Assembly: GCA_009783205.1 (NCBI GenBank)
Contig: WRHO01000002.1
Span: forward strand, 1-64,000
DNA length: 64,000 nt
Direction of reading: 5' to 3'
Source: Oscillospiraceae bacterium
GTDB lineage: Bacteria; Bacillota; Clostridia; Oscillospirales; Ruminococcaceae
Shown: one piece after another, positions 1-64,000 of the stretch
Numbering within the stretch: the stretch's first letter is position 1
Layout: the number at the start of each line of letters is the position of its first letter
Notes under the pieces: model-generated
Told to the model about the DNA's origin: nothing
Databases searched by the model: none
Seen by the model: the letters and a program-made list of their open reading frames with translations, nothing else
Program-made: the position numbers and the translations under genes

Positions 1-217
1 TTAATGATACCACGGTGAGTTTAATTTGTCAATGCACAAATTGGTAGAAATTTCTGTGGATATTTTAGTGAGAATGTACAAAAAGTGGGCATTTTTGGAT
101 AAACTTAACCATATAGCAAGGTGAGTTAACCATATAGCGTGGTTTTGCGTTTGCGCGGGTGGGTTGTGATGTTGTGTCGGTAAATGATAAATATGTAAAT
201 TATTTTTCGAAATAATG

Positions 218-246
218 TTGCAAATCCCCCCGGAATGTTGTATAAT
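218..246 (+). promoter_or_regulatory. sigma70-type promoter for speD-speA: TTGCAA-17 nt-TATAAT
   Basis: Read directly: TTGCAA 218-223, 17-nt spacer, TATAAT 241-246, 47 nt upstream of the likely speD ATG (293). Confidence 0.65.
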
Positions 247-292
247 GCTAAAGCGTGTCTTTTTTATCATTATTATTCGGGGGGGTAATGCT

Positions 293-1072
293 ATGGCGGG
301 GAGCAACTCAAATAAGCTTTCACTTTACGGGTTTAATAACCTTACAAAGTCGTTGAGCTTTAACATCTACGATGTCTGTTACGCAAAAACTGAGCGGGAA
401 CAGCGGGACTATATCAAATATATAAACGAACAGTACAACTCCGAGAGACTTACCCTTATTTTGACAACCCTCACCGAAATGATTGGCGCGCACGTCTTGA
501 ACATTTCGAAGCAGGACTATGAGCCGCAAGGGGCGAGCGTTACCCTATTAGTTGCCGAAGAAAATATGCTGAAGAACAAATTAGGCTCTACGGTGGTGGA
601 ACATTTAGACAAGAGTCACGTTTCGGTTCACACCTACCCCGAATATCACCCCGAGACCTTTCTCGCTACCTTCCGCGTGGATATAGATGTTTCGACCTGT
701 GGCGAAATAACGCCGCTTTCGACATTAGACTTTTTAATAAGCAGCTTTGATTCGGATATAATAACAATGGATTATCGCGTCCGCGGCTTCACCCGTGATA
801 TTTCGGGCGAAAAAGTCTTTATTGACCACGAAATAACATCTATTCAAGATTATATAGCTAACGAAACAAAAAAGCGTTATGACGCGGTAGACGTAAATGT
901 GTATCAGTCGAATATATTCCACACAAAAATGCTTATAAAAGATATAGAGCTTCAAAACTATCTTTTTAACGCCGATGTATACGAGCTTCCGCCAAAAAAG
1001 CGATTGGATATTACGAGCAATTTACGGCGCGAAATGATTGAGATTTTTTCGGGAATAAATATTTATAAGTGA
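293..1072 (+). CDS. speD: S-adenosylmethionine decarboxylase proenzyme (E. coli SpeD type)
   Basis: Protein has [17 protein letters not shown]...[16 protein letters not shown], matching the pyruvoyl-processing region of SpeD. Start moved from 215 to the in-frame ATG at 293 downstream of the promoter. Confidence 0.9.
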
Positions 1073-1081
1073 ACCGTAATT

Positions 1082-2530
1082 ATGAATTTAAACCAAAACT
1101 GTACCCCGATAAAAACCGCGCTCGAAGAATTTCAATTGCGGCGGGTAGTCCCCTTCGATGTTCCGGGGCATAAGCGAGGACGCGGGAACCCAGAATTGAC
1201 GCGATTTCTCGGACAATACTGTATGAACGCAGACGTTAATTCGATGAAGCCGCTCGACAACCTTTGTCACCCCGTTTCGGTCATTGCCGAGGCAGAGCGA
1301 TTAACCGCCGACGCATTCGGCGCGGCAAATGCTTTCTTTATGGTGGGGGGAACTACCTCGTCGGTACAGGCTATGCTTTTTTCGTCCTGTAAAAATGGCG
1401 ATAAAATAATACTACCGCGTAATGTACACAGAAGCGTTATAAACGCAATGGTGTTAATAGGCTGTGTTCCGGTTTACGTAAACCCATGTTTAAATAAAAA
1501 CCTCGGAATTTCGCTCGGAATGGAGCTGTCGGTTTTGAAAAAAGCCGTTGCTGAAAATCCCGATGCAAAGGCTATTTTAGTGAACAACCCGACCTATTAC
1601 GGAATTTGTTCAAATATCAAAAGAATCGCAGAATTGGCGCACGCCGCAAATATGCTCCTTTTAGCCGATGAAGCGCACGGAACACATTTTTACTACGGCG
1701 AGGATTTGCCGATAAACGGCATTAAAGCGGGCGCGGATATGGCGGCGGTCAGTATGCACAAATCGGGGGGAAGCTTAACGCAAAGCTCGATTTTATTGTG
1801 CGGAAAAAATGTTGACGCAAGTCACGTCAGACAGATAATTAACCTTACCCAATCGACCTCCGGCTCATATTTGCTTTTATCGAGCCTCGATATTTCGCGG
1901 AAAAATCTCGCGCTTAACGGAAAGGATATATTTGCGAGGGTTGTAGGGCTTGCCGAATATGCGCGTGAAGAAATAAACAAATTGGGCGATTATTACGCCT
2001 ATTCGCTCGAGCTTATAAATGCAGACAGCGTTTATGATTTCGACACAACAAAATTAGCGGTACACACCCTTAACGCGGGTCTCGCGGGAATAGAGGTTTA
2101 TGATATTCTTCGCGACGAATACGATATTCAAATAGAATTCGGCGACCTCGGGAATATTTTAGCATACATCTCGGTGGGCGACCGCGAACGCGACTTAGAA
2201 CAATTGGTCGGCGCGCTAAAAGACATAAGACGGAAGTTTAAAAGACCCGTCACTTCAAAAATGTTAAACTTAGAATATATTAACCCTATCGTGAAAATGT
2301 CTCCGCAGGAGGCGTTTTATGCCAAAAAGACAACCCTTTCGATTGCCGCCTGTATCAATCGTGTCTGCGGCGAATTTGTAATGTGCTATCCGCCGGGAAT
2401 ACCAATCGCCGCCCCGGGCGAGCTGATAACGCGCGATATAATCGAATACATTTTATACGCAAAGGAAAAAGGTTGTTTCATGACGGGTACAAGAGATGAA
2501 GCGGTCGAGAATATTATGGTTGTCAACTGA
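1082..2530 (+). CDS. speA: PLP-dependent Orn/Lys/Arg decarboxylase (probable arginine decarboxylase)
   Basis: DVPGHKRG, LADEAHGTHFYY and SVHKSGG-like (SMHKSGGSLTQSS) motifs of the Orn/Lys/Arg decarboxylase major domain; next to speD. Confidence 0.85.
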   Translation: MNLNQNCTPIKTALEEFQLRRVVPFDVPGHKRGRGNPELTRFLGQYCMNADVNSMKPLDNLCHPVSVIAEAERLTADAFGAANAFFMVGGTTSSVQAMLFSSCKNGDKIILPRNVHRSVINAMVLIGCVPVYVNPCLNKNLGISLGMELSVLKKAVAENPDAKAILVNNPTYYGICSNIKRIAELAHAANMLLLADEAHGTHFYYGEDLPINGIKAGADMAAVSMHKSGGSLTQSSILLCGKNVDASHVRQIINLTQSTSGSYLLLSSLDISRKNLALNGKDIFARVVGLAEYAREEINKLGDYYAYSLELINADSVYDFDTTKLAVHTLNAGLAGIEVYDILRDEYDIQIEFGDLGNILAYISVGDRERDLEQLVGALKDIRRKFKRPVTSKMLNLEYINPIVKMSPQEAFYAKKTTLSIAACINRVCGEFVMCYPPGIPIAAPGELITRDIIEYILYAKEKGCFMTGTRDEAVENIMVVN

Positions 2531-2743
2531 GAGGGGGCGCAATGAACTTTTGTTTGTCCCTCGGATTACAAAGGTGTAAATAACAGACAAAAACGAGTCT
2601 CATTATTCTACAAAGACGGATTTGCTGTTATATCGGAATTTTTGTCACAACTTGGATACTTTTGTGATATAACTATTCCAAAACGATACAGACGTCATTT
2701 AGAGACGCTTGAATAACAAAACTATGAAAGGGAACTACAAATA

Positions 2744-4393
2744 ATGGACTACCCCGCTAATTTTATTCACGATATAATAGAAAAGGACATTTCCGACGGC
2801 GTTATAACAAAAATTCATACCCGTTTCCCCCCCGAGCCTAACGGCTACCTGCATATAGGGAGCGCGAAGGCGATTCGCATAAATTTTGAAGCCGCAAAAC
2901 GGTACGGCGGTCTTTTTAATCTTCGCTATGATGATACAAACCCCGAGCGCGAGGAAGAGGAATATGTGAAAGCTATACGCGAGGACATTGTTTGGTTGAC
3001 GGGTGAGGAACCCGCGGGCGGTGTTTTTTTCGGCTCGGATTGTTTTGAAAAGTGTTATGAATTTGCCGTTAAGCTTATAAAAGATGAAAAGGCATACGTC
3101 TGCGACCTAACGGGCGAGGAAATGCGGGAATATCGCGGAACGCTTACACAGGCGGGGAAGGAAAGCCCGTACCGCAAAAGAAGCGTTGCGGAAAATCTCG
3201 ACCTTTTCGCCCGAATGAAAGGCGGCGAGTTTCCCAACGGCGCGTGTACGCTTCGCGCAAAAATCGACATGACCTCCCCAAATATGAATATGCGCGACCC
3301 CGCTATTTACCGAATTAATCACACCCCGCACCACAGACAGGGGGATAGGTGGTGCATATATCCGCTCTACGACTATGCCCACCCTATTCAAGATGCATTA
3401 GAGAATATCACACATTCTTGTTGTTCAATTGAATTTGAGAATCATCGTCCGCTTTATGATTGGGTGGTGGATAATGTTTTTGATAATCCGACAAGGGAGA
3501 ACCGCCCGTGTCAATTTGAGTTCGCGAGATTGAACATGACGCACACCGTAATGAGCAAGCGTTATCTGCGCGAATTGGTTGAGACGGGGTTGGTTGACGG
3601 GTGGGACGACCCGCGTATGCCAACGCTCAGCGGGTTGAGGCGAAGGGGGTACACCCCGTCGGCAATTGCGGATTTTCTCGACCGCGCCGGTTATTCAAAG
3701 GCGCAAAGCGTTGTCGCCGTGGATATGCTCGAGCATTGTATGCGCGAAGAACTCAACGCTTCCGCGCTTCGTAAGGTTGCCGTAACCGAGCCGCTTTTGG
3801 TAACAATTGCTAATTTCCCCGACGATAAAACCGAAACCTTCTCGTTACCGAATCACCCGGGCGACCCCGCTTTGGGAAAACGCGATATGCCCTTTACAAA
3901 ACAAATCTATATAGAACGCTCCGACTTTTCGGACAACCCCCCGCCTAAATTTCATCGGTTAAAGCCAGGTACGGAGGTAAGGCTTATGGGTGCGTATATT
4001 ATCAAATGTGATGAGGTTGTTCGAGACGTAAGCGGTGAAATTGTCGAGCTTATTTGCACGGCGGATATCGAAACCGGGAACGGGGTTCCGACGGACGGGC
4101 GAAAAATAAAAGGAACGATTCACTGGCTCTCGGCGGCACATTGTATCGACGCGGAAATAATGCAGTACGGAAGATTGTTTACGGAGGAAGAGGTGGGCGA
4201 AAACTATGCCGACTTTTTGAACAAGGATTCCGCAAAAAAAATAACGGGCGTTAAATTAGAAAAATCGCTCGAATCGGCAAAAGCGGGTGAACGATTTCAA
4301 TTTGTACGCATGGGATATTTCACGCCGGACACAAAAAACGGCGGTATATTCAACAGTATAGTTGATTTAAAGAGTAGCTATCGACCCTCTTGA
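2744..4393 (+). CDS. glnS: glutaminyl-tRNA synthetase
   Basis: RFPPEPNGYLHIGSAKAI (HIGH-like) and VMSKRYL (KMSKS-like) motifs; 549 aa; GlnRS C-terminal beta-barrel present. Confidence 0.93.
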   Translation: MDYPANFIHDIIEKDISDGVITKIHTRFPPEPNGYLHIGSAKAIRINFEAAKRYGGLFNLRYDDTNPEREEEEYVKAIREDIVWLTGEEPAGGVFFGSDCFEKCYEFAVKLIKDEKAYVCDLTGEEMREYRGTLTQAGKESPYRKRSVAENLDLFARMKGGEFPNGACTLRAKIDMTSPNMNMRDPAIYRINHTPHHRQGDRWCIYPLYDYAHPIQDALENITHSCCSIEFENHRPLYDWVVDNVFDNPTRENRPCQFEFARLNMTHTVMSKRYLRELVETGLVDGWDDPRMPTLSGLRRRGYTPSAIADFLDRAGYSKAQSVVAVDMLEHCMREELNASALRKVAVTEPLLVTIANFPDDKTETFSLPNHPGDPALGKRDMPFTKQIYIERSDFSDNPPPKFHRLKPGTEVRLMGAYIIKCDEVVRDVSGEIVELICTADIETGNGVPTDGRKIKGTIHWLSAAHCIDAEIMQYGRLFTEEEVGENYADFLNKDSAKKITGVKLEKSLESAKAGERFQFVRMGYFTPDTKNGGIFNSIVDLKSSYRPS

Positions 4394-4418
4394 CTTTTTG
4401 GAAATTTTATGATATACT
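4390..4418 (+). promoter_or_regulatory. promoter TTGACT-17-TATACT overlapping the glnS stop codon
   Basis: TTGACT 4390-4395, TATACT 4413-4418; glnS TGA is at 4391-4393. Confidence 0.55.
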
Positions 4419-4462
4419 GTATGTAATTACTACTCTCATACTGGATAGGAGGGCTATATTAC

Positions 4463-4885
4463 GTGGTATACGAAAAATCGTGCGGCGCGGTAGTTTATCG
4501 CAAATATCACGGAAACACGGAGATATTGCTTGCTAAACACGTTAAGTCGGGGTATTGGTCTTTCCCGAAGGGTCACGTTGAAGAAGGGGAAACCGAAGCG
4601 CAGACCGCCGCCCGCGAAATTATGGAGGAGACGGGGGTTGACGTATTTATAGATACCGGGTTCCGCGAAACGGTTACATACAGCCTCAAACGCGACATTA
4701 AAAAAACTGTGGTTTATTTTGTGGCTAAGGTAAAAAAGAACAAAGATTTAATCCCGCAAAGTAGCGAGATTTCCGAGCTTCGTTGGGTGGAGATAAATAA
4801 AGCTCCTAAGTTTTTGGTGTTTGAAAACGACCGAATAATAATAAGTAAAGCAAAATCTTTTATAGCACTAATGAAAAATTATTGA
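4463..4885 (+). CDS. NUDIX hydrolase (bis-nucleosyl tetraphosphatase-like)
   Basis: Nudix box GHVEEGETEAQTAAREIMEETG; GTG start after AGGAGG-like RBS. Confidence 0.88.
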   Translation: MVYEKSCGAVVYRKYHGNTEILLAKHVKSGYWSFPKGHVEEGETEAQTAAREIMEETGVDVFIDTGFRETVTYSLKRDIKKTVVYFVAKVKKNKDLIPQSSEISELRWVEINKAPKFLVFENDRIIISKAKSFIALMKNY

Positions 4886-4902
4886 AAAATTATTAAAAGT
4901 AT

Positions 4903-5026
4903 AAGGGCGATTATGGGTACAGGTCCCGTGCAAGGCTGTGCCGTGAACCATGTCAGGCGGGAGACCGAGCAGCATTAAGCGGATTTCGGCTTGTGCCGCG
5001 GTAAACCTGTACCCATAATCGCCTTT
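4903..5026 (+). ncRNA. ffs: small bacterial signal recognition particle RNA (4.5S/ffs type)
   Basis: Long terminal helix (GGGCGATTATGGGTACAGGT / ACCTGTACCCATAATCGCC) and domain IV core CCATGTCAGG-CGGGAGACCG-AGCAGCATTAAGCGGA. Confidence 0.93.
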
Positions 5027-5064
5027 AGGCAACCTCAAAAAATATCAGGAAACGGTAAATTAGC

Positions 5065-5427
5065 ATGGATAATTGTTTATTTTGTAAGATTATTTCGGGA
5101 CAAATCCCATCAGACAAAGTATATGAGGACGAGGACGTTTTGGCGTTTAGGGATATAAACCCCGCCGCGCCGACTCATGTATTGATAATCCCTAAGCGGC
5201 ATATAGACGGTGCGGATTGTCTTCTTCCGGAACACGGTGATTTAATTGCGAAGTTAATCCTCACGGTTAAGAAGGTTGCCGACGACCTCTCCCTCAAAAA
5301 CGGGTGGAGAATGGTGACAAATGTTCTCGGCGACGGAGACCAGACGGTGCGACACCTACATTTTCACCTTCTCGGCGGAACAAAATTGGGTGATTTCGGT
5401 CGCCGTAACGCAAGTAATGCAAAATGA
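5065..5427 (+). CDS. HIT family protein (HinT-like)
   Basis: FCKIISGQIPSDKVYEDEDVLAFRDINPAAPTHVLIIPKRHI... HLHFHLLGG histidine triad. Confidence 0.93.
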   Translation: MDNCLFCKIISGQIPSDKVYEDEDVLAFRDINPAAPTHVLIIPKRHIDGADCLLPEHGDLIAKLILTVKKVADDLSLKNGWRMVTNVLGDGDQTVRHLHFHLLGGTKLGDFGRRNASNAK

Positions 5428-7534
5428 ATCGAGCGAAAAAGCGCGTCCGATACGCAACAAATCTGCGGTAATAGGGTTGAGCTATTGCGCCGGTATTGTC
5501 GCGGCGGCGTTCACGGGAGCTTTACCCGCCGTGATAATCGGTGCTTTATGTATAATCGGGGCGTTCACTTTAGGCGTAATAAGAAAAGCCGCGCCGCTCG
5601 CCTTAACCTTATTTGTTTTTGGGGCGGGCGGGTTGGTGTTTACCGTTTATGATATTAATATTCGACAACCGATTTTTGAAATGTCGGGAAAAACGCTCAA
5701 TATAACCGGTAGAATAATTGAGAAAAAGGAATCGGGGTATGATAGGGCGACCTATGTCGTTAAAGCGAATATTGACGAAGTTTCAACAGCTACTAAGCTT
5801 TTATTGACGGCACCCGATGCTTATACAATCGGCGCAGGCGACACAATTTCTGCCGAGGTAACGCTTTCGGAGCTGCGCGATGTCGGGGTTTTTCCCGAGC
5901 GTTCATATTATCTTTCGAGAGGAATATTAATTAAAGGCGATACCGACGGCATAATCCCGATAAAACAAAGTGCGGTAACGCCGCTCGATTACATTCGTGA
6001 TTATAATGCCTTTATATGCAGTAGGGTCAACGCCGCTTTCCCCAACGATGTCGGGGGGTTGCTTCGCGCAGTTTTTTTGGGCGACAAATCGGGCTTACCG
6101 GCAAAGCTTATGCGGCATATAAAAATTGCGGGCGCGGCGCATTATACCGCCGTTTCGGGACTTCATATAACGATGATTACGCATATGTTTATGTTAGCGT
6201 TCGCCCTCACCCCTTTCAGAAACAATCGTCGCGTAAAATTTTCTGTATTAACCGTTACCGTCTTGGTTTTAGCGGTTTTCTTTAATATGTCGGTGTCGGT
6301 TGTCCGTTCGGCAATAATGCTTATAATCTTTTACGGTGGGGAGCTTTTTATGCGAAAGGGCGCGACGTTAAACTCGTTAGGGGCGGCTCTTTTTCTGATT
6401 GTGTTGTTTTCGCCGTATGCCGTCTTTGACGCGGGCTTGATTATGTCCTTCTCGGGAACCCTCGGCGCGGGAGTGTTGGCGCCCGCTCTACTCGACGTCA
6501 AGATTCGCCCGTCGGACGAGCAAAGCCCGTCCCTTGGGCTTATCTCTTGTTTAGCTCTCATAAAACAAGGTTCAAGGAAATTAAACAAAATTGTCGAGGG
6601 GTTAATTGTCTCGAGCTGTGCGGGGTTATGCGTATTGCCCGCATCGGCGATATTTTTCAAAGGGGTAAGCATATTGTCGCCGTTGACGAGCGTGATTATA
6701 ATGCCGTTTTTTACAATTGCGGCGGGTGCAATGATATTGTTCGCGTTACTTGCGGCTTTACCGTTTTCGCTCGGACAAGCACCGCTTTTAGTTGCCGGAA
6801 TTGTATCAAAAATAATTAACGGACTCATAAGCTTTTTAGGTAAGCGTTCAATTGCTTGGATTTCGTTAGATTATTGGTTTGTACCGTTTTGGTTAGCTTT
6901 TGCAATTATCACCGTTTTTGTAATATGGTTGATTTATAAAAACCCTAAAAAAGTAATTAAGGCGGCGAGTTTAGCGGTGGCGGGCTTGGCGTTAATGCTC
7001 TGTGTATACAGAATGAATGTTGTTAATTCGGGGAAGGTGTATATAAGCGTCTATTCAGACGGAACCTCGGCGTGGGTCGGCGTTGAACAATACGGGGTAA
7101 AAACGCTCATTGTTACCGAGGATACCCCAAAAGCCGCCGAGAGTCTCGCTATGGAGAGCTCAACGCCCGCGGTTGTCGCGCTTTTGCGGTCAACCCGCAA
7201 TAATAGAGCGGCGTTTCTTGAGCTTCCCGCTTTGAAGCATATACCGCCCGATGATTTTGAAAAATATGACATTAGCGGGGTGTTTACGCTCGAGATTTGC
7301 AAAAACGAAACGACGCTTATAATTAACGAATACAATTATAAGCTGTTGCTCACACCCGCGTCAAACGATAACGCACCAAATGCCGACGTAACCGTTGCAT
7401 ACAACAGGGTTGTGAACAAACGAAGCTTTAACTCCGATTACACTATATACGCTTCGAGGAGTGTTCCCGCAGAATCGACGCACGAAAAAAACGCTTATTA
7501 TGAACCCGTATACTTAATTTTGGAGAGGTATTAA
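5417..7534 (+). CDS. comEC: ComEC/Rec2-family competence membrane protein with atypical C-terminus
   Basis: AGAAHYTAVSGLHITMI signature and multi-TM competence domain. In-frame ATG at 5417 overlaps the HIT stop; the ORF-track start at 5321 lies inside HIT. Confidence 0.8.
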   Translation: MQNESSEKARPIRNKSAVIGLSYCAGIVAAAFTGALPAVIIGALCIIGAFTLGVIRKAAPLALTLFVFGAGGLVFTVYDINIRQPIFEMSGKTLNITGRIIEKKESGYDRATYVVKANIDEVSTATKLLLTAPDAYTIGAGDTISAEVTLSELRDVGVFPERSYYLSRGILIKGDTDGIIPIKQSAVTPLDYIRDYNAFICSRVNAAFPNDVGGLLRAVFLGDKSGLPAKLMRHIKIAGAAHYTAVSGLHITMITHMFMLAFALTPFRNNRRVKFSVLTVTVLVLAVFFNMSVSVVRSAIMLIIFYGGELFMRKGATLNSLGAALFLIVLFSPYAVFDAGLIMSFSGTLGAGVLAPALLDVKIRPSDEQSPSLGLISCLALIKQGSRKLNKIVEGLIVSSCAGLCVLPASAIFFKGVSILSPLTSVIIMPFFTIAAGAMILFALLAALPFSLGQAPLLVAGIVSKIINGLISFLGKRSIAWISLDYWFVPFWLAFAIITVFVIWLIYKNPKKVIKAASLAVAGLALMLCVYRMNVVNSGKVYISVYSDGTSAWVGVEQYGVKTLIVTEDTPKAAESLAMESSTPAVVALLRSTRNNRAAFLELPALKHIPPDDFEKYDISGVFTLEICKNETTLIINEYNYKLLLTPASNDNAPNADVTVAYNRVVNKRSFNSDYTIYASRSVPAESTHEKNAYYEPVYLILERY

Positions 7535-7589
7535 AGGCAACTTGATTTCGCAGGAGCTTTTTGCGGCTCGGAAAGGCACGGTTATAATT

Positions 7590-8639
7590 ATGACTGAGGA
7601 AATGCTTAACAAAGAAATAAAACAAAAAAGCCTTCGACAGATATATTATATATACGGGAAAGAGGGGTTTCTCGTAGAAATGTACGCTAAACGGATTCGC
7701 GATATTTGCCTTTCGGACGATGACGACGGACTAAGCTCGGTTAATTTCACAAAATTTACGGGTAACCCCGATATTTCGGCATTTGCCGAGTTTATAGAGA
7801 CGGTACCGCTCTTCGCGGAAAGGCGGGTGGTTATGCTTAACGACCTCGACGTTGAAAAATTGGACGCGGGGTCGTTGGACGATTTGATGAAGGTTTTATC
7901 GACGGTTGACGACTGTGCTTGCGTCATTATTTACTTGACGGGGATTCAGCCGGATTTAAAAAAAGCTAAAACAAAAAAGCTTATAGCCTGTATCGAGAAA
8001 AGCGTCGGGAAGAAAAAAGCGGGCATTATCAATTTCGAGAAAATGACCGAGGCAAAAACGGCGGATTTGGTTATAAAAAGAGCCGCACGAAACGGCTGTT
8101 CCGTTTCCCGAAACAATGCCGAGCTGTTGTCGCGGTTATGCTTGCGTAATCTCACTTTAGTAGCGGTCGAAACGGATAAGCTTTGCGCGTTCGCCGATTA
8201 TAAGGGCGAAATAACAAAAAAGTCAATCGAAACGCTCACCGCGCGACAACTTGATTCCGGGGTGTTTGCATTAGCGACAGAAATTACATCAAAAAGGGGG
8301 GCGAACGCTATGTTGCTTCTCGACGAATTAATGGAACAGGGGAACCCGCCGGTTGTCATTATGTCGGCGTTATCGACGACATTTATTGACTTCTACCGCG
8401 CAAAAATCGGCGATTCTTCGGGAAGACGCGCAGAACAAATTGCAAAAGATTTCAACTATCCCCCTAATCGCACCTGGGCGGTGGGTAAGGCAATTGCGGC
8501 GGCGACGAGGATAACCGCCACAAAGCTTCGCGCCTGTGTCGGTATACTGTGCGATACGGATTATAAGCTTAAATCCTCACCTATTGACGACAGAATTATT
8601 ATGGAAAGGGCAATCGCGAGATTATTGACATTGTGTTGA
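7590..8639 (+). CDS. holA: DNA polymerase III subunit delta
   Basis: IYYIYGKEGFLVEMYAKRI N-terminus and HolA-like architecture; ATG at 7590 after a GGAAAGG RBS. Confidence 0.82.
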   Translation: MTEEMLNKEIKQKSLRQIYYIYGKEGFLVEMYAKRIRDICLSDDDDGLSSVNFTKFTGNPDISAFAEFIETVPLFAERRVVMLNDLDVEKLDAGSLDDLMKVLSTVDDCACVIIYLTGIQPDLKKAKTKKLIACIEKSVGKKKAGIINFEKMTEAKTADLVIKRAARNGCSVSRNNAELLSRLCLRNLTLVAVETDKLCAFADYKGEITKKSIETLTARQLDSGVFALATEITSKRGANAMLLLDELMEQGNPPVVIMSALSTTFIDFYRAKIGDSSGRRAEQIAKDFNYPPNRTWAVGKAIAAATRITATKLRACVGILCDTDYKLKSSPIDDRIIMERAIARLLTLC

Positions 8640-8643
8640 CGTT

Positions 8644-9213
8644 GTGATACAATTAATGAAAAATGATAAACTCAAAATTAAACAGGCGGTCATTGTTGAG
8701 GGAAACTGTGACCGTGCTGTTTTAGAAAGCGTAATAGACGCGGTAATCATTCCCGTTAACGGCTTCGGTATTTACAAGGACAAGCAAAAGTTAGCGTTAA
8801 TCCGCCGTTACGCAGAAACGGACGGTATAATCCTACTGACCGACTCCGACAATGCGGGGCGGCAAATCCGCGATTATCTCAAGAACCGACTCAACGGCTG
8901 CAAAATTGAACATTTATACGTGCCGAATATGCTTGAGGTTGAGGACACAGAAACCGACATTTTAAGAAAAATCTTTGCCGAGTTCGACGTGCGGCGCGCC
9001 GAAGTTACCGAGATTTCCGAACCCGCCGAGACCTACAGTCGACAGCGGTTGTTTGAAGACGGATTTATCGGCGGGGACGATTCTTCCAAAAAGCGTAAAG
9101 AATTATTAAGGCAAATGAACCTCCCCGAGAATTTATCGGTAACGGCGTTGCTTGACGTATTGAACCGTTGCGGTACACAAGAGTATGAAGAATATACAAA
9201 GGATATACAATAA
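8644..9213 (+). CDS. rnmV: ribonuclease M5-like Toprim protein
   Basis: VIVEGNCDRAVLESVIDAVIIPVNGFGI...GIILLTDSDNAGRQIR: Toprim E and DxD motifs as in RNase M5. Confidence 0.8.
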   Translation: MIQLMKNDKLKIKQAVIVEGNCDRAVLESVIDAVIIPVNGFGIYKDKQKLALIRRYAETDGIILLTDSDNAGRQIRDYLKNRLNGCKIEHLYVPNMLEVEDTETDILRKIFAEFDVRRAEVTEISEPAETYSRQRLFEDGFIGGDDSSKKRKELLRQMNLPENLSVTALLDVLNRCGTQEYEEYTKDIQ

Positions 9214-10635
9214 ATGGTCTTTTCGAGTCTGACATTTTTATTTTTATTTCTGCCGTTATTTTGTTTGGCGTATTTAGCCGCCCCAAAATTTTTGAAAAAC
9301 GCCTTCTTGTTTATAGGGGGGTTGATTTTCTATTCATGGGGCGAGCCTTTTTATGTTTTTATATTAGTCATTTCTACTCTTATTGATTACAGTCTCGGCG
9401 TTTTAATGCACAAATTTGATGATAAGCCGATAATTCGCAAAGTCGCGTTAATCGCCTCGTTGGTTATGAACCTTTCGCTTTTGGGCTTGTTCAAATATGG
9501 CGGCTTTATTGCCGAAAATATCAATTTATTGGCGGGGCGCGAGCTTTTCAATATAAACCTACCCCTCCCGATAGGGATAAGCTTCTACACCTTTCAGACC
9601 TTGTCTTATACAATCGACCTGTATCGGCGGAGAATCGCCGTTCAGAAGAATCCGCTCACCTTTGCGGCGTTCGTCACAATGTTCCCGCAGGTTGTGGCGG
9701 GGCCGATTGTGCGTTATGAAGACGTCGCCGAAGAATTGGACAATCGAAGAATCACCCTTTCTATGGTTTATGAAGGGATATGCCGCTTTGTCATCGGCTT
9801 AGGCAAAAAAGTCCTTATCGCCAACAACATAGGTGTTTTGTGGGCATCTGTCAAGGACATGGCTGTCGCGGGGGAATACTCGCATATGTCGACTGCGGTC
9901 GCCTGGCTCGGTATATTAGCGTTCACGTTTCAAATTTATTTTGACTTTTCGGGATATTCGGACATGGCAATCGGTCTCGGCAAAATAATAGGGTTTAAAT
10001 TTCCGGAAAACTTTAATTATCCATACTCGTCGTTGAGTATATCCGAATTTTGGCGACGGTGGCACATTACGCTCGGAAACTGGTTCAAGAGCTATGTATA
10101 CTTTCCTATGGGCGGAAGCCGCAAGGGTAAAGGCAGAACGCTCATCAACTTAGGCGTTGTATGGCTTTTAACGGGAATATGGCACGGTGCGAGTTGGAGC
10201 TTTATCGCGTGGGGCGTATTCATGGGGGTTATGATTATTCTGGAGAAGCTTTTCCTCGGCAAGGTTCTCGAAAAACTCCCCTGGTTTATATCCAACGTCT
10301 ATGTTATGCTTTTCGTTACGCTTATGTGGGTATTGTTCGACCTTCCGAACCTTTCGGGTGCCTTAACATATATAGGCGTAATGTTCGGACAAGGGGGGAA
10401 CGGGCTTTTCTTAGACCAAAAAGCGGCATATATGATTATCAACTACGGCGTTATGTTTACAATATGTATAATCGCCTGTTCCGAGCTTCCGAAAAATGTC
10501 ATAGCTTCGCTTAATACGCGCTTTCCCGCCTTAGTTGCTTACGGAACAATTCCGGTTGTATTAGCAATATTTTTGAGTTGTACGGCTTATTTGGTCAACT
10601 CCAGCTATAACCCGTTTTTGTATTTTAATTTTTAG
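9214..10635 (+). CDS. MBOAT family O-acyltransferase (AlgI/DltB-like)
   Basis: FPQVVAGPIVRYEDV, YSDMAIGLGKIIGFKFPENFNYPYSSLSISEFWRRWHITLGNWFKSYVYFPMGGSRKG, GIWHGASWSFIAWG. Confidence 0.93.
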   Translation: MVFSSLTFLFLFLPLFCLAYLAAPKFLKNAFLFIGGLIFYSWGEPFYVFILVISTLIDYSLGVLMHKFDDKPIIRKVALIASLVMNLSLLGLFKYGGFIAENINLLAGRELFNINLPLPIGISFYTFQTLSYTIDLYRRRIAVQKNPLTFAAFVTMFPQVVAGPIVRYEDVAEELDNRRITLSMVYEGICRFVIGLGKKVLIANNIGVLWASVKDMAVAGEYSHMSTAVAWLGILAFTFQIYFDFSGYSDMAIGLGKIIGFKFPENFNYPYSSLSISEFWRRWHITLGNWFKSYVYFPMGGSRKGKGRTLINLGVVWLLTGIWHGASWSFIAWGVFMGVMIILEKLFLGKVLEKLPWFISNVYVMLFVTLMWVLFDLPNLSGALTYIGVMFGQGGNGLFLDQKAAYMIINYGVMFTICIIACSELPKNVIASLNTRFPALVAYGTIPVVLAIFLSCTAYLVNSSYNPFLYFNF

Positions 10636-10669
10636 CTAAACAAGAGCTAAAAAGAGGGGATTTATTAAT

Positions 10670-11875
10670 ATGAAAAACCTACACAAAATTATCTTAGTCG
10701 CGCTTTTTACACTTATATGCTTCGCGCTCCCCGCGGCAACATTTTTCCTTATGCCAAAAGAAGCGGCTCCGTTTTCGCAAAACGAAAATAGATTTCTTTC
10801 GGCTTTTATTAAACCCGACCTCGGGGGATATGCAACAACCTTTTTTAATAAATCCCCGAACAATATAAAGAATAAACAGTTTATGAACGGCTTCGACGCA
10901 TGGTTTGCCGACCGCTTTTTATTGAGGGAAAATTGGATAGTTTTGAAAAACGAACTCGAAATGTTACAGGGGAAAACCGAAATAAACGGCGTTTTTATCG
11001 TTGACGACAAAATGCTGCAATCGTGGCGCGATGACGAGCGCGGGTTAAACTCCGACATAGATTTGACGCTTTCCGCAGTTGATGAATTTGCAAGAAAAAT
11101 GAACGACGAAGCTCAAGCGCAAAGCTATATAATGTTAGTTCCTACGGCACAGGAGATTTATGTAGATTTACTCCCGGCAAATTCACAGCCGGGGAATCAG
11201 GCGGCATTAATTAAACATTGTTATGATAATCTCGAAACCCTTACCTCTATAGGTGTAATGACCTATCTCTCCGAAAACTCGGACAGATATATTTATTACA
11301 GAACCGACCACCACTGGACAACCTACGGCGCGTATTGGGGATATTATGCCGCCGCGATAAATATGGGAATAACGCCGTATGAATTAGGGCGATTTAATGT
11401 TGAACACGCCGCTTCGAATTTTAGAGGGACGCTTTTTTCCAAAACGCTCAGCTTTCGCGTAACCCCCGACGTGATACAATTTTACACGCTATCGTCGAAC
11501 TCGCCCTATTCCCAAAATTCGCTCCGTCTGCGGGTTAATAACGGGCGCGAAGTCACAGAATATGATTCGCTTTATCTGCGCGAGTTTCTCGAGCAAAAAG
11601 ACAAATATGCGGCGTTTATGGGGTTGAACTCGCCCATTATGGACGTTTATACGGATATCGACAACGGAAAATCGCTTTTGCTTTTTAAAGACAGCTTTGC
11701 ACATTGTATGATTCCTTTTTTAGCAAATCATTACAGCCATATAACCGTCATAGATATGCGATATATAAACGCCGCTCTTGAAGAATATATAAAACTTTCC
11801 GACTATAAGGAGGTTTTGTTTTTATACTCGGCGACGAATTTCGCAGAGGACAACGACTTGCGAAAGTTATATTAA
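10670..11875 (+). CDS. DHHW family / AlgX-AlgJ-like SGNH acyltransferase partner
   Basis: YYRTDHHWTTYGAYWGYYAAA motif; KSLLLFKDSFAHCMIPFL; adjacent to the MBOAT gene. Confidence 0.87.
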   Translation: MKNLHKIILVALFTLICFALPAATFFLMPKEAAPFSQNENRFLSAFIKPDLGGYATTFFNKSPNNIKNKQFMNGFDAWFADRFLLRENWIVLKNELEMLQGKTEINGVFIVDDKMLQSWRDDERGLNSDIDLTLSAVDEFARKMNDEAQAQSYIMLVPTAQEIYVDLLPANSQPGNQAALIKHCYDNLETLTSIGVMTYLSENSDRYIYYRTDHHWTTYGAYWGYYAAAINMGITPYELGRFNVEHAASNFRGTLFSKTLSFRVTPDVIQFYTLSSNSPYSQNSLRLRVNNGREVTEYDSLYLREFLEQKDKYAAFMGLNSPIMDVYTDIDNGKSLLLFKDSFAHCMIPFLANHYSHITVIDMRYINAALEEYIKLSDYKEVLFLYSATNFAEDNDLRKLY

Positions 11876-11900
11876 TCCTAAAAAGAAAATTTTTATTCAT

Positions 11901-11937
11901 AAAATACCCCCCGACAGCAAGTCGGGGGGGTTATTTT
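11901..11937. terminator. bidirectional intrinsic terminator between DHHW and the giant surface protein
   Basis: CCCCCCGAC-agcaa-GTCGGGGGG stem flanked by A-rich and T-rich tracts. Confidence 0.85.
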
Positions 11938-14900
11938 TATCTTTCGTTTTTCTTTCTCCGCCTGAGTAAAACCGCCACAACCAACGCCCCTAATGATATC
12001 ATTGTTCCCGTTATAATAATGCTGACGTTAGTTCGCGGGTTGGTGTCTAAGGTGCTTGTTGTTCTCGTTGTATCGGTTGTTCTCGTGGATTCGGTTATTA
12101 TTGTCGAAATAAACGTGTTGGTAAACAAAAGCTCGTTACTGTTTACAACCGAACCGGTCATAACACCGTTGACCTCTTTAAACTCAACCTGTAAATCGAG
12201 AACGGATTTATCATAATTGACGCCAATCGCCTCGCCGCCAATCTCCAAGATTTTGAGCTTATACTTTTTACCGCCCTCAATATTACAATAGAAGTTGCCG
12301 AATTTTACATTTCCGCCGGCGTCGTTTGTACCTACCGAAACAATCTTATCGTCCTCGTCAACAACAACAAAGCTAAACATTTTATCTAACATTGCGTTAT
12401 TCTCGAGAATTTTCCGTCCCGTAAAGGTAACCGGTATACTTTTATCGTCCCACTTGTTGTTAAACTCGATATAATCCTTACCGTTCGGAACGCTGTATTT
12501 AACCTCGCCCTTGAAGAAACCGTTTTCCTCTCTGACTATTACGGTAACGGGATAAACCTTTTCGTCATATTGATGTCCGCCGCCGCTGTTGACCTCGGAT
12601 ACGGTGTATTCGTAAACGCCCGCCTTTGTATAGAAGATACTGCCGAATCTAACGGTACCGTCGGCGTCGTTTATACCAACCGAAACAATTTTTCCGTTTT
12701 CATCTTTTAGCACAAAGCTGAACATTCCCGCTTTCATAGCCGCACCGTTCAACGACTTATGCACAACAAACATTAAATCAATCTGTTCAATAAACGAAGG
12801 CGGTCTGACCGGCCCCGGTCTTATTAAATCAATAAACGGGGGATAATCGTCCGGCGCGGTCGATACATATGGGGACGGAGTAATAACGGGCGCGGTTGTA
12901 ATAAAGGGTATATTATTTGTCGTACCCGTCGGTGTTGTATCAATAGGTTGTTTAGATATCGGTTCCGTGCCTTTAGGTGTTGTCGTCGGCTCGGTTGACG
13001 CTACAGAAAGCGTTCCCGTCGTGTCCGTATCCGAGGTATCGGTTCCGGGCGTCGCCGGCTCGGTTGTATCGGTTCCGGGCGTCGCCGGCTCGGTTGTATC
13101 GGTTCCGGGCGTCGCCGGCTCGGTTGTATCGGTTCCGGGCGACTCCGATTCGGTTGTATCGGTTCCGGGAGACTCCGATTCGGTGTCCGTCGTTGTCGTA
13201 ATTTCTTCTGTTGTTGTTTCTGTTGTTATCGGCTCTGACGTAATCGGTTCTGACGTTATCGACTCTGCGGTACCCGATTCCGTCGTGTTTTCATCGGTTG
13301 TGTCGGAAGTATCGTCCTCGGTTGAGGTATCGGGTGCGGTTGTATCCGTTTCTGTCGTGTCGTCATCGGTTGAGGTATCGGGTACGGTTGTATCCGTTTC
13401 CGTTGTGACATCGTCGGTTGACGTATCGGGTGCAGTTGTGTCCGTTTCCGTCGTGTTTTCATCGGTTGTGTCGGTCGTATCTTCCTCGGTTGAGGTATCG
13501 GGCGCGGTCGTCTGCTCCGGTTCATCGTATATATTAGTGAACACTATTTCATCATCGTCCACCTCGGTGAGGTCGGCAAAGACTTTTTTACCCTTTAATA
13601 CACCATTGTCGTTTTCGACTACAACCTTAAAGCAATACTCTTGAGCGTCATAGGTGATATTATCATCATCGCCCTCAATTTCGCGGATTCTGTATTCATA
13701 TTCTCCCGCTTTGTCATATACTATCGTTCCGAATCTCACCTTGCTGTGGTCGTCTTCATCATCGGGGGTATAATTCTTTTGGCGCAATACCTCCGTCCAG
13801 CTTCCGTCATCGTTTTTCTTTTCAACCACAAACACGAACATTCCGTCCTCAAGTGTTTTTCCTTCGAGGATTTTGTTAGCGTTAAACGGAACCCGCGCGC
13901 GCTCGGTTACATACTGATTGTCGAACAAAAGTCCGCTTTGAAGTGCCGAAGGGCTGTTGACATCTATGGCGACCAAGTCCTCCGTTGTATCCTTGTTCAT
14001 TTTTGCCGTGATGTTGCCGCTCGCGTCAATCGTGACCTCGAGATAATACACAGACGGGTCATAGGTCATATTTGCAATTTTGCCTATTGTTTCCGAAATG
14101 CGGTAGTAATGCGTACCTTGAGCATAATATTGAATAGGTGTAAACGCAATTTTACCGCTCGAATCCGGGACGCCGATTGACACAAGATTGCCGCCGTTTT
14201 GTGCAAAGCCTTTTCCGGTGTCATAAACCTCAAAACGGAAAATATCGAGCGAAATACCGTCGTTTCCTTCAAAAACCTTTGTACCGGATAGATTCAGCTT
14301 TGTGTCAACGGTACACTTTTTATTATGGAAAACGGGGTCTTGTTCGGTGAGGTTTTCTTCATATTCCAACACATTATCGCTGTTAAAATCGGACACTGCT
14401 ACCGAAAAGCTGTACACCGTGTTATCGTATATGGTGTCGGGGTCGTTTCCGTCAACCTCCATAATTTTATAGTTGTATATTCCCCTTTGATTATAATAGA
14501 TAAGCGGGAATTTTACCTCGCCGTCTTCGTCGTTTACGGCGGTAGAAATAACGCTTCCGCTGCTGTCCGTTAATACAAAGTGAAACTGTCCTTCTTTAAG
14601 CGTCTCGCCTATAAGCTCTTTTCGTACCGTAGGCTGATAAGCAATAATTCCGTCGTAATTCGTAAACTTAATTGTTTTATAATTCTCTTGAATCTCATTG
14701 TTGTTTATATCATAAACAACTCTATAGGTGTAGGTTACGGTCAAATCTATGACATTATTCGAGCCGTCGCGAACCCTGTTGACGGTGACATCAAAATAGT
14801 ACAACGAATTATCGTAAATATACCCCGACAAATTGCCGTCTATTTCCCGCGCTTTATAGGTGTAGGTTCTGCTGTCCTCCGCATCGTCCCACCCCTTGTC

Positions 14901-17900
14901 CGTGAACCAAAGCGAGCCGAAATTAATCATTGCGGGGGTTCCCGCAGAGTTGACGCCGACGGCGACAACATTATCGCTCATGTCCTCGATTACAAAGCTG
15001 AACATATCCTCGTCAATAAAGTCATAATCGTCTTTTAAGGAATTGTAGAGCCATTTTTCGCCCGTGATTGTAACCTTCGCGACATTATACGGTTTATCCC
15101 CGTCCTCTTCAAATTCGTTGACGAATACTATTTCTTTATTCTTACTGTTGTCATAAATAATATTTGCCACGAGAACGCTCTTTAACCCCATAATACCGGG
15201 TTGTGTTTCCGCCGTTATAACCTCTTCGGTAACCTCAACCGTTATTGTGTGAGGGGTCGGGTCATATTTGATATAAGGGTTCCAATTCCCGCTGTATTCA
15301 TGTGTGTCGGGGTCGTACACCGGCATAACCTCTTTAACTATGAAGCTATAGGTACCCGGTGCTTCAAAGTGTAGCTTAGAAAACTCTATATCTCCGTTTT
15401 TCTTGTTGGTTGCCGTTGAAACGGTGTTACCATGTTCATCTTTAACAATAAAACTGAACATACCCGCTTCGAGTTGACCTTGTATAGAGTTACCGTCGGG
15501 GTCATTAAATTGTTTTCTTCCGTTGATTACGACGTTAACCGGCTCGGCATAATGTGCGTTAATAAAGCAAACATTGTATTCACCCGTTATGTCTAAAATG
15601 CTGTTGTCGGGTTTAAACACGTTTTGGTTAAAATCTACGTCGTCGTGGTCGTGGTCACATTTACACTCGCCGTCGACGTCGCCGATATTGTATATTTCTA
15701 AAACAATATCGTCGTTAGCGTCCGTATACCTGCGAACCGTTACCGTTTCAACGTGAACGATTTTATCATATACAACTCCGGGAATACCCGTATCGACCTC
15801 TGTAACCCTGTAATAAAACTTTCTTAAGTCGTAGCTCGGGTTTGCCGGGTCTGTATACGCGGCTCCGTTAAGGAAATCTTCTTCCGTATAGGTAATCGGC
15901 GAGAAAATAATTTCGCTGTGTCTTATTGAATTAACATTACCGTCCGTAGGAACCGCGTTTGAGCCGACAGCCACAATTCCCGTCCCCTTAGATGACAAAT
16001 CCTCGTTTAATTCCTCCATAATAAAGCTGAACTGTGTCGCGCCCACATAAACGACGTCGCCGTGTCCGTCCAAAAAGCTTTTGAGACCGTTAAACTGTAC
16101 GGTGACGCTCGCCGGAACAACCCCTCTGTACTTGTTGTCAAACTCAAGCGTTGATTCACCGTTATCGGCGGTTATATCAATAAGACTTCCCCCGTCGTTG
16201 ATATCAACCGAATCAATGACGAGTTCATACAATTCTTCGGAAACCTTTTCTTCAATAACCCTCACCTCTATCGTATACACCTTATCCGAATAGGTATATC
16301 TCGAAAGACCGCCGTTTACCTCGGCAACGGTTAATGTATACGACCCCGCCGCCACAAACTCAATAGAAGAGAAGTCTATTGCTCCGGCATACACCCCGCC
16401 GTAACCGTCGACATCGTGAACGCCGACCGTATCTGCGCGGTTTGTTCCCGTCGAAAGTATATTATCGTATACGTCGGTTACCGTAAACATAAATGCTCCG
16501 GCTTCTAATCTTGTGCCGTTTGAAGCGTGGTCTTCTTCATGTGTTACGGTGAAATTCTTTGTTCCCTTTAACGTAAGCTCAACCGGCTTAAGCTGAACGC
16601 TTTTATTGGTTATATCGACCGTCGCCGTTTCGCTCCCCGTTAAAGGAATATCGTCCGCACCTTTTCCTATTGTCACCCCGCCGCTAACCGTTCCGTCTGC
16701 ATTTAATACGGAAATTTCACCTATCGAAACGCCGTTATTGTATATTATTTGCGCCGTTGACGCGGCGTAACCTTCTTTTGCAGAGGTTTCGATAATCTGA
16801 TATGTTCGCGACGGACTCAAAAGGTTAAAGGTCAAAACGCCGAACGAGTTTGTCGTTCCGCGGTCGACGCAGGTATCGACCCCGTTAATCACAGTCCACA
16901 GCTCAAATTCAACCCCGTCGAGCGGAACATCTGTATCCGCGTCGAGCTTTGTTATCTGAAGCTTTGCTTTCGGGAGAACGGTACCGCCGCCCCCCGCAAG
17001 GAATTGTGACGTACTCGCTTTACCGACATCTTCGGTTATTCCCTTACCCTGTAAAAGTGCTTCGTTTTTATACGTACCCGCAGTAACCGCGAAACAGGTG
17101 TATTCTATAACGACGCATTTATCATAGCCTTCTTTTGTAAACGCAATGCTCAAATCGTTTGTCGTAAGCTCATAGCTCCATTCGATGCCCTCCGCCTCTA
17201 AGTCGGTAATTTGGTCTCCTTTAGTAATTATTCCGCTATTAGAAACCAACCCCTTGTAAAATCTTATAATATCTTGGTCTTCGCCGCCGGTATCGAGCTT
17301 TAAGCCCTCGGGAATTTTGTCCGAAACGGTACAGCCCTCGGGAAACTCGCTGTTGCTCGAATCGGGCCCGATAATGAGACCGTTTCCGTTTACGCCGACG
17401 GTATAGGTTATCTTATTGTTCCCTTCAACGACCGCGCTTTTTGAAATGGCTTTATTGTTAATTCCGGACACCTTTGCGGTATATGAATCCTTAATACCGT
17501 CCGGGCGTTCGATTTCAACGGTATTGCTGACCGTGAAGGTCTTATCCGTTTTAAAGTTCGGACATTTCTCGGTATCGACATATGTCTTTATTAATATATA
17601 GTATCTTTCCTTAAAGACCTCGTCCTCCGCTTCCTCTCCAAATTGTATTTCGAGGGTTTTATTGCTGTCTTTAAAGGTTACGTTTATATCCAATTCCTCA
17701 TCGGAACCGCGCGGGTCTTTGAACTTATCAAAAACGCCGCCGGTCGACAAATTATTTGCCCGATAGGTATATGTGTTTGTTTCGTCCTTGAACATATATT
17801 TGTCATAGTCATAATAGCTTACATAGGGATAGCTCTCCTGGAAAATGAAACATTCCGGATTTTCGCCAAAGTTCATATAATCGGGAAGCGCGTCGGTGAC

Positions 17901-20900
17901 CTTTGTTCCCTTAGGCATATTGATTTTATTCGAGTTTACCGTAATCCACCAATTAATTGAGTTATCCTCATAATTGTAGGTATAGCTGAAATAGTTAGGG
18001 TCGTAGCCGTAGGTATACTGTGATGACTTTGAAATGGTGTTACTGCTGATATAAACGCTGTTATAATCCCAATCCTTGTATCTTTTTAATATCTTTGTAA
18101 CGCCGTCCTCTACAATTGTTTCATAGTCGTCGGGGTTGTCCCACGGGTCGGGTTCTACCCATATTTTTGCGAGCAAATCTACCGAATTATAAAAGTTATA
18201 ATACTGTCCGTTTTTCTGCAAATATCCCGCGCCGCCGCTACTCGTATACTTGTCCTCCGAATCCTCAAAGAGCCAATATTTTACATAAAACGACATTTTT
18301 CGGGTGTTCTCGATTTTTATATCGAACCCACATTTTCTCGAGTCTTCATCATCGTGTATATAAACGACCTCGGTCACATAATCCAATGCGTCGAGCGAGC
18401 TTTCATAACCGCTGTGAATCTCGACCATTTGGAAATTAATCTTATCGAATAAATCCGCCAAATCGACGCCGCTCGTATCCGTGAATGTATAAATGTCACA
18501 GTCGCGCTCGTCGTCGTATACGAGGTCGTCCTTAATTAAATCCCACAACGCTTCGGGGAGCTTCATACAATCTACATAACGCTCGTTATAATATTGGTCA
18601 TAATAGAGATTTCCCGAGCTGTTGTAATAATATCCGAATCGGTCTGTTAAAATTGCTTCTTTAAAGTCGAGCTTATTAGGGTTAACCGATATTCTCCAGT
18701 CTACATAGTACGGGTCGCTGTAATTAATATTACCGTATTTTACAACGAGGTTGTTGTCTACATAGACGTCGTTTACATCATAAGTAAATTCGGGCAACGG
18801 GTCCTTACCTTTTATATAGTCATAGGTAATCTTTGCTTTATTTCCGACCGACGACCCCTGAACATATTCGCCGTTACTGCTGTTTTTCAAGAATACGTCG
18901 GGGTTATCGGGGTCAATCATCGTTTGATAACTGATGTTATACTTCCCGCTGTAGCTGCCGCCGTTTGCCGAGAACCATTCTCCGAACGCCATTTTTTTCA
19001 AGCATAGCTGACAGCTTTCGTTTGTACAATAAGGCGTACCGGGAACAATATTGCTACACTGTTCCCCGAAATAATATCCGTCAAAATAAATCTTAAAGCC
19101 CTTTGCGGTTTCTTCGATTAAGACGGGGTTGGTTTTAAAGCTGTTGTAATTGTTATATCCCCAATAATAATAAGGGTTATTTCCGTTATAATATTCGTAA
19201 TAGTTATATGCCCAATAATCGCGAGGGTTATACCCGATGCTTGTCCAACCGCCAAACTCGTCGAGATAGTCTTCGCTCAAGGTAGGTGAAAGCTTACTGA
19301 AAAGCCAATTGTTGTAAAACGCGTTCCAGCTTGCGTATCCGTTGGGCGTGTTTTTAAAGGTGTCGAGATAAGCGTCCTCATAACTGCTGTTTGAATAATA
19401 GGAGGAGCTTTTCAAATCCCAATAATCCACCGAGTCCCAGTTAATGTTTAGGCTTCCGGGGACTAAAATCATTCCTTCGGGGAGATTATCCGAAAAGACC
19501 ATATCGTACAAGCCGCCGACGCCGCCGGAGGCGGGCATGGTTATTTGCGCGTTCCAGTAATATGTGTTATTGCCGTTTCCGTTTGATGAAGAGCCGTTAT
19601 AGTATTTGCTTATAACCTTTTTCTTGTCCGGCGGAACAAAAAAGTCAACAAGACCGTAGTCGATTTCCGTGTCGTCGCCGTCGTATAAATATACCTCGTT
19701 CCGCACCTGTGTGTATTCGTCATATTTGTCGCCCGTAAACTCCTTTGCGGAAAGCTGTGTTGTGAAGGTTATCTCTATTTTATTGTTGTCCGAATCGTCA
19801 AAATTGACCGCTTTTTCCGGAATCGTAATCTCTATAACGGTGTCGTTACCCCTGTCGAACATTTTCCATGTAAAATCGGGAATTGTATCGGGGTCTTGTC
19901 CCTTAATCCGCAATGAATCGGGGACATAGCCGTGAATCGTTCTGTCAAAATAATCCTCAACCGTAAGGGGGAATAAGCTCGGGTCTTCGCCGGGGTCAAC
20001 AACGAGCTTCCACTCATAAAACCAACCGTCTTCTATAAACGAACCGGTTTTTTCGATACTCGCTACCGGGTGGTTGTTCAATATATTGACCTCTAACGGC
20101 GCGGACATACCGGGAAACTCTATGTTATACTCGTCCTTATTCTTGCTTATGCTTTTGTCGATTTCACAGGATAGGAACAAGAACGCTTCGTTTACCTCAA
20201 CGTCGCCGGGCCACTCGCCGCCGTCTCCGTACCAATAATCCCCGCAGAACACCAAATTAGCCTTCTTCAGCGCGGGGTCAACCTCAAACTCGGCAAATTT
20301 GAACACACCTATACCCGGTACCTCGGCAAAAACGTCTTTTGTTCCCTCCGCCGTGGCGATAAACAATTCGTCAACCTCTAAGTTGACGGCGTATCTCCCG
20401 CTGTTTTTTTCCATTTCTGCAAATATAAAATCGCCGTCAAAAACGGAAATGTTAAACTCACAGTACATTATAAGCTTTTCTGTAGTATATATCGTATCGC
20501 CGTTTTGGATAACTCTGTCGTCCAAATCGTGCAACTCCCACCGTACATTTGAGGCAACATCGGTTAAATCCAACGTGTCGGCGGAAATTTTAATTTTATT
20601 ATAAACAACAAAAAAGCTCAAAACGAGCGAGAATATAAGTAAAAACGATATCTGCTTTTTCCAGTTTTTGAAAAAGCTTACCGCGACGAGCTTTGTGCTT
20701 TTTTCGTAAACACTTGTCGACTTTGCCGCCTCAATGCTTGTCGCTTCTGTACTCGCCGATTCCGCAACGGAACCCGTCGGCTCAAAACGAGAGTCCCGCG
20801 ACGCCACAATCGGGGTCGCTAAAATATCCGCCCTTTCGGGTTCAAAGGCGTGAGCGTGTGCCGCCCCGCATTTTCGGCAAAATATCTCCTCTTCGTTAAT

Positions 20901-20936
20901 GACCTTAGTATGGCATTGTTTACAGTAATAGTTCAT
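11937..20936 (-). CDS. 2999-aa cell-surface protein: N-terminal zinc ribbon, TM/signal segment, Tyr/Asn-rich region, one SpaA/CnaB-like domain, ~9 Spy0128-like pilin isopeptide repeats, Thr/Asp/Pro-rich stalk, NPRTN + TM + RRRKK tail
   Basis: MNYYCKQCHTKV...FCRKCG; KKQISFLLIFSLVLSFFVVY; LQITKLDADTDVPLDGVEFEL; repeated (G)MFSFVVxDExxxxVSVGxNDAxGxVxFGxIxYxxAGxYxYxVxEV units; C-term NPRTNVSIIITGTMISLGALVVAVLLRRRKKNER. Confidence 0.9.
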   Translation of the reverse strand: MNYYCKQCHTKVINEEEIFCRKCGAAHAHAFEPERADILATPIVASRDSRFEPTGSVAESASTEATSIEAAKSTSVYEKSTKLVAVSFFKNWKKQISFLLIFSLVLSFFVVYNKIKISADTLDLTDVASNVRWELHDLDDRVIQNGDTIYTTEKLIMYCEFNISVFDGDFIFAEMEKNSGRYAVNLEVDELFIATAEGTKDVFAEVPGIGVFKFAEFEVDPALKKANLVFCGDYWYGDGGEWPGDVEVNEAFLFLSCEIDKSISKNKDEYNIEFPGMSAPLEVNILNNHPVASIEKTGSFIEDGWFYEWKLVVDPGEDPSLFPLTVEDYFDRTIHGYVPDSLRIKGQDPDTIPDFTWKMFDRGNDTVIEITIPEKAVNFDDSDNNKIEITFTTQLSAKEFTGDKYDEYTQVRNEVYLYDGDDTEIDYGLVDFFVPPDKKKVISKYYNGSSSNGNGNNTYYWNAQITMPASGGVGGLYDMVFSDNLPEGMILVPGSLNINWDSVDYWDLKSSSYYSNSSYEDAYLDTFKNTPNGYASWNAFYNNWLFSKLSPTLSEDYLDEFGGWTSIGYNPRDYWAYNYYEYYNGNNPYYYWGYNNYNSFKTNPVLIEETAKGFKIYFDGYYFGEQCSNIVPGTPYCTNESCQLCLKKMAFGEWFSANGGSYSGKYNISYQTMIDPDNPDVFLKNSSNGEYVQGSSVGNKAKITYDYIKGKDPLPEFTYDVNDVYVDNNLVVKYGNINYSDPYYVDWRISVNPNKLDFKEAILTDRFGYYYNSSGNLYYDQYYNERYVDCMKLPEALWDLIKDDLVYDDERDCDIYTFTDTSGVDLADLFDKINFQMVEIHSGYESSLDALDYVTEVVYIHDDEDSRKCGFDIKIENTRKMSFYVKYWLFEDSEDKYTSSGGAGYLQKNGQYYNFYNSVDLLAKIWVEPDPWDNPDDYETIVEDGVTKILKRYKDWDYNSVYISSNTISKSSQYTYGYDPNYFSYTYNYEDNSINWWITVNSNKINMPKGTKVTDALPDYMNFGENPECFIFQESYPYVSYYDYDKYMFKDETNTYTYRANNLSTGGVFDKFKDPRGSDEELDINVTFKDSNKTLEIQFGEEAEDEVFKERYYILIKTYVDTEKCPNFKTDKTFTVSNTVEIERPDGIKDSYTAKVSGINNKAISKSAVVEGNNKITYTVGVNGNGLIIGPDSSNSEFPEGCTVSDKIPEGLKLDTGGEDQDIIRFYKGLVSNSGIITKGDQITDLEAEGIEWSYELTTNDLSIAFTKEGYDKCVVIEYTCFAVTAGTYKNEALLQGKGITEDVGKASTSQFLAGGGGTVLPKAKLQITKLDADTDVPLDGVEFELWTVINGVDTCVDRGTTNSFGVLTFNLLSPSRTYQIIETSAKEGYAASTAQIIYNNGVSIGEISVLNADGTVSGGVTIGKGADDIPLTGSETATVDITNKSVQLKPVELTLKGTKNFTVTHEEDHASNGTRLEAGAFMFTVTDVYDNILSTGTNRADTVGVHDVDGYGGVYAGAIDFSSIEFVAAGSYTLTVAEVNGGLSRYTYSDKVYTIEVRVIEEKVSEELYELVIDSVDINDGGSLIDITADNGESTLEFDNKYRGVVPASVTVQFNGLKSFLDGHGDVVYVGATQFSFIMEELNEDLSSKGTGIVAVGSNAVPTDGNVNSIRHSEIIFSPITYTEEDFLNGAAYTDPANPSYDLRKFYYRVTEVDTGIPGVVYDKIVHVETVTVRRYTDANDDIVLEIYNIGDVDGECKCDHDHDDVDFNQNVFKPDNSILDITGEYNVCFINAHYAEPVNVVINGRKQFNDPDGNSIQGQLEAGMFSFIVKDEHGNTVSTATNKKNGDIEFSKLHFEAPGTYSFIVKEVMPVYDPDTHEYSGNWNPYIKYDPTPHTITVEVTEEVITAETQPGIMGLKSVLVANIIYDNSKNKEIVFVNEFEEDGDKPYNVAKVTITGEKWLYNSLKDDYDFIDEDMFSFVIEDMSDNVVAVGVNSAGTPAMINFGSLWFTDKGWDDAEDSRTYTYKAREIDGNLSGYIYDNSLYYFDVTVNRVRDGSNNVIDLTVTYTYRVVYDINNNEIQENYKTIKFTNYDGIIAYQPTVRKELIGETLKEGQFHFVLTDSSGSVISTAVNDEDGEVKFPLIYYNQRGIYNYKIMEVDGNDPDTIYDNTVYSFSVAVSDFNSDNVLEYEENLTEQDPVFHNKKCTVDTKLNLSGTKVFEGNDGISLDIFRFEVYDTGKGFAQNGGNLVSIGVPDSSGKIAFTPIQYYAQGTHYYRISETIGKIANMTYDPSVYYLEVTIDASGNITAKMNKDTTEDLVAIDVNSPSALQSGLLFDNQYVTERARVPFNANKILEGKTLEDGMFVFVVEKKNDDGSWTEVLRQKNYTPDDEDDHSKVRFGTIVYDKAGEYEYRIREIEGDDDNITYDAQEYCFKVVVENDNGVLKGKKVFADLTEVDDDEIVFTNIYDEPEQTTAPDTSTEEDTTDTTDENTTETDTTAPDTSTDDVTTETDTTVPDTSTDDDTTETDTTAPDTSTEDDTSDTTDENTTESGTAESITSEPITSEPITTETTTEEITTTTDTESESPGTDTTESESPGTDTTEPATPGTDTTEPATPGTDTTEPATPGTDTSDTDTTGTLSVASTEPTTTPKGTEPISKQPIDTTPTGTTNNIPFITTAPVITPSPYVSTAPDDYPPFIDLIRPGPVRPPSFIEQIDLMFVVHKSLNGAAMKAGMFSFVLKDENGKIVSVGINDADGTVRFGSIFYTKAGVYEYTVSEVNSGGGHQYDEKVYPVTVIVREENGFFKGEVKYSVPNGKDYIEFNNKWDDKSIPVTFTGRKILENNAMLDKMFSFVVVDEDDKIVSVGTNDAGGNVKFGNFYCNIEGGKKYKLKILEIGGEAIGVNYDKSVLDLQVEFKEVNGVMTGSVVNSNELLFTNTFISTIITESTRTTDTTRTTSTLDTNPRTNVSIIITGTMISLGALVVAVLLRRRKKNER
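13036..13185 (-). repeat. five tandem 30-bp units encoding TEPATPGTDT / TESESPGTDT
   Basis: gtatcggttccgggcgtcgccggctcggtt x3 then gtatcggttccgggcgactccgattcggtt-type x2 on the + strand. Confidence 0.95.
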
Positions 20937-21023
20937 TTTCTACCTCCCAGCATAAAACGCGTGTGTACTCTCTCGTACCGTCCGAGAAATTATAACGAAT
21001 AACATACAATAACCTACGGAGTT

Positions 21024-21052
21024 ATTATATCACGCAAAACAAAGCTTGTCAA
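21024..21052 (-). promoter_or_regulatory. perfect consensus promoter TTGACA-17-TATAAT for the giant surface protein
   Basis: Minus strand: TTGACA (21052-21047), agctttgttttgcgtga, TATAAT (21029-21024). Confidence 0.75.
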
Positions 21053-21093
21053 CAAATTTTTATAGATTTTTTACAAAAAAGTCTCCTTTTTTA

Positions 21094-21122
21094 TTGACAA
21101 ATTTGAGCAAATTTATTAAAAT
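21094..21122 (+). promoter_or_regulatory. promoter TTGACA-17-TAAAAT for the WG-repeat protein
   Basis: TTGACA 21094-21099, TAAAAT 21117-21122, upstream of ORF 21180. Confidence 0.55.
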
Positions 21123-21179
21123 CATATATATTGTTTTTTTTCTTGTGAAAAAACACATTTTAGAGGGGGTGCCTAAATT

Positions 21180-23036
21180 ATGCACAAGAATATTCTGTCG
21201 TTATTAATCTCAATACTGATAATAACAATAACGCCACGATGTACAACCTCGGCGGCATCGCATAACTCTGTGACAACAATCCTTGAGCCTTCGTTAAAAG
21301 CCGCCGAAGACTATCCCGACTCTTATCCGAACGGGGTATATCCGATTATGGGTTCTTCCTTAGTTTTGGTAAGAAGCGATTACGACGATATATCGGGAAT
21401 TTATAACGGCAAAACGGGCGAGCGTATTACCCCGGGATATTTTCACTTCAAAACCGACCACGATGAAGAGATTGATTTTTATATTTATACAAAAGACGGT
21501 ATGAAGGTTGTCGATTATTCGGTTATAATGGTTGTCGACAGATATGAAAAACACGAGGGCGGCGGTGAAGAATATGAACTGCCGGTATATAAATACGGGT
21601 TTCTGCACCGAAGCGGAGTAATCGCAATTCCTTTTGAATACGATAAAGCGGAGGATTTCAGTAACGGACTCGCACAGGTTGCGAAGGACGGTAAGCGCGG
21701 TTTTATCAATATATTCGGCGAGGCGGTAGTGCCTATTGAATATGATTACGATTATGAACGACAATACCTGCGTTATGAAAACAGATTTTCTGAAGGAATG
21801 GCGGCGGTCAGCAAGGACGGGAAATGGGGGTTTGTTGATAAAAGCGGGAATGTTGTTGTGTCGTTGGAGTATGACGCGGCTGAAGCCTTTGGCGACGGAA
21901 TGGCGGCGGTATGCAAGGACGGAAAATGGGGGTTTATCAACGCGGGGGGAGAGCTCGTTGTCCCGCTTGAATACGCAAGTGTAAACGAATTTTGCGACGG
22001 CGTTGCAACGGTTAATGTGGGTGATTCGCTTACAACGGGGTATGAGTGGTCAAAATGGAAAATGGGGTTGATTAATAAGAAGGGTGAGCTTTTACTCCCC
22101 GCAGAATATAATTATATCGGTTATTTTAATGACGGCTTGGCGGAAATTTTAATAGGAGACAGAAATTCACTGTCCGGTCGCAAGGGCTTTATCAACACAA
22201 GCGGCGAGATTGTAATACCGATTGAATACGATGATTTGCGTAGCTTTGAGAACGGCTTGGCTATGGTATGCAAAAAGGGGAAATGGGGCTTTATCGACAC
22301 AAGCGGCGAAATTGTAATACCGTTGGAATGTGATTGGATTTGGAGACTCGGCGATGATTTTTATGGGGTTAGTATCGACAAAACAAACAGAAAAAGCGGT
22401 ATAAAAAAAGGCGTCGGCGTTTTAAATAAAGAGGGCGAGTTTTTTATCCCGACGGGAGTGTACGACGAAATCCATCCTTTTGTGGACGGCTTTGCTATCG
22501 TCGGCAAGGGGCGCAACAACAAAATAGAGTACGGTATAATCAACACAAATGGCGAAATTGTTCTGCCGATTGAATATGACTCAATGGGCGGATATTTGAG
22601 CAAGAATTATACGGACGGTCTTTTGACGGTCAGAAAGAACGGTATATCGGGAATACTCGATACAAACACAAGGTTCATTATTCCCTTAGAGTACAATTAT
22701 AACCTCGCATACCTCCCGGTAAAAGACTTGGCAATCGTCGTAAAAGATGACAAAGAGGGTATTATTACCCTAAACAATGAGGTTGTGCTTCCGCTCGAAT
22801 ATAATCGCATTATATATGTACACGGCGAGGGAAACACACACTATTTTTGGGTCAAAAAAGACGGCTTATGGGGGGTTATATCCGTATTTGGGAGTTATGT
22901 CGAAAGCAACCCGAAAACGGGTATAAAAGTGTTGCCGATATATATAATACCGACAACATTACTCCTTTTATACGCCTTTGTGAGTCGTCAAAAACACTTC
23001 GGCAAACGAATCAAGTTATTTTCAAACACTTTCTAA
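21180..23036 (+). CDS. WG-repeat (KWG) protein, secreted/membrane anchored
   Basis: Signal-like N-terminus; about ten degenerate copies of KDGKWGFINxxGExVIPLEYDxxxxF; C-terminal TM VLPIYIIPTTLLLLYAFV. Confidence 0.88.
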   Translation: MHKNILSLLISILIITITPRCTTSAASHNSVTTILEPSLKAAEDYPDSYPNGVYPIMGSSLVLVRSDYDDISGIYNGKTGERITPGYFHFKTDHDEEIDFYIYTKDGMKVVDYSVIMVVDRYEKHEGGGEEYELPVYKYGFLHRSGVIAIPFEYDKAEDFSNGLAQVAKDGKRGFINIFGEAVVPIEYDYDYERQYLRYENRFSEGMAAVSKDGKWGFVDKSGNVVVSLEYDAAEAFGDGMAAVCKDGKWGFINAGGELVVPLEYASVNEFCDGVATVNVGDSLTTGYEWSKWKMGLINKKGELLLPAEYNYIGYFNDGLAEILIGDRNSLSGRKGFINTSGEIVIPIEYDDLRSFENGLAMVCKKGKWGFIDTSGEIVIPLECDWIWRLGDDFYGVSIDKTNRKSGIKKGVGVLNKEGEFFIPTGVYDEIHPFVDGFAIVGKGRNNKIEYGIINTNGEIVLPIEYDSMGGYLSKNYTDGLLTVRKNGISGILDTNTRFIIPLEYNYNLAYLPVKDLAIVVKDDKEGIITLNNEVVLPLEYNRIIYVHGEGNTHYFWVKKDGLWGVISVFGSYVESNPKTGIKVLPIYIIPTTLLLLYAFVSRQKHFGKRIKLFSNTF

Positions 23037-23043
23037 ACCCCTT

Positions 23044-25461
23044 TCATCTAACCACAATATTAACCAGCTTATCGGGGACGACTATTTCCTTAACAATGGT
23101 CTTTGAGTCTAACGCCGCTCCTAAGGCTTCTTTTGCGCGGGTCAGCACCTCTGTTTTGTCACAGCCCGTCGGTACAACTAACTTTGCGCGGACTTTTCCG
23201 CAAACCTGTACAACTATTTCAACCTCGTCGTCCTTGCACAACGCCTCGTCATACTTAGGGAGCGATTGTTCGTTTAAAATTCCAAACCCCGCCGCCTCAA
23301 ACATTTCCTCGGTTATATGCGGCGCGAACGGATTCAATAATAAGAGGAAAGACCGAAGCTCGGCATTATTAATTGCGCCCGTCGCGTATATCTCATTAAT
23401 AAGCGACATTAAAGAGGCAATTGCCGTGTTAAATTTTAAATGTTCTATATCATAGGTGACTTTTTTGATGGTTTTATGAAACGATGAACAAAGCTCCTTC
23501 CTATAACTGTCAACTGTCAACTGTCCATTGTCAACTGTCGTCAACCGGCATAAATTCCACACGCGGTCTAAGAAGCGTTTACAGCCTTTAATCCCCGTCA
23601 TGCTCCATGGCGCGACCTTTTCAAAATCCCCCACAAACATTTCATACAGTCTAAGTGCGTCCGCGCCGTAATCGCGAATAATTTCGTCGGGGTTGATGAC
23701 GTTGCCGCGAGATTTAGACATTTTCTGCATATCCTCGCCTAATATCATTCCGTGCGACGTACGCTTATTGTACGGCTCTTTAGAAGACACTATACCTATA
23801 TCGTATAAGAATTTATGCCAAAATCTCGAATACAATAAATGCAGCGTTGTATGCTCCATACCGCCGTTGTACCAATCGACATTCATCCAATAATCGAGCT
23901 TTTCCTTTGACGCTAAAGCCGTTTTGTTGTACGGGTCACAATAGCGGAGAAAGTACCACGAGCTTCCCGCCCATTGCGGCATTGTGTCGGTTTCGCGTTT
24001 TGCCGCTCCGCCGCACTCGGGACAGGTTGTGTTGATAAAATCGTCTAATGCCGCTAACGGGGACTCGCCCGTATCCGTCGGCATATATGTCTCAACCTCG
24101 GGAAGCATTAGAGGAAGTTGACTTTCGGGAATCGCCACCCACCCGCATTTTTCACAATGAACCAAAGGGATAGGCTCACCCCAATATCTCTGCCGACTGA
24201 ACACCCAGTCGCGAAGCTTATAATTAATCTTCGGCTCGCCTAATTTTTGTTTCGACAGGTATTCGGTTATTTTTACCTTTGCGTCATCTACGCTCATACC
24301 GTCTAAAAAGCCGGAGTTGACCATAATTCCCGAGTCACAATCGGTAAATGCCTCTTTCTCGATATCTCCCCCCGATACCACCTCAATTATCGGAAGGTTG
24401 AACTTTTTAGCAAACTCCCAGTCGCGGGTATCGTGTCCCGGAACCGCCATAATTGCGCCCGTTCCGTAGCTCATTAATACATAATCGGAAACAAATATGG
24501 GAATTTCGGTATTGTTGACGGGGTTGACCGCGCAAACGCCGTCTAATTTCACCCCCGTCTTTTCTTTGACCATTTCCGTCCGCTCAAAGTCGGATTTTTT
24601 TGCGGACGCCGTCTTGTACTCAAGAATCTCGCTATAATTAGAAAGCCTTTCCTTCCATGCGTCTATATAAGGATGCTCGGGAGAAATGACCATATAAGTC
24701 GCTCCGAACAAGGTGTCGGGGCGGGTGGTGAAAATACGCAAAATATCTCCCGCGGTTGACGTGAAATCCACCTCCGCGCCGGTGCTTCTTCCTATCCAGT
24801 TAATCTGTGACGTCTTAACCCGCTCGGGATAATCCACCTCTGTTAAATCGTCGATTAAGCGTTGCGCGTACTCGGTAATTTTTAACATCCATTGGCTCTT
24901 GACCCTGCGTACAACCTCACTGTGACAGCGTTCACAGCTTCCGTCAACAACCTCTTCATTTGCTAAAACGACCTTACAATCGGTACACCAGTTGACCGCC
25001 ATTTCCTTTTTATACGCCAACCCCTTTTTAAACAATTGAAGAAAAATCCACTGAGTCCATTTATAATACTCGGGGTCTGTGGTGTTTATTTCTCTTGACC
25101 AGTCGAACGAAAACCCGATTGCCTTCGCCTGTCTCGTGAAGTTTTTTACGTTGTCGGCGGTTACCTTAGCGGGGTGGATTTTGTTTTTTATCGCAAAGTT
25201 CTCGGTGGGCAACCCGAATGCGTCCCACCCGAACGGATAAAGCACGTTATATCCCTCTAACCGCCTTTTGCGCGCAAGAATATCCATTGCGGTATATGGG
25301 CGCGGGTGTCCTATGTGCAACCCCTGTCCCGAGGGATACGGAAACTCCACAAGGACGTAGAATTTCTCCTTATCGAAGTTTTCGACGACCTTAAATGTTT
25401 CGTTCTTCTCCCAATAATCCTGCCACTTTTTTTCAATTGATGTGTAATTGTACTCTTTCAT
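23044..25461 (-). CDS. leuS: leucyl-tRNA synthetase
   Basis: [19 protein letters not shown] (HIGH), [14 protein letters not shown] (KMSKS), CP1 editing domain; 805 aa. Confidence 0.96.
23504..23545 (-). repeat. heptameric ACAGTTG array (site A) inside leuS
   Basis: + strand aactgtcaactgtcaactgtccattgtcaactgtcgtcaac; encodes [12 protein letters not shown] in LeuRS. Confidence 0.9.
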
Positions 25462-25493
25462 TTTTCCTGTTATCTCCTGTATTTATATTGTAT

Positions 25494-26384
25494 TTATATT
25501 GATAAAAGCAATTCGCGTAAAACCTTACCCGCAGTTGCCGCACAAACGCCGCTTGTATCATATGGGTGGGAATATTCGACCAAATCCGCGCCGACAATGT
25601 TTGCGCCGCAAACATATCTAATCATTTGAATAAGCTCTAAAAAGCGAACCCCTCCCGCCTCCGGGGTTCCGGTTGCGGGAAACTCGGACGGGTCAAGAAC
25701 GTCAATATCTATTGTCAAATAGACCGGGTTATCGCCCAAGCTATTAACGACGTCAAATCCTTCTGTAAAATTCGGGAGAAAACTCGATATTGTGGGCATA
25801 GCATATTCTTTTGATAAATGAATATGTTTTTCGCCCCACTCAAACTCTTCCCTCGTTCCCGAGCGCACTCCGAAGCTGTATATGCGGTTATCCCCCAACA
25901 CCTCCCAACACCGCCGCATGACGCAGGCGTGTGAGAGCTTTTCGCCGAGATACTCGTCCCGCAAATCAGTATGCGCGTCAAAATGTATAAGCCGCAAATC
26001 GGGGTATTTTTGGCTACAAGCTTCTATTGCGGGCAGAGTCACAAGATGCTCTCCGCCGAGCATGACCGGTATTTTATTATCGTTTAAAATTTGCTTTTGG
26101 GCTTTATATATCGTTAAAAGCGTTTTTTCGGTATTGCCGAACGGAAGCTCTAATTCGCCGGAATCGAAAACCTTAATGTCCGTAAGCTCTTTGTTCAAAT
26201 ACGGGCTGTAGCTCTCGAGTCCGTAGCTTTCGGCGCGAATGACCTTTCCCCCGAATCTCGCACCGGGACGATATGAGGTTGTCCCGTCAAACCCCGCGCC
26301 GAATAATACAATGTCAGCATCTTGGTAATCGGAATCACAGCCTATAAAGCGGTCGGAAGTGATTTGTTTGTTTAATTCTTTCAT
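25494..26384 (-). CDS. speB: agmatinase (arginase/ureohydrolase family)
   Basis: GGEHLVTLP, HFDAHTDLRDEY, LTIDIDVLDPSEFPATGTPEAGG metal-binding motifs; adjacent to speE. Confidence 0.92.
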   Translation of the reverse strand: MKELNKQITSDRFIGCDSDYQDADIVLFGAGFDGTTSYRPGARFGGKVIRAESYGLESYSPYLNKELTDIKVFDSGELELPFGNTEKTLLTIYKAQKQILNDNKIPVMLGGEHLVTLPAIEACSQKYPDLRLIHFDAHTDLRDEYLGEKLSHACVMRRCWEVLGDNRIYSFGVRSGTREEFEWGEKHIHLSKEYAMPTISSFLPNFTEGFDVVNSLGDNPVYLTIDIDVLDPSEFPATGTPEAGGVRFLELIQMIRYVCGANIVGADLVEYSHPYDTSGVCAATAGKVLRELLLSI

Positions 26385-26431
26385 TTTCTGTACTTACCTT
26401 TCCGAGCCGCAAAAAGCTCTCTTTCAACCTT

Positions 26432-26480
26432 CAGTCAAGCTCTCGAGCGAAATGAATCCGCTCGTAAGCTCTCTTTCAAC
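26432..26480 (-). repeat. 49-nt hairpin repeat, copy 1 (speE-speB intergenic)
   Basis: Sense: gttgaaagagagcttacgagcggattcatttcgctcgagagcttgactg; 44/49 identical to 41736-41784. Confidence 0.85.
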
Positions 26481-27332
26481 TTACTCTACCTCTCTCAACA
26501 TTTCCTCGACATAGCTCGGCAGGGCAAATGCACCCTTATGCAAATTTGTATTGTAATACCGAGTTTTAAGTCCTAATGCGTTCCAAAGCTCGGGCTTAAA
26601 ATCGTCGGTCGGGTGAAATTTTTTGCTCGCAAAACCAAAGAGCCAGTGTCCGGAGGGGTAGGTCGGTATATGCGCCTGATACACTCTGCTGATTGGGAAC
26701 GACTCAACTATGCGCTTATGGGCGCGTTTCATCGCGTCGGCGTCATTTGCATAAAACGGGCTTTCGTGTTGATTTACCATTATACCCGTATCGGTGAGCG
26801 CGTTGTAACAGTTGCCGTAGAACTCTTTTTTGAACAAGCCCTCGCCCGGACCGAGGGGGTCGGTTGAATCGACAATGATTAGGTCATAAGCGTTTTCGCA
26901 ATTGCGTACAAATTTTAACCCGTCTTGATAATAAACGCTCAATCGCGGGTCGTCAAAGCTCGAAGCCGTCTTTGGCAAATATTCTTTACAGACCTTTACA
27001 ACGAGCTCGTCTATCTCAACCATGTCTATTTTCTCGATACCGTTATAACGACAAAGCTCGCGAACCGCGCCGCCGTCGCCCGCACCTATCAGTAACACCT
27101 TCTTTATATCGGGATTTACCGACATAGGCACATGAACAATCATATCGTGATAAATAAACTCGTCTCTTTCGGTCAACATCATATAACCGTCAAGGGCGAG
27201 AAATCTCCCAAATTCAACAGAGTCGAATACATCTATTCTTTGTATCCCGGAATTATCCGAAAAAAGCTGTTTCGTGACTTTAATCGAAAATCGAACCGTT
27301 TTTGTGTGATATTCGCTGAACCATAAATCCAT
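26481..27332 (-). CDS. speE: spermidine synthase
   Basis: LLIGAGDGGAVRELCRY, MVEIDELVVKVCKEYLP, DLIIVDSTDPLGPGEGLF; start at MDLWFSEYHT. Confidence 0.95.
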   Translation of the reverse strand: MDLWFSEYHTKTVRFSIKVTKQLFSDNSGIQRIDVFDSVEFGRFLALDGYMMLTERDEFIYHDMIVHVPMSVNPDIKKVLLIGAGDGGAVRELCRYNGIEKIDMVEIDELVVKVCKEYLPKTASSFDDPRLSVYYQDGLKFVRNCENAYDLIIVDSTDPLGPGEGLFKKEFYGNCYNALTDTGIMVNQHESPFYANDADAMKRAHKRIVESFPISRVYQAHIPTYPSGHWLFGFASKKFHPTDDFKPELWNALGLKTRYYNTNLHKGAFALPSYVEEMLREVE

Positions 27333-27486
27333 TTTAGAAACCAAGCCTTTCCGTGCCGCAAAATTTTGTTTAAAAGAAGGTAAATTTATCTTATTTATGT
27401 TATTATTACTATAACACGATTTTTTTGAATTTGCAATACGAATACGGGAACATTATTATTATTCTTTTTATAAAATCAAAAAAACA

Positions 27487-27515
27487 CTTTACAAATACCA
27501 ATATTAGGTATATAA
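27487..27515 (+). promoter_or_regulatory. promoter TTTACA-17-TATAAT
   Basis: TTTACA 27487-27492 and TATAAT 27510-27515 upstream of ORF 27551. Confidence 0.55.
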
Positions 27516-27550
27516 TAATATAAGAGATTAACAAAGGAGGGCTTTCAATA

Positions 27551-28084
27551 ATGAAATTAGCATGGGCGGCTTTCGGTGTGGCTACTCTCGTTGGGGTAGG
27601 CTATATCATAGGTAAAAAGGTAATAGAAAAAAGAAACGGGGAAGACGACTTCTACGAATTTGACGCTTCGGACAATTTTGACGAAGCCGACGAAGGCGAG
27701 AATAATGAAGACGGAGAAAACCCGGACGTTTACGCAAAGGCTAAAGGAAAAGAATACGGAGAAAAAATCCGCAAAGCCTCAATGTTCGCCGTAGGAGCAA
27801 TAAAAACGAGCGCGGATAAATTAGGTGAAACGATTTCAGACATAAAATCAAAGGATATGGTAAAAAAAGGCGAACAAACCGTTGACGCGGTAAAGGAAAC
27901 CGGAGAAAATATCAGAAATGATATAAAACGCGATTTTGAAGATTTTAAAGGTATGGTATCTTCAATTGAGGAAGATGTAAAAGAATCCGATTTGTTTGAA
28001 ACTGCGGAAAATTTGACAGAAGATATCAAAGAAGAGGTCAAGAATGTGTTCGGCACAGACCGCTCTGACGATTATAAGGAATGA
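27551..28084 (+). CDS. hypothetical protein: N-terminal TM, acidic linker, amphipathic coiled region (YtxH-like architecture)
   Basis: MKLAWAAFGVATLVGVGYIIGKKVIEK followed by DEADEGENNEDGEN and charged helical repeats. Confidence 0.65.
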   Translation: MKLAWAAFGVATLVGVGYIIGKKVIEKRNGEDDFYEFDASDNFDEADEGENNEDGENPDVYAKAKGKEYGEKIRKASMFAVGAIKTSADKLGETISDIKSKDMVKKGEQTVDAVKETGENIRNDIKRDFEDFKGMVSSIEEDVKESDLFETAENLTEDIKEEVKNVFGTDRSDDYKE

Positions 28085-28101
28085 CCGGTATCAATTAAAG
28101 T

Positions 28102-28146
28102 AAAAAAGCCGCACTTGCCGTTTAAAGCGTGAAGTGCGGCTTTTTT
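28102..28146. terminator. bidirectional intrinsic terminator
   Basis: AAAAAAGCCGCACTT ... AAGTGCGGCTTTTTT perfect inverted repeat between convergent genes. Confidence 0.9.
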
Positions 28147-28163
28147 ATCACAACTATATAACC

Positions 28164-30785
28164 TTAATCATTATCCGAATCTTTTTCATTGTTGTCATTG
28201 TTATCGTCGTCATTTGCGTCGTCTGCTTCTGCTTCTGCTTCTGCTTCGATTTTTTCGCTTTTCTCCTCCTGTTCGGCTAAGAGGATATCCTCCTCATTTG
28301 CCTCTTCAACCTCTTCAAGCTCGGCAGAATCGTCATGCTCGGTGCGCGTAAAGGTCACAACTCGCCCCTCGGGTGAAAGCCGCATAACCCGAACGCCCGT
28401 AGCATACCTGCTCATTACCCGCAAATCGTTGGCGCGGATTCGAATAATAATCCCGTCGTCGTTTATCAAAATAACGTCATCATCTGAATAAAGCGTTCTA
28501 ATCCCGCATACATATCCTTTTTCGTCGTTTACCTTATAATTCATAAGTCCGAAGCCGCCGCGGTTTTGCTTACGATAGCTGTCTAATGCCGCCCGCCTTC
28601 CCATGCCGCGGTCTGTAACGGTGAGTATGGTTGAGCTTTCATCATAAACCTTAGCCGCCCCAATAATATAATCTCCGTCGCGAAGCTTAATTGAACGCAC
28701 ACCACGCGCAATTCTCCCCGATGCGCGGACAATTGATTCTACAAAATGAATCGCTCTGCCGTTTCGGGTCGCAACAATTACCGAGCTGTCCCCTTCGGTC
28801 AAATGTGCCGACGCGATTTCGTCTCCGTCAACGAGCGTAATTGCACGCAACCCGTTTTTTCGGACATTTTTGTACTTAGAAAGCGGCGTTCGTTTAATTA
28901 AACCGTTTTTTGTTACGCACACGAAGAATTTATTCTCGGCAAAATCGGACGTTTTCATCATAGCGGCAATGCGCTCCTCCGGCTGTAGTTGCAGAACATT
29001 TACTATATTAGTCCCCCGCGACTGTTTCGAGCCTTCGGGAATCTCATAACATTTAAGGCGGTACATATTTCCCATATTTGTAACAAATAAGATAAAATCG
29101 TGACTCGACGCCAAGAACATATCCTCAACAAAGTCCTCATCACGCTGTTTCATACCCGAAACGCCTCTGCCTCCGCGTTTTTGAAGGTTATAGGTTTCTA
29201 CGGCTTGTCTCTTTATATAGCCTATGTTTGTATAGGTCAAAACGCTTTCTTCTACCGGAATCAAATCCTCAATATCGACCTCACCGCTGACCGCTTCGAT
29301 AGATGTGCGGCGTTCGTCGTTGAATTTGCGACGAATCTCGTCTAACTCATCTGAAATAACCTTAAATATCGCGGTTCTGTCTGCGAGTAATGTCTCAAAT
29401 TCGCCCACCTTTATTTTTAATCCCGCTAATTCTTCTTCTATGTCTATTCTGCCTAATTTTGTCAATTGAATAATCCTCATTTGTGCAATAGCGTCCGCCT
29501 GTGCTTCGGTTATACCGAATCGTTCCGTTAAACGCAATTTCGCTTGTGCGGGGTCGTCGGACGAGCGAATAATGCTTATTACCTCGTCGGTATTATCAAC
29601 GACGACCATAAAGCCTTCGAGTATATGTGCGCGGGTTTGCGCTTTCTTTAAATCAAATTTTGTTCTTCTTACAACAACCTGTTCCTGAAAATCAATATAA
29701 TGCTCGAGCATTTGTTTGAGATTGAGAATACGCGGCTCGCCGTCAACCAAAGCGAGCATAATAACGCCGACGGTCTCCTGTAATTGGGTATAGCTGTAAA
29801 GCTTGTTCAATATAACATTTGCGTTTGCGTCTTTTTTCAACTCGAGAACAATTTTCATACCGTTGCGGTCGGACTCGTCCCGTAAGGTTGCCACACCATC
29901 GAGCCGTTTATCGCGTATTAATTCGCCCATTTTCTCCTGCATACGGTCAATATTTACCATATACGGTATCTCGGTTATAACAATACGGGTGTGGTTCTTT
30001 TCTTCAACGATGTCGGCTTTTCCGCGAAGTATTATTTTACCCCTTCCGGTATAATATGCCGAGCGTATTCCCGAATGTCCCATTATAATTCCGCCGGTGG
30101 GAAAATCGGGGCCTTTCACTACCGACATAAGCATATCAATCGGTATTTCTTCACCCGATAACAACATTAGCTGTAGCGCGTCGATAATTTCACCCAAATT
30201 ATGCGGAGGTATATTTGTAGCCATACCTACGGCTATTCCGGTTGAACCGTTGACCAACAAATTTGGAAAGCGACAGGGTAAAACGGACGGCTCTAATTGT
30301 TTTTCATCATAGTTAAGAATAAAATCGACGGTGTCCTTGCCTATATCCGCGAGCATTTCTGCGGATATACGAGCGAGCCTCGACTCGGTATATCTGTAGG
30401 CGGCGGCTTTATCGTCGCCCATCGAGCCAAAGTTACCGTGTCCTTCTATAAGAGGGTATCTTAACGAAAAACTTTGTGTCATACGTACTAATGCGTCATA
30501 AACGCTTTGGTCGCCGTGAGGGTGATACGAACCCAAAACGGCACCTACCGTCTTAGCACATTTGCTGAACGGTTTATCGTGAGTCAACCCCTCTTCAAAT
30601 TGTGTGTATAAGATTCTACGGTGAACCGGTTTTAAGCCGTCGCGTACATCGGGGAGGGCGCGGGCAACAATAACCGACATTGAATATTCAAGGAACGAAC
30701 GCTTCATTTCCTGTTCAATATCAACCTGTACCAATTTTTCGTCTTCGTGAAGCTTTACCTTATCAATATCTCTTTCAAAGTCCAT
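28164..30785 (-). CDS. gyrA: DNA gyrase subunit A with long acidic C-terminal tail
   Basis: EYSMSVIVARALPDVRDGLKPVHRRILY, HPHGDQSVYDALVRMTQ, GyrA-box QKRGGRG; C-term EAEAEAEADDANDDDNNDNNEKDSDND. Confidence 0.96.
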   Translation of the reverse strand: MDFERDIDKVKLHEDEKLVQVDIEQEMKRSFLEYSMSVIVARALPDVRDGLKPVHRRILYTQFEEGLTHDKPFSKCAKTVGAVLGSYHPHGDQSVYDALVRMTQSFSLRYPLIEGHGNFGSMGDDKAAAYRYTESRLARISAEMLADIGKDTVDFILNYDEKQLEPSVLPCRFPNLLVNGSTGIAVGMATNIPPHNLGEIIDALQLMLLSGEEIPIDMLMSVVKGPDFPTGGIIMGHSGIRSAYYTGRGKIILRGKADIVEEKNHTRIVITEIPYMVNIDRMQEKMGELIRDKRLDGVATLRDESDRNGMKIVLELKKDANANVILNKLYSYTQLQETVGVIMLALVDGEPRILNLKQMLEHYIDFQEQVVVRRTKFDLKKAQTRAHILEGFMVVVDNTDEVISIIRSSDDPAQAKLRLTERFGITEAQADAIAQMRIIQLTKLGRIDIEEELAGLKIKVGEFETLLADRTAIFKVISDELDEIRRKFNDERRTSIEAVSGEVDIEDLIPVEESVLTYTNIGYIKRQAVETYNLQKRGGRGVSGMKQRDEDFVEDMFLASSHDFILFVTNMGNMYRLKCYEIPEGSKQSRGTNIVNVLQLQPEERIAAMMKTSDFAENKFFVCVTKNGLIKRTPLSKYKNVRKNGLRAITLVDGDEIASAHLTEGDSSVIVATRNGRAIHFVESIVRASGRIARGVRSIKLRDGDYIIGAAKVYDESSTILTVTDRGMGRRAALDSYRKQNRGGFGLMNYKVNDEKGYVCGIRTLYSDDDVILINDDGIIIRIRANDLRVMSRYATGVRVMRLSPEGRVVTFTRTEHDDSAELEEVEEANEEDILLAEQEEKSEKIEAEAEAEADDANDDDNNDNNEKDSDND

Positions 30786-30823
30786 AATCTGTATATTCCT
30801 TAATAATTAAATAATCATTTGAT

Positions 30824-30852
30824 ATTATAACATTTTTTGGAATAAATGTCAA
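30824..30852 (-). promoter_or_regulatory. perfect consensus promoter TTGACA-17-TATAAT for gyrA
   Basis: Minus strand: cTTGACAtttattccaaaaaatgtTATAATatc. Confidence 0.7.
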
Positions 30853-30877
30853 GTATAAATAAAATTTACAAAAATTG

Positions 30878-30906
30878 TTGAATTTTCTTCAACAATATGG
30901 TATGAT
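30878..30906 (+). promoter_or_regulatory. dnaA promoter TTGAAT-17-TATGAT overlapping a 9-bp dyad (ATTGTTGAA-ttttc-TTCAACAAT, 30874-30896)
   Basis: Direct reading; the dyad half-sites resemble the TTWTCAACA 9-mers downstream of dnaA. Confidence 0.55.
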
Positions 30907-30961
30907 GATTGTATATGCCAAAGTAATGAAACAAAAAGAAAACAAAAAGGACTTTAATATA

Positions 30962-32323
30962 ATGAATTCATTTGAAGAAATTTTCAATTTAATGAAAAAA
31001 AATTTAGATATTACCGAGGTTGCGAGAAAATCGTGGATTGACCCTATAAAACCGCTTAAAATGAACGGAAATACCGCTTTTCTTTATGTTCAGGCGGCTT
31101 TCGTCAAACAAATTATTCAAGAAAACTATATTCATATATTCAAAAAACATTTTAAAGACATTTTAGGCTTTGAGGTTGATATAAAGGTACAATGTGATGA
31201 AGACCTTTCCCCGGAGCAAAGACTCGTGATAAATCCTATCCCCGAATTAGAGGACGATAAGCTTATTGTAGAAAGGCTTACACAATCCCTCGAGAGCAGT
31301 AATTATCAACATACCTTCGACACATTTATTGAAGGGGCGAGTAATCAATTGGCATATGCCGCCTGTAAAGCCGTTGCCGGGGGACAAAAACAAAATAATT
31401 ACAATCCTTTATATATATACGGAAACTCGGGATTGGGAAAGACGCATCTTCTTTCGGCGGTGAAGAACGAAATAAACAAGAATAATCCCGAATTAGACAT
31501 AAAGCTCGTCCCCGCCGATAACTTTATAAACGATTTTGTCAATTCTATAAGAATAGACAATATGGCGGATTTTAAAAATAAGTACAGAGGTGCCGACGCC
31601 CTCTTGGTAGACGATGTACAGCTTTTTTCGAGAGCAAAGGAAAGTCAACATGAGCTTTTTAACATTTTTAATGAGCTTCACGGTAACGGAAAACAAATTA
31701 TACTGACCTCCGACCGTCCCCCTAAGGAAATAAATAATCTCGACCAAAGATTAAAAACGAGATTTGAGTCGGGGTTAATTGCGGATATAGCCGTTCCGGA
31801 ATTTGAGACGCGATTGGCTATTATACAAAGAAAAGCAAAGCTTATGAACTTAGAAATGAGCAATACTATAGCCGAATTTATTGCCGAGAAGCTAAAAAAC
31901 AATATTCGTCAATTAGAGGGTGCTATTATTAAAATGAACGCTTTATCGGTGGTTACCGGAATTACCCCCACAATGACTATGGCGCGAAACGTAGTAGAAG
32001 AAATCATTGACGACGAAAAGAATATTCCCGCGCCGTTAACGGTTGAAAGGGTTATAAACGAGGTTGCGAGTATATACGGAATCTCCGAGGACGATATACG
32101 TTCAAAAAAGAGGAGCGCGGATATATCGACCGCGAGACAAATCGCAATCTATGTCGTTCATAAAATAACAAAGCTCTCATATGTGGAAATAGGAAAAGAA
32201 TTTGGGAACAGAGACCATTCTACCATTGTATATGCAATTAATAAGGTTAAGGACATTATTGTGAAAGATAAAGGATACAGAGACACTATTGAGGATACTA
32301 TAAGGAACGTGGAAAATTTATAA
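30962..32323 (+). CDS. dnaA: chromosomal replication initiator protein DnaA
   Basis: NPLYIYGNSGLGKTHLL Walker A, ALLVDDVQLF Walker B, FGNRDHSTIVYAINKV signature; ATG 30962 preceded by AAGGAC. Confidence 0.97.
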   Translation: MNSFEEIFNLMKKNLDITEVARKSWIDPIKPLKMNGNTAFLYVQAAFVKQIIQENYIHIFKKHFKDILGFEVDIKVQCDEDLSPEQRLVINPIPELEDDKLIVERLTQSLESSNYQHTFDTFIEGASNQLAYAACKAVAGGQKQNNYNPLYIYGNSGLGKTHLLSAVKNEINKNNPELDIKLVPADNFINDFVNSIRIDNMADFKNKYRGADALLVDDVQLFSRAKESQHELFNIFNELHGNGKQIILTSDRPPKEINNLDQRLKTRFESGLIADIAVPEFETRLAIIQRKAKLMNLEMSNTIAEFIAEKLKNNIRQLEGAIIKMNALSVVTGITPTMTMARNVVEEIIDDEKNIPAPLTVERVINEVASIYGISEDDIRSKKRSADISTARQIAIYVVHKITKLSYVEIGKEFGNRDHSTIVYAINKVKDIIVKDKGYRDTIEDTIRNVENL

Positions 32324-32556
32324 AAAATTTAACAAAGTTTTTGTTTTTCAACCGGCAACCTTTCAACATTTTAAGAAACGCAATATTTATCAACATTTTC
32401 AACATAGTTTTAAACATCATAAACTAAAAATTTTTCTGCGGTACAAAAAGAAAAGCTCGACTTTTCTACACTTCTAACATTACTATAACTACAACAAATA
32501 AATATATATGATTTATTATAAATAATTCAAAAAATTCAAAATCAAAGGAGTCTTTT
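32324..32556. other. oriC: candidate oriC: cluster of four same-orientation DnaA-box-like 9-mers plus an AT-rich stretch
   Basis: TTTTCAACC 32345-32353, CTTTCAACA 32360-32368, TTATCAACA 32387-32395, TTTTCAACA 32396-32404; AT-rich ~32495-32545; in the dnaA-dnaN intergenic region. Confidence 0.75.
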
Positions 32557-33666
32557 ATGAAATTCTCGGTGGACAAAAATTTTTTTTACGAGGCTGTGTC
32601 ATCTGCTTCAAAGGCTTGTGCCTTAAAATCCGCGCTTAATATACTCGACGGTGTGCTTCTTAATTTAACCGACAATGTATTAACCGTTACCGGTTATGAC
32701 TTGGAAATAGGTATAAGGGTATCAATAGAGGTTGACGGTCAAAATGACGGTAATGTTGTTACCGACCCGCGATTACTTTCCGAAATGGTGAAGAAAATGC
32801 CGGGTAATATTGTTAATTTCGAATTGATTGAGGGTAAAAGCATTAAGATTACATCGGGGAAATCAAAGCTCAGTCTCCCCTGTAAATCCGGAGAAGAATT
32901 TCCCAATATAATAGAAATCCAAAAAGACGTATCCTTTGATATAAGCGAAAAGCTTTTAAAGGAAATGCTTTTAAGGGTGGGGTTTGCCGTTTCGAGAACG
33001 AGTCAGGAACTCGAATGTATAAAAATGGAAATAGAAGATAACACTTTTTATTCGGTAGCAACAGACGGAAACAGATTAGCCGCAAAATACTGTAATATAC
33101 AAAACGAGAATATAAACTTCACCATTCCGGATAAAGCGGTTTCTTCTTTGATAAAGAGCCTTTCCGATTCGGGCGACGATGATGCAACGGTTAATATTGC
33201 CGTCGACAAGAATCAAATATGTGTGTCTAAGAGAAACTATGTATTAATTTCGAGATTACTCGAAGGAAAGTTTGTTAATTACAGAAGGATTATTGAATCG
33301 GATTTTCCGCGCGTTTTAAAATTAAACCCGCTCGAATTGATTAAATCAATGGACAGATGTCTTCTTTTAATGAGCGATAAATTAAAAATCCCCGTAACCT
33401 GTTCCATAATAAATGATATTATGAAAATATCGTGTAAGACAACCCTCGGCTCAATTGATGAGGAAATACCTATTGTAATAAAAGAGGGTGATTTTACAGA
33501 TTTTAACATTAATTTTAATCCTCGATTCATGTTAGAGGCTTTGCAAAAGGTTAATACCGAAGAAATAATGATAAGCTTTGACGGAGTATTAAAGCCTTTT
33601 AAAATTACACCGCTCGACGATAACGGAGATTTTATATTTGTAATAGTACCGATAAGAAGCGGTTGA
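32557..33666 (+). CDS. dnaN: DNA polymerase III beta sliding clamp
   Basis: MKFSVDKNFFYEAVSSASKACALKSALNILDGVLLN...; position after dnaA. Confidence 0.95.
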   Translation: MKFSVDKNFFYEAVSSASKACALKSALNILDGVLLNLTDNVLTVTGYDLEIGIRVSIEVDGQNDGNVVTDPRLLSEMVKKMPGNIVNFELIEGKSIKITSGKSKLSLPCKSGEEFPNIIEIQKDVSFDISEKLLKEMLLRVGFAVSRTSQELECIKMEIEDNTFYSVATDGNRLAAKYCNIQNENINFTIPDKAVSSLIKSLSDSGDDDATVNIAVDKNQICVSKRNYVLISRLLEGKFVNYRRIIESDFPRVLKLNPLELIKSMDRCLLLMSDKLKIPVTCSIINDIMKISCKTTLGSIDEEIPIVIKEGDFTDFNINFNPRFMLEALQKVNTEEIMISFDGVLKPFKITPLDDNGDFIFVIVPIRSG

Positions 33667-33667
33667 A

Positions 33668-33704
33668 GGCGAGTGCCGGGAGAGGTTTTCGGAGGTTGCC
33701 TAAA
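33668..33704 (+). repeat. 37-nt partial copy of the MITE-like element end
   Basis: ggcgagtgccgggagaggttttcggaggttgcctaaa; reverse complement is 35/37 identical to 61210-61246. Confidence 0.85.
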
Positions 33705-33716
33705 GTGAGGTAAAAA

Positions 33717-33932
33717 ATGACAGAAGTTTATATTAAACCGCCTTTTATTAAGCTTGAACAATTCTTAAAATTTGCGGGAGCCGTTTCAACCGGCGGTGAA
33801 GCTAAAAATCTAATTTTTGACGGCTTTGTTACCGTTAATGATGATGTTTGTTTGATGAGAGGGAAAAAATTATTTGAGAATGATGTGGTTAAGCTTAATA
33901 ATGATGTGTATATATGTAAGTTTAAAGTTTAA
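33717..33932 (+). CDS. S4-domain RNA-binding protein (YaaA-like)
   Basis: IKLEQFLKFAGAVSTGGEAKNLIFDGFVTVNDDVCLMRGKKLFENDVV; between dnaN and recF. Confidence 0.9.
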   Translation: MTEVYIKPPFIKLEQFLKFAGAVSTGGEAKNLIFDGFVTVNDDVCLMRGKKLFENDVVKLNNDVYICKFKV

Positions 33933-33935
33933 ATA

Positions 33936-35063
33936 ATGATACTGAAAAAAATAAGGGTTAAGAATTTTCGTAATATAAAAGCCGCCGAATTGGAATTTGG
34001 TTCAGGGGTTAATGTTTTTTACGGCGATAACGCACAAGGGAAAACAAACCTTTTAGAAGCCGCGGCAATCGTTTTGGGCAAAAACTTTCGCAATATTCGA
34101 AAAAACGATATTATTCCGTTTGATAACGATAAAGCTTTGACAGAGATTGATTTATTTTATGAAAACGAATCGGTTTCTTCAAAGCTAAACCAAATATCTT
34201 ATCGCGCGGATAGTGAAAAAAGCAGTTTGGAAATTAATTCGATTCCGATAGAAAAAGCAAAAAGATTATACGGAAAATATAAATATGTGACTTTTATACC
34301 CGACGAGCTTGAAATAATAAAGGGTTACCCCGCATTAAGAAGAACTTATTTAGACAATATTGCGATTATGCAAAACGCCGTTCACAGAAATTTTTTAAGT
34401 GAATATAAATATGCTTTGAAGCAAAGATGCGCCGCTTATTTTGAACGCAATCCGGTAATGGACAAAATGCTCGATATATGGGACGATATTTTAATTAAAC
34501 AGGGGATTAATTTAACCTACGGAAGATTAAAGTATCTGTGCTTAATTGAAAAGTATACCCCAAAGATATATAGAGAGCTTTCGGACGGCGAGGAATTGGG
34601 CATATGTTATTTTAGCGACATATACGGTGAAATATCATCGGTTGATAGTAATAATAAAGAAAAATTATACAATATGTATAAAGAAAAATTGAGGGCCTCC
34701 GCTTTAGTGGGACAATCGGCACAAATGCCCGGGGCGCACCGAGACGATATTTTGTTCACTATAAATGGAAATTCTGCACGAAATTATGGCTCACAGGGAC
34801 AACTGCGAAGTATCGCCGTTTCTCTTAAATTGGCAGAAGCGGAAATAATCCGCGAATTTAATAAGGAAAATCCAGTTGTTCTTTTAGATGAGGTTTTGAG
34901 CGAATTAGACGAGAAAAGGCGACGGTTTATTATAAAACATTTTGTTAATTCACAAGTTTTTATTACATCGTGTAATGTTAACGATTTAATCAACGATATA
35001 GAAAATATAAGGATATGGAGCGTGAATGAAGGAGATTTTTCATTATCTTCATTTGGGGAGTGA
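33936..35063 (+). CDS. recF: DNA replication/repair protein RecF
   Basis: VFYGDNAQGKTNLLEA Walker A; PGAHRDDI; GSQGQLRSIAVSLKLAE; VVLLDEVLSELDEKRR. Confidence 0.96.
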   Translation: MILKKIRVKNFRNIKAAELEFGSGVNVFYGDNAQGKTNLLEAAAIVLGKNFRNIRKNDIIPFDNDKALTEIDLFYENESVSSKLNQISYRADSEKSSLEINSIPIEKAKRLYGKYKYVTFIPDELEIIKGYPALRRTYLDNIAIMQNAVHRNFLSEYKYALKQRCAAYFERNPVMDKMLDIWDDILIKQGINLTYGRLKYLCLIEKYTPKIYRELSDGEELGICYFSDIYGEISSVDSNNKEKLYNMYKEKLRASALVGQSAQMPGAHRDDILFTINGNSARNYGSQGQLRSIAVSLKLAEAEIIREFNKENPVVLLDEVLSELDEKRRRFIIKHFVNSQVFITSCNVNDLINDIENIRIWSVNEGDFSLSSFGE

Positions 35064-35298
35064 TGTTACCGTTCATAGTGATGATTTAATAGGAATATTT
35101 GATATAGAACGTGTAACGGTCAAAAAAGCCGTCAACGAGTTTTTAAAAGCCAAACAAAAAAGCGGAAAAATATATTATGTATCGCTCGACCTTCCGAAAA
35201 GCTTTGCGGTTGTTTCGGGCGGCGAGGACGAAGATAAGGTTTACGTTACAAATGTTTCGACGCTTACTTTAAAGAAAAGATTGAAAAAAAGTAAATAA
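35026..35298 (+). CDS. remB: RemB/YaaB-like DUF370 protein
   Basis: FHYLHLGSDVTVHSDDLIGIFDIERVTVKKAVNEFL; conserved recF-remB-gyrB position; 38-nt overlap with recF. Confidence 0.85.
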   Translation: MKEIFHYLHLGSDVTVHSDDLIGIFDIERVTVKKAVNEFLKAKQKSGKIYYVSLDLPKSFAVVSGGEDEDKVYVTNVSTLTLKKRLKKSK

Positions 35299-35330
35299 TA
35301 TGGTAAAATTTATCCGTTAAGGAGAGGTTT

Positions 35331-35386
35331 GAATAAAAGCTGGCAGGGGTGGCTCTGCCGCCCCGAAGCTGGATAGGTTTTTATTC
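35331..35386 (+). promoter_or_regulatory. strong stem-loop in the gyrB leader
   Basis: GAATAAAA...TTTTATTC outer arms; inner GGGGTGGC-tct-GCCGCCCC hairpin. Confidence 0.6.
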
Positions 35387-35424
35387 GTAGAGGTTTTGTG
35401 CCTCGGAAAGGTATGGTTATAAAA

Positions 35425-37551
35425 ATGGACGAAAACACAAAAAACACCGAGAATATAACCCAAAATATTGAGGAAAAAACCGTTGAAACCCTTGAGAATA
35501 AAGACAATCATTATGAGGATTCAAATGTCGGCGAGATTCAAGAAATAAATAAGCCGGGTGATTTTTCGCGTGTTGAAGGCGATTACGGGGCGGGAAATAT
35601 CGAGATTCTTGAAGGACTCGAGGCGGTCAGAAAGCGTCCCGCAATGTATATAGGAACCACCGGGCCGAAAGGCTTACACCACCTTGTTAATGAAATTGTG
35701 GATAACGCTATTGACGAGGCACTCGCGGGATATTGTACCGAAATAAATGTTGCGATTTTACCGGGAAATGTTATCGAGATTTCAGATAACGGAAGGGGAA
35801 TACCCACCGGGATTCACCCGACCGAAGGAATCTCTGCGGCAACCGTTGTATATACAATACTTCACGCCGGCGGCAAATTCGGCGGCGGCGGGTATAAGGT
35901 TTCCGGCGGGTTGCACGGTGTCGGCGCGGCGGTGGTCAACGCTCTTTCCGAATGGGTTGAGCTCGAGGTGAGCGACGGCAAAAATGTTCATTATCAAAAG
36001 TTTATAAACGGCGGAAATTATGAAGAACCTATGAGGGTAATAGGCGATACAGACAAAACTGGAACAAAGGTTCGTTTTAAGGCGGATAAAGCCATATTCC
36101 ACAACGTAGAATATGATTATACGGTCATTCGTGAAAGAATGAGGGAACAGGCATTTTTAAACGGAGGCTTGATTCTCAATACTGCCGATTTACGCGACGG
36201 AAACAATAAAAAGGAACACACCTTTTCATATGACGGCGGTATTATAGATTATATCGAATGGCTGCAAAAAAAGCGCGGCGCGGATTTGTTACACTCCGAC
36301 GTTGTATATTTTAGCGGATTGATTGACGATATAACGGTGGAGGTTGCGTTTCAATACAATAATGATTTTAACTCGGAAACGATTCGTTCGTTCGCCAATA
36401 ATATTCACACTATTGAGGGCGGAACGCATGAAATTGCGTTCAGACGCGCCATAAGTAAAGTTGTCAACGATTTTGTAAAGAAACACCGCGAGGAAGAGTC
36501 TAAGAAGCCCGGTAAAAACAGAGCAAAGAAAAAAGCGGGCAACAACGGAGAAGAAACACAGACTCAAAATATTTCGGGAGAAGCAATCCGCGAGGCTATT
36601 AACGCGGTAATAAGCGTTAAGCTACCCGAGACCGAGTTTGAGGGACAGACAAAATCAAAGCTCGGCAACCCCGAGGTTGGGCCGGTCGTTTATAAAATTG
36701 TCACAGAAAAGCTGACCTATTATTTTGAAGAGAACCCCGAAACGGCTCAAATAATTGTAACAAAGTCGATTAATTCACAGGCGGCAAGAGACGCGGCGCG
36801 TAAAGCTATGGAGGCGAAGCGCAAATCTGTCACCGACGGGGTGGGCTTACCCGGTAAGCTGTCCGATTGTTACAGTAAGGATATAGCGAAGACGGAGGTT
36901 TATATTGTGGAGGGGGACTCGGCGGGCGGAAGCGCGAAACAGGGGCGCGACAGCGAGTTTCAAGCGATTTTACCGTTATGGGGAAAGATGTTGAATGTTG
37001 AAAAAGCTCGCGCAGACCGCGTTTTTTCGAATGAAAAGCTGATTCCCGTTGTTAAGGCTCTCGGCGCGGGAATAGGCGAGGAGTTTGATATAGAAAAGCT
37101 TCGTTACGGAAGAATTGTTATTATGGCGGACGCCGACGTTGACGGCTCGCATATAAGAACGCTTCTTCTTACCTTCTTTTTCCGTTTTATGCGACCGTTA
37201 GTTGAAAACGGAAAGGTTTATATAGCACAACCGCCTTTGTTTAAGGTGTATAAGGGTAAAAAGTTCAAATACGCTTTTGACGAGGAAGAGCGCGACGCTT
37301 ATATAAAAGAGTTCGCGGGAGAGAATAATTCTAAGGTAGATGTACAACGCTATAAGGGGTTAGGCGAGATGAACGCCGACCAGCTTTGGGAAACCACAAT
37401 GGACCCCGCGACCCGCACAATGAAAAGGGTGGAAATCGACGACGCGGCGAGCGCAGATGAGATTTTTTCGATTTTAATGGGCGATAAGGTTGAACCGAGA
37501 CGTAATTTCATCGAACAAAACGCCAAATCGGTTGTTAATCTCGATGTGTGA
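35425..37551 (+). CDS. gyrB: DNA gyrase subunit B
   Basis: LEGLEAVRKRPAMYIGTTGPKGLHHLVNEIVDNAIDEALAG; EGDSAGGSAKQGRD; alternative in-frame ATG at 35413. Confidence 0.96.
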   Translation: MDENTKNTENITQNIEEKTVETLENKDNHYEDSNVGEIQEINKPGDFSRVEGDYGAGNIEILEGLEAVRKRPAMYIGTTGPKGLHHLVNEIVDNAIDEALAGYCTEINVAILPGNVIEISDNGRGIPTGIHPTEGISAATVVYTILHAGGKFGGGGYKVSGGLHGVGAAVVNALSEWVELEVSDGKNVHYQKFINGGNYEEPMRVIGDTDKTGTKVRFKADKAIFHNVEYDYTVIRERMREQAFLNGGLILNTADLRDGNNKKEHTFSYDGGIIDYIEWLQKKRGADLLHSDVVYFSGLIDDITVEVAFQYNNDFNSETIRSFANNIHTIEGGTHEIAFRRAISKVVNDFVKKHREEESKKPGKNRAKKKAGNNGEETQTQNISGEAIREAINAVISVKLPETEFEGQTKSKLGNPEVGPVVYKIVTEKLTYYFEENPETAQIIVTKSINSQAARDAARKAMEAKRKSVTDGVGLPGKLSDCYSKDIAKTEVYIVEGDSAGGSAKQGRDSEFQAILPLWGKMLNVEKARADRVFSNEKLIPVVKALGAGIGEEFDIEKLRYGRIVIMADADVDGSHIRTLLLTFFFRFMRPLVENGKVYIAQPPLFKVYKGKKFKYAFDEEERDAYIKEFAGENNSKVDVQRYKGLGEMNADQLWETTMDPATRTMKRVEIDDAASADEIFSILMGDKVEPRRNFIEQNAKSVVNLDV

Positions 37552-37582
37552 CGGACAATTGACAATTGACAGTTGACAGTTG
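37551..37582 (+). repeat. heptameric ACARTTG array (site B) at the gyrB 3' end
   Basis: acggacaattgacaattgacagttgacagttg: four consecutive heptads starting at the gyrB stop codon. Confidence 0.9.
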
Positions 37583-37610
37583 TTTTGAGGGGAAAGGAAC
37601 GGTTAATATT

Positions 37611-37988
37611 ATGAATACTCCCGAACGTAACAACAAAAATATTGATAAAATGCACAATTTGGGAAAGGTGTACAGCGAGAGCGACGAGGACAAGGGGCGC
37701 GAGAACGATTCCGCTCTCGAAAACGCAACCCGCGAATATCCCTTACCGACCGCGCGCAAATTCGCGTGGGTTATATGCGGCGGGTTCTGGTTGTTTTGTT
37801 TGAGCGGGCTGTTGTTTCGGGCGGACTTAAGCGCGCTTTTCCCGTTCCTTTTGTTATCTTTGGCGGCGGCGGTGTCGCTCCAAATCCCCGTTTTTTATGT
37901 TAAAGGGAAAATATTCGATATTGTTGTTGCGGTTATTTTTTCTTTAGGCTGCGGCGTATTTGCCGCGAGTATGCTCTTTGGGAGATAA
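37611..37988 (+). CDS. hypothetical membrane protein
   Basis: Two or more hydrophobic segments (FAWVICGGFWLFCLSGLLF; FPFLLLSLAAAVSLQIPVFYV). Confidence 0.6.
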   Translation: MNTPERNNKNIDKMHNLGKVYSESDEDKGRENDSALENATREYPLPTARKFAWVICGGFWLFCLSGLLFRADLSALFPFLLLSLAAAVSLQIPVFYVKGKIFDIVVAVIFSLGCGVFAASMLFGR

Positions 37989-38584
37989 TGCAGATAATAG
38001 AGCTTAATGGAGTTTTAATGAAGATAGATTATGATGTTTCCGTTTCGGAAACGGAGGTTGCGTTTATTCTTTTTTGGAAGAAGTATCGCATGAAAAGCGC
38101 GATACTTTATTCAATCGTATTTGCAATAGCGACGTTTTTGTCAATTAATATGATGATAAACGGCGATATGGTTATGGTCGGCGGGATAAGCGCGGGGTTG
38201 GCTATGGGATTATTAGTCAATCTTTGGCTCAAGCCGCAAAGAATAAAAAAACGACTCGCTATGGCTCTCGAAACAATGGGCGACGAAAAATATTCCGCCG
38301 CTTTTAACAATGACGCTATTGAGATTCAAACCATAACCGAGACCCCCGACATTGAAAAGAATGAGAGTGGGAGTGATAACGAGAACAATGCCGAGGTCGA
38401 ACAAGGTCAAAAGCCCGACAAATCGGTATACTGTATATCACAGGAAGAGCTTTGTTCAAAAGAAACGGCGGAGATGTTTATATTGTATATAAACAAACTC
38501 TTGTTTCACGTTTTTCCGAAACGATGTATGACGGAAAAGGATATAGAAGAGCTTCGTACTTATTTTAAGGAAAAGAAAATTTGA
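37988..38584 (+). CDS. hypothetical membrane protein, YcxB-like
   Basis: Paired TM helices followed by a C-terminal domain ending ISQEELCSKETAEMFILYINKL. Confidence 0.55.
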   Translation: MQIIELNGVLMKIDYDVSVSETEVAFILFWKKYRMKSAILYSIVFAIATFLSINMMINGDMVMVGGISAGLAMGLLVNLWLKPQRIKKRLAMALETMGDEKYSAAFNNDAIEIQTITETPDIEKNESGSDNENNAEVEQGQKPDKSVYCISQEELCSKETAEMFILYINKLLFHVFPKRCMTEKDIEELRTYFKEKKI

Positions 38585-38629
38585 AAGCTAATAAAGGTTC
38601 CTAAGGCTTTTAATGAAAGGATAATAATA

Positions 38630-39919
38630 ATGCTCGACATTAAATATCTTCGCGAGAACCCCGACGCGGTAAAAGCAAATATAAAAAAGAAGCATCAAGA
38701 TGAAAAGCTGTGCTTAGTTGATGAGGTGATTAGGCTCGACAAGGAATATCGCGACGGGCTTTCAAAGCTCGAGGGCTGTCGCTCGGACATGAACAGAATT
38801 TCCAAAGAAATCGGCGGGTTTATGGCACAGGGGAAGAAAGAGGATGCCGAAAACGCAAAAGCGTCGGTTGCGAGTATAAAGAAACAAATTCCCGAATTTG
38901 AAAAAACGGTCAACGAAAAAAACGAACAGATTCGCGAAATAATGCTCAAAATCCCACAAATTATTGCCGATGATGTTCCTTTGGGGAAGGACGATTCCGA
39001 CAATGTTGAGGTTGCCCGTTACGGCGATATAAAAGACAAGGGCTTTGAAATACCCTATCATGTAGAGATAATGGAAAAGCTCAACGGGATAGATTTAGAA
39101 AGTGCGCGAAAGACTTCGGGCGCGGGGTTTTACTATCTTAAGGGCGATATAGCGCGGCTTCATTCGGCGATTCTGTCATATGCCCGCGATTTTATGATTG
39201 ATAAGGGGTTTGTTTTTTATATTCCTCCGTTCATGATTCGGGGCGAGGTTGTGACGGGGGTCATGAGCTTTGCCGAAATGGAGAATATGATGTACAAAAT
39301 AGAGGGGGAAGACCTTTATTTAATTGGAACGTCCGAACACTCTATGATAGGTAAATTCATAAACGAGCTTTTGGACGAGAGCCAACTGCCACAGGCGTTG
39401 ACGAGTTATTCCCCGTGTTTTAGGAAAGAGGTAGGGGCGCACGGAATAGAAGAGCGCGGCGTCTATCGAATACATCAGTTTGAGAAACAAGAGATGGTGG
39501 TAATCTGTCACCCGGAAGAGTCGAACGAATGGTTTACAAAAATGTGGCAATATACCGTCGATTTTTTCCGAACGCTCGACATACCCGTAAGAACGCTCGA
39601 ATGTTGCAGCGGGGATTTAGCCGATTTAAAGGTAAAAAGTATTGACGTTGAGGCTTGGTCACCGCGACAAAAGAAATACTTTGAGGTCGGGAGCTGTTCC
39701 AATTTGGGCGACGCACAATCGAGGCGGCTCGGAATACGCGTCCGCGGAAACGCGGAAAACGGCGGTCAAAAATACAATCCCCACACGTTGAATAACACCG
39801 TGGCGGCACCGCCGAGAATGTTAATCGCGTTTTTAGAAAATAACCTTAACGAGGACGGAACGGTGAATATCCCCGAAGCGTTACGGGTTTATATGGGAGG
39901 GAAATCTTGCTTAGAATAA
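38630..39919 (+). CDS. serS: seryl-tRNA synthetase
   Basis: MLDIKYLRENPDAVKANIKKK; class II motifs FRKEVGAHGIEERGVYRIHQFEKQEM and HTLNNTVAAPPRMLIAFLENN. Confidence 0.96.
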   Translation: MLDIKYLRENPDAVKANIKKKHQDEKLCLVDEVIRLDKEYRDGLSKLEGCRSDMNRISKEIGGFMAQGKKEDAENAKASVASIKKQIPEFEKTVNEKNEQIREIMLKIPQIIADDVPLGKDDSDNVEVARYGDIKDKGFEIPYHVEIMEKLNGIDLESARKTSGAGFYYLKGDIARLHSAILSYARDFMIDKGFVFYIPPFMIRGEVVTGVMSFAEMENMMYKIEGEDLYLIGTSEHSMIGKFINELLDESQLPQALTSYSPCFRKEVGAHGIEERGVYRIHQFEKQEMVVICHPEESNEWFTKMWQYTVDFFRTLDIPVRTLECCSGDLADLKVKSIDVEAWSPRQKKYFEVGSCSNLGDAQSRRLGIRVRGNAENGGQKYNPHTLNNTVAAPPRMLIAFLENNLNEDGTVNIPEALRVYMGGKSCLE

Positions 39920-40836
39920 CCGATTTACGAAAAAAGTACAAAAATTATGAGGTTTTAAAAGGTTTAAACATGAATCTCGAAAAGGGGAGCGTTTACGGCT
40001 TCCTCGGCAAAAACGGCTGTGGCAAAACCACGACAATGAATATTATCTGTAACATTGTTCCTAAGGACGGCGGGACAATCGGGTTCGAAGCCGGCTCGGG
40101 GCAAAGACCGAAAATAGGATATCTGACCGAATCCCCCGCATTATACGGGTTTATGAACGGTTACGAGTATTTGCGATATATTGCCGCCTGTGCCGATTAT
40201 GAGCTCGATGTTGAAAAGCGCATTGAGGAAGTGCTTGAGGTTACCGGAATGACCGAGGGGGCGAGGCGCAGAATAAAAGGCTATTCGAGAGGAATGAATC
40301 AGCGGTTGGGAATTGCCGCCGCGCTTTTTGACCACCCGGAGCTTTTGATATTAGACGAACCCACCTCCGCGCTTGACCCGGAGGGAAGGGCAGAGGTTAT
40401 GAACATAATCCTCAATTTGAAAAGCTCGGGCGTTACGATTATTCTGTGTACGCATATAATCACCGATGTCGAGCGGGTAGCCGATAAAATCGGTATAATG
40501 AAAAACGGAATAATCGCGGAAGAGGGGTCGATTGATTCGATTATGACAAAGTATCGTAATCAATCTAAAGACATAACGGTACGGCTCGCCGACCCGCACC
40601 CCGATACCGCCGCGCCCATGAGAATGTTACCGTCGGTCAATTCGAGTAATTATAACGGAATGAACGGCGTAGTCACCTTAGGCTCCGACAATATTGATTC
40701 GTTATACAATGAACTGATAACCCTCATATATGAAAATAAAATCAAAATTTCCGAATTAATTGCACAAAAAACGACCCTCGAAGATGTGTATTTTGCAATA
40801 ACGGGATTAAGCGGAAGGGACGGGGTGCGAGCATGA
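39907..40836 (+). CDS. ABC transporter ATP-binding protein
   Basis: GFLGKNGCGKTTTMN Walker A, YSRGMNQRLGIAAAL signature, LLILDEPTSALDPEG Walker B. Confidence 0.95.
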   Translation: MLRITDLRKKYKNYEVLKGLNMNLEKGSVYGFLGKNGCGKTTTMNIICNIVPKDGGTIGFEAGSGQRPKIGYLTESPALYGFMNGYEYLRYIAACADYELDVEKRIEEVLEVTGMTEGARRRIKGYSRGMNQRLGIAAALFDHPELLILDEPTSALDPEGRAEVMNIILNLKSSGVTIILCTHIITDVERVADKIGIMKNGIIAEEGSIDSIMTKYRNQSKDITVRLADPHPDTAAPMRMLPSVNSSNYNGMNGVVTLGSDNIDSLYNELITLIYENKIKISELIAQKTTLEDVYFAITGLSGRDGVRA

Positions 40837-41732
40837 ATCAAATAAAAGCGGGTTTAAAAAAGGAAAGCTTTTTCTTTTTAAGAAGCTTTAGACTTATAGG
40901 AATGATTGTCGTTTTCTTGGGCTGTTCGCTTTTTATTCCGTTAATGTTCGGGGCTATGAATCTGATGGGTGACGCTTTTGATACAATTCCCGAGGCACAA
41001 GAAAGCATACAGGAGATATACGGCGAGAATTTTGACGTCGGAAACCTTTTCGGTATGTTTGAGGGAGACGGCGGGCTGATGATGGCGTATACCGGAACAT
41101 TAGAAATGTTCGGTACGGCATCGTTGGGTTCAATACCGTTGGCGGCGACAATTGTGTTAATTCTTCTTACGGGAACCGCGGGACAAGAGCAAAAGAAACG
41201 CTCGATTATTCTCCCGCAGACGGCGGGATTAAAGGTTACGGGGTATGTTTTACCTAAGTTTATAATGTATCCGCCTATGATGTTTGCCGCGACCTTAGTA
41301 TCAATTTTTTTGGTCAACGCGGTCAGTCACGGGATTTTCGGTGTTTCGTATTCCTTTGAGGTGGTGTTGCTCACCGGCTTACTCGCCGCAACCTCAATGG
41401 CGTTCATTATATGCTTATACCTTTTTTTAGGGTTAAGCCTTGCACAGCCGGGCTTGTCCGTTATATATGTATTAGCGGGACAGACGATTTTCACTTCTAT
41501 GATAACGCTCGTATTTGAAATAGACAGATATACCCCGTGGAGCTTGGTCGGAATGTCTTATAGAATAGTCAACAACTACTCGGCGGGTATAAATATCTAT
41601 GAAGGGATAGAGCTTTCGAGCATATTGACGACAATAGGAATAACGCTTATACTGTGTGTTTTATTTATGATGTTCACGCTTTTTGCGTTGACGGCGAAGC
41701 GCATGGATAATACCGCCGACGAAATATATTAA
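40833..41732 (+). CDS. ABC transporter permease
   Basis: Six hydrophobic segments; overlaps the ATPase gene by 4 nt. Confidence 0.8.
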   Translation: MNQIKAGLKKESFFFLRSFRLIGMIVVFLGCSLFIPLMFGAMNLMGDAFDTIPEAQESIQEIYGENFDVGNLFGMFEGDGGLMMAYTGTLEMFGTASLGSIPLAATIVLILLTGTAGQEQKKRSIILPQTAGLKVTGYVLPKFIMYPPMMFAATLVSIFLVNAVSHGIFGVSYSFEVVLLTGLLAATSMAFIICLYLFLGLSLAQPGLSVIYVLAGQTIFTSMITLVFEIDRYTPWSLVGMSYRIVNNYSAGINIYEGIELSSILTTIGITLILCVLFMMFTLFALTAKRMDNTADEIY

Positions 41733-41735
41733 AAT

Positions 41736-41784
41736 GTTGAAAGAGAGCTTACGGGCGAATTTATTTCGCCCGAGAGCTTGACCG
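41736..41784 (+). repeat. 49-nt hairpin repeat, copy 2
   Basis: gttgaaagagagcttacgggcgaatttatttcgcccgagagcttgaccg; stem CGGGCGAA/TTCGCCCG. Confidence 0.85.
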
Positions 41785-41793
41785 GTTTCGTGT

Positions 41794-42069
41794 ATGTTTG
41801 AATTTTTGTTAAAATTTATGATTTCGGCGGTTGTGTTTTTGTTGTTCTATATAGCTGTATTAGCTTCAATAGCGTTGATTTCGTCGGGGCTTTTGGCGAT
41901 TCCCGTCGCAATTGCGGTGATAACCGGGTTATTCACCAACGTCGCGTCGGATTTGTCGCCGTTATCAATGTTGTTGACGGGGATTTCTTGTATATCGGCG
42001 GGGTTGGCTATGGCGTTGGGTATAATCATTCTCTTCCCGAAACAGCCGAAAATTTGGTTAAAAAGATAA
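41794..42069 (+). CDS. small membrane protein
   Basis: 91 aa, three hydrophobic segments. Confidence 0.55.
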   Translation: MFEFLLKFMISAVVFLLFYIAVLASIALISSGLLAIPVAIAVITGLFTNVASDLSPLSMLLTGISCISAGLAMALGIIILFPKQPKIWLKR

Positions 42070-42082
42070 GTGGAAGTGCTGT

Positions 42083-42601
42083 ATGAATATACGAAGCTTT
42101 ATCAGAAAGAGCATTGATAATCAGAAAAAACTTCTTTTTATATTAATCGGCGTATCGTTAATATCGGGGGTTTTGGCGTTAGCGGTACAATTATTATTTG
42201 GCGAATCGAGCGTATATCGCGGCGAAATATATATTGAGCTGAACCCCGACATACGACCTATAGTAAACATTAATACGGCGGGAATACCCGTTGAGGTTTT
42301 GACGTGGGACGGCGACAGTATAAAAGCGGTTTGTGTATCCGAGCTTCCGCTGATTATTGAAGAGTCTGAAGAATTTGGGCGAGAGGTGACAATTAATCAA
42401 GATGACGGGTTTGCCGTTTCGATATTTACGCCCGATTTATTTCGGTACAGGCTTACGGTCTTTTTGCCGCGCATAACCGATTACAAGGAAATAAACGTCA
42501 GCACAAATTCGGGAGATATAGATGTTATTCTCCCCGAGCATATGTTGGTCGCGCTTAGCGTAGATACTGTAAGGGGGCTGTCGCGTATAACCCCCGGATA
42601 G
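42083..42601 (+). CDS. membrane-anchored DUF4097-like protein (short)
   Basis: N-terminal TM then beta-rich segment with KEINVSTNSGDIDVILPEHM, resembling DUF4097 adhesin-like repeats. Confidence 0.5.
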   Translation: MNIRSFIRKSIDNQKKLLFILIGVSLISGVLALAVQLLFGESSVYRGEIYIELNPDIRPIVNINTAGIPVEVLTWDGDSIKAVCVSELPLIIEESEEFGREVTINQDDGFAVSIFTPDLFRYRLTVFLPRITDYKEINVSTNSGDIDVILPEHMLVALSVDTVRGLSRITPG

Positions 42602-42632
42602 AGGCAACATCTGAAGAAAAAGGAGAAGTATA

Positions 42633-43619
42633 ATGCTTTCAATAGTAATACCCGCCTATAACGAGGGCGAAACGATAAACATAGCCGCAGATACAATTTC
42701 GGAAATTCTCGAAAAAGCAAATGTCGATTATGAAATTATATTTGCAGACGACGGCTCGAGAGACAACACCTGGGACAATATATGTAAGAGGGCGGCGCGG
42801 GAAAATTCGAGAATACGCGGGGTGCGCTTTTCCCGCAACTTCGGGAAAGAGGCGGCAATATTTGCCGGACTCGAAGCGGCGGCAAAGGGGGGCGACGAGA
42901 GCGGGGAAAACGGTTGCGACTGTGCGGTGGTCATAGATTGTGATTTACAACACCCGCCCGAGCTTATATTAAAAATGTACGAGCTTTGGAAAAAAGGGTA
43001 TGAGGTTGTTGAGGCGCGTAAATCGAGCAGAGGGCGAGAAAGCCCGCTGTATAAGCTTTTTGCAAAGACGTTTTACCGGCTTATGAAATCGTCGTCGGGG
43101 ATTAATCTCGACGGTGCGAGCGATTATAAGCTTCTCGACAGGAAGGTGATTGATTCTTTAAACGAATTGCCCGAAAGACTTACTTTTTTCCGCGCATTAT
43201 CGGCTTGGGTGGGGTACAAAACGGCGGTGGTGGAATTTGAGGTTCAACCGCGGGTTCACGGAACGACAAAGTGGAGCTTTTCGAAGCTTTTCAAATTCGC
43301 CGTCTCGAACATAACCGGGTTTACTAATTTCCCGATGCATATGATGACCGCTATGGGAATTATCTTTATGATTTTTGCGGTTGTTCTCGGAATACAAACC
43401 CTCGTGAATTTTTTCTCGGGTTACTCGGTGGCGGGGTTTTCGACGGTTATACTTTTATTGTTGATTATCGGCTCGCTTTTGATGTTGGGTCTCGGAATAA
43501 TCGGTTATTATCTAAGTAAAATTTATGAGGAAATTAAGTTCCGACCGCGTTATATTGTAAACGAAAGCACTAATAAGGCAACAAAAGCAAAGAAAACAAA
43601 GAGCACAAAAGGAGAATAA
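42633..43619 (+). CDS. glycosyltransferase family 2 (polyprenyl-phosphate mannosyl/glucosyltransferase-like)
   Basis: MLSIVIPAYNEGETI, DDGSRDNTW, VVIDCDLQHPPELI, two C-terminal TM helices. Confidence 0.92.
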   Translation: MLSIVIPAYNEGETINIAADTISEILEKANVDYEIIFADDGSRDNTWDNICKRAARENSRIRGVRFSRNFGKEAAIFAGLEAAAKGGDESGENGCDCAVVIDCDLQHPPELILKMYELWKKGYEVVEARKSSRGRESPLYKLFAKTFYRLMKSSSGINLDGASDYKLLDRKVIDSLNELPERLTFFRALSAWVGYKTAVVEFEVQPRVHGTTKWSFSKLFKFAVSNITGFTNFPMHMMTAMGIIFMIFAVVLGIQTLVNFFSGYSVAGFSTVILLLLIIGSLLMLGLGIIGYYLSKIYEEIKFRPRYIVNESTNKATKAKKTKSTKGE

Positions 43620-43627
43620 TATTAAAA

Positions 43628-46543
43628 ATGAGCAAGTTTAAATTTAAACCAAAAAATCCGATACCGGCTATAAAAAGCTTTTTCGGAACAAAGGAACAGA
43701 TATGGCTTTCGTTTCTGATTCCTTTTGCTGTAATGGCGGGGGCGTATATATATTTTAAGGTTTATCCGTTCGGTGAAAAATCTGTTCTTTCGCTCGATTT
43801 AAACGCACAATATGTATTTTATTTTGCATATATGAAGGACGCGTTATTCGGCGCGGAAGATGTTTTGTATTCGTGGAGCCGCAACCTTTCGGGCGAATTT
43901 GTCGGCATTATCGGGTATTATTTGTTCAGTCCGTTTAACCTTTTGGTATGGATATTCCCTCTTTCGCATATTACCGAAGGCTTGTTGTTGATGTTAATGA
44001 CAAAAATAGGCTTTATCGGCGTCACAATGTCGGTTTATTTGAGCGTCGGTCGCGGGTTCAGAAAGCATACTACCGTGTTGTTTTCAATAATGTATGCGTT
44101 GTTGTCTTATAACATTGTTCAAACAATGAACCCGATGTGGCTCGACGGGGTAATGGCGTTGCCGCTCGTCGTAATGGGAATAGAACAATTGTTGAAAAAA
44201 GGCAAGTATAAGCTTCTTGTATTCTCTCTCTTTTATTCGTTCGTAACCTGTTTCTATATAGGCTACATGGTTGCGATATTCTCGGCGTTGTATTTTATAT
44301 ATTACGCTTTGACCTCGCGCAGATTAAACGTAAAAAGCAATCTTATTCTTCTTCTTAAAAGGGCGGGGCTTTTTGCGGCGGTGGCGGCTATATCGGTTCT
44401 TTTGGCGGCGTTCATACTCCTTCCGGTTTATTCCGCGCTTTCTATGGGTAAGTTTACCTTCTCAAATCCCGATTATTCAATCCGCAACAGCTTTAGTATA
44501 TTTGAAATAACCCGTAAGCTTTTTGTCAACAGCTATGATACGGTCAGAATGGACGGTATGCCGTTCTTATATGCGGGAATAATGTCGCTTATTCTCTTAC
44601 CCGCATACTTCTTATGCGACAGAATACGCCGCGCACGTCGATTCGGCGGGGTGGTGTTTATCGCTATTTTGATATACTGTATGTCAATTGTTCCGGTGGA
44701 CATGATGTGGCACGGGGGACAGGTTCCTAACTGGCTCCCGTACAGATACTCGTTCATGCTGTGCTTTTTAATGATATCGTTTGCGTCGGAGGCGTTTGAG
44801 TATATACAAAAAATTCCGCGAAAGGTTATCGGCGGGGTCGCGACGTTCTTTTGCGCGTTGCTCGTTTACTGGGAAAGCGTCGACACGGTTAAGCCGGACT
44901 TGGGCAACGGGCGCGACGTATTCAACTGGTTCTCGTCGGTCATGCCGTCGGTGCTTTTAGTTTTGATATTTACCGGCATACTGATATTGGCACGAGAAAA
45001 GCTTAATAAGCATAATATGGTTACTGCCGTGTTGGTTGCGTTGGTCGCCATGGAGCTTTTTTTCAACACGCAAAACAGTATTGAGAAGCAAAACGAGGAT
45101 ATTGTTTATTCATCGAGAACGTCGTTTAATTCGGTGATTATACCGACTCGAGAGGTCACGGACCGGATTAATAAACAGGATAAAACGCTTTTCAGAATGG
45201 AGAAAACTTATATTCGCTCGGCGTGTGATATTATGGCGTTACGCATGAACGGCTCAACGCACAGCTCGAGTATGCTCAACGATAAGGCAATCGCGCTTTT
45301 GAAAAACTTAGGCTATGCCGCGCGAAGCCATATGTCGCGTTATTCGGGACACACCCCTTTGACAGACGACCTTTTCGGATATAAGTATATTCTTTCCTGT
45401 GAAAATAACAACACCTCGAATATAAAATCCTCTGCGGATATTACCGTAACCGAAAACGAAGATGTTCTTCCGATTGCTTATTTGGTTAATCCTAAGCTTT
45501 TGGATTATACCTTTGAATCTACAGAATATGAGGACAGCGTTTTTAATAACCAGAATAAGCTTCTCTCTTATATGCTCGGAGATGAGGATAATCAATACTT
45601 TGTGCATATGAACTATATTGATAAACGTCCTCAAAATCTTATTGAGGAAGGCTCGGCAGAGGGGATGGCTTATAAAAGGGGTGACGCGGGGGGCGACTCG
45701 CATATCCAATACGACGTAATAGCAGATGAGGACGGCGAGTATTTTATGTACTTCCCTACGCGATATGAGCGCAAGTGTAACCTTTGGATAGCGCGTTATG
45801 ACGAAAACGACGAAACGAGCTCGGGCGAGTTTTTGGGGGTCGTTTACGAAACCGACAATTATCATATTCGCTCTCTCGGACATTTTAAAAAGGGTGAGAA
45901 GTTTATGATGACCTTGTCGCTTACGGGTGATGTTAATAACGTCTATTTCAGAGAGGAGAATATTGTCCGTTTAGACATTGAGAAGTTAGAGGCAGATATC
46001 GCAAGGCTCCGGGAGATTAACGCAAGCACGATTTTCAAAGCCCCCACAAAGAGAAAGCTCGTTATTACGACAAACAATGCCGAGGAAATGCTGTTGTTCA
46101 CATCTGTGCCGATTGAGCCGGGTTGGACGGCGCGGCTTAACGGGAAAAAGATTGATATTATGGATATTTTGCCCGTAACTGCGGGTAAAGACCCCGAAAC
46201 CAACGTCGATATTAAAGAGGGCGCATTAATGGGCGTAATGATGCCGGCGGGTTATAACACGATTGAGTTTAAATTCTTCCCTAATCGTATGCCGCTCGGT
46301 ATATTGTTGTCGTTCGTCGGGGCGGGCGGACTTGTGTTACTTTGGTACCTTATCGAAAAAAGAAACAATATGAAAAAGATTAAGGTGAACGGAAAGCTTC
46401 TCGAAACGGCAGAGGAAGACGACGATTATCACGGGTTTGATTCCGATTATATCAACATTGAATCAGAATCGGAATATGAAGATTTTGATTTTGATAAAGC
46501 GTCAAAAAACGGCGACGGTGAAAAAAATGCTTCTGACGGTTGA
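43628..46543 (+). CDS. YfhO family membrane protein (GT-C like)
   Basis: 971 aa; SVLSLDLNAQYVFYFAYMKD; multiple TM helices and C-terminal TTNNAEEMLLFTSVPIEPGWTARLNGK. Confidence 0.85.
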   Translation: MSKFKFKPKNPIPAIKSFFGTKEQIWLSFLIPFAVMAGAYIYFKVYPFGEKSVLSLDLNAQYVFYFAYMKDALFGAEDVLYSWSRNLSGEFVGIIGYYLFSPFNLLVWIFPLSHITEGLLLMLMTKIGFIGVTMSVYLSVGRGFRKHTTVLFSIMYALLSYNIVQTMNPMWLDGVMALPLVVMGIEQLLKKGKYKLLVFSLFYSFVTCFYIGYMVAIFSALYFIYYALTSRRLNVKSNLILLLKRAGLFAAVAAISVLLAAFILLPVYSALSMGKFTFSNPDYSIRNSFSIFEITRKLFVNSYDTVRMDGMPFLYAGIMSLILLPAYFLCDRIRRARRFGGVVFIAILIYCMSIVPVDMMWHGGQVPNWLPYRYSFMLCFLMISFASEAFEYIQKIPRKVIGGVATFFCALLVYWESVDTVKPDLGNGRDVFNWFSSVMPSVLLVLIFTGILILAREKLNKHNMVTAVLVALVAMELFFNTQNSIEKQNEDIVYSSRTSFNSVIIPTREVTDRINKQDKTLFRMEKTYIRSACDIMALRMNGSTHSSSMLNDKAIALLKNLGYAARSHMSRYSGHTPLTDDLFGYKYILSCENNNTSNIKSSADITVTENEDVLPIAYLVNPKLLDYTFESTEYEDSVFNNQNKLLSYMLGDEDNQYFVHMNYIDKRPQNLIEEGSAEGMAYKRGDAGGDSHIQYDVIADEDGEYFMYFPTRYERKCNLWIARYDENDETSSGEFLGVVYETDNYHIRSLGHFKKGEKFMMTLSLTGDVNNVYFREENIVRLDIEKLEADIARLREINASTIFKAPTKRKLVITTNNAEEMLLFTSVPIEPGWTARLNGKKIDIMDILPVTAGKDPETNVDIKEGALMGVMMPAGYNTIEFKFFPNRMPLGILLSFVGAGGLVLLWYLIEKRNNMKKIKVNGKLLETAEEDDDYHGFDSDYINIESESEYEDFDFDKASKNGDGEKNASDG

Positions 46544-47297
46544 CGCGGGGAACACAAATATCGTTTTTGCGGTTTTTGAAAAGGACAAATGCGTTTTAGA
46601 ATCGCGTATTAACACCGATTCGACGAGAATGGCCGACCAATACGCAATCGCGCTCGCCGATATTATGCGGCTTCATAATGTTGAGGCGGGGAAAATAAGC
46701 GGAGCGATTGTATCGTCGGTTGTCCCCCCCGTCACGGCGCAGCTCGTCAACGCCATAAAAACGCTTACGTCGTTTGAGCCGCTTACGGTCGGGCCCGGGC
46801 TAAAAACCGGGCTAAACATTAAAATCGACAACCCCGCAGAATTGGGGGCAGATTTGGTTTGCGGCGCGGTCGCGGCAAAAACATTATATAACCCCCCCTG
46901 TATTGCGATTGACCTCGGAACGGTTACTAAGGTTATGGCGATTGACAAAACGGGGGCGTTAATCGGCGGCGTTTTAGCCCCGGGTGTTGGCGCGGGCTTT
47001 AGAACAATGGCGCAGACAACAACAACCCTTCCGCTCGTTGGGGCGGGTGAGTTCAGTAGGGTTATCGGGACAAATTCGCCCGATTGTATAAAAAGCGGGA
47101 TTATATACGGAACCGCCTGTATGCTCGACGGTTTAACGGAACAGTTTGAGAAAGAAATCGGGGAAAGGTGTTCGATTGTAGTTACCGGCGGATATTCGGA
47201 AATAATTGTCCCGCATTGTAAAAGAAAGGTTACACAAAATAAAGCCCTTGTTTCGGTGGGAATGAGAATTATTTACGAGAAGAATAAAGGCAGTTGA
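46527..47297 (+). CDS. coaX: type III pantothenate kinase
   Basis: MLLTVDAGNTNIVFAVF, ELGADLVCGAVAA, AIDLGTVTKVMAID, GGVLAPGVG. ATG 46527 rather than 46437, which lies inside yfhO. Confidence 0.94.
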   Translation: MLLTVDAGNTNIVFAVFEKDKCVLESRINTDSTRMADQYAIALADIMRLHNVEAGKISGAIVSSVVPPVTAQLVNAIKTLTSFEPLTVGPGLKTGLNIKIDNPAELGADLVCGAVAAKTLYNPPCIAIDLGTVTKVMAIDKTGALIGGVLAPGVGAGFRTMAQTTTTLPLVGAGEFSRVIGTNSPDCIKSGIIYGTACMLDGLTEQFEKEIGERCSIVVTGGYSEIIVPHCKRKVTQNKALVSVGMRIIYEKNKGS

Positions 47298-47614
47298 ACG
47301 TGATAAATATTGTTGATATAAAACAAATGTTCCAAAAACGCGCAATACGGTGGGAGGAGCATATTATAAAAAGATGCTTACAAAGAAGGATAAGCATGAA
47401 CGATGTTGAAGCCGCTATTATGAATGGTGAAATAATTGAGCAATATCCCGACGACTATCCGTATCCGAGTTGTTTGATATTGGGGTTAGACGAAAAAGGT
47501 CGTTATATTCATGTTCTTTGTGCGTTAAGTGGTGATGTAGTATGTTTAATAACTACATACGAACCCGACACGAAGGAAAAATGGAATAATGATTTAAAAA
47601 CAAGAAGGGGGTAA
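47294..47614 (+). CDS. DUF4258-like protein, possible toxin
   Basis: WEEHIIKRCLQRRISMNDVEAAIMNGEIIEQYPDDYPYPSCLILG...RYIHVLCA. Confidence 0.75.
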   Translation: MNVINIVDIKQMFQKRAIRWEEHIIKRCLQRRISMNDVEAAIMNGEIIEQYPDDYPYPSCLILGLDEKGRYIHVLCALSGDVVCLITTYEPDTKEKWNNDLKTRRG

Positions 47615-47616
47615 CA

Positions 47617-47901
47617 ATGAATTGTTTTATGTGTAAGGGAAATCTTGAAGATAAAAATACTTCTTTTATGACCGATATTGATAACCGTTATTTTATTATA
47701 AAAAATGTACCGTCTCAAGTTTGTGAGCAATGTGGTGATGTTTCATATGCTGACAGTATTGCTGTACGGTTGGACGAGATTATAGCGAAAATGGAGTCGG
47801 CGGGCGGTGAAATTGTGGTTGTTGATTTTAAAAAATGTAAAAAAAATGAAATAAATGAAATTTTTGTCGAAGTTTTAAACAAAGCATTGCACTCATTATG
47901 A
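47617..47901 (+). CDS. YgiT-type zinc-finger protein, possible antitoxin
   Basis: CFMCKGNLED...VPSQVCEQCGDVSYADSIAVRLDEII; 2-nt gap from the DUF4258 gene. Confidence 0.8.
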   Translation: MNCFMCKGNLEDKNTSFMTDIDNRYFIIKNVPSQVCEQCGDVSYADSIAVRLDEIIAKMESAGGEIVVVDFKKCKKNEINEIFVEVLNKALHSL

Positions 47902-47934
47902 GGCGATAGCAATATACGAGGAGGGTATATCAAA

Positions 47935-48549
47935 ATGGCAGATTTAAACAATAACAGTAGCGCGATTCGTCAAAAAACGCTCATGCTGGCACAGCTTGGG
48001 GTATTAATCGCCGTAATGATTATATTTCACACGACCGGGATAAGCTATATAAAGGTTGGGGTTTTCTCGCTGACCATTATGGCGGTTCCTATGATAATCG
48101 GGGCTATAACGACGGGCAGAACGGGGGGAATGGTATTAGGGGCGGTATTCGGCATAACGACGCTTTTATTACCCGAAACACAAATATTTATGAGCGTGAA
48201 CCCGTTATTGGCTATTTTATTATGCGTCGGCGCGCGTGTTTTATTAGGCTTTTTATGCGCTATTATATTTGAGTGCTTTAAAAAGTACGATAAGACAAAA
48301 ATACTGTCCTTCGGCGCGACGGGGCTTTTAACATCATTGTTGAACACCCTTTTTATAATTGGCGGGATAACACTTTTGTTCGCTTCAAACCCGAGCGTTT
48401 TACGTGAATTTGGCATGGAGGGTGTGTCGCGGCTAAATTTCTTCGCGATTTTTATTTCCTTAGTAGGTGTGCAGGCCGTTATAGAAGCAACGGTTTGTAC
48501 AATTATATCGGGCGTAGTTGCAAAGGCGGTAACGGTTTACATTAAATGA
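47935..48549 (+). CDS. ECF transporter S component (possibly pantothenate, PanT-like)
   Basis: Six-TM small membrane protein with IKVGVFSLTIMAVPMIIGAITTGRTGGMVLGAVFG; proximity to coaX suggests substrate. Confidence 0.75.
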   Translation: MADLNNNSSAIRQKTLMLAQLGVLIAVMIIFHTTGISYIKVGVFSLTIMAVPMIIGAITTGRTGGMVLGAVFGITTLLLPETQIFMSVNPLLAILLCVGARVLLGFLCAIIFECFKKYDKTKILSFGATGLLTSLLNTLFIIGGITLLFASNPSVLREFGMEGVSRLNFFAIFISLVGVQAVIEATVCTIISGVVAKAVTVYIK

Positions 48550-51500
48550 ACTTTTTTTATTCGGTAGCGAACCTTCTCCCGGAGTACAGGGATTTGATAA
48601 AAAACCCCGGCGCGGCTGTGTCGGGGCTTTCCCGCATCCATAAGGCACAGTTCATAATGGCTATGTCGCACGAACAAAACAAATCTCCTCTGTTAGTGTT
48701 GGTTGAGACGGAGAACGAAGCAATACGCTTATGCGACGATATAAACACGCTCGAAGCGGCTGCGTCCGCCATTGCGGAGGTGTATCCCGCAAATGACATA
48801 AGCTTGATTTCGACCAACACACAATCCCGCGAATATGAACATAAGCGTTTGTCCGTATTAACAAAGCTTTCCCCCCACTCTCAACAATCAACTGTCAACT
48901 CTCAACAATCAACTGTCAACTGTCAATTGTCAACTGTCAATTGTCCGTCAATTGTAATCGCTACTCCCGAGGCGGCGTCACAGGTGACAATTTCACGGGA
49001 ACAATTAACAAGAAGTATAATATATATCAAAAAGGACGATGAGTTGAATGTCGACAGCCTACTGTCTGCTTTGGTGGAAAACGGATATACCCGCACCGAT
49101 TTAGTCGAGAGCGCGTCACAGTTTTCGGTTCGCGGCTCTGTAATTGATATTTACCCGGTTAATTCGCCGTTACCGGCGAGACTCGATTTATGGGGGGATA
49201 CGGTGGACGCTTTGACGCTTTTTGATATTGAAAGTCAGAGAAGCGTATCGAAAATAGGTGAAATTGAGATTGCGCCCGCCGTCGATTCTGCAATTGAAAC
49301 GGGGTCGAGCTCGACATTGTTCGATTATGTTCATAGCGTCGTCGTGTGCGAACACAACGCCTGTGACGAGCAATTTCGCGCCACATATGAACAATTAAAC
49401 GAGGACATTAAGTTGGCGTTAGAGACGGGGGGGAAGGTCAATGAAAAATATATGCTCGGTAAAGCGGAATATGAACATATTGTTTCGGAGAAGACAATAG
49501 CGTATTTGTCGCTTTTTGCAAAGAAACAGGGGGCAATAACGAAACAGGCGGACACGGTTCAAATTGCCAACTGGAACGGGGATTATAAACAGCTTTGTGT
49601 GGATTTGAAGGCATATATGAAAAACGGCTATGCCTTGGTTATATTTGCGGGGACGGAAAAATCGGCAAAAAGCCTTGCGCTCGACCTTCGCGACGACGGC
49701 TTTCGCGCAGATTATACTGATAATCCAAAGAAGGTGTATTCTAAGCACATATTTGTGACGAAAGGAACGCTTAGCGGCGGATTCGATTACCCAAAGGCGA
49801 AATGCGCCTGTATTACACATATAGGCGTAAATCATTCGACAAGCTCGAACGGTGCTTTTAATGCGGCTAACCCCGCAAAACCAAAGAAAAAGAACAAATC
49901 GGAGGCAATACGCGCCCTGACCGAAATTAATATTGGGGATTATATTGTTCACGATAACTACGGTATAGGAATATTTGAGGGAGTAACAAAGCTGACCTCC
50001 GACGGGGTGAGCAAGGATTATATAAAGCTTCAATATGGCGGAAAGGACGTTTTGTATGTTCCGGTAACACAGCTCGACTTTATTGCGCGGTATATAGGCA
50101 ATACCGAATCGGCAAATTTAAAGCTGTCTAAGCTTCACACAAACGCGTGGGTCAAGACGCGGGCGAGGGCAAAGAAGGCGGCTGAGGAATTGGCGGAGGA
50201 GCTAATTGAGCTTTATTCAAGGCGTATGAGAAGTAAGGGGCATAAATTCGAAAGCGACACCCCCGAGCAAGAGGAGTTTGAGGGACGATTCAGCTATATT
50301 GAAACAAAAGACCAGGTTATATGTATTGAACAGCTTAAGAAGGATATGCAGGCGGAGCAACCCATGGACAGGCTTTTATGCGGCGACGTCGGCTTCGGTA
50401 AAACGGAAGTGGCGTTACGCGGGGCGTTCAAGTGTGTAATGGAGGGGTTACAATGTGCGTTGCTTTGTCCGACAACCGTTCTTGCGTGGCAGCATTATCA
50501 AACCGCTTTACAAAGAATGGACGGCTTTCCGATTAATATTGAGCTTCTTTCGAGATTCAGAACGGCAAAGGAAAAGAACGAGGTTATGAAGAAGCTCGAG
50601 GCAGGAATTGTTGATTTTGTAATAGGAACGCACACGCTTGTCGGCAAAAATGTAAGGTTTAAAAATTTGGGGCTTGTTATAATTGACGAGGAGCAACGGT
50701 TCGGCGTTACCCAAAAGGAGCGACTTAAAGAAGCTTTTTCGGGGGTTGATGTTTTGACCCTTTCGGCAACCCCGATACCGAGAACATTGAATATGGCGAT
50801 GTCCGGTATTCGCGATATGAGCGTTATCGAAACCCCGCCGCATGACCGTATAACGGTTACGACCTATGTAACGGAGCATGACCGCGGGGTAATAGCGAGC
50901 GCGATTAATAAAGAACTCCGGCGGGCGGGACAGGTTTATTATATACACAATCGAGTCGAAACAATCACCTCCTGCGCGGCAAAGCTACAGGAATTGGTTC
51001 CCGACGCAAAAATAGGAATTGCACACGGGCGCATGGAGGAGAAGGAGCTTCTCGGCGTATGGCGGCGGCTTCTCGAGCGTGAGATAGACCTTCTCGTATG
51101 CACTACGTTAATCGAAACGGGGGTTGATGTTCCTAATGTCAATACGCTTATAATAGAAAATGCTGACAGAATGGGACTGGCACAGCTTCATCAGCTTAGG
51201 GGGCGGGTTGGGCGAACGAATAGGCGCGCATACGCCTATTTCACATATAATCAAGGGAAGGTATTAACCGAGATTGCACAAAAACGCCTAACCGCCGTAA
51301 AGGAATTTACACAATTCGGCGCGGGGTTTAAAATTGCACTGCGCGATTTAGAAATTCGCGGCGCGGGGAGCGTTTTGGGCGAGAGCCAATCCGGACATTT
51401 ATCCGCCGTCGGTTATGAAACCTATGTGCGGTTGCTTGAAGAGGCGGTCAATGAGATACAGGGGAACGAAGTATCGGAAGCGAGGAACGAATGTACCGTT

Positions 51501-51926
51501 GACATTAAATGTGACGCATTTATTCCCGACAGCTATATATTTAATCAGGCGCAGAGAATATCCTGTTACAAGAAAATTGCGGAAATACGCGACGAGACGG
51601 ACGCGGAAGACGTCGCCGACGAGCTTACCGACAGATACGGCAAAATCCCAAATGCCGTCAAAGGCTTGATTCAAGCGGCGCAAATCCGCAATATGGCGGG
51701 TTCCTTGGGCATTACCGAAATAGCGCAAAATAAAAAAGGCTTGATTCTTTATTGGGAAAGACCGAACATAGACGGCTTGTCAAAGCTTTCCGACGAATAT
51801 ACGGGGCGTATCGAGCTTAATCTGACGGGCAGAATAGGGTTAAGCCTTCGGCTCGACAAGAGCGACGATGTATTAAAAACCGCAACCGGCTTTCTTGAGC
51901 GACTGATGACAGTTGACGGTAGTTGA
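48546..51926 (+). CDS. mfd: transcription-repair coupling factor
   Basis: GDYIVHDNYGIGIFEGV RID, MDRLLCGDVGFGKTEVALRGAFK, IIDEEQRFGV, LSATPIPRTLNMAMSGIRDMS. Confidence 0.96.
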   Translation: MNFFYSVANLLPEYRDLIKNPGAAVSGLSRIHKAQFIMAMSHEQNKSPLLVLVETENEAIRLCDDINTLEAAASAIAEVYPANDISLISTNTQSREYEHKRLSVLTKLSPHSQQSTVNSQQSTVNCQLSTVNCPSIVIATPEAASQVTISREQLTRSIIYIKKDDELNVDSLLSALVENGYTRTDLVESASQFSVRGSVIDIYPVNSPLPARLDLWGDTVDALTLFDIESQRSVSKIGEIEIAPAVDSAIETGSSSTLFDYVHSVVVCEHNACDEQFRATYEQLNEDIKLALETGGKVNEKYMLGKAEYEHIVSEKTIAYLSLFAKKQGAITKQADTVQIANWNGDYKQLCVDLKAYMKNGYALVIFAGTEKSAKSLALDLRDDGFRADYTDNPKKVYSKHIFVTKGTLSGGFDYPKAKCACITHIGVNHSTSSNGAFNAANPAKPKKKNKSEAIRALTEINIGDYIVHDNYGIGIFEGVTKLTSDGVSKDYIKLQYGGKDVLYVPVTQLDFIARYIGNTESANLKLSKLHTNAWVKTRARAKKAAEELAEELIELYSRRMRSKGHKFESDTPEQEEFEGRFSYIETKDQVICIEQLKKDMQAEQPMDRLLCGDVGFGKTEVALRGAFKCVMEGLQCALLCPTTVLAWQHYQTALQRMDGFPINIELLSRFRTAKEKNEVMKKLEAGIVDFVIGTHTLVGKNVRFKNLGLVIIDEEQRFGVTQKERLKEAFSGVDVLTLSATPIPRTLNMAMSGIRDMSVIETPPHDRITVTTYVTEHDRGVIASAINKELRRAGQVYYIHNRVETITSCAAKLQELVPDAKIGIAHGRMEEKELLGVWRRLLEREIDLLVCTTLIETGVDVPNVNTLIIENADRMGLAQLHQLRGRVGRTNRRAYAYFTYNQGKVLTEIAQKRLTAVKEFTQFGAGFKIALRDLEIRGAGSVLGESQSGHLSAVGYETYVRLLEEAVNEIQGNEVSEARNECTVDIKCDAFIPDSYIFNQAQRISCYKKIAEIRDETDAEDVADELTDRYGKIPNAVKGLIQAAQIRNMAGSLGITEIAQNKKGLILYWERPNIDGLSKLSDEYTGRIELNLTGRIGLSLRLDKSDDVLKTATGFLERLMTVDGS
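48879..48955 (+). repeat. heptameric CAACTGT/CAATTGT array (site C) inside mfd
   Basis: tcaacaatcaactgtcaactctcaacaatcaactgtcaactgtcaattgtcaactgtcaattgtccgtcaattgt; encodes SQQSTVNSQQSTVNCQLSTVNCQLSTVN. Confidence 0.93.
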
Positions 51927-51980
51927 CAGTTGACAATTGACAGTTGGCAGTGAGTTGACAATTGATAGTTGACAGTTGGA
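51906..51980 (+). repeat. heptameric ACARTTG array (site D) spanning the mfd stop codon
   Basis: atgacagttgacggtagttgacagttgacaattgacagttggcagtgagttgacaattgatagttgacagttgga. Confidence 0.92.
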
Positions 51981-52029
51981 GTTTTTTGTATTATAATATA
52001 TTATAATGTTATGGAGAGGAGATGTTTTT

Positions 52030-53124
52030 ATGGATAAGAACAAGAACTTTAATAAAAAGGCGCGGTCTGCCGATATTGGGATTGGGTGGGCGTTAATAGC
52101 CGTTTCGATAATAATTGTTCCGGGGTTATTCTTTATATTGGCGGTCGTGAACGGGTTTACAACGAGCCTCTCGACATCTTTAAGCATAATCTTTTTTGGG
52201 GTTGTTTTTTGGGTGTTTTGGGTTGTTGCCGGTATAAAAATGTTTATTCGCGCAGAACGTGCAAAAAAATATGTGAAGCTTTTTGGTGCCGCCCCTCGGT
52301 TTAAAATGTTAGAGCTTATGAGAAAAACGGGGAGACCCTTAAGAGCCGTTTCTGCAGATATGAACCTTTTTAAAAGACGAAGATATTGGCACGAATTAAG
52401 CTTTGACCTCGAGAATAAGGATATTGTCTTTTCCGATTCTTTGTCATCGTCGGTGCCTTTAATGCCGCTCGATAACGAGCCTATGACAATGTATAAGGAG
52501 AAAAGAGGGTTTCCGATATATGCACTTGTCGCTTGCGGCGTTACCGCGCTTTGTTTTTCGTTCCATTGGCTCCCTTCCCTCATTATGGGGGTGGGCGGGT
52601 TCTTTTTGGCGCAGGGGTTGTTCCCCGCGCCGGTTTATTTCATCGAGACGGAGCGCAAAAGTGTAAAAGCCGTTAAGACAAAGTTGAAGAAGCCCGGCGC
52701 AACCGGTAACGAGACACTCGACGAAATGTTGAGCTCCGTTTTTGATAATAAGAAGGAGCTTGTGCGTGTTTCCGGAGCAATTGCGTCGCCTAAGGTGAAG
52801 GGGTCGCTCTCGGAAATGCTTAGAGTTCTTGACCAAATTACGGAATATGTTACACAAAATCCCGATAAGGTCAGAAATCTGAGACAGTTTGTAGGTTACT
52901 ACCTCCCGACAACGGTCAGCTTTTTACAGACCTATGAGGAACTCGAACAAAAGACGGACAAGGGCGAGAATATACGAACCGCCCTCTCGAAAATTGAGGA
53001 AACAACCTCAAAAATGACGGGAGTTTTTAAACAGGAATATGATAATCTTTTTTCAGACCGTGTTATGGATATTTCTGCCGAAGCGGCAGTTATGCAAACT
53101 ATTATAAATGAGAGTAAGTTTTGA
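52030..53124 (+). CDS. XpaC-like protein (5-bromo-4-chloroindolyl phosphate hydrolysis family)
   Basis: N-terminal TM pairs, C-terminal helical domain; located directly upstream of a TelA gene, a common pairing. Confidence 0.7.
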   Translation: MDKNKNFNKKARSADIGIGWALIAVSIIIVPGLFFILAVVNGFTTSLSTSLSIIFFGVVFWVFWVVAGIKMFIRAERAKKYVKLFGAAPRFKMLELMRKTGRPLRAVSADMNLFKRRRYWHELSFDLENKDIVFSDSLSSSVPLMPLDNEPMTMYKEKRGFPIYALVACGVTALCFSFHWLPSLIMGVGGFFLAQGLFPAPVYFIETERKSVKAVKTKLKKPGATGNETLDEMLSSVFDNKKELVRVSGAIASPKVKGSLSEMLRVLDQITEYVTQNPDKVRNLRQFVGYYLPTTVSFLQTYEELEQKTDKGENIRTALSKIEETTSKMTGVFKQEYDNLFSDRVMDISAEAAVMQTIINESKF

Positions 53125-53139
53125 GGAGGATTTTGAATA

Positions 53140-54405
53140 ATGGACGATATTAAATTATCATTAGGTTTAGAGGGATTAGAGGGTTCAAAACAACCGGAAT
53201 CGCCCGATTTAACCGACGCGACAATGCCCGAGGACGGCGCGCCTATCACAATAACGCCGATTGCCCCCGTTACGCAACCCGATTTTACTGCGGTGACCGA
53301 TACCGCAACGGTAATGCCGGACAGCTCGTCGCTCACAGATGCGGAGAAGAAGCTCGTTGCCGATTTTGCACAAAAAATAGATATAAAAAATTCGGCGCAA
53401 ATTCTCCAATACGGCGGACAGGCGCAAAAGAAAATTTCCGGCTTCTCGGAACAGGCGTTGGCAAATGTTAAGACTAAGGAGTTAGACGGAATCGGCGATA
53501 TGATTTCGGGCTTGGTTGTCGAGCTTAAGAAGTTCGAAATTGAGGATACCGGTAAAAAGCGACTTTTCGGGAAGCAACGCGATAAAATGGCACTAAAAAA
53601 AGCGGAATTTGCAAATGTTGAGAAAAATATCGACAGAATTACCGGAACGCTCGAAAATCATAAAATCACACTCTTAAAAGATGTTCATATGCTCGACCAA
53701 ATGTACGAGAAGAACTTAGAGTATTATAAAGAGCTGACTATGTATATTATTGCCGGGCGGCAAAAGCTTCAAGATGTTATAGAAAACGAGCTTCCCGCGC
53801 TACAAAAAAAGGCGGTCGAATCGGGTCTCGCAGAGGACGCACAAGAAGCAAACTATTTAGCCGATATGTGTAATCGTTTCGATAAGAAGCTACATGATAT
53901 TGAGTTAACGCGGATAATTTCGGTTCAAATGAGTCCGCAAATTAGACTCGTGCAAAGCACAAACAATATCATGATTGAAAAGATACACTCTTCAATTGTG
54001 AACACTATTCCGCTTTGGAAGAATCAAATGGTGCTTGCGTTAGGTATGGCACATTCACAGGCGGCAATTAAAGCGCAACGCGAGGTTACCGACGTAACAA
54101 ATGAGCTTTTGCGTAAAAACGCCGACGCGCTTAAACAAAACACTATTGAGGCGGCTAAGGAATCCGAGCGCAGTATTGTGGACATAGAAACATTAAAGCA
54201 TACGAATCAATCGTTGATTTCAACGCTTGACGAGGTTTTACAGATTCAACAAACCGGTCGCGAAAAACGTCGCGAGGCACAGGTTGAATTGCAAAAAATC
54301 GAGAACGAGCTTAAAACAAAGCTTCTCGATATTCGCGACGCGGGAAGACCACCCGTTATTGAAGCTACACCGGAAGATGACGGTGGCTTAAGGTTAGAGG
54401 GATAG
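53140..54405 (+). CDS. toxic anion resistance protein TelA/KlaA family
   Basis: LQYGGQAQKKISGFSEQALANVKTKELDGIGDMISGLVVELKKFE; NTIPLWKNQMVLALGMAHSQAAIKAQREVTDVTNELLRKNADAL. Confidence 0.92.
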   Translation: MDDIKLSLGLEGLEGSKQPESPDLTDATMPEDGAPITITPIAPVTQPDFTAVTDTATVMPDSSSLTDAEKKLVADFAQKIDIKNSAQILQYGGQAQKKISGFSEQALANVKTKELDGIGDMISGLVVELKKFEIEDTGKKRLFGKQRDKMALKKAEFANVEKNIDRITGTLENHKITLLKDVHMLDQMYEKNLEYYKELTMYIIAGRQKLQDVIENELPALQKKAVESGLAEDAQEANYLADMCNRFDKKLHDIELTRIISVQMSPQIRLVQSTNNIMIEKIHSSIVNTIPLWKNQMVLALGMAHSQAAIKAQREVTDVTNELLRKNADALKQNTIEAAKESERSIVDIETLKHTNQSLISTLDEVLQIQQTGREKRREAQVELQKIENELKTKLLDIRDAGRPPVIEATPEDDGGLRLEG

Positions 54406-54489
54406 ACAGGTTTCTTAGGAACAGTAGGGATTGTAATTATTGGGGGCGGGATAACCGTCCCCGTAAATATATCGTAAATATATTTTAAT

Positions 54490-54505
54490 TGTTCCACGTA
54501 GAACA
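54490..54505. promoter_or_regulatory. parS: parS-like site, one mismatch: TGTTCCACGTAGAACA
   Basis: Upstream of mnmG; differs from palindromic TGTTCCACGTGGAACA at one position. Confidence 0.6.
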
Positions 54506-54517
54506 ATATATTGTATT

Positions 54518-56344
54518 ATGTTTTTAGAATCGTATGACATTATAATAATTGGTGCGGGTCACGCCGGTTGTGAGGCGGGGCTTGCTTCGGCGCGTCTCGG
54601 CATGAAAACCGCCGTTTTTTGTTTATCGCCCGATACAATTGCAAATATGCCGTGTAACCCGTGCATAGGCGGGACGGCAAAGGGGCAGATTGTTGCCGAA
54701 ATAGACGCACTCGGCGGCGAAATGGGAAGGGCCGCGGACTTTTCAACGATACAGTCGCGGATGCTCAACAGAGGGAAGGGCGCGGCGGTTCATTCGCTCA
54801 GAGCGCAATGCGACAGAGTACAGTATCATCTTTATATGAAGCGGGTAATGGAGAATCAAGAAAATCTGAGTATTAAGCAAGGGGAAATTGTTGAAGTCAT
54901 TGTTGAAAATAAAAAAGTAACCGGTGTAAAAACGAGATTGGGCGCGAGTTACGGCGCGAACGTGGTTATTATTGCGACGGGGACATATTTGGGCGGGCGA
55001 ATCCACGTCGGAGAGTACAGCTATGACGGTGCCGCCGACGGGCTCGCGCCTTCAACATTTTTGACGCAATCGCTTGCCGAAATAGGAATCATTACGCGGC
55101 GGTTTAAGACGGGAACGCCCGCCCGCGTTCATGAACGCTCGATAGACTTTTCGGGTTTGGGGGTTCAGGAAGGTGATAATGATATAACGCCGTTTTGTTT
55201 CGACAGCGGTTCCGATTCTATTCAAAATAGAGTTATTTGTCATATAACGCATACAAATAAAAAGACACACGAGCTTATTAAAGCAAATCTTCATCGTTCG
55301 CCTATGTATTCGGGTAGCATAGAGGCGACAACGAGGGGGGCGCGTTATTGTCCGAGCATTGAGGATAAAATTGTGAGGTTTGCCGATAAAGAAAGTCATC
55401 AATTGTTTATCGAGCCTATGGGACTCGACAGTAAGGAATATTATTTACAGGGGTTGTCGACATCTCTTCCCGAAGATGTACAGGGGGAGCTAATACGAAG
55501 TATTCCCGGTCTCGAGGGCGCAGAGATTATTCGACCGGCATATGCGATTGAGTATGATTGCTGTGACCCGACGGAGCTATACCCGACATTGGAGTTTAAG
55601 CGGGTTAAAGGCTTGTACGGGGCGGGACAGTTTAACGGAACATCTGGCTATGAGGAAGCGGCGGCACAGGGGCTTATCGCGGGAATAAACGCCGCAAGGG
55701 GATTAAAGGGCGAGCCGCCGTATATTTCGAGCAGAGCGACGTCTTATATAGGGGTGATGATTGACGATTTGGTAATCAAGGGGTGCGACGAGCCGTACAG
55801 AATGATGACCTCTCGCGCAGAGTATCGTCTCGCAATTCGACAGGATAATGCCCCCGAGCGATTGTGTCAATCGGGGTACGAGTTGGGTTTGTTGGAAAAA
55901 GCGCGATACGAGCGTTTTATTGAAGCAAAAGCGACTATTGAAGACGAGCTTACGCGTTTAAAGGTAACAACCGTTAAAGCGGGAGAGATAGACGGTATTG
56001 ATAAGCCGTACAAATTGTACGATTTGTTGAAACGACCGGAGATTCCTTATTCAAGCTTTGCGCCGGATAGTATTCCAAAAAGGTTGGTTCAAAAAATCGA
56101 CATTACAATTAAATATGAGGGTTATATTAAGGTACAAAACGAGAAAATACGTTCTGTCAGCGAGCTTGAACGAAAGAAGCTCCCGACCGATTTTGATTAT
56201 AGCGATATTCAAGGGTTGCGATTAGAGGCAAGAGAGAAATTGAACCTTCATAAACCGTTGAATATGGGGCAGGCGAGTAGGATTCCCGGTGTGAATCCCG
56301 CAGATGTGACTGTGTTGTTGATATGGCTGGCGGCGGGCAGTTGA
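54518..56344 (+). CDS. mnmG: tRNA uridine-5-carboxymethylaminomethyl modification enzyme
   Basis: [66 protein letters not shown]. Confidence 0.96.
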
Positions 56345-56370
56345 CAATTGTCAGTTGACAGTTGACAGTT
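56338..56370 (+). repeat. heptameric ACARTTG array (site E) spanning the mnmG stop codon
   Basis: cagttgacaattgtcagttgacagttgacagtt; TGA stop of mnmG lies within the first unit. Confidence 0.88.
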
Positions 56371-56467
56371 TTTTGTTCGTGAAAAGTGGTATTGTTGGGG
56401 GAGTGTGCCTCGTCTTTTATTGTACTTTTTCACGAGCAAAAGTACAATAAGAAAAAAAGGTGATAGA

Positions 56468-57133
56468 ATGTTTGACGAATTTATCAAAGCCAATCAAGAA
56501 AAATTAGATAAAATAACGAGCTTCATGCTTGAGTACAATAAAAAAGTAAATCTCACTCGAATTGTTGAAAAAGAAGAAATTATCGAGAAACATTATATTG
56601 ATTCGATGTTGCCCCTAACGCTATATAATGTTCCACGTGGAACAATTGTCCTCGACATAGGAAGCGGTGCCGGTTTTCCGGGAATACCTATGAAGCTGCA
56701 TCGCCCGGATTTATCGGTAACGCTACTCGATTCGTCGCGCAAGCGAACGGATTATCTGAGACAATTGTTAAACGAGATTGAGGTCGATTGTGATGTGATT
56801 ACGGCGAGGAGCGAGGAGCTTGCACACGATAAAAGTCAACGAGAGACATACGGGCTTGTGGTAGCGCGGGCGGTCGCAAATCTCGCGTCCTTATGCGAAT
56901 ATTGCTTACCGTTTGTGAAGGTGGGCGGCGTTTTTTTTGCAATGAAGGGCGAAAAAAGCGAGGTCACGCCTGCTGAAAAAGCAATGCGGCTACTTGGTGG
57001 AGAGGTGGCAGAGGTGATTGACTACACACTACCGTCGGGTGATAAAAGGAATCTCGTTGTTATAAAAAAGATTCGCGAATGTTCGACGGTTTATCCGAGA
57101 AGGCGCGTGAATATAACAAAAAACCCGTTATAA
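56468..57133 (+). CDS. rsmG: 16S rRNA (guanine-N7)-methyltransferase RsmG (GidB)
   Basis: NLTRIVEKEEIIEKHYIDSMLPL, VLDIGSGAGFPGIPMKLHRPDL; downstream of mnmG. Confidence 0.95.
   Translation: MFDEFIKANQEKLDKITSFMLEYNKKVNLTRIVEKEEIIEKHYIDSMLPLTLYNVPRGTIVLDIGSGAGFPGIPMKLHRPDLSVTLLDSSRKRTDYLRQLLNEIEVDCDVITARSEELAHDKSQRETYGLVVARAVANLASLCEYCLPFVKVGGVFFAMKGEKSEVTPAEKAMRLLGGEVAEVIDYTLPSGDKRNLVVIKKIRECSTVYPRRRVNITKNPL
56629..56644. promoter_or_regulatory. parS: parS site TGTTCCACGTGGAACA inside rsmG
   Basis: Perfect 16-bp palindrome matching the TGTTNCACGTGNAACA parS pattern. Confidence 0.85.
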
Positions 57134-57192
57134 CGCGCCCATTGATAATAACGGGATTCGACTTAATAACAAAAAAGCCGAGTAAAAAAAAG

Positions 57193-57226
57193 AAACAATC
57201 GCCGTAAAAAGCGGTTGTTTTATTTT
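57193..57226 (+). terminator. probable intrinsic terminator after rsmG
   Basis: aaacaatcgc-cgtaaaaa-gcggttgtttt followed by atttt. Confidence 0.6.
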
Positions 57227-57489
57227 ACATTGTCGTATTTGCGGACGAGTTGTCGAAAGTTTTATATAGCCAATATGTAATATATATAGTATAATTGTAT
57301 TATAGCAGATTGACATTTTGTATACTATATCCTGACGACTGATTTTTCGCAATACAGCGTTGAATTTTGCTTAAATATAAGCGTATATTCGTACAAAATT
57401 CGCCTTGTCTTGCAAAAAATCTGTTCGCCAATCTACAGCACACAAAAAGTCAAACCGCTATATAAAAACCGCAACGGGAGGTGTGTTTT

Positions 57490-58365
57490 ATGATATTTCA
57501 AAGGCTTGTCCCCGAAAAGACAGACTCGGAAGAAAAGGGGGTGATAAATAAGGTTGTAGAGCTCGAGGTTACAAAAATACTTCCAAACCCCGCACAACCG
57601 CGAATTATTTTTGACGATTACGAGCTTTCACAATTAGCTGTTTCGATTCAACAAAACGGGATACTACAACCTTTGACGGTTCGCGCAATAACCGAAGACG
57701 AATCAGATTTGTCTTCGGGGACAACGGGGGCAACGATACAGCCGCATGAACAAAAATACGAGTTGATTGCGGGGGAAAGACGGCTCAGGGCGGCGCGACT
57801 TGCGGGGTGGGGGAGCGTACCGTGTATAATTATGGAGACGAGCGGAGAAAATTCGGCATTGCTCGCGATAATGGAGAATATACAGCGGTCGGATTTAAAC
57901 TACATCGAAGAGGCATTTGCAATAAGCCGATTAATAGAATATCTCGGGATTACACAGGAGGAAGCGGCGGTAAAGCTCGGTATAGCACAGTCTACCGTTG
58001 CGAACAAGCTGCGTCTTTTGCGGCTTACCGACGACGAAAAGTCGGCAGTTTTGCGATACCGTCTCAATGAGCGACAGGCGCGGGCGTTATTGCGTCTCCC
58101 CGGCGGTTTGCGGCTACAGGCGGTTGAGCGAATCAGTATGCAGGGCTTGAACTCGGCGGCAACGGACAGGTTTATAGAAGAAATGCTAAAACCGAAAAAG
58201 CCGTCGCATACGAAAAAAACTTTCATAATTAAACAGACGGCTTTGTATATTAATACCTTTAACCACACAATTGAGTCGATGAAAAAAGCGGGAATAGCTT
58301 GTGAGGCAAAAAAGAAGAAAACGGATGGTTTTATGGAGTATGTGGTGAGGATTCCTCTGAAATAG
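57490..58365 (+). CDS. ParB/Noc family chromosome partitioning or nucleoid occlusion protein
   Basis: NPAQPRIIFDDYELSQLAVSIQQNGILQPLTVR, YELIAGERRLRAARLAG, ENIQRSDLNYIEEA, TVANKLRLLRL HTH; located after rsmG. Confidence 0.92.
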   Translation: MIFQRLVPEKTDSEEKGVINKVVELEVTKILPNPAQPRIIFDDYELSQLAVSIQQNGILQPLTVRAITEDESDLSSGTTGATIQPHEQKYELIAGERRLRAARLAGWGSVPCIIMETSGENSALLAIMENIQRSDLNYIEEAFAISRLIEYLGITQEEAAVKLGIAQSTVANKLRLLRLTDDEKSAVLRYRLNERQARALLRLPGGLRLQAVERISMQGLNSAATDRFIEEMLKPKKPSHTKKTFIIKQTALYINTFNHTIESMKKAGIACEAKKKKTDGFMEYVVRIPLK

Positions 58366-58379
58366 TCTATACCTACAAT

Positions 58380-59288
58380 CTATACCTTCAAATGCTTACC
58401 CATGCTCATAATAATTCCGGTGCCGCTCAAGAGCGAACCCGCCAAGCAGTTTGCCGCGAGAACAATCCACGAAATTCTCTTGAACTCGATTAAATTTGCG
58501 AGGTCTAACGCCCGCCAAAGCGTGACGTCGTTTCCGAATAGCGAAATAATTGAGGTATAAGCAACCTGCGTCAGACCCCACGAGGCGATTCCCGCTAAAA
58601 TTCCAATAAAAAGCCCCTCGATAAAAAACGGAATTTTGACAAATGAGTTTGTCGCGCCTACGTATTTCATGATGTTAATCTCCTGTCTCCTTGCGAAAAC
58701 GCTCGCTCTTGAGGAGTTATATATTATTACGAGACAGACGACGACTAATGCTAAAATAATCGCGCCGCCGATGATGGTCAAGGTGTTGCGTATTCCGATT
58801 AAAAATTCCGCAAAATCGTGTGGCGCGCTTACCTTTTGAACGCCGTCAATTTGCTGAAAATCGCGAACCGCGTCGGAAATTTTTGTTAAATCGCTTATTG
58901 TGACAATAAAAGTGTTGGGCATCGGGTTAAAGTCCATGCGTTCATAGATTAAATCGGCGTCGGGATTCTCCTGTTTAAAATCGACCCAAGCCTCTTCCTT
59001 TGAATAAAAGTTGACGCCCGTTCGCGTAGTGTATACGCTACTCATTAAAGCTTCCGATATTTCCGCCGTCTCGGTTTGTAAAAGGTCGCCGTCGGTAAAT
59101 ACCAACACCTCGTTTCGGTCTTCGACGTAATCGAGAACAACATTTATATTTGCGCCCGCGAGCGCGGAAAGTCCAACTAAAAGGAGACTTACCAAAAGAA
59201 CGCAAAACGACGCAAAGGACATAAGGCGGTTGTACCAAACCGAGTGAACCCCTTTTTTTACAAGAAAAGTGAAATTACTCCATCTCAT
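58380..59288 (-). CDS. ftsX: cell division protein FtsX
   Basis: FLVKKGVHSVWYNRLMSFASFCVLLVSLLLVG; RRQEINIMKYVGATNSFVKIPFFIEGL. Confidence 0.93.
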   Translation of the reverse strand: MRWSNFTFLVKKGVHSVWYNRLMSFASFCVLLVSLLLVGLSALAGANINVVLDYVEDRNEVLVFTDGDLLQTETAEISEALMSSVYTTRTGVNFYSKEEAWVDFKQENPDADLIYERMDFNPMPNTFIVTISDLTKISDAVRDFQQIDGVQKVSAPHDFAEFLIGIRNTLTIIGGAIILALVVVCLVIIYNSSRASVFARRQEINIMKYVGATNSFVKIPFFIEGLFIGILAGIASWGLTQVAYTSIISLFGNDVTLWRALDLANLIEFKRISWIVLAANCLAGSLLSGTGIIMSMGKHLKV

Positions 59289-59973
59289 CGCTTTTCCCCC
59301 CCATCGGTATAGAGCCGTCGAAAAAGATTTCCCCGTCCTTTAGGTTAATGACCCGACCGCCGAAATATTGAACCAAATCGTGTTCGTGCGTTACCATAAT
59401 AACGGTTGTTCCGCATTTATTAATGTCCAATAAAAGCTCAACAATCTCATATGAAAGGCGAGGGTCAATATTCCCGGTAGGCTCGTCCGCAATGATGATT
59501 CCCGGGTCGGTGGCGAACGCCCGCGCAATTCCGACCCTCTGCCGTTCGCCGCCGGAAAGCTGTGACGGGTAGGATTTTGCTCTGTCCGCTAACCGCACTA
59601 AATTTAATACATACGGAACCCTCTGACGAATATACTTCTTTGCTTTGTCGGTTATACGCAAAACAAACGCCACGTTTTCGAAAACCGTCATATCGGGAAT
59701 AAGCCGAAAATCCTGAAACACCATTCCTATGGAACGGCGAAATTTCGGAACCTTCGACTTTTTTAGCTTTGATAAATTGTAGCCGTTTACAAAAACCCGC
59801 CCCTTTGTGGGTAAAAGCTCATTAGTGAGGAGTTTTAGGAGTGTGCTTTTGCCCGCCCCCGAATCCCCTACGATAAAAACAAATTCTCCGTCATTAATGC
59901 GGATATTAACGTCGCGCAAGGCGTCAACACCGCTGTCCTTATAAAAGACCTCAACATTTTTCAGTTCAACCAT
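59275..59973 (-). CDS. ftsE: cell division ATP-binding protein FtsE
   Basis: FVFIVGDSGAGKSTLLKLL, LSGGERQRVGIARAF, IIIADEPTGNID; overlaps ftsX. Confidence 0.94.
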   Translation of the reverse strand: MVELKNVEVFYKDSGVDALRDVNIRINDGEFVFIVGDSGAGKSTLLKLLTNELLPTKGRVFVNGYNLSKLKKSKVPKFRRSIGMVFQDFRLIPDMTVFENVAFVLRITDKAKKYIRQRVPYVLNLVRLADRAKSYPSQLSGGERQRVGIARAFATDPGIIIADEPTGNIDPRLSYEIVELLLDINKCGTTVIMVTHEHDLVQYFGGRVINLKDGEIFFDGSIPMGGKSDEME

Positions 59974-60032
59974 ATACTATTAATCCTCTAAACCAACCAA
60001 AATAACGGGTGCAAAAAGATATTAAACAGTCC

Positions 60033-61139
60033 TTATGTTCCGTTACCCGCCGGGTGATTACTTGAAAGATATTTTCGCACCATTAAGGCAATTTTAAATA
60101 TAATCGCGTGTTCAAATTCGCGAAGGTCTAACCCGGTAAGCTTTTTTATTTTATCCAACCTGTACACAAGGGTATTACGGTGTACAAAGAGTTTTCTCGA
60201 CGTCTCCGAGACATTAAGGTTGTTTTCGAAAAAGCGTTGAATAGTAAAAAGGGTTTCGTGGTCTAACGATTCTATCGAGCCTTTTTTGAAAACCTCGCGT
60301 AAAAATGTCTCGCAAAGTGTTGTCGGGAGGTGGTAAATCAACCGCGCTATCCCGAGGTTTGTATAACACACAATCGTTTTATCCGTATCAAAAACCTTAC
60401 CCACCTCAATAGCAATCTGCGACTCTTTAAACGAGCGGGCTAATTCCTTAATTCCCGTTACCGGCGCGCCGATTCCGACGTTGACCTTTGCGAAAAACTC
60501 ACCCGAAAGGGTGTCCGATATAGAGCGGGCTAATTTTTCGAGGTCTTTTACGGCGGTATTGTTCCTCAATTCTTTGACGAGTACAATATCGCTGTCGGTA
60601 ATTTTAAAGACAAAATCCTTACTTTTGTCCGGAAAGAGATTTTGAATAATCTCATACGCGGATATGTCCGCCGACGTAACAATACTTATCAGAAAAACAA
60701 CACGGTTTACGTCCGCGTTAAAATGTAATTCTCTCGTTTTAATCCCTATATCCCCGGGAAGCACATTGTCTAATACAATATTTTTTATAAAGTTACTCTT
60801 ATCATATTTTTCGTCATAATGCTGTTTAATCAGGCCTAAGGAAATCGAAAGCAACGCCGCCTGTGCAAATGCTACTGCGTCATCACCCTGAACAAAAACC
60901 GCATGGTCAAGCTTTCCCGCGTTTCCGAAGGGTTTATATGTAAATCCCTCGCGAGTAAACGCCTCGTCCGACCCCTGTTCATCGCTTAAGTCAACCGCAT
61001 AAAAATTGCTTCGCGTTCCCGTCTTGTCCGAATCGCTACAGGCGATGATGGTTTCGTTATTGTCAATAACCCCTATTTCCTTGCCCTCGGCGGCGTCACG
61101 CAGTTGGTTTATTGCGTTTTGAAATATTTTATTAGACAT
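60033..61139 (-). CDS. PucR/CdaR-type helix-turn-helix transcriptional regulator
   Basis: C-terminal FFENNLNVSETSRKLFVHRNTLVYRLDKIKKLTGLDLREFEHAIIFKIAL (PucR HTH_30). Confidence 0.85.
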   Translation of the reverse strand: MSNKIFQNAINQLRDAAEGKEIGVIDNNETIIACSDSDKTGTRSNFYAVDLSDEQGSDEAFTREGFTYKPFGNAGKLDHAVFVQGDDAVAFAQAALLSISLGLIKQHYDEKYDKSNFIKNIVLDNVLPGDIGIKTRELHFNADVNRVVFLISIVTSADISAYEIIQNLFPDKSKDFVFKITDSDIVLVKELRNNTAVKDLEKLARSISDTLSGEFFAKVNVGIGAPVTGIKELARSFKESQIAIEVGKVFDTDKTIVCYTNLGIARLIYHLPTTLCETFLREVFKKGSIESLDHETLFTIQRFFENNLNVSETSRKLFVHRNTLVYRLDKIKKLTGLDLREFEHAIIFKIALMVRKYLSSNHPAGNGT

Positions 61140-61209
61140 TTTTAAGACCATACCCTCTCTGAGCCGTAAAAAGCTCAATGAAATCAGTCGAGCTAAAAGT
61201 TATACCACT

Positions 61210-61377
61210 TTTAGGCAACCACCGAAAACCTCTTCCGGCACTCGCCGGCTGAAAAATTCCGCCATACTTCGTTGATTTTTCTTTAAATATCAACGGATAT
61301 TTAAAGAAAAATCGCCTCGTCTGACGAAATCTTCATCTCGACGAATACACGAAACAGGTTTTCGGTAATTGCCTTTA
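61210..61377. mobile_element. MITE-like element: TTTA / 18-bp TIR / palindromic core / 18-bp TIR / TTTA
   Basis: TTTA 61210-61213; GGCAACCACCGAAAACCT 61214-61231; perfect 18+18 bp hairpin 61274-61313; AGGTTTTCGGTAATTGCC 61356-61373; TTTA 61374-61377. No coding capacity. Confidence 0.7.
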
Positions 61378-61457
61378 AACATTCTAACCGAAAATTTAAA
61401 AAAAATCAAGCCTTTTTTATTAAAAATGTAAAAATTACATTAAAATATTTTGAATTA

Positions 61458-61487
61458 TTGCCAAAAGCGCGTCAGTCGTGGTATACT
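61458..61487 (+). promoter_or_regulatory. metG promoter TTGCCA-18-TATACT
   Basis: Located 54 nt upstream of the metG ATG and followed by a 9-bp dyad at 61493-61513. Confidence 0.5.
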
Positions 61488-61540
61488 GTAAGATACTGTA
61501 TAGGATACAGTATATGACTTTTTATGGTTAAGGAGCGAGA

Positions 61541-63115
61541 ATGAAAAAATTCTATATAACAACGCCTATTTACTATCCCTCGGGAAATCCCCATATCGGA
61601 CATTGTTACACCACCGTCGCTTGTGACGCGATTGCGCGCTACAAAAGGTGGCAGGGGTACGACGTAATGTTTTCGACCGGAACAGACGAACACGGTATGA
61701 AGCTCGAGGAAAGTGCGCGTAAGGCGGGTAAAACACCAAAGGAATATGTAGACGAAATAGCGGGTCGTTTTATAAAGCTTTGGGGCTTTATGAACATAAG
61801 CTATGACCGTTTTATACGAACGACCGACGAAGAACACAAAAAAGCGGTTCAAAGAATATTCATAAAGCTTCACGAAAAAGGGCTTATATATAAGGGCGAA
61901 TACGCGGGGAAGTATTGCGTTCCGGACGAATCGTTCTGGACACAGTCACAGCTCGTAGACGGCAAATGTCCCGAGTGTGGGAGAGAGGTTATCGACGCAA
62001 AGGAAGAGGCGTATTTTATGAAGATGCAGCCCTTTGCCGAGAGAATAGAGAAGCTTCTTACCGAAACCGATTTTCTTCAACCGGCGGCGCGGGTAAACGA
62101 AATGGTAAATAATTTTATTAAGCCGGGTCTTGAGGATTTGTGCGTTTCGCGAACAACCTTTAAATGGGGAATACCCGTACCCTTTGACCCCGAACACGTT
62201 GTTTACGTATGGATAGACGCCCTCTCAAACTATATCACCCTCCTCGGATACGAGAACGACCGACACGACGATATGGGGTATTGGGGCGGGGACGGCGGCT
62301 ACGTAATGCAGTTGACCGCAAAGGATATAGTTCGTTTTCACTCGATAATATGGCCGGCAATTCTTATGGCACTTGAGCTTCCGTTTCCGAAACGACTCTA
62401 TTCGCACGGTTGGATTAATTTGGACGGTAAGAAAATGAGCAAAAGCTTGGGCAACGTAGTAGACCCGTTTATTTTGGGGGAACGCTACGGGGTGGACGCA
62501 ATACGTTATCAGATATTGAGCGATATGCCGTTTAACGGCGATTTCGATTTTAACAATCGGCTTATGCTAACGCGAATAAACACCGATTTGGCTAACGACC
62601 TCGGCAATTTAGTCTCGCGGACGGTCGCTATGGTTATTAAATATTTTGACGGGACGTTACCCGTTTTTGAGCGAGACGATTCAGAAAAGCTACCCTATGA
62701 CGACTCTTATGACAACGAGTTAATCAATATGTCGACGGCGTTAAGAAAAAAGGTCGACGGGCTTATTGAGGTTCCGCAGCTTGCACAGGCTTTGTCGGAG
62801 ATATTTGCGGTTATAGGAAGGGCGAACAAATATATCGACGAAACGACCCCTTGGATTTTAGCAAAGGACGACGCAAATAAGCCGAGACTCGCTACCGTAT
62901 TGTACAATCTTCTCGAGACGATACGAATTTGCTCGTCGTTATTGGCGGCGTTCATGCCGACAACAATGCCGCGGGTTTGGGAACAAATCGGCGTAGGCGA
63001 AGCCGACACGACCTATGAAAAAGCGGGAACATGGAACACCGAATACAACTATGTCGTAAAGAAGGGGGATATAATCTTCCCGAGGTTTGATATAGATAAG
63101 GAGCTTTCCGAATAA
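61541..63115 (+). CDS. metG: methionyl-tRNA synthetase (short form without C-terminal tRNA-binding domain)
   Basis: YITTPIYYPSGNPHIGHCYTTV; KMSKSLGNVVDPF; ends after the anticodon-binding domain (524 aa). Confidence 0.95.
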   Translation: MKKFYITTPIYYPSGNPHIGHCYTTVACDAIARYKRWQGYDVMFSTGTDEHGMKLEESARKAGKTPKEYVDEIAGRFIKLWGFMNISYDRFIRTTDEEHKKAVQRIFIKLHEKGLIYKGEYAGKYCVPDESFWTQSQLVDGKCPECGREVIDAKEEAYFMKMQPFAERIEKLLTETDFLQPAARVNEMVNNFIKPGLEDLCVSRTTFKWGIPVPFDPEHVVYVWIDALSNYITLLGYENDRHDDMGYWGGDGGYVMQLTAKDIVRFHSIIWPAILMALELPFPKRLYSHGWINLDGKKMSKSLGNVVDPFILGERYGVDAIRYQILSDMPFNGDFDFNNRLMLTRINTDLANDLGNLVSRTVAMVIKYFDGTLPVFERDDSEKLPYDDSYDNELINMSTALRKKVDGLIEVPQLAQALSEIFAVIGRANKYIDETTPWILAKDDANKPRLATVLYNLLETIRICSSLLAAFMPTTMPRVWEQIGVGEADTTYEKAGTWNTEYNYVVKKGDIIFPRFDIDKELSE

Positions 63116-63164
63116 AGTAAAATTGTTAAACAAAAAATTCGCCGTTTAAATTTTAAATTCCCTA

Positions 63165-63193
63165 TTGACAATATGCGAAAACTGTTGTATAAT
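63165..63193 (+). promoter_or_regulatory. perfect consensus promoter TTGACA-17-TATAAT for rpsU
   Basis: TTGACA 63165-63170; TATAAT 63188-63193. Confidence 0.75.
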
Positions 63194-63239
63194 GTGACTG
63201 TTGATAAAAATATATAGGTTCGGCGAGGGGGGAAAAAGG

Positions 63240-63416
63240 TTGGCGGAAATTCGCGTAGGTAAAAACGAATCATTGGAAACCGCGCTCAAACGCTTTAAGC
63301 GTTCATGTGCAAGAGACGGCGTTCTTGCCGAGGTTCGAAGAAGGGAACATTATGAAAAGCCATCGGTTAAGCGAAAGAAAAAGTCTGAGGCGGCTCGTAA
63401 ACGCAAATTTAAGTAA
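63240..63416 (+). CDS. rpsU: 30S ribosomal protein S21
   Basis: [58 protein letters not shown] start after GGGGGGAAAAAGG. Confidence 0.93.
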
Positions 63417-63424
63417 AAATCGTC

Positions 63425-63448
63425 GGCGTGGTGTTATTTCACCACGCC
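63425..63448 (+). terminator. stem-loop after rpsU (possible terminator)
   Basis: GGCGTGGTG-ttattt-CACCACGCC; weak T tract. Confidence 0.45.
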
Positions 63449-63507
63449 TTACGTATACTCTTCAGAGCCTGTTTAGGCAATCTCCACGGAAAGGCATGGT
63501 TATAAAA

Positions 63508-64000
63508 ATGTTTAAACCGACCCTTCGGCTTAAAAATGTATTAAGTATTGATAAAAAGCTATTATATAAAATAAAGGTGCGCGGACTAATCCTCGACCTC
63601 GATAATACCCTCTCCATGGACGGGAGTCCGGCGGCAGAAATAGGCGTAACCGAATGGTTAGACGAAATGCGTCGACTCGGAATTAAACTGATAATTTTGT
63701 CGAATAATACCGCGAGACGGGTGTCTCCCTTAGCGAGCGAGTTGGGGGTCGACTATATCTCGTTCGGTTGTAAGCCGTTACCGTTCGGCGTGCGAAAGGC
63801 GGCAAAAAAGCTTCAAAATGCGGACGTTCCCCGCGCGCAAATCGCAATCGTCGGCGACCAAATCTTTACGGATATCGCGGGCGCAAATTTGTACGGTATA
63901 AAATCCATACTTGTCGAACCCTTTCATATGGAGGGCAATTGGACGTTCAGACTTAGGCGAAAACTCGAAAGTGCGTTTTTCTCCCGCGATTTTACGGGAA
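63508..64000 (+). CDS. YqeG-family HAD-IIIA phosphatase, truncated by the window end
   Basis: GLILDLDNTLSMDG, LIILSNNTARRV, IAIVGDQIFTDIAGAN; no stop before 64000. Absent from the ORF track. Confidence 0.88.
   Translation, partial: MFKPTLRLKNVLSIDKKLLYKIKVRGLILDLDNTLSMDGSPAAEIGVTEWLDEMRRLGIKLIILSNNTARRVSPLASELGVDYISFGCKPLPFGVRKAAKKLQNADVPRAQIAIVGDQIFTDIAGANLYGIKSILVEPFHMEGNWTFRLRRKLESAFFSRDFTG

Follow-up and report, generated by a model that had tools for sequence, protein, structure and literature searches.

The 160-bp sequence upstream of a putative regulator gene in the window (the whole stretch of 64,000 nucleotides that was analysed) is a MITE. Its mobility is evident from dispersed copies, target duplications and empty sites, it shares a core with other element families, and this core folds in a strand-specific manner. 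We consider it likely that the element is a non-autonomous MITE that depends on a DDE-type transposase acting in trans, belonging to an ERIC-like superfamily in which the core is selected as a folded strand.

Copies, target duplications and empty sites

When the sequence was reread (Table 1), the terminal inverted repeats were found to differ at 2 of 18 positions (16/18 identical), the same 4-mer TTTA could be read directly on both sides, the 18-bp inverted repeat at the centre was exact and the ORF list contained no frame of at least 60 aa inside the element, all as originally predicted. In size (160 bp, i.e. below 500 bp), absence of an ORF and possession of terminal inverted repeats the element thus has the usual appearance of a MITE. 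According to the computed fold, the whole 160 bp is one long imperfect hairpin that extends beyond the centre, with a folding energy of -88.7 kcal/mol for the minus strand and only -58.8 kcal/mol for the plus strand. The perfect centre is limited to this copy and a few others; most copies of the family to which it belongs, designated family A, have GATATTCGCAGAAAAATC on one side and keep an internal loop at the centre.

Table 1. Positions of the element, its parts and related features in the window.
Feature	Position	Strand	Basis
MITE, family A of this genome, 160 bp	61214-61373	minus (motif, RNA-like strand)	other copies; hairpin fold
Left TTTA of the 4-bp target site duplication	61210-61213	.	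read from sequence; family-A flank count
Right TTTA of the 4-bp target site duplication	61374-61377	.	read from sequence; family-A flank count
Left terminal inverted repeat GGCAACCACCGAAAACCT (family consensus GGCAACCTCCGAAAACCT)	61214-61231	.	alignment of copies
Right terminal inverted repeat AGGTTTTCGGTAATTGCC	61356-61373	.	16/18 match to left repeat
Conserved core	61243-61342	minus	covariance models R1 (77.0 bits) and R2, trained on elements of other genomes (45.5 bits)
Internal loop of core, 5' strand, GUCAGAC-G-AGGC	61314-61325	minus	alignments A1, A2
Internal loop of core, 3' strand, AACG-A-AGUAUGGC	61261-61273	minus	alignments A1, A2
Apical stem-loop of core, perfect 18-bp palindrome GATTTTTCTTTAAATATC-aacg-GATATTTAAAGAAAAATC	61274-61313	.	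sequence
Second full-length superfamily member, ends TATAGCAGATTGAC / TATAGCGGTTTGAC, TA-flanked	57303-57460	minus	R1 76.8 bits at 57331-57430
Family-A remnant or mini-derivative of 33 bp, lacking the core, flanked by near-duplicates TTTA/TTCA	33668-33700	.	BLAST in window; comparison with contig C8 derivative
Regulator gene, putative PucR/CdaR-type	60033-61178	minus	ORF list; C-terminal helix-turn-helix
Gene reading as methionyl-tRNA synthetase (putative, metG-like)	61541-63115	plus	ORF list

Given that the whole element recurs in at least 10 other places of the 1.91-Mb genome (49 contigs) as near-complete copies with 91-98% identity, its architecture is not due to chance; several partial copies were also present. 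The aligned family-A copies share their terminal bases and the short flanking repeats differ from copy to copy. Exact and differing 4-bp target duplications were found in 6 of the 11 full copies, compared with 0.9% of control pairs in which the left flank of one copy was paired with the right flank of another. Contig breaks are expected at repeats, and several draft contigs start or stop at family-A copies. In G006 and G021, the genomes of two relatives, the sequence from the regulator to the metG-like gene could be aligned with the element missing, i.e. the site is polymorphic for presence and absence.

Two readings had been put forward in the original prediction, a non-autonomous transposable element and a structured 5' leader of the regulator. 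Copies, differing target duplications and the empty sites in G006 and G021 settle the matter in favour of the MITE and remove the leader. That the sequence could be a leader or regulatory RNA of the PucR-type gene was suggested by its stable fold and its location on the same strand, 35 bp upstream of the listed start, but the region is not conserved at the same place in these two relatives and the neighbours of the other copies, which occur in both orientations, are unrelated genes; this makes the idea hardly credible. With gene calls taken as simple ORFs, the orientation of elements relative to flanking genes looked random (27 same, 24 opposite), so that an effect on neighbouring genes is unsupported.

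The ends, duplications and empty sites also support transposition in trans by DDE transposases. An autonomous partner or a transposase with matching ends, such as the original prediction had envisaged, was not found in this 49-contig draft, in which family-A copies lie at contig ends. When the element ends were compared with all fetched loci and eight other genomes, just mini-derivatives and unrelated insertion sequences were obtained. Among the PF01609, PF13340 and PF13358 transposases examined there was no autonomous partner, and an IS630-type transposase (PF13358) is absent from this genome. An autonomous partner would be expected to have the ends GGCAACCTCCGAAAACC. A 1.9-kb segment between two copies in locus L102 was considered as a compound transposon and rejected, since it reads as carrying an aminopeptidase gene. 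A phage collection queried with a Pseudomonas element gave no match.

The core-less mini-derivative in the window (Table 1) directly follows the end of a dnaN-like gene, and a similar 33-bp derivative with exact TTTA flanks is located on contig C8. Palindromes of 33-50 bp consisting of the ends alone and resembling the derivative in the window were seen on contig C8 and in a Pseudomonas genome.

Element families and their shared core

More than 30 places in this genome were found with the central 73-105 bp as query, and about 45 with R1, a covariance model of the core. The recurring part is a core of about 100 nt with the internal loop GUCAGAC-RAGGC / AACG-M-AGUAUGRC. The hairpin elements that carry it fall into several families, grouped by simple arm identity, whose tips are mutually dissimilar (GAAGTTGTGTTCATAG in family D, TACTCCTTAACTGC in E, TAGCAGTTCC in F, GACCTCCACGGAAA in G and TACCGCTTAACTATT in H), and further families with other tips are also present. 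All families are of near-equal length (157-160 bp) and have the same core fold. Judged from these comparisons, it is the core and not the ends that is conserved between families.

The target sites differ as well. Family D is found at T(T/A)A (TWA), with a 3-bp duplication in 5 of 7 elements, and each of the 14 elements in families E to H is flanked by TA on both sides. The TA duplication that characterizes IS630/Tc1-mariner-type MITEs was thus found in families E to H and not in family A. The second full-length member in the window (Table 1), which sits between rsmG-like and parB-like genes, has a 97.6% identical twin on contig C13. One family-E copy (L164:9229-9294) was located on a contig that IMG/VR lists as viral. 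In all families an apical internal loop (CGMAG / CRAGG) resembles the main loop reversed, about one helical turn away, and there is a third, weaker loop outside; this may be a repeated module.

The core was present in Bacillota, Bacteroidota, Pseudomonadota and Fibrobacter. At least 108 stretches carried the loop pattern, and the matches listed included Oscillospiraceae, other Clostridia, Saprospiraceae and other Bacteroidetes MAGs as well as Pseudomonas, Stutzerimonas, Nitrosospira, Pseudoduganella, Lutispora and Fibrobacter. The many-genome searches used strict filters and a capped number of candidates, which makes the counts lower bounds. With R1, 25 pattern-positive genomes had at least 1 to 144 copies each, presence among relatives was patchy (at least 34/60), and the core was found in at least 18/399 genomes of the host's own phylum and at least 79/399 genomes drawn from the phylum of a Pseudomonas genome. 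Weaker R1 matches sampled in the latter kept the fold and the RAGGC / AACG loop. Rfam searches at gathering and permissive thresholds returned no family (sub-cut-off miRNA matches only reflect the long hairpin), and a text search of the literature with the core sequence retrieved no paper describing it. Covariance models make such hairpin elements annotatable.

Several variants were observed. In L308, L309, L311-L314 and L318 two cores arranged head to head, one per strand and with about 5 bp between them, are enclosed by shared terminal repeats (for example GAGCACCATATAGTTTA in L311). Variants of 223 bp (L079:1251-1475, L125:2963-3186 and L134:2763-2986) contain an additional stem-loop (GTTGAC...GTCAAC, about 63 bp) placed precisely within the 3' side of the conserved loop, which gives a three-way junction. 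Related, unannotated plasmid hairpins of Diaphorobacter and Cupriavidus (L272:2480-2574 and L273:2477-2576), which adjoin IS66 and IS481 genes, have kept the AAGGC/AACGC loop and the apical loop and have lost the GUCAGAC/GUAUG part. A TPP riboswitch match was located near one element (L203:2386-2490).

MITEs are usually defined by their ends, which are read by the transposase, and their insides are expendable. In the present elements it is the inside that shows conservation across phyla, and it is the ends and target sites that vary, so the core must be of some use to the element.

Probable selection on one folded strand

Part of the loop is fixed in advance by the search pattern, and invariance is therefore to be judged from covariance-model hits. 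In hits found by the model and not by the pattern, pairing was kept in 94.2% of cells, compensatory cells numbered 268 compared with 76 in shuffles, and covariation was 0.616 compared with 0.188 when shuffled and at most 0.175 when slid. The loop residues were near-invariant in hits that had not been selected by the pattern, and two loop-region pairs fixed in the search pattern varied compensatorily in the model hits (A-U to G-C and C-G to A-U). One loop position pair, scored in 128 elements, was A/C in 83, G/A in 36, A/A in 9 and G/C in none.

For a function of purely double-stranded DNA, G.T and A.C mismatches are expected to be equally frequent. The arm mismatches were 355 G.T versus 76 A.C when unweighted and 117 versus 35 when weighted by family, and 31 of 37 untied families showed the same bias (p = 4e-5). 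It was most pronounced in the inner and middle arm (95:23) and less so at the tips (22:12). Since the arm mismatches are of the G.U rather than the A.C type, one strand appears to be selected as a folded single strand.

These observations bear on the possibility that the elements are an ordinary MITE family, in which the palindrome is two joined transposon ends, the likeness between families reflects shared ancestry of the ends and the core has no function. Copies, terminal inverted repeats and target duplications would suit any MITE, and core-less mini-derivatives with target duplications exist, but conservation of the core instead of the ends between families, near-invariance of the loop in hits not selected by pattern and the strand asymmetry of the mismatches all speak against it, and we regard it as rather improbable.

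The single strand under selection is probably RNA, as suggested by the mismatch pattern; G.T is more stable than A.C in single-stranded DNA as well and RNA is for this reason not proven over single-stranded DNA. The hairpin could instead form in one strand of the DNA while it is replicated or transferred, and a DNA-processing enzyme would read the loop. Folded single-stranded DNA would account equally well for the strand asymmetry and for a mismatched loop that is conserved, whereas target duplications and inverted ends indicate double-strand DDE transposition and, more indirectly, the random orientation to genes gives no sign of a replication-strand bias; a single-stranded DNA structure is accordingly seen as unlikely, if somewhat less so than a core without function.

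In the mechanism that we favour, a DDE-type transposase acting in trans would recognise the family-A ends and make the 4-bp target duplications, and over time the ends would have been fitted to different transposases with 4-bp, TWA and TA targets. A single, deeply conserved structured core would be common to all superfamily members and be under selection as a folded single strand, most probably RNA from read-through transcription. Given the random orientation relative to genes, the core probably serves the spread or tolerance of the element itself and not a neighbouring gene. A simple reading is that the outer ends would be read as DNA by the transposase and the inner part as RNA (or single-stranded DNA) of one strand.

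Comparison with ERIC and other known systems

A self-cleaving ribozyme related to twister-sister and carried by the MITE was considered and not adopted. Both have a short internal loop between two helices, the core loop C-R-A-G / C-G-M-A resembles the twister-sister catalytic loop GCNAG / GCUC-AU (PMC5660989, PMC11620745), and there are variants of the element that carry an extra helix in the loop. Among the L1 residues, C6, A8, G9, C60 and A63 are matched, but G5, G59 and U61 are not; as key catalytic residues and the second stem-loop have no counterpart in the core, and Rfam gave no match, such a ribozyme is very unlikely.

RUP of pneumococcus and other IS630-mobilised MITEs resemble the present elements in having a TA target, mobilisation in trans and a hairpin (PMC2229807), and several families described here are always TA-flanked. 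In contrast, family A has 4-bp duplications and resides in a genome without PF13358; the likeness to RUP is one of description. By description, too, the Correia/NEMIS elements of Neisseria and the Rickettsia palindromic elements are similar, being short palindromic mobile repeats of several families (PMC2229807, PMC10969869).

The closest comparison is with ERIC (IRU, RU-1), likewise a small MITE-like repeat with TA at the termini and a long hairpin transcript (PMC2229807). The ERIC consensus was matched at about 90% identity in genomes of E. coli, and five ERIC loci from different genera were scored with R2, a covariance model trained on pseudomonadotal and other elements with ERIC left out. 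In each of these five loci the top match was ERIC, placed in the correct register on one strand, at weak scores of 22.2, 13.9, 12.8, 10.8 and 9.3 bits (E 1.5e-5 to 0.14, E-values of home-made covariance models being rough); R1 matches were weaker than those of R2. As the best spurious score in the R2 control (86 kb of other loci) reached 11.6 bits, single weak matches are unconvincing alone, and it is the shared register across five loci that makes the placement convincing. The ERIC loop AAGGCG / CAACGCA-CATG is in register with R2, though shorter by about one base on each side, and the ERIC ends TATACTC resemble the family-E ends TATACTCC. Family A differs from ERIC in length (160 versus 127 bp), in its 4-bp duplications instead of TA (which is found in sister families E, F, G and H) and in its hosts, those of ERIC being enterobacteria, and no overall sequence identity between the two was seen. 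Based on the shared structure and residues, a common origin of ERIC and the core superfamily is likely, if slightly less firmly held than the favoured mechanism. In Yersinia, ERIC is reported to have an orientation-dependent effect on mRNA stability (PMC2229807), a precedent for a role at the RNA level.

A wider reading, in which ERIC is one branch of a pan-bacterial superfamily of mobile hairpins that need a single conserved, structured RNA core for their spread and have repeatedly switched between unrelated transposases via changed ends, with the core retained, is possible and is offered tentatively. ERIC is the best-studied bacterial repeat and has been used for decades in typing. If it belongs to the superfamily, ERIC would have relatives in Clostridia, Bacteroidota and Pseudomonas, and the shared core would be the place to look for its function.
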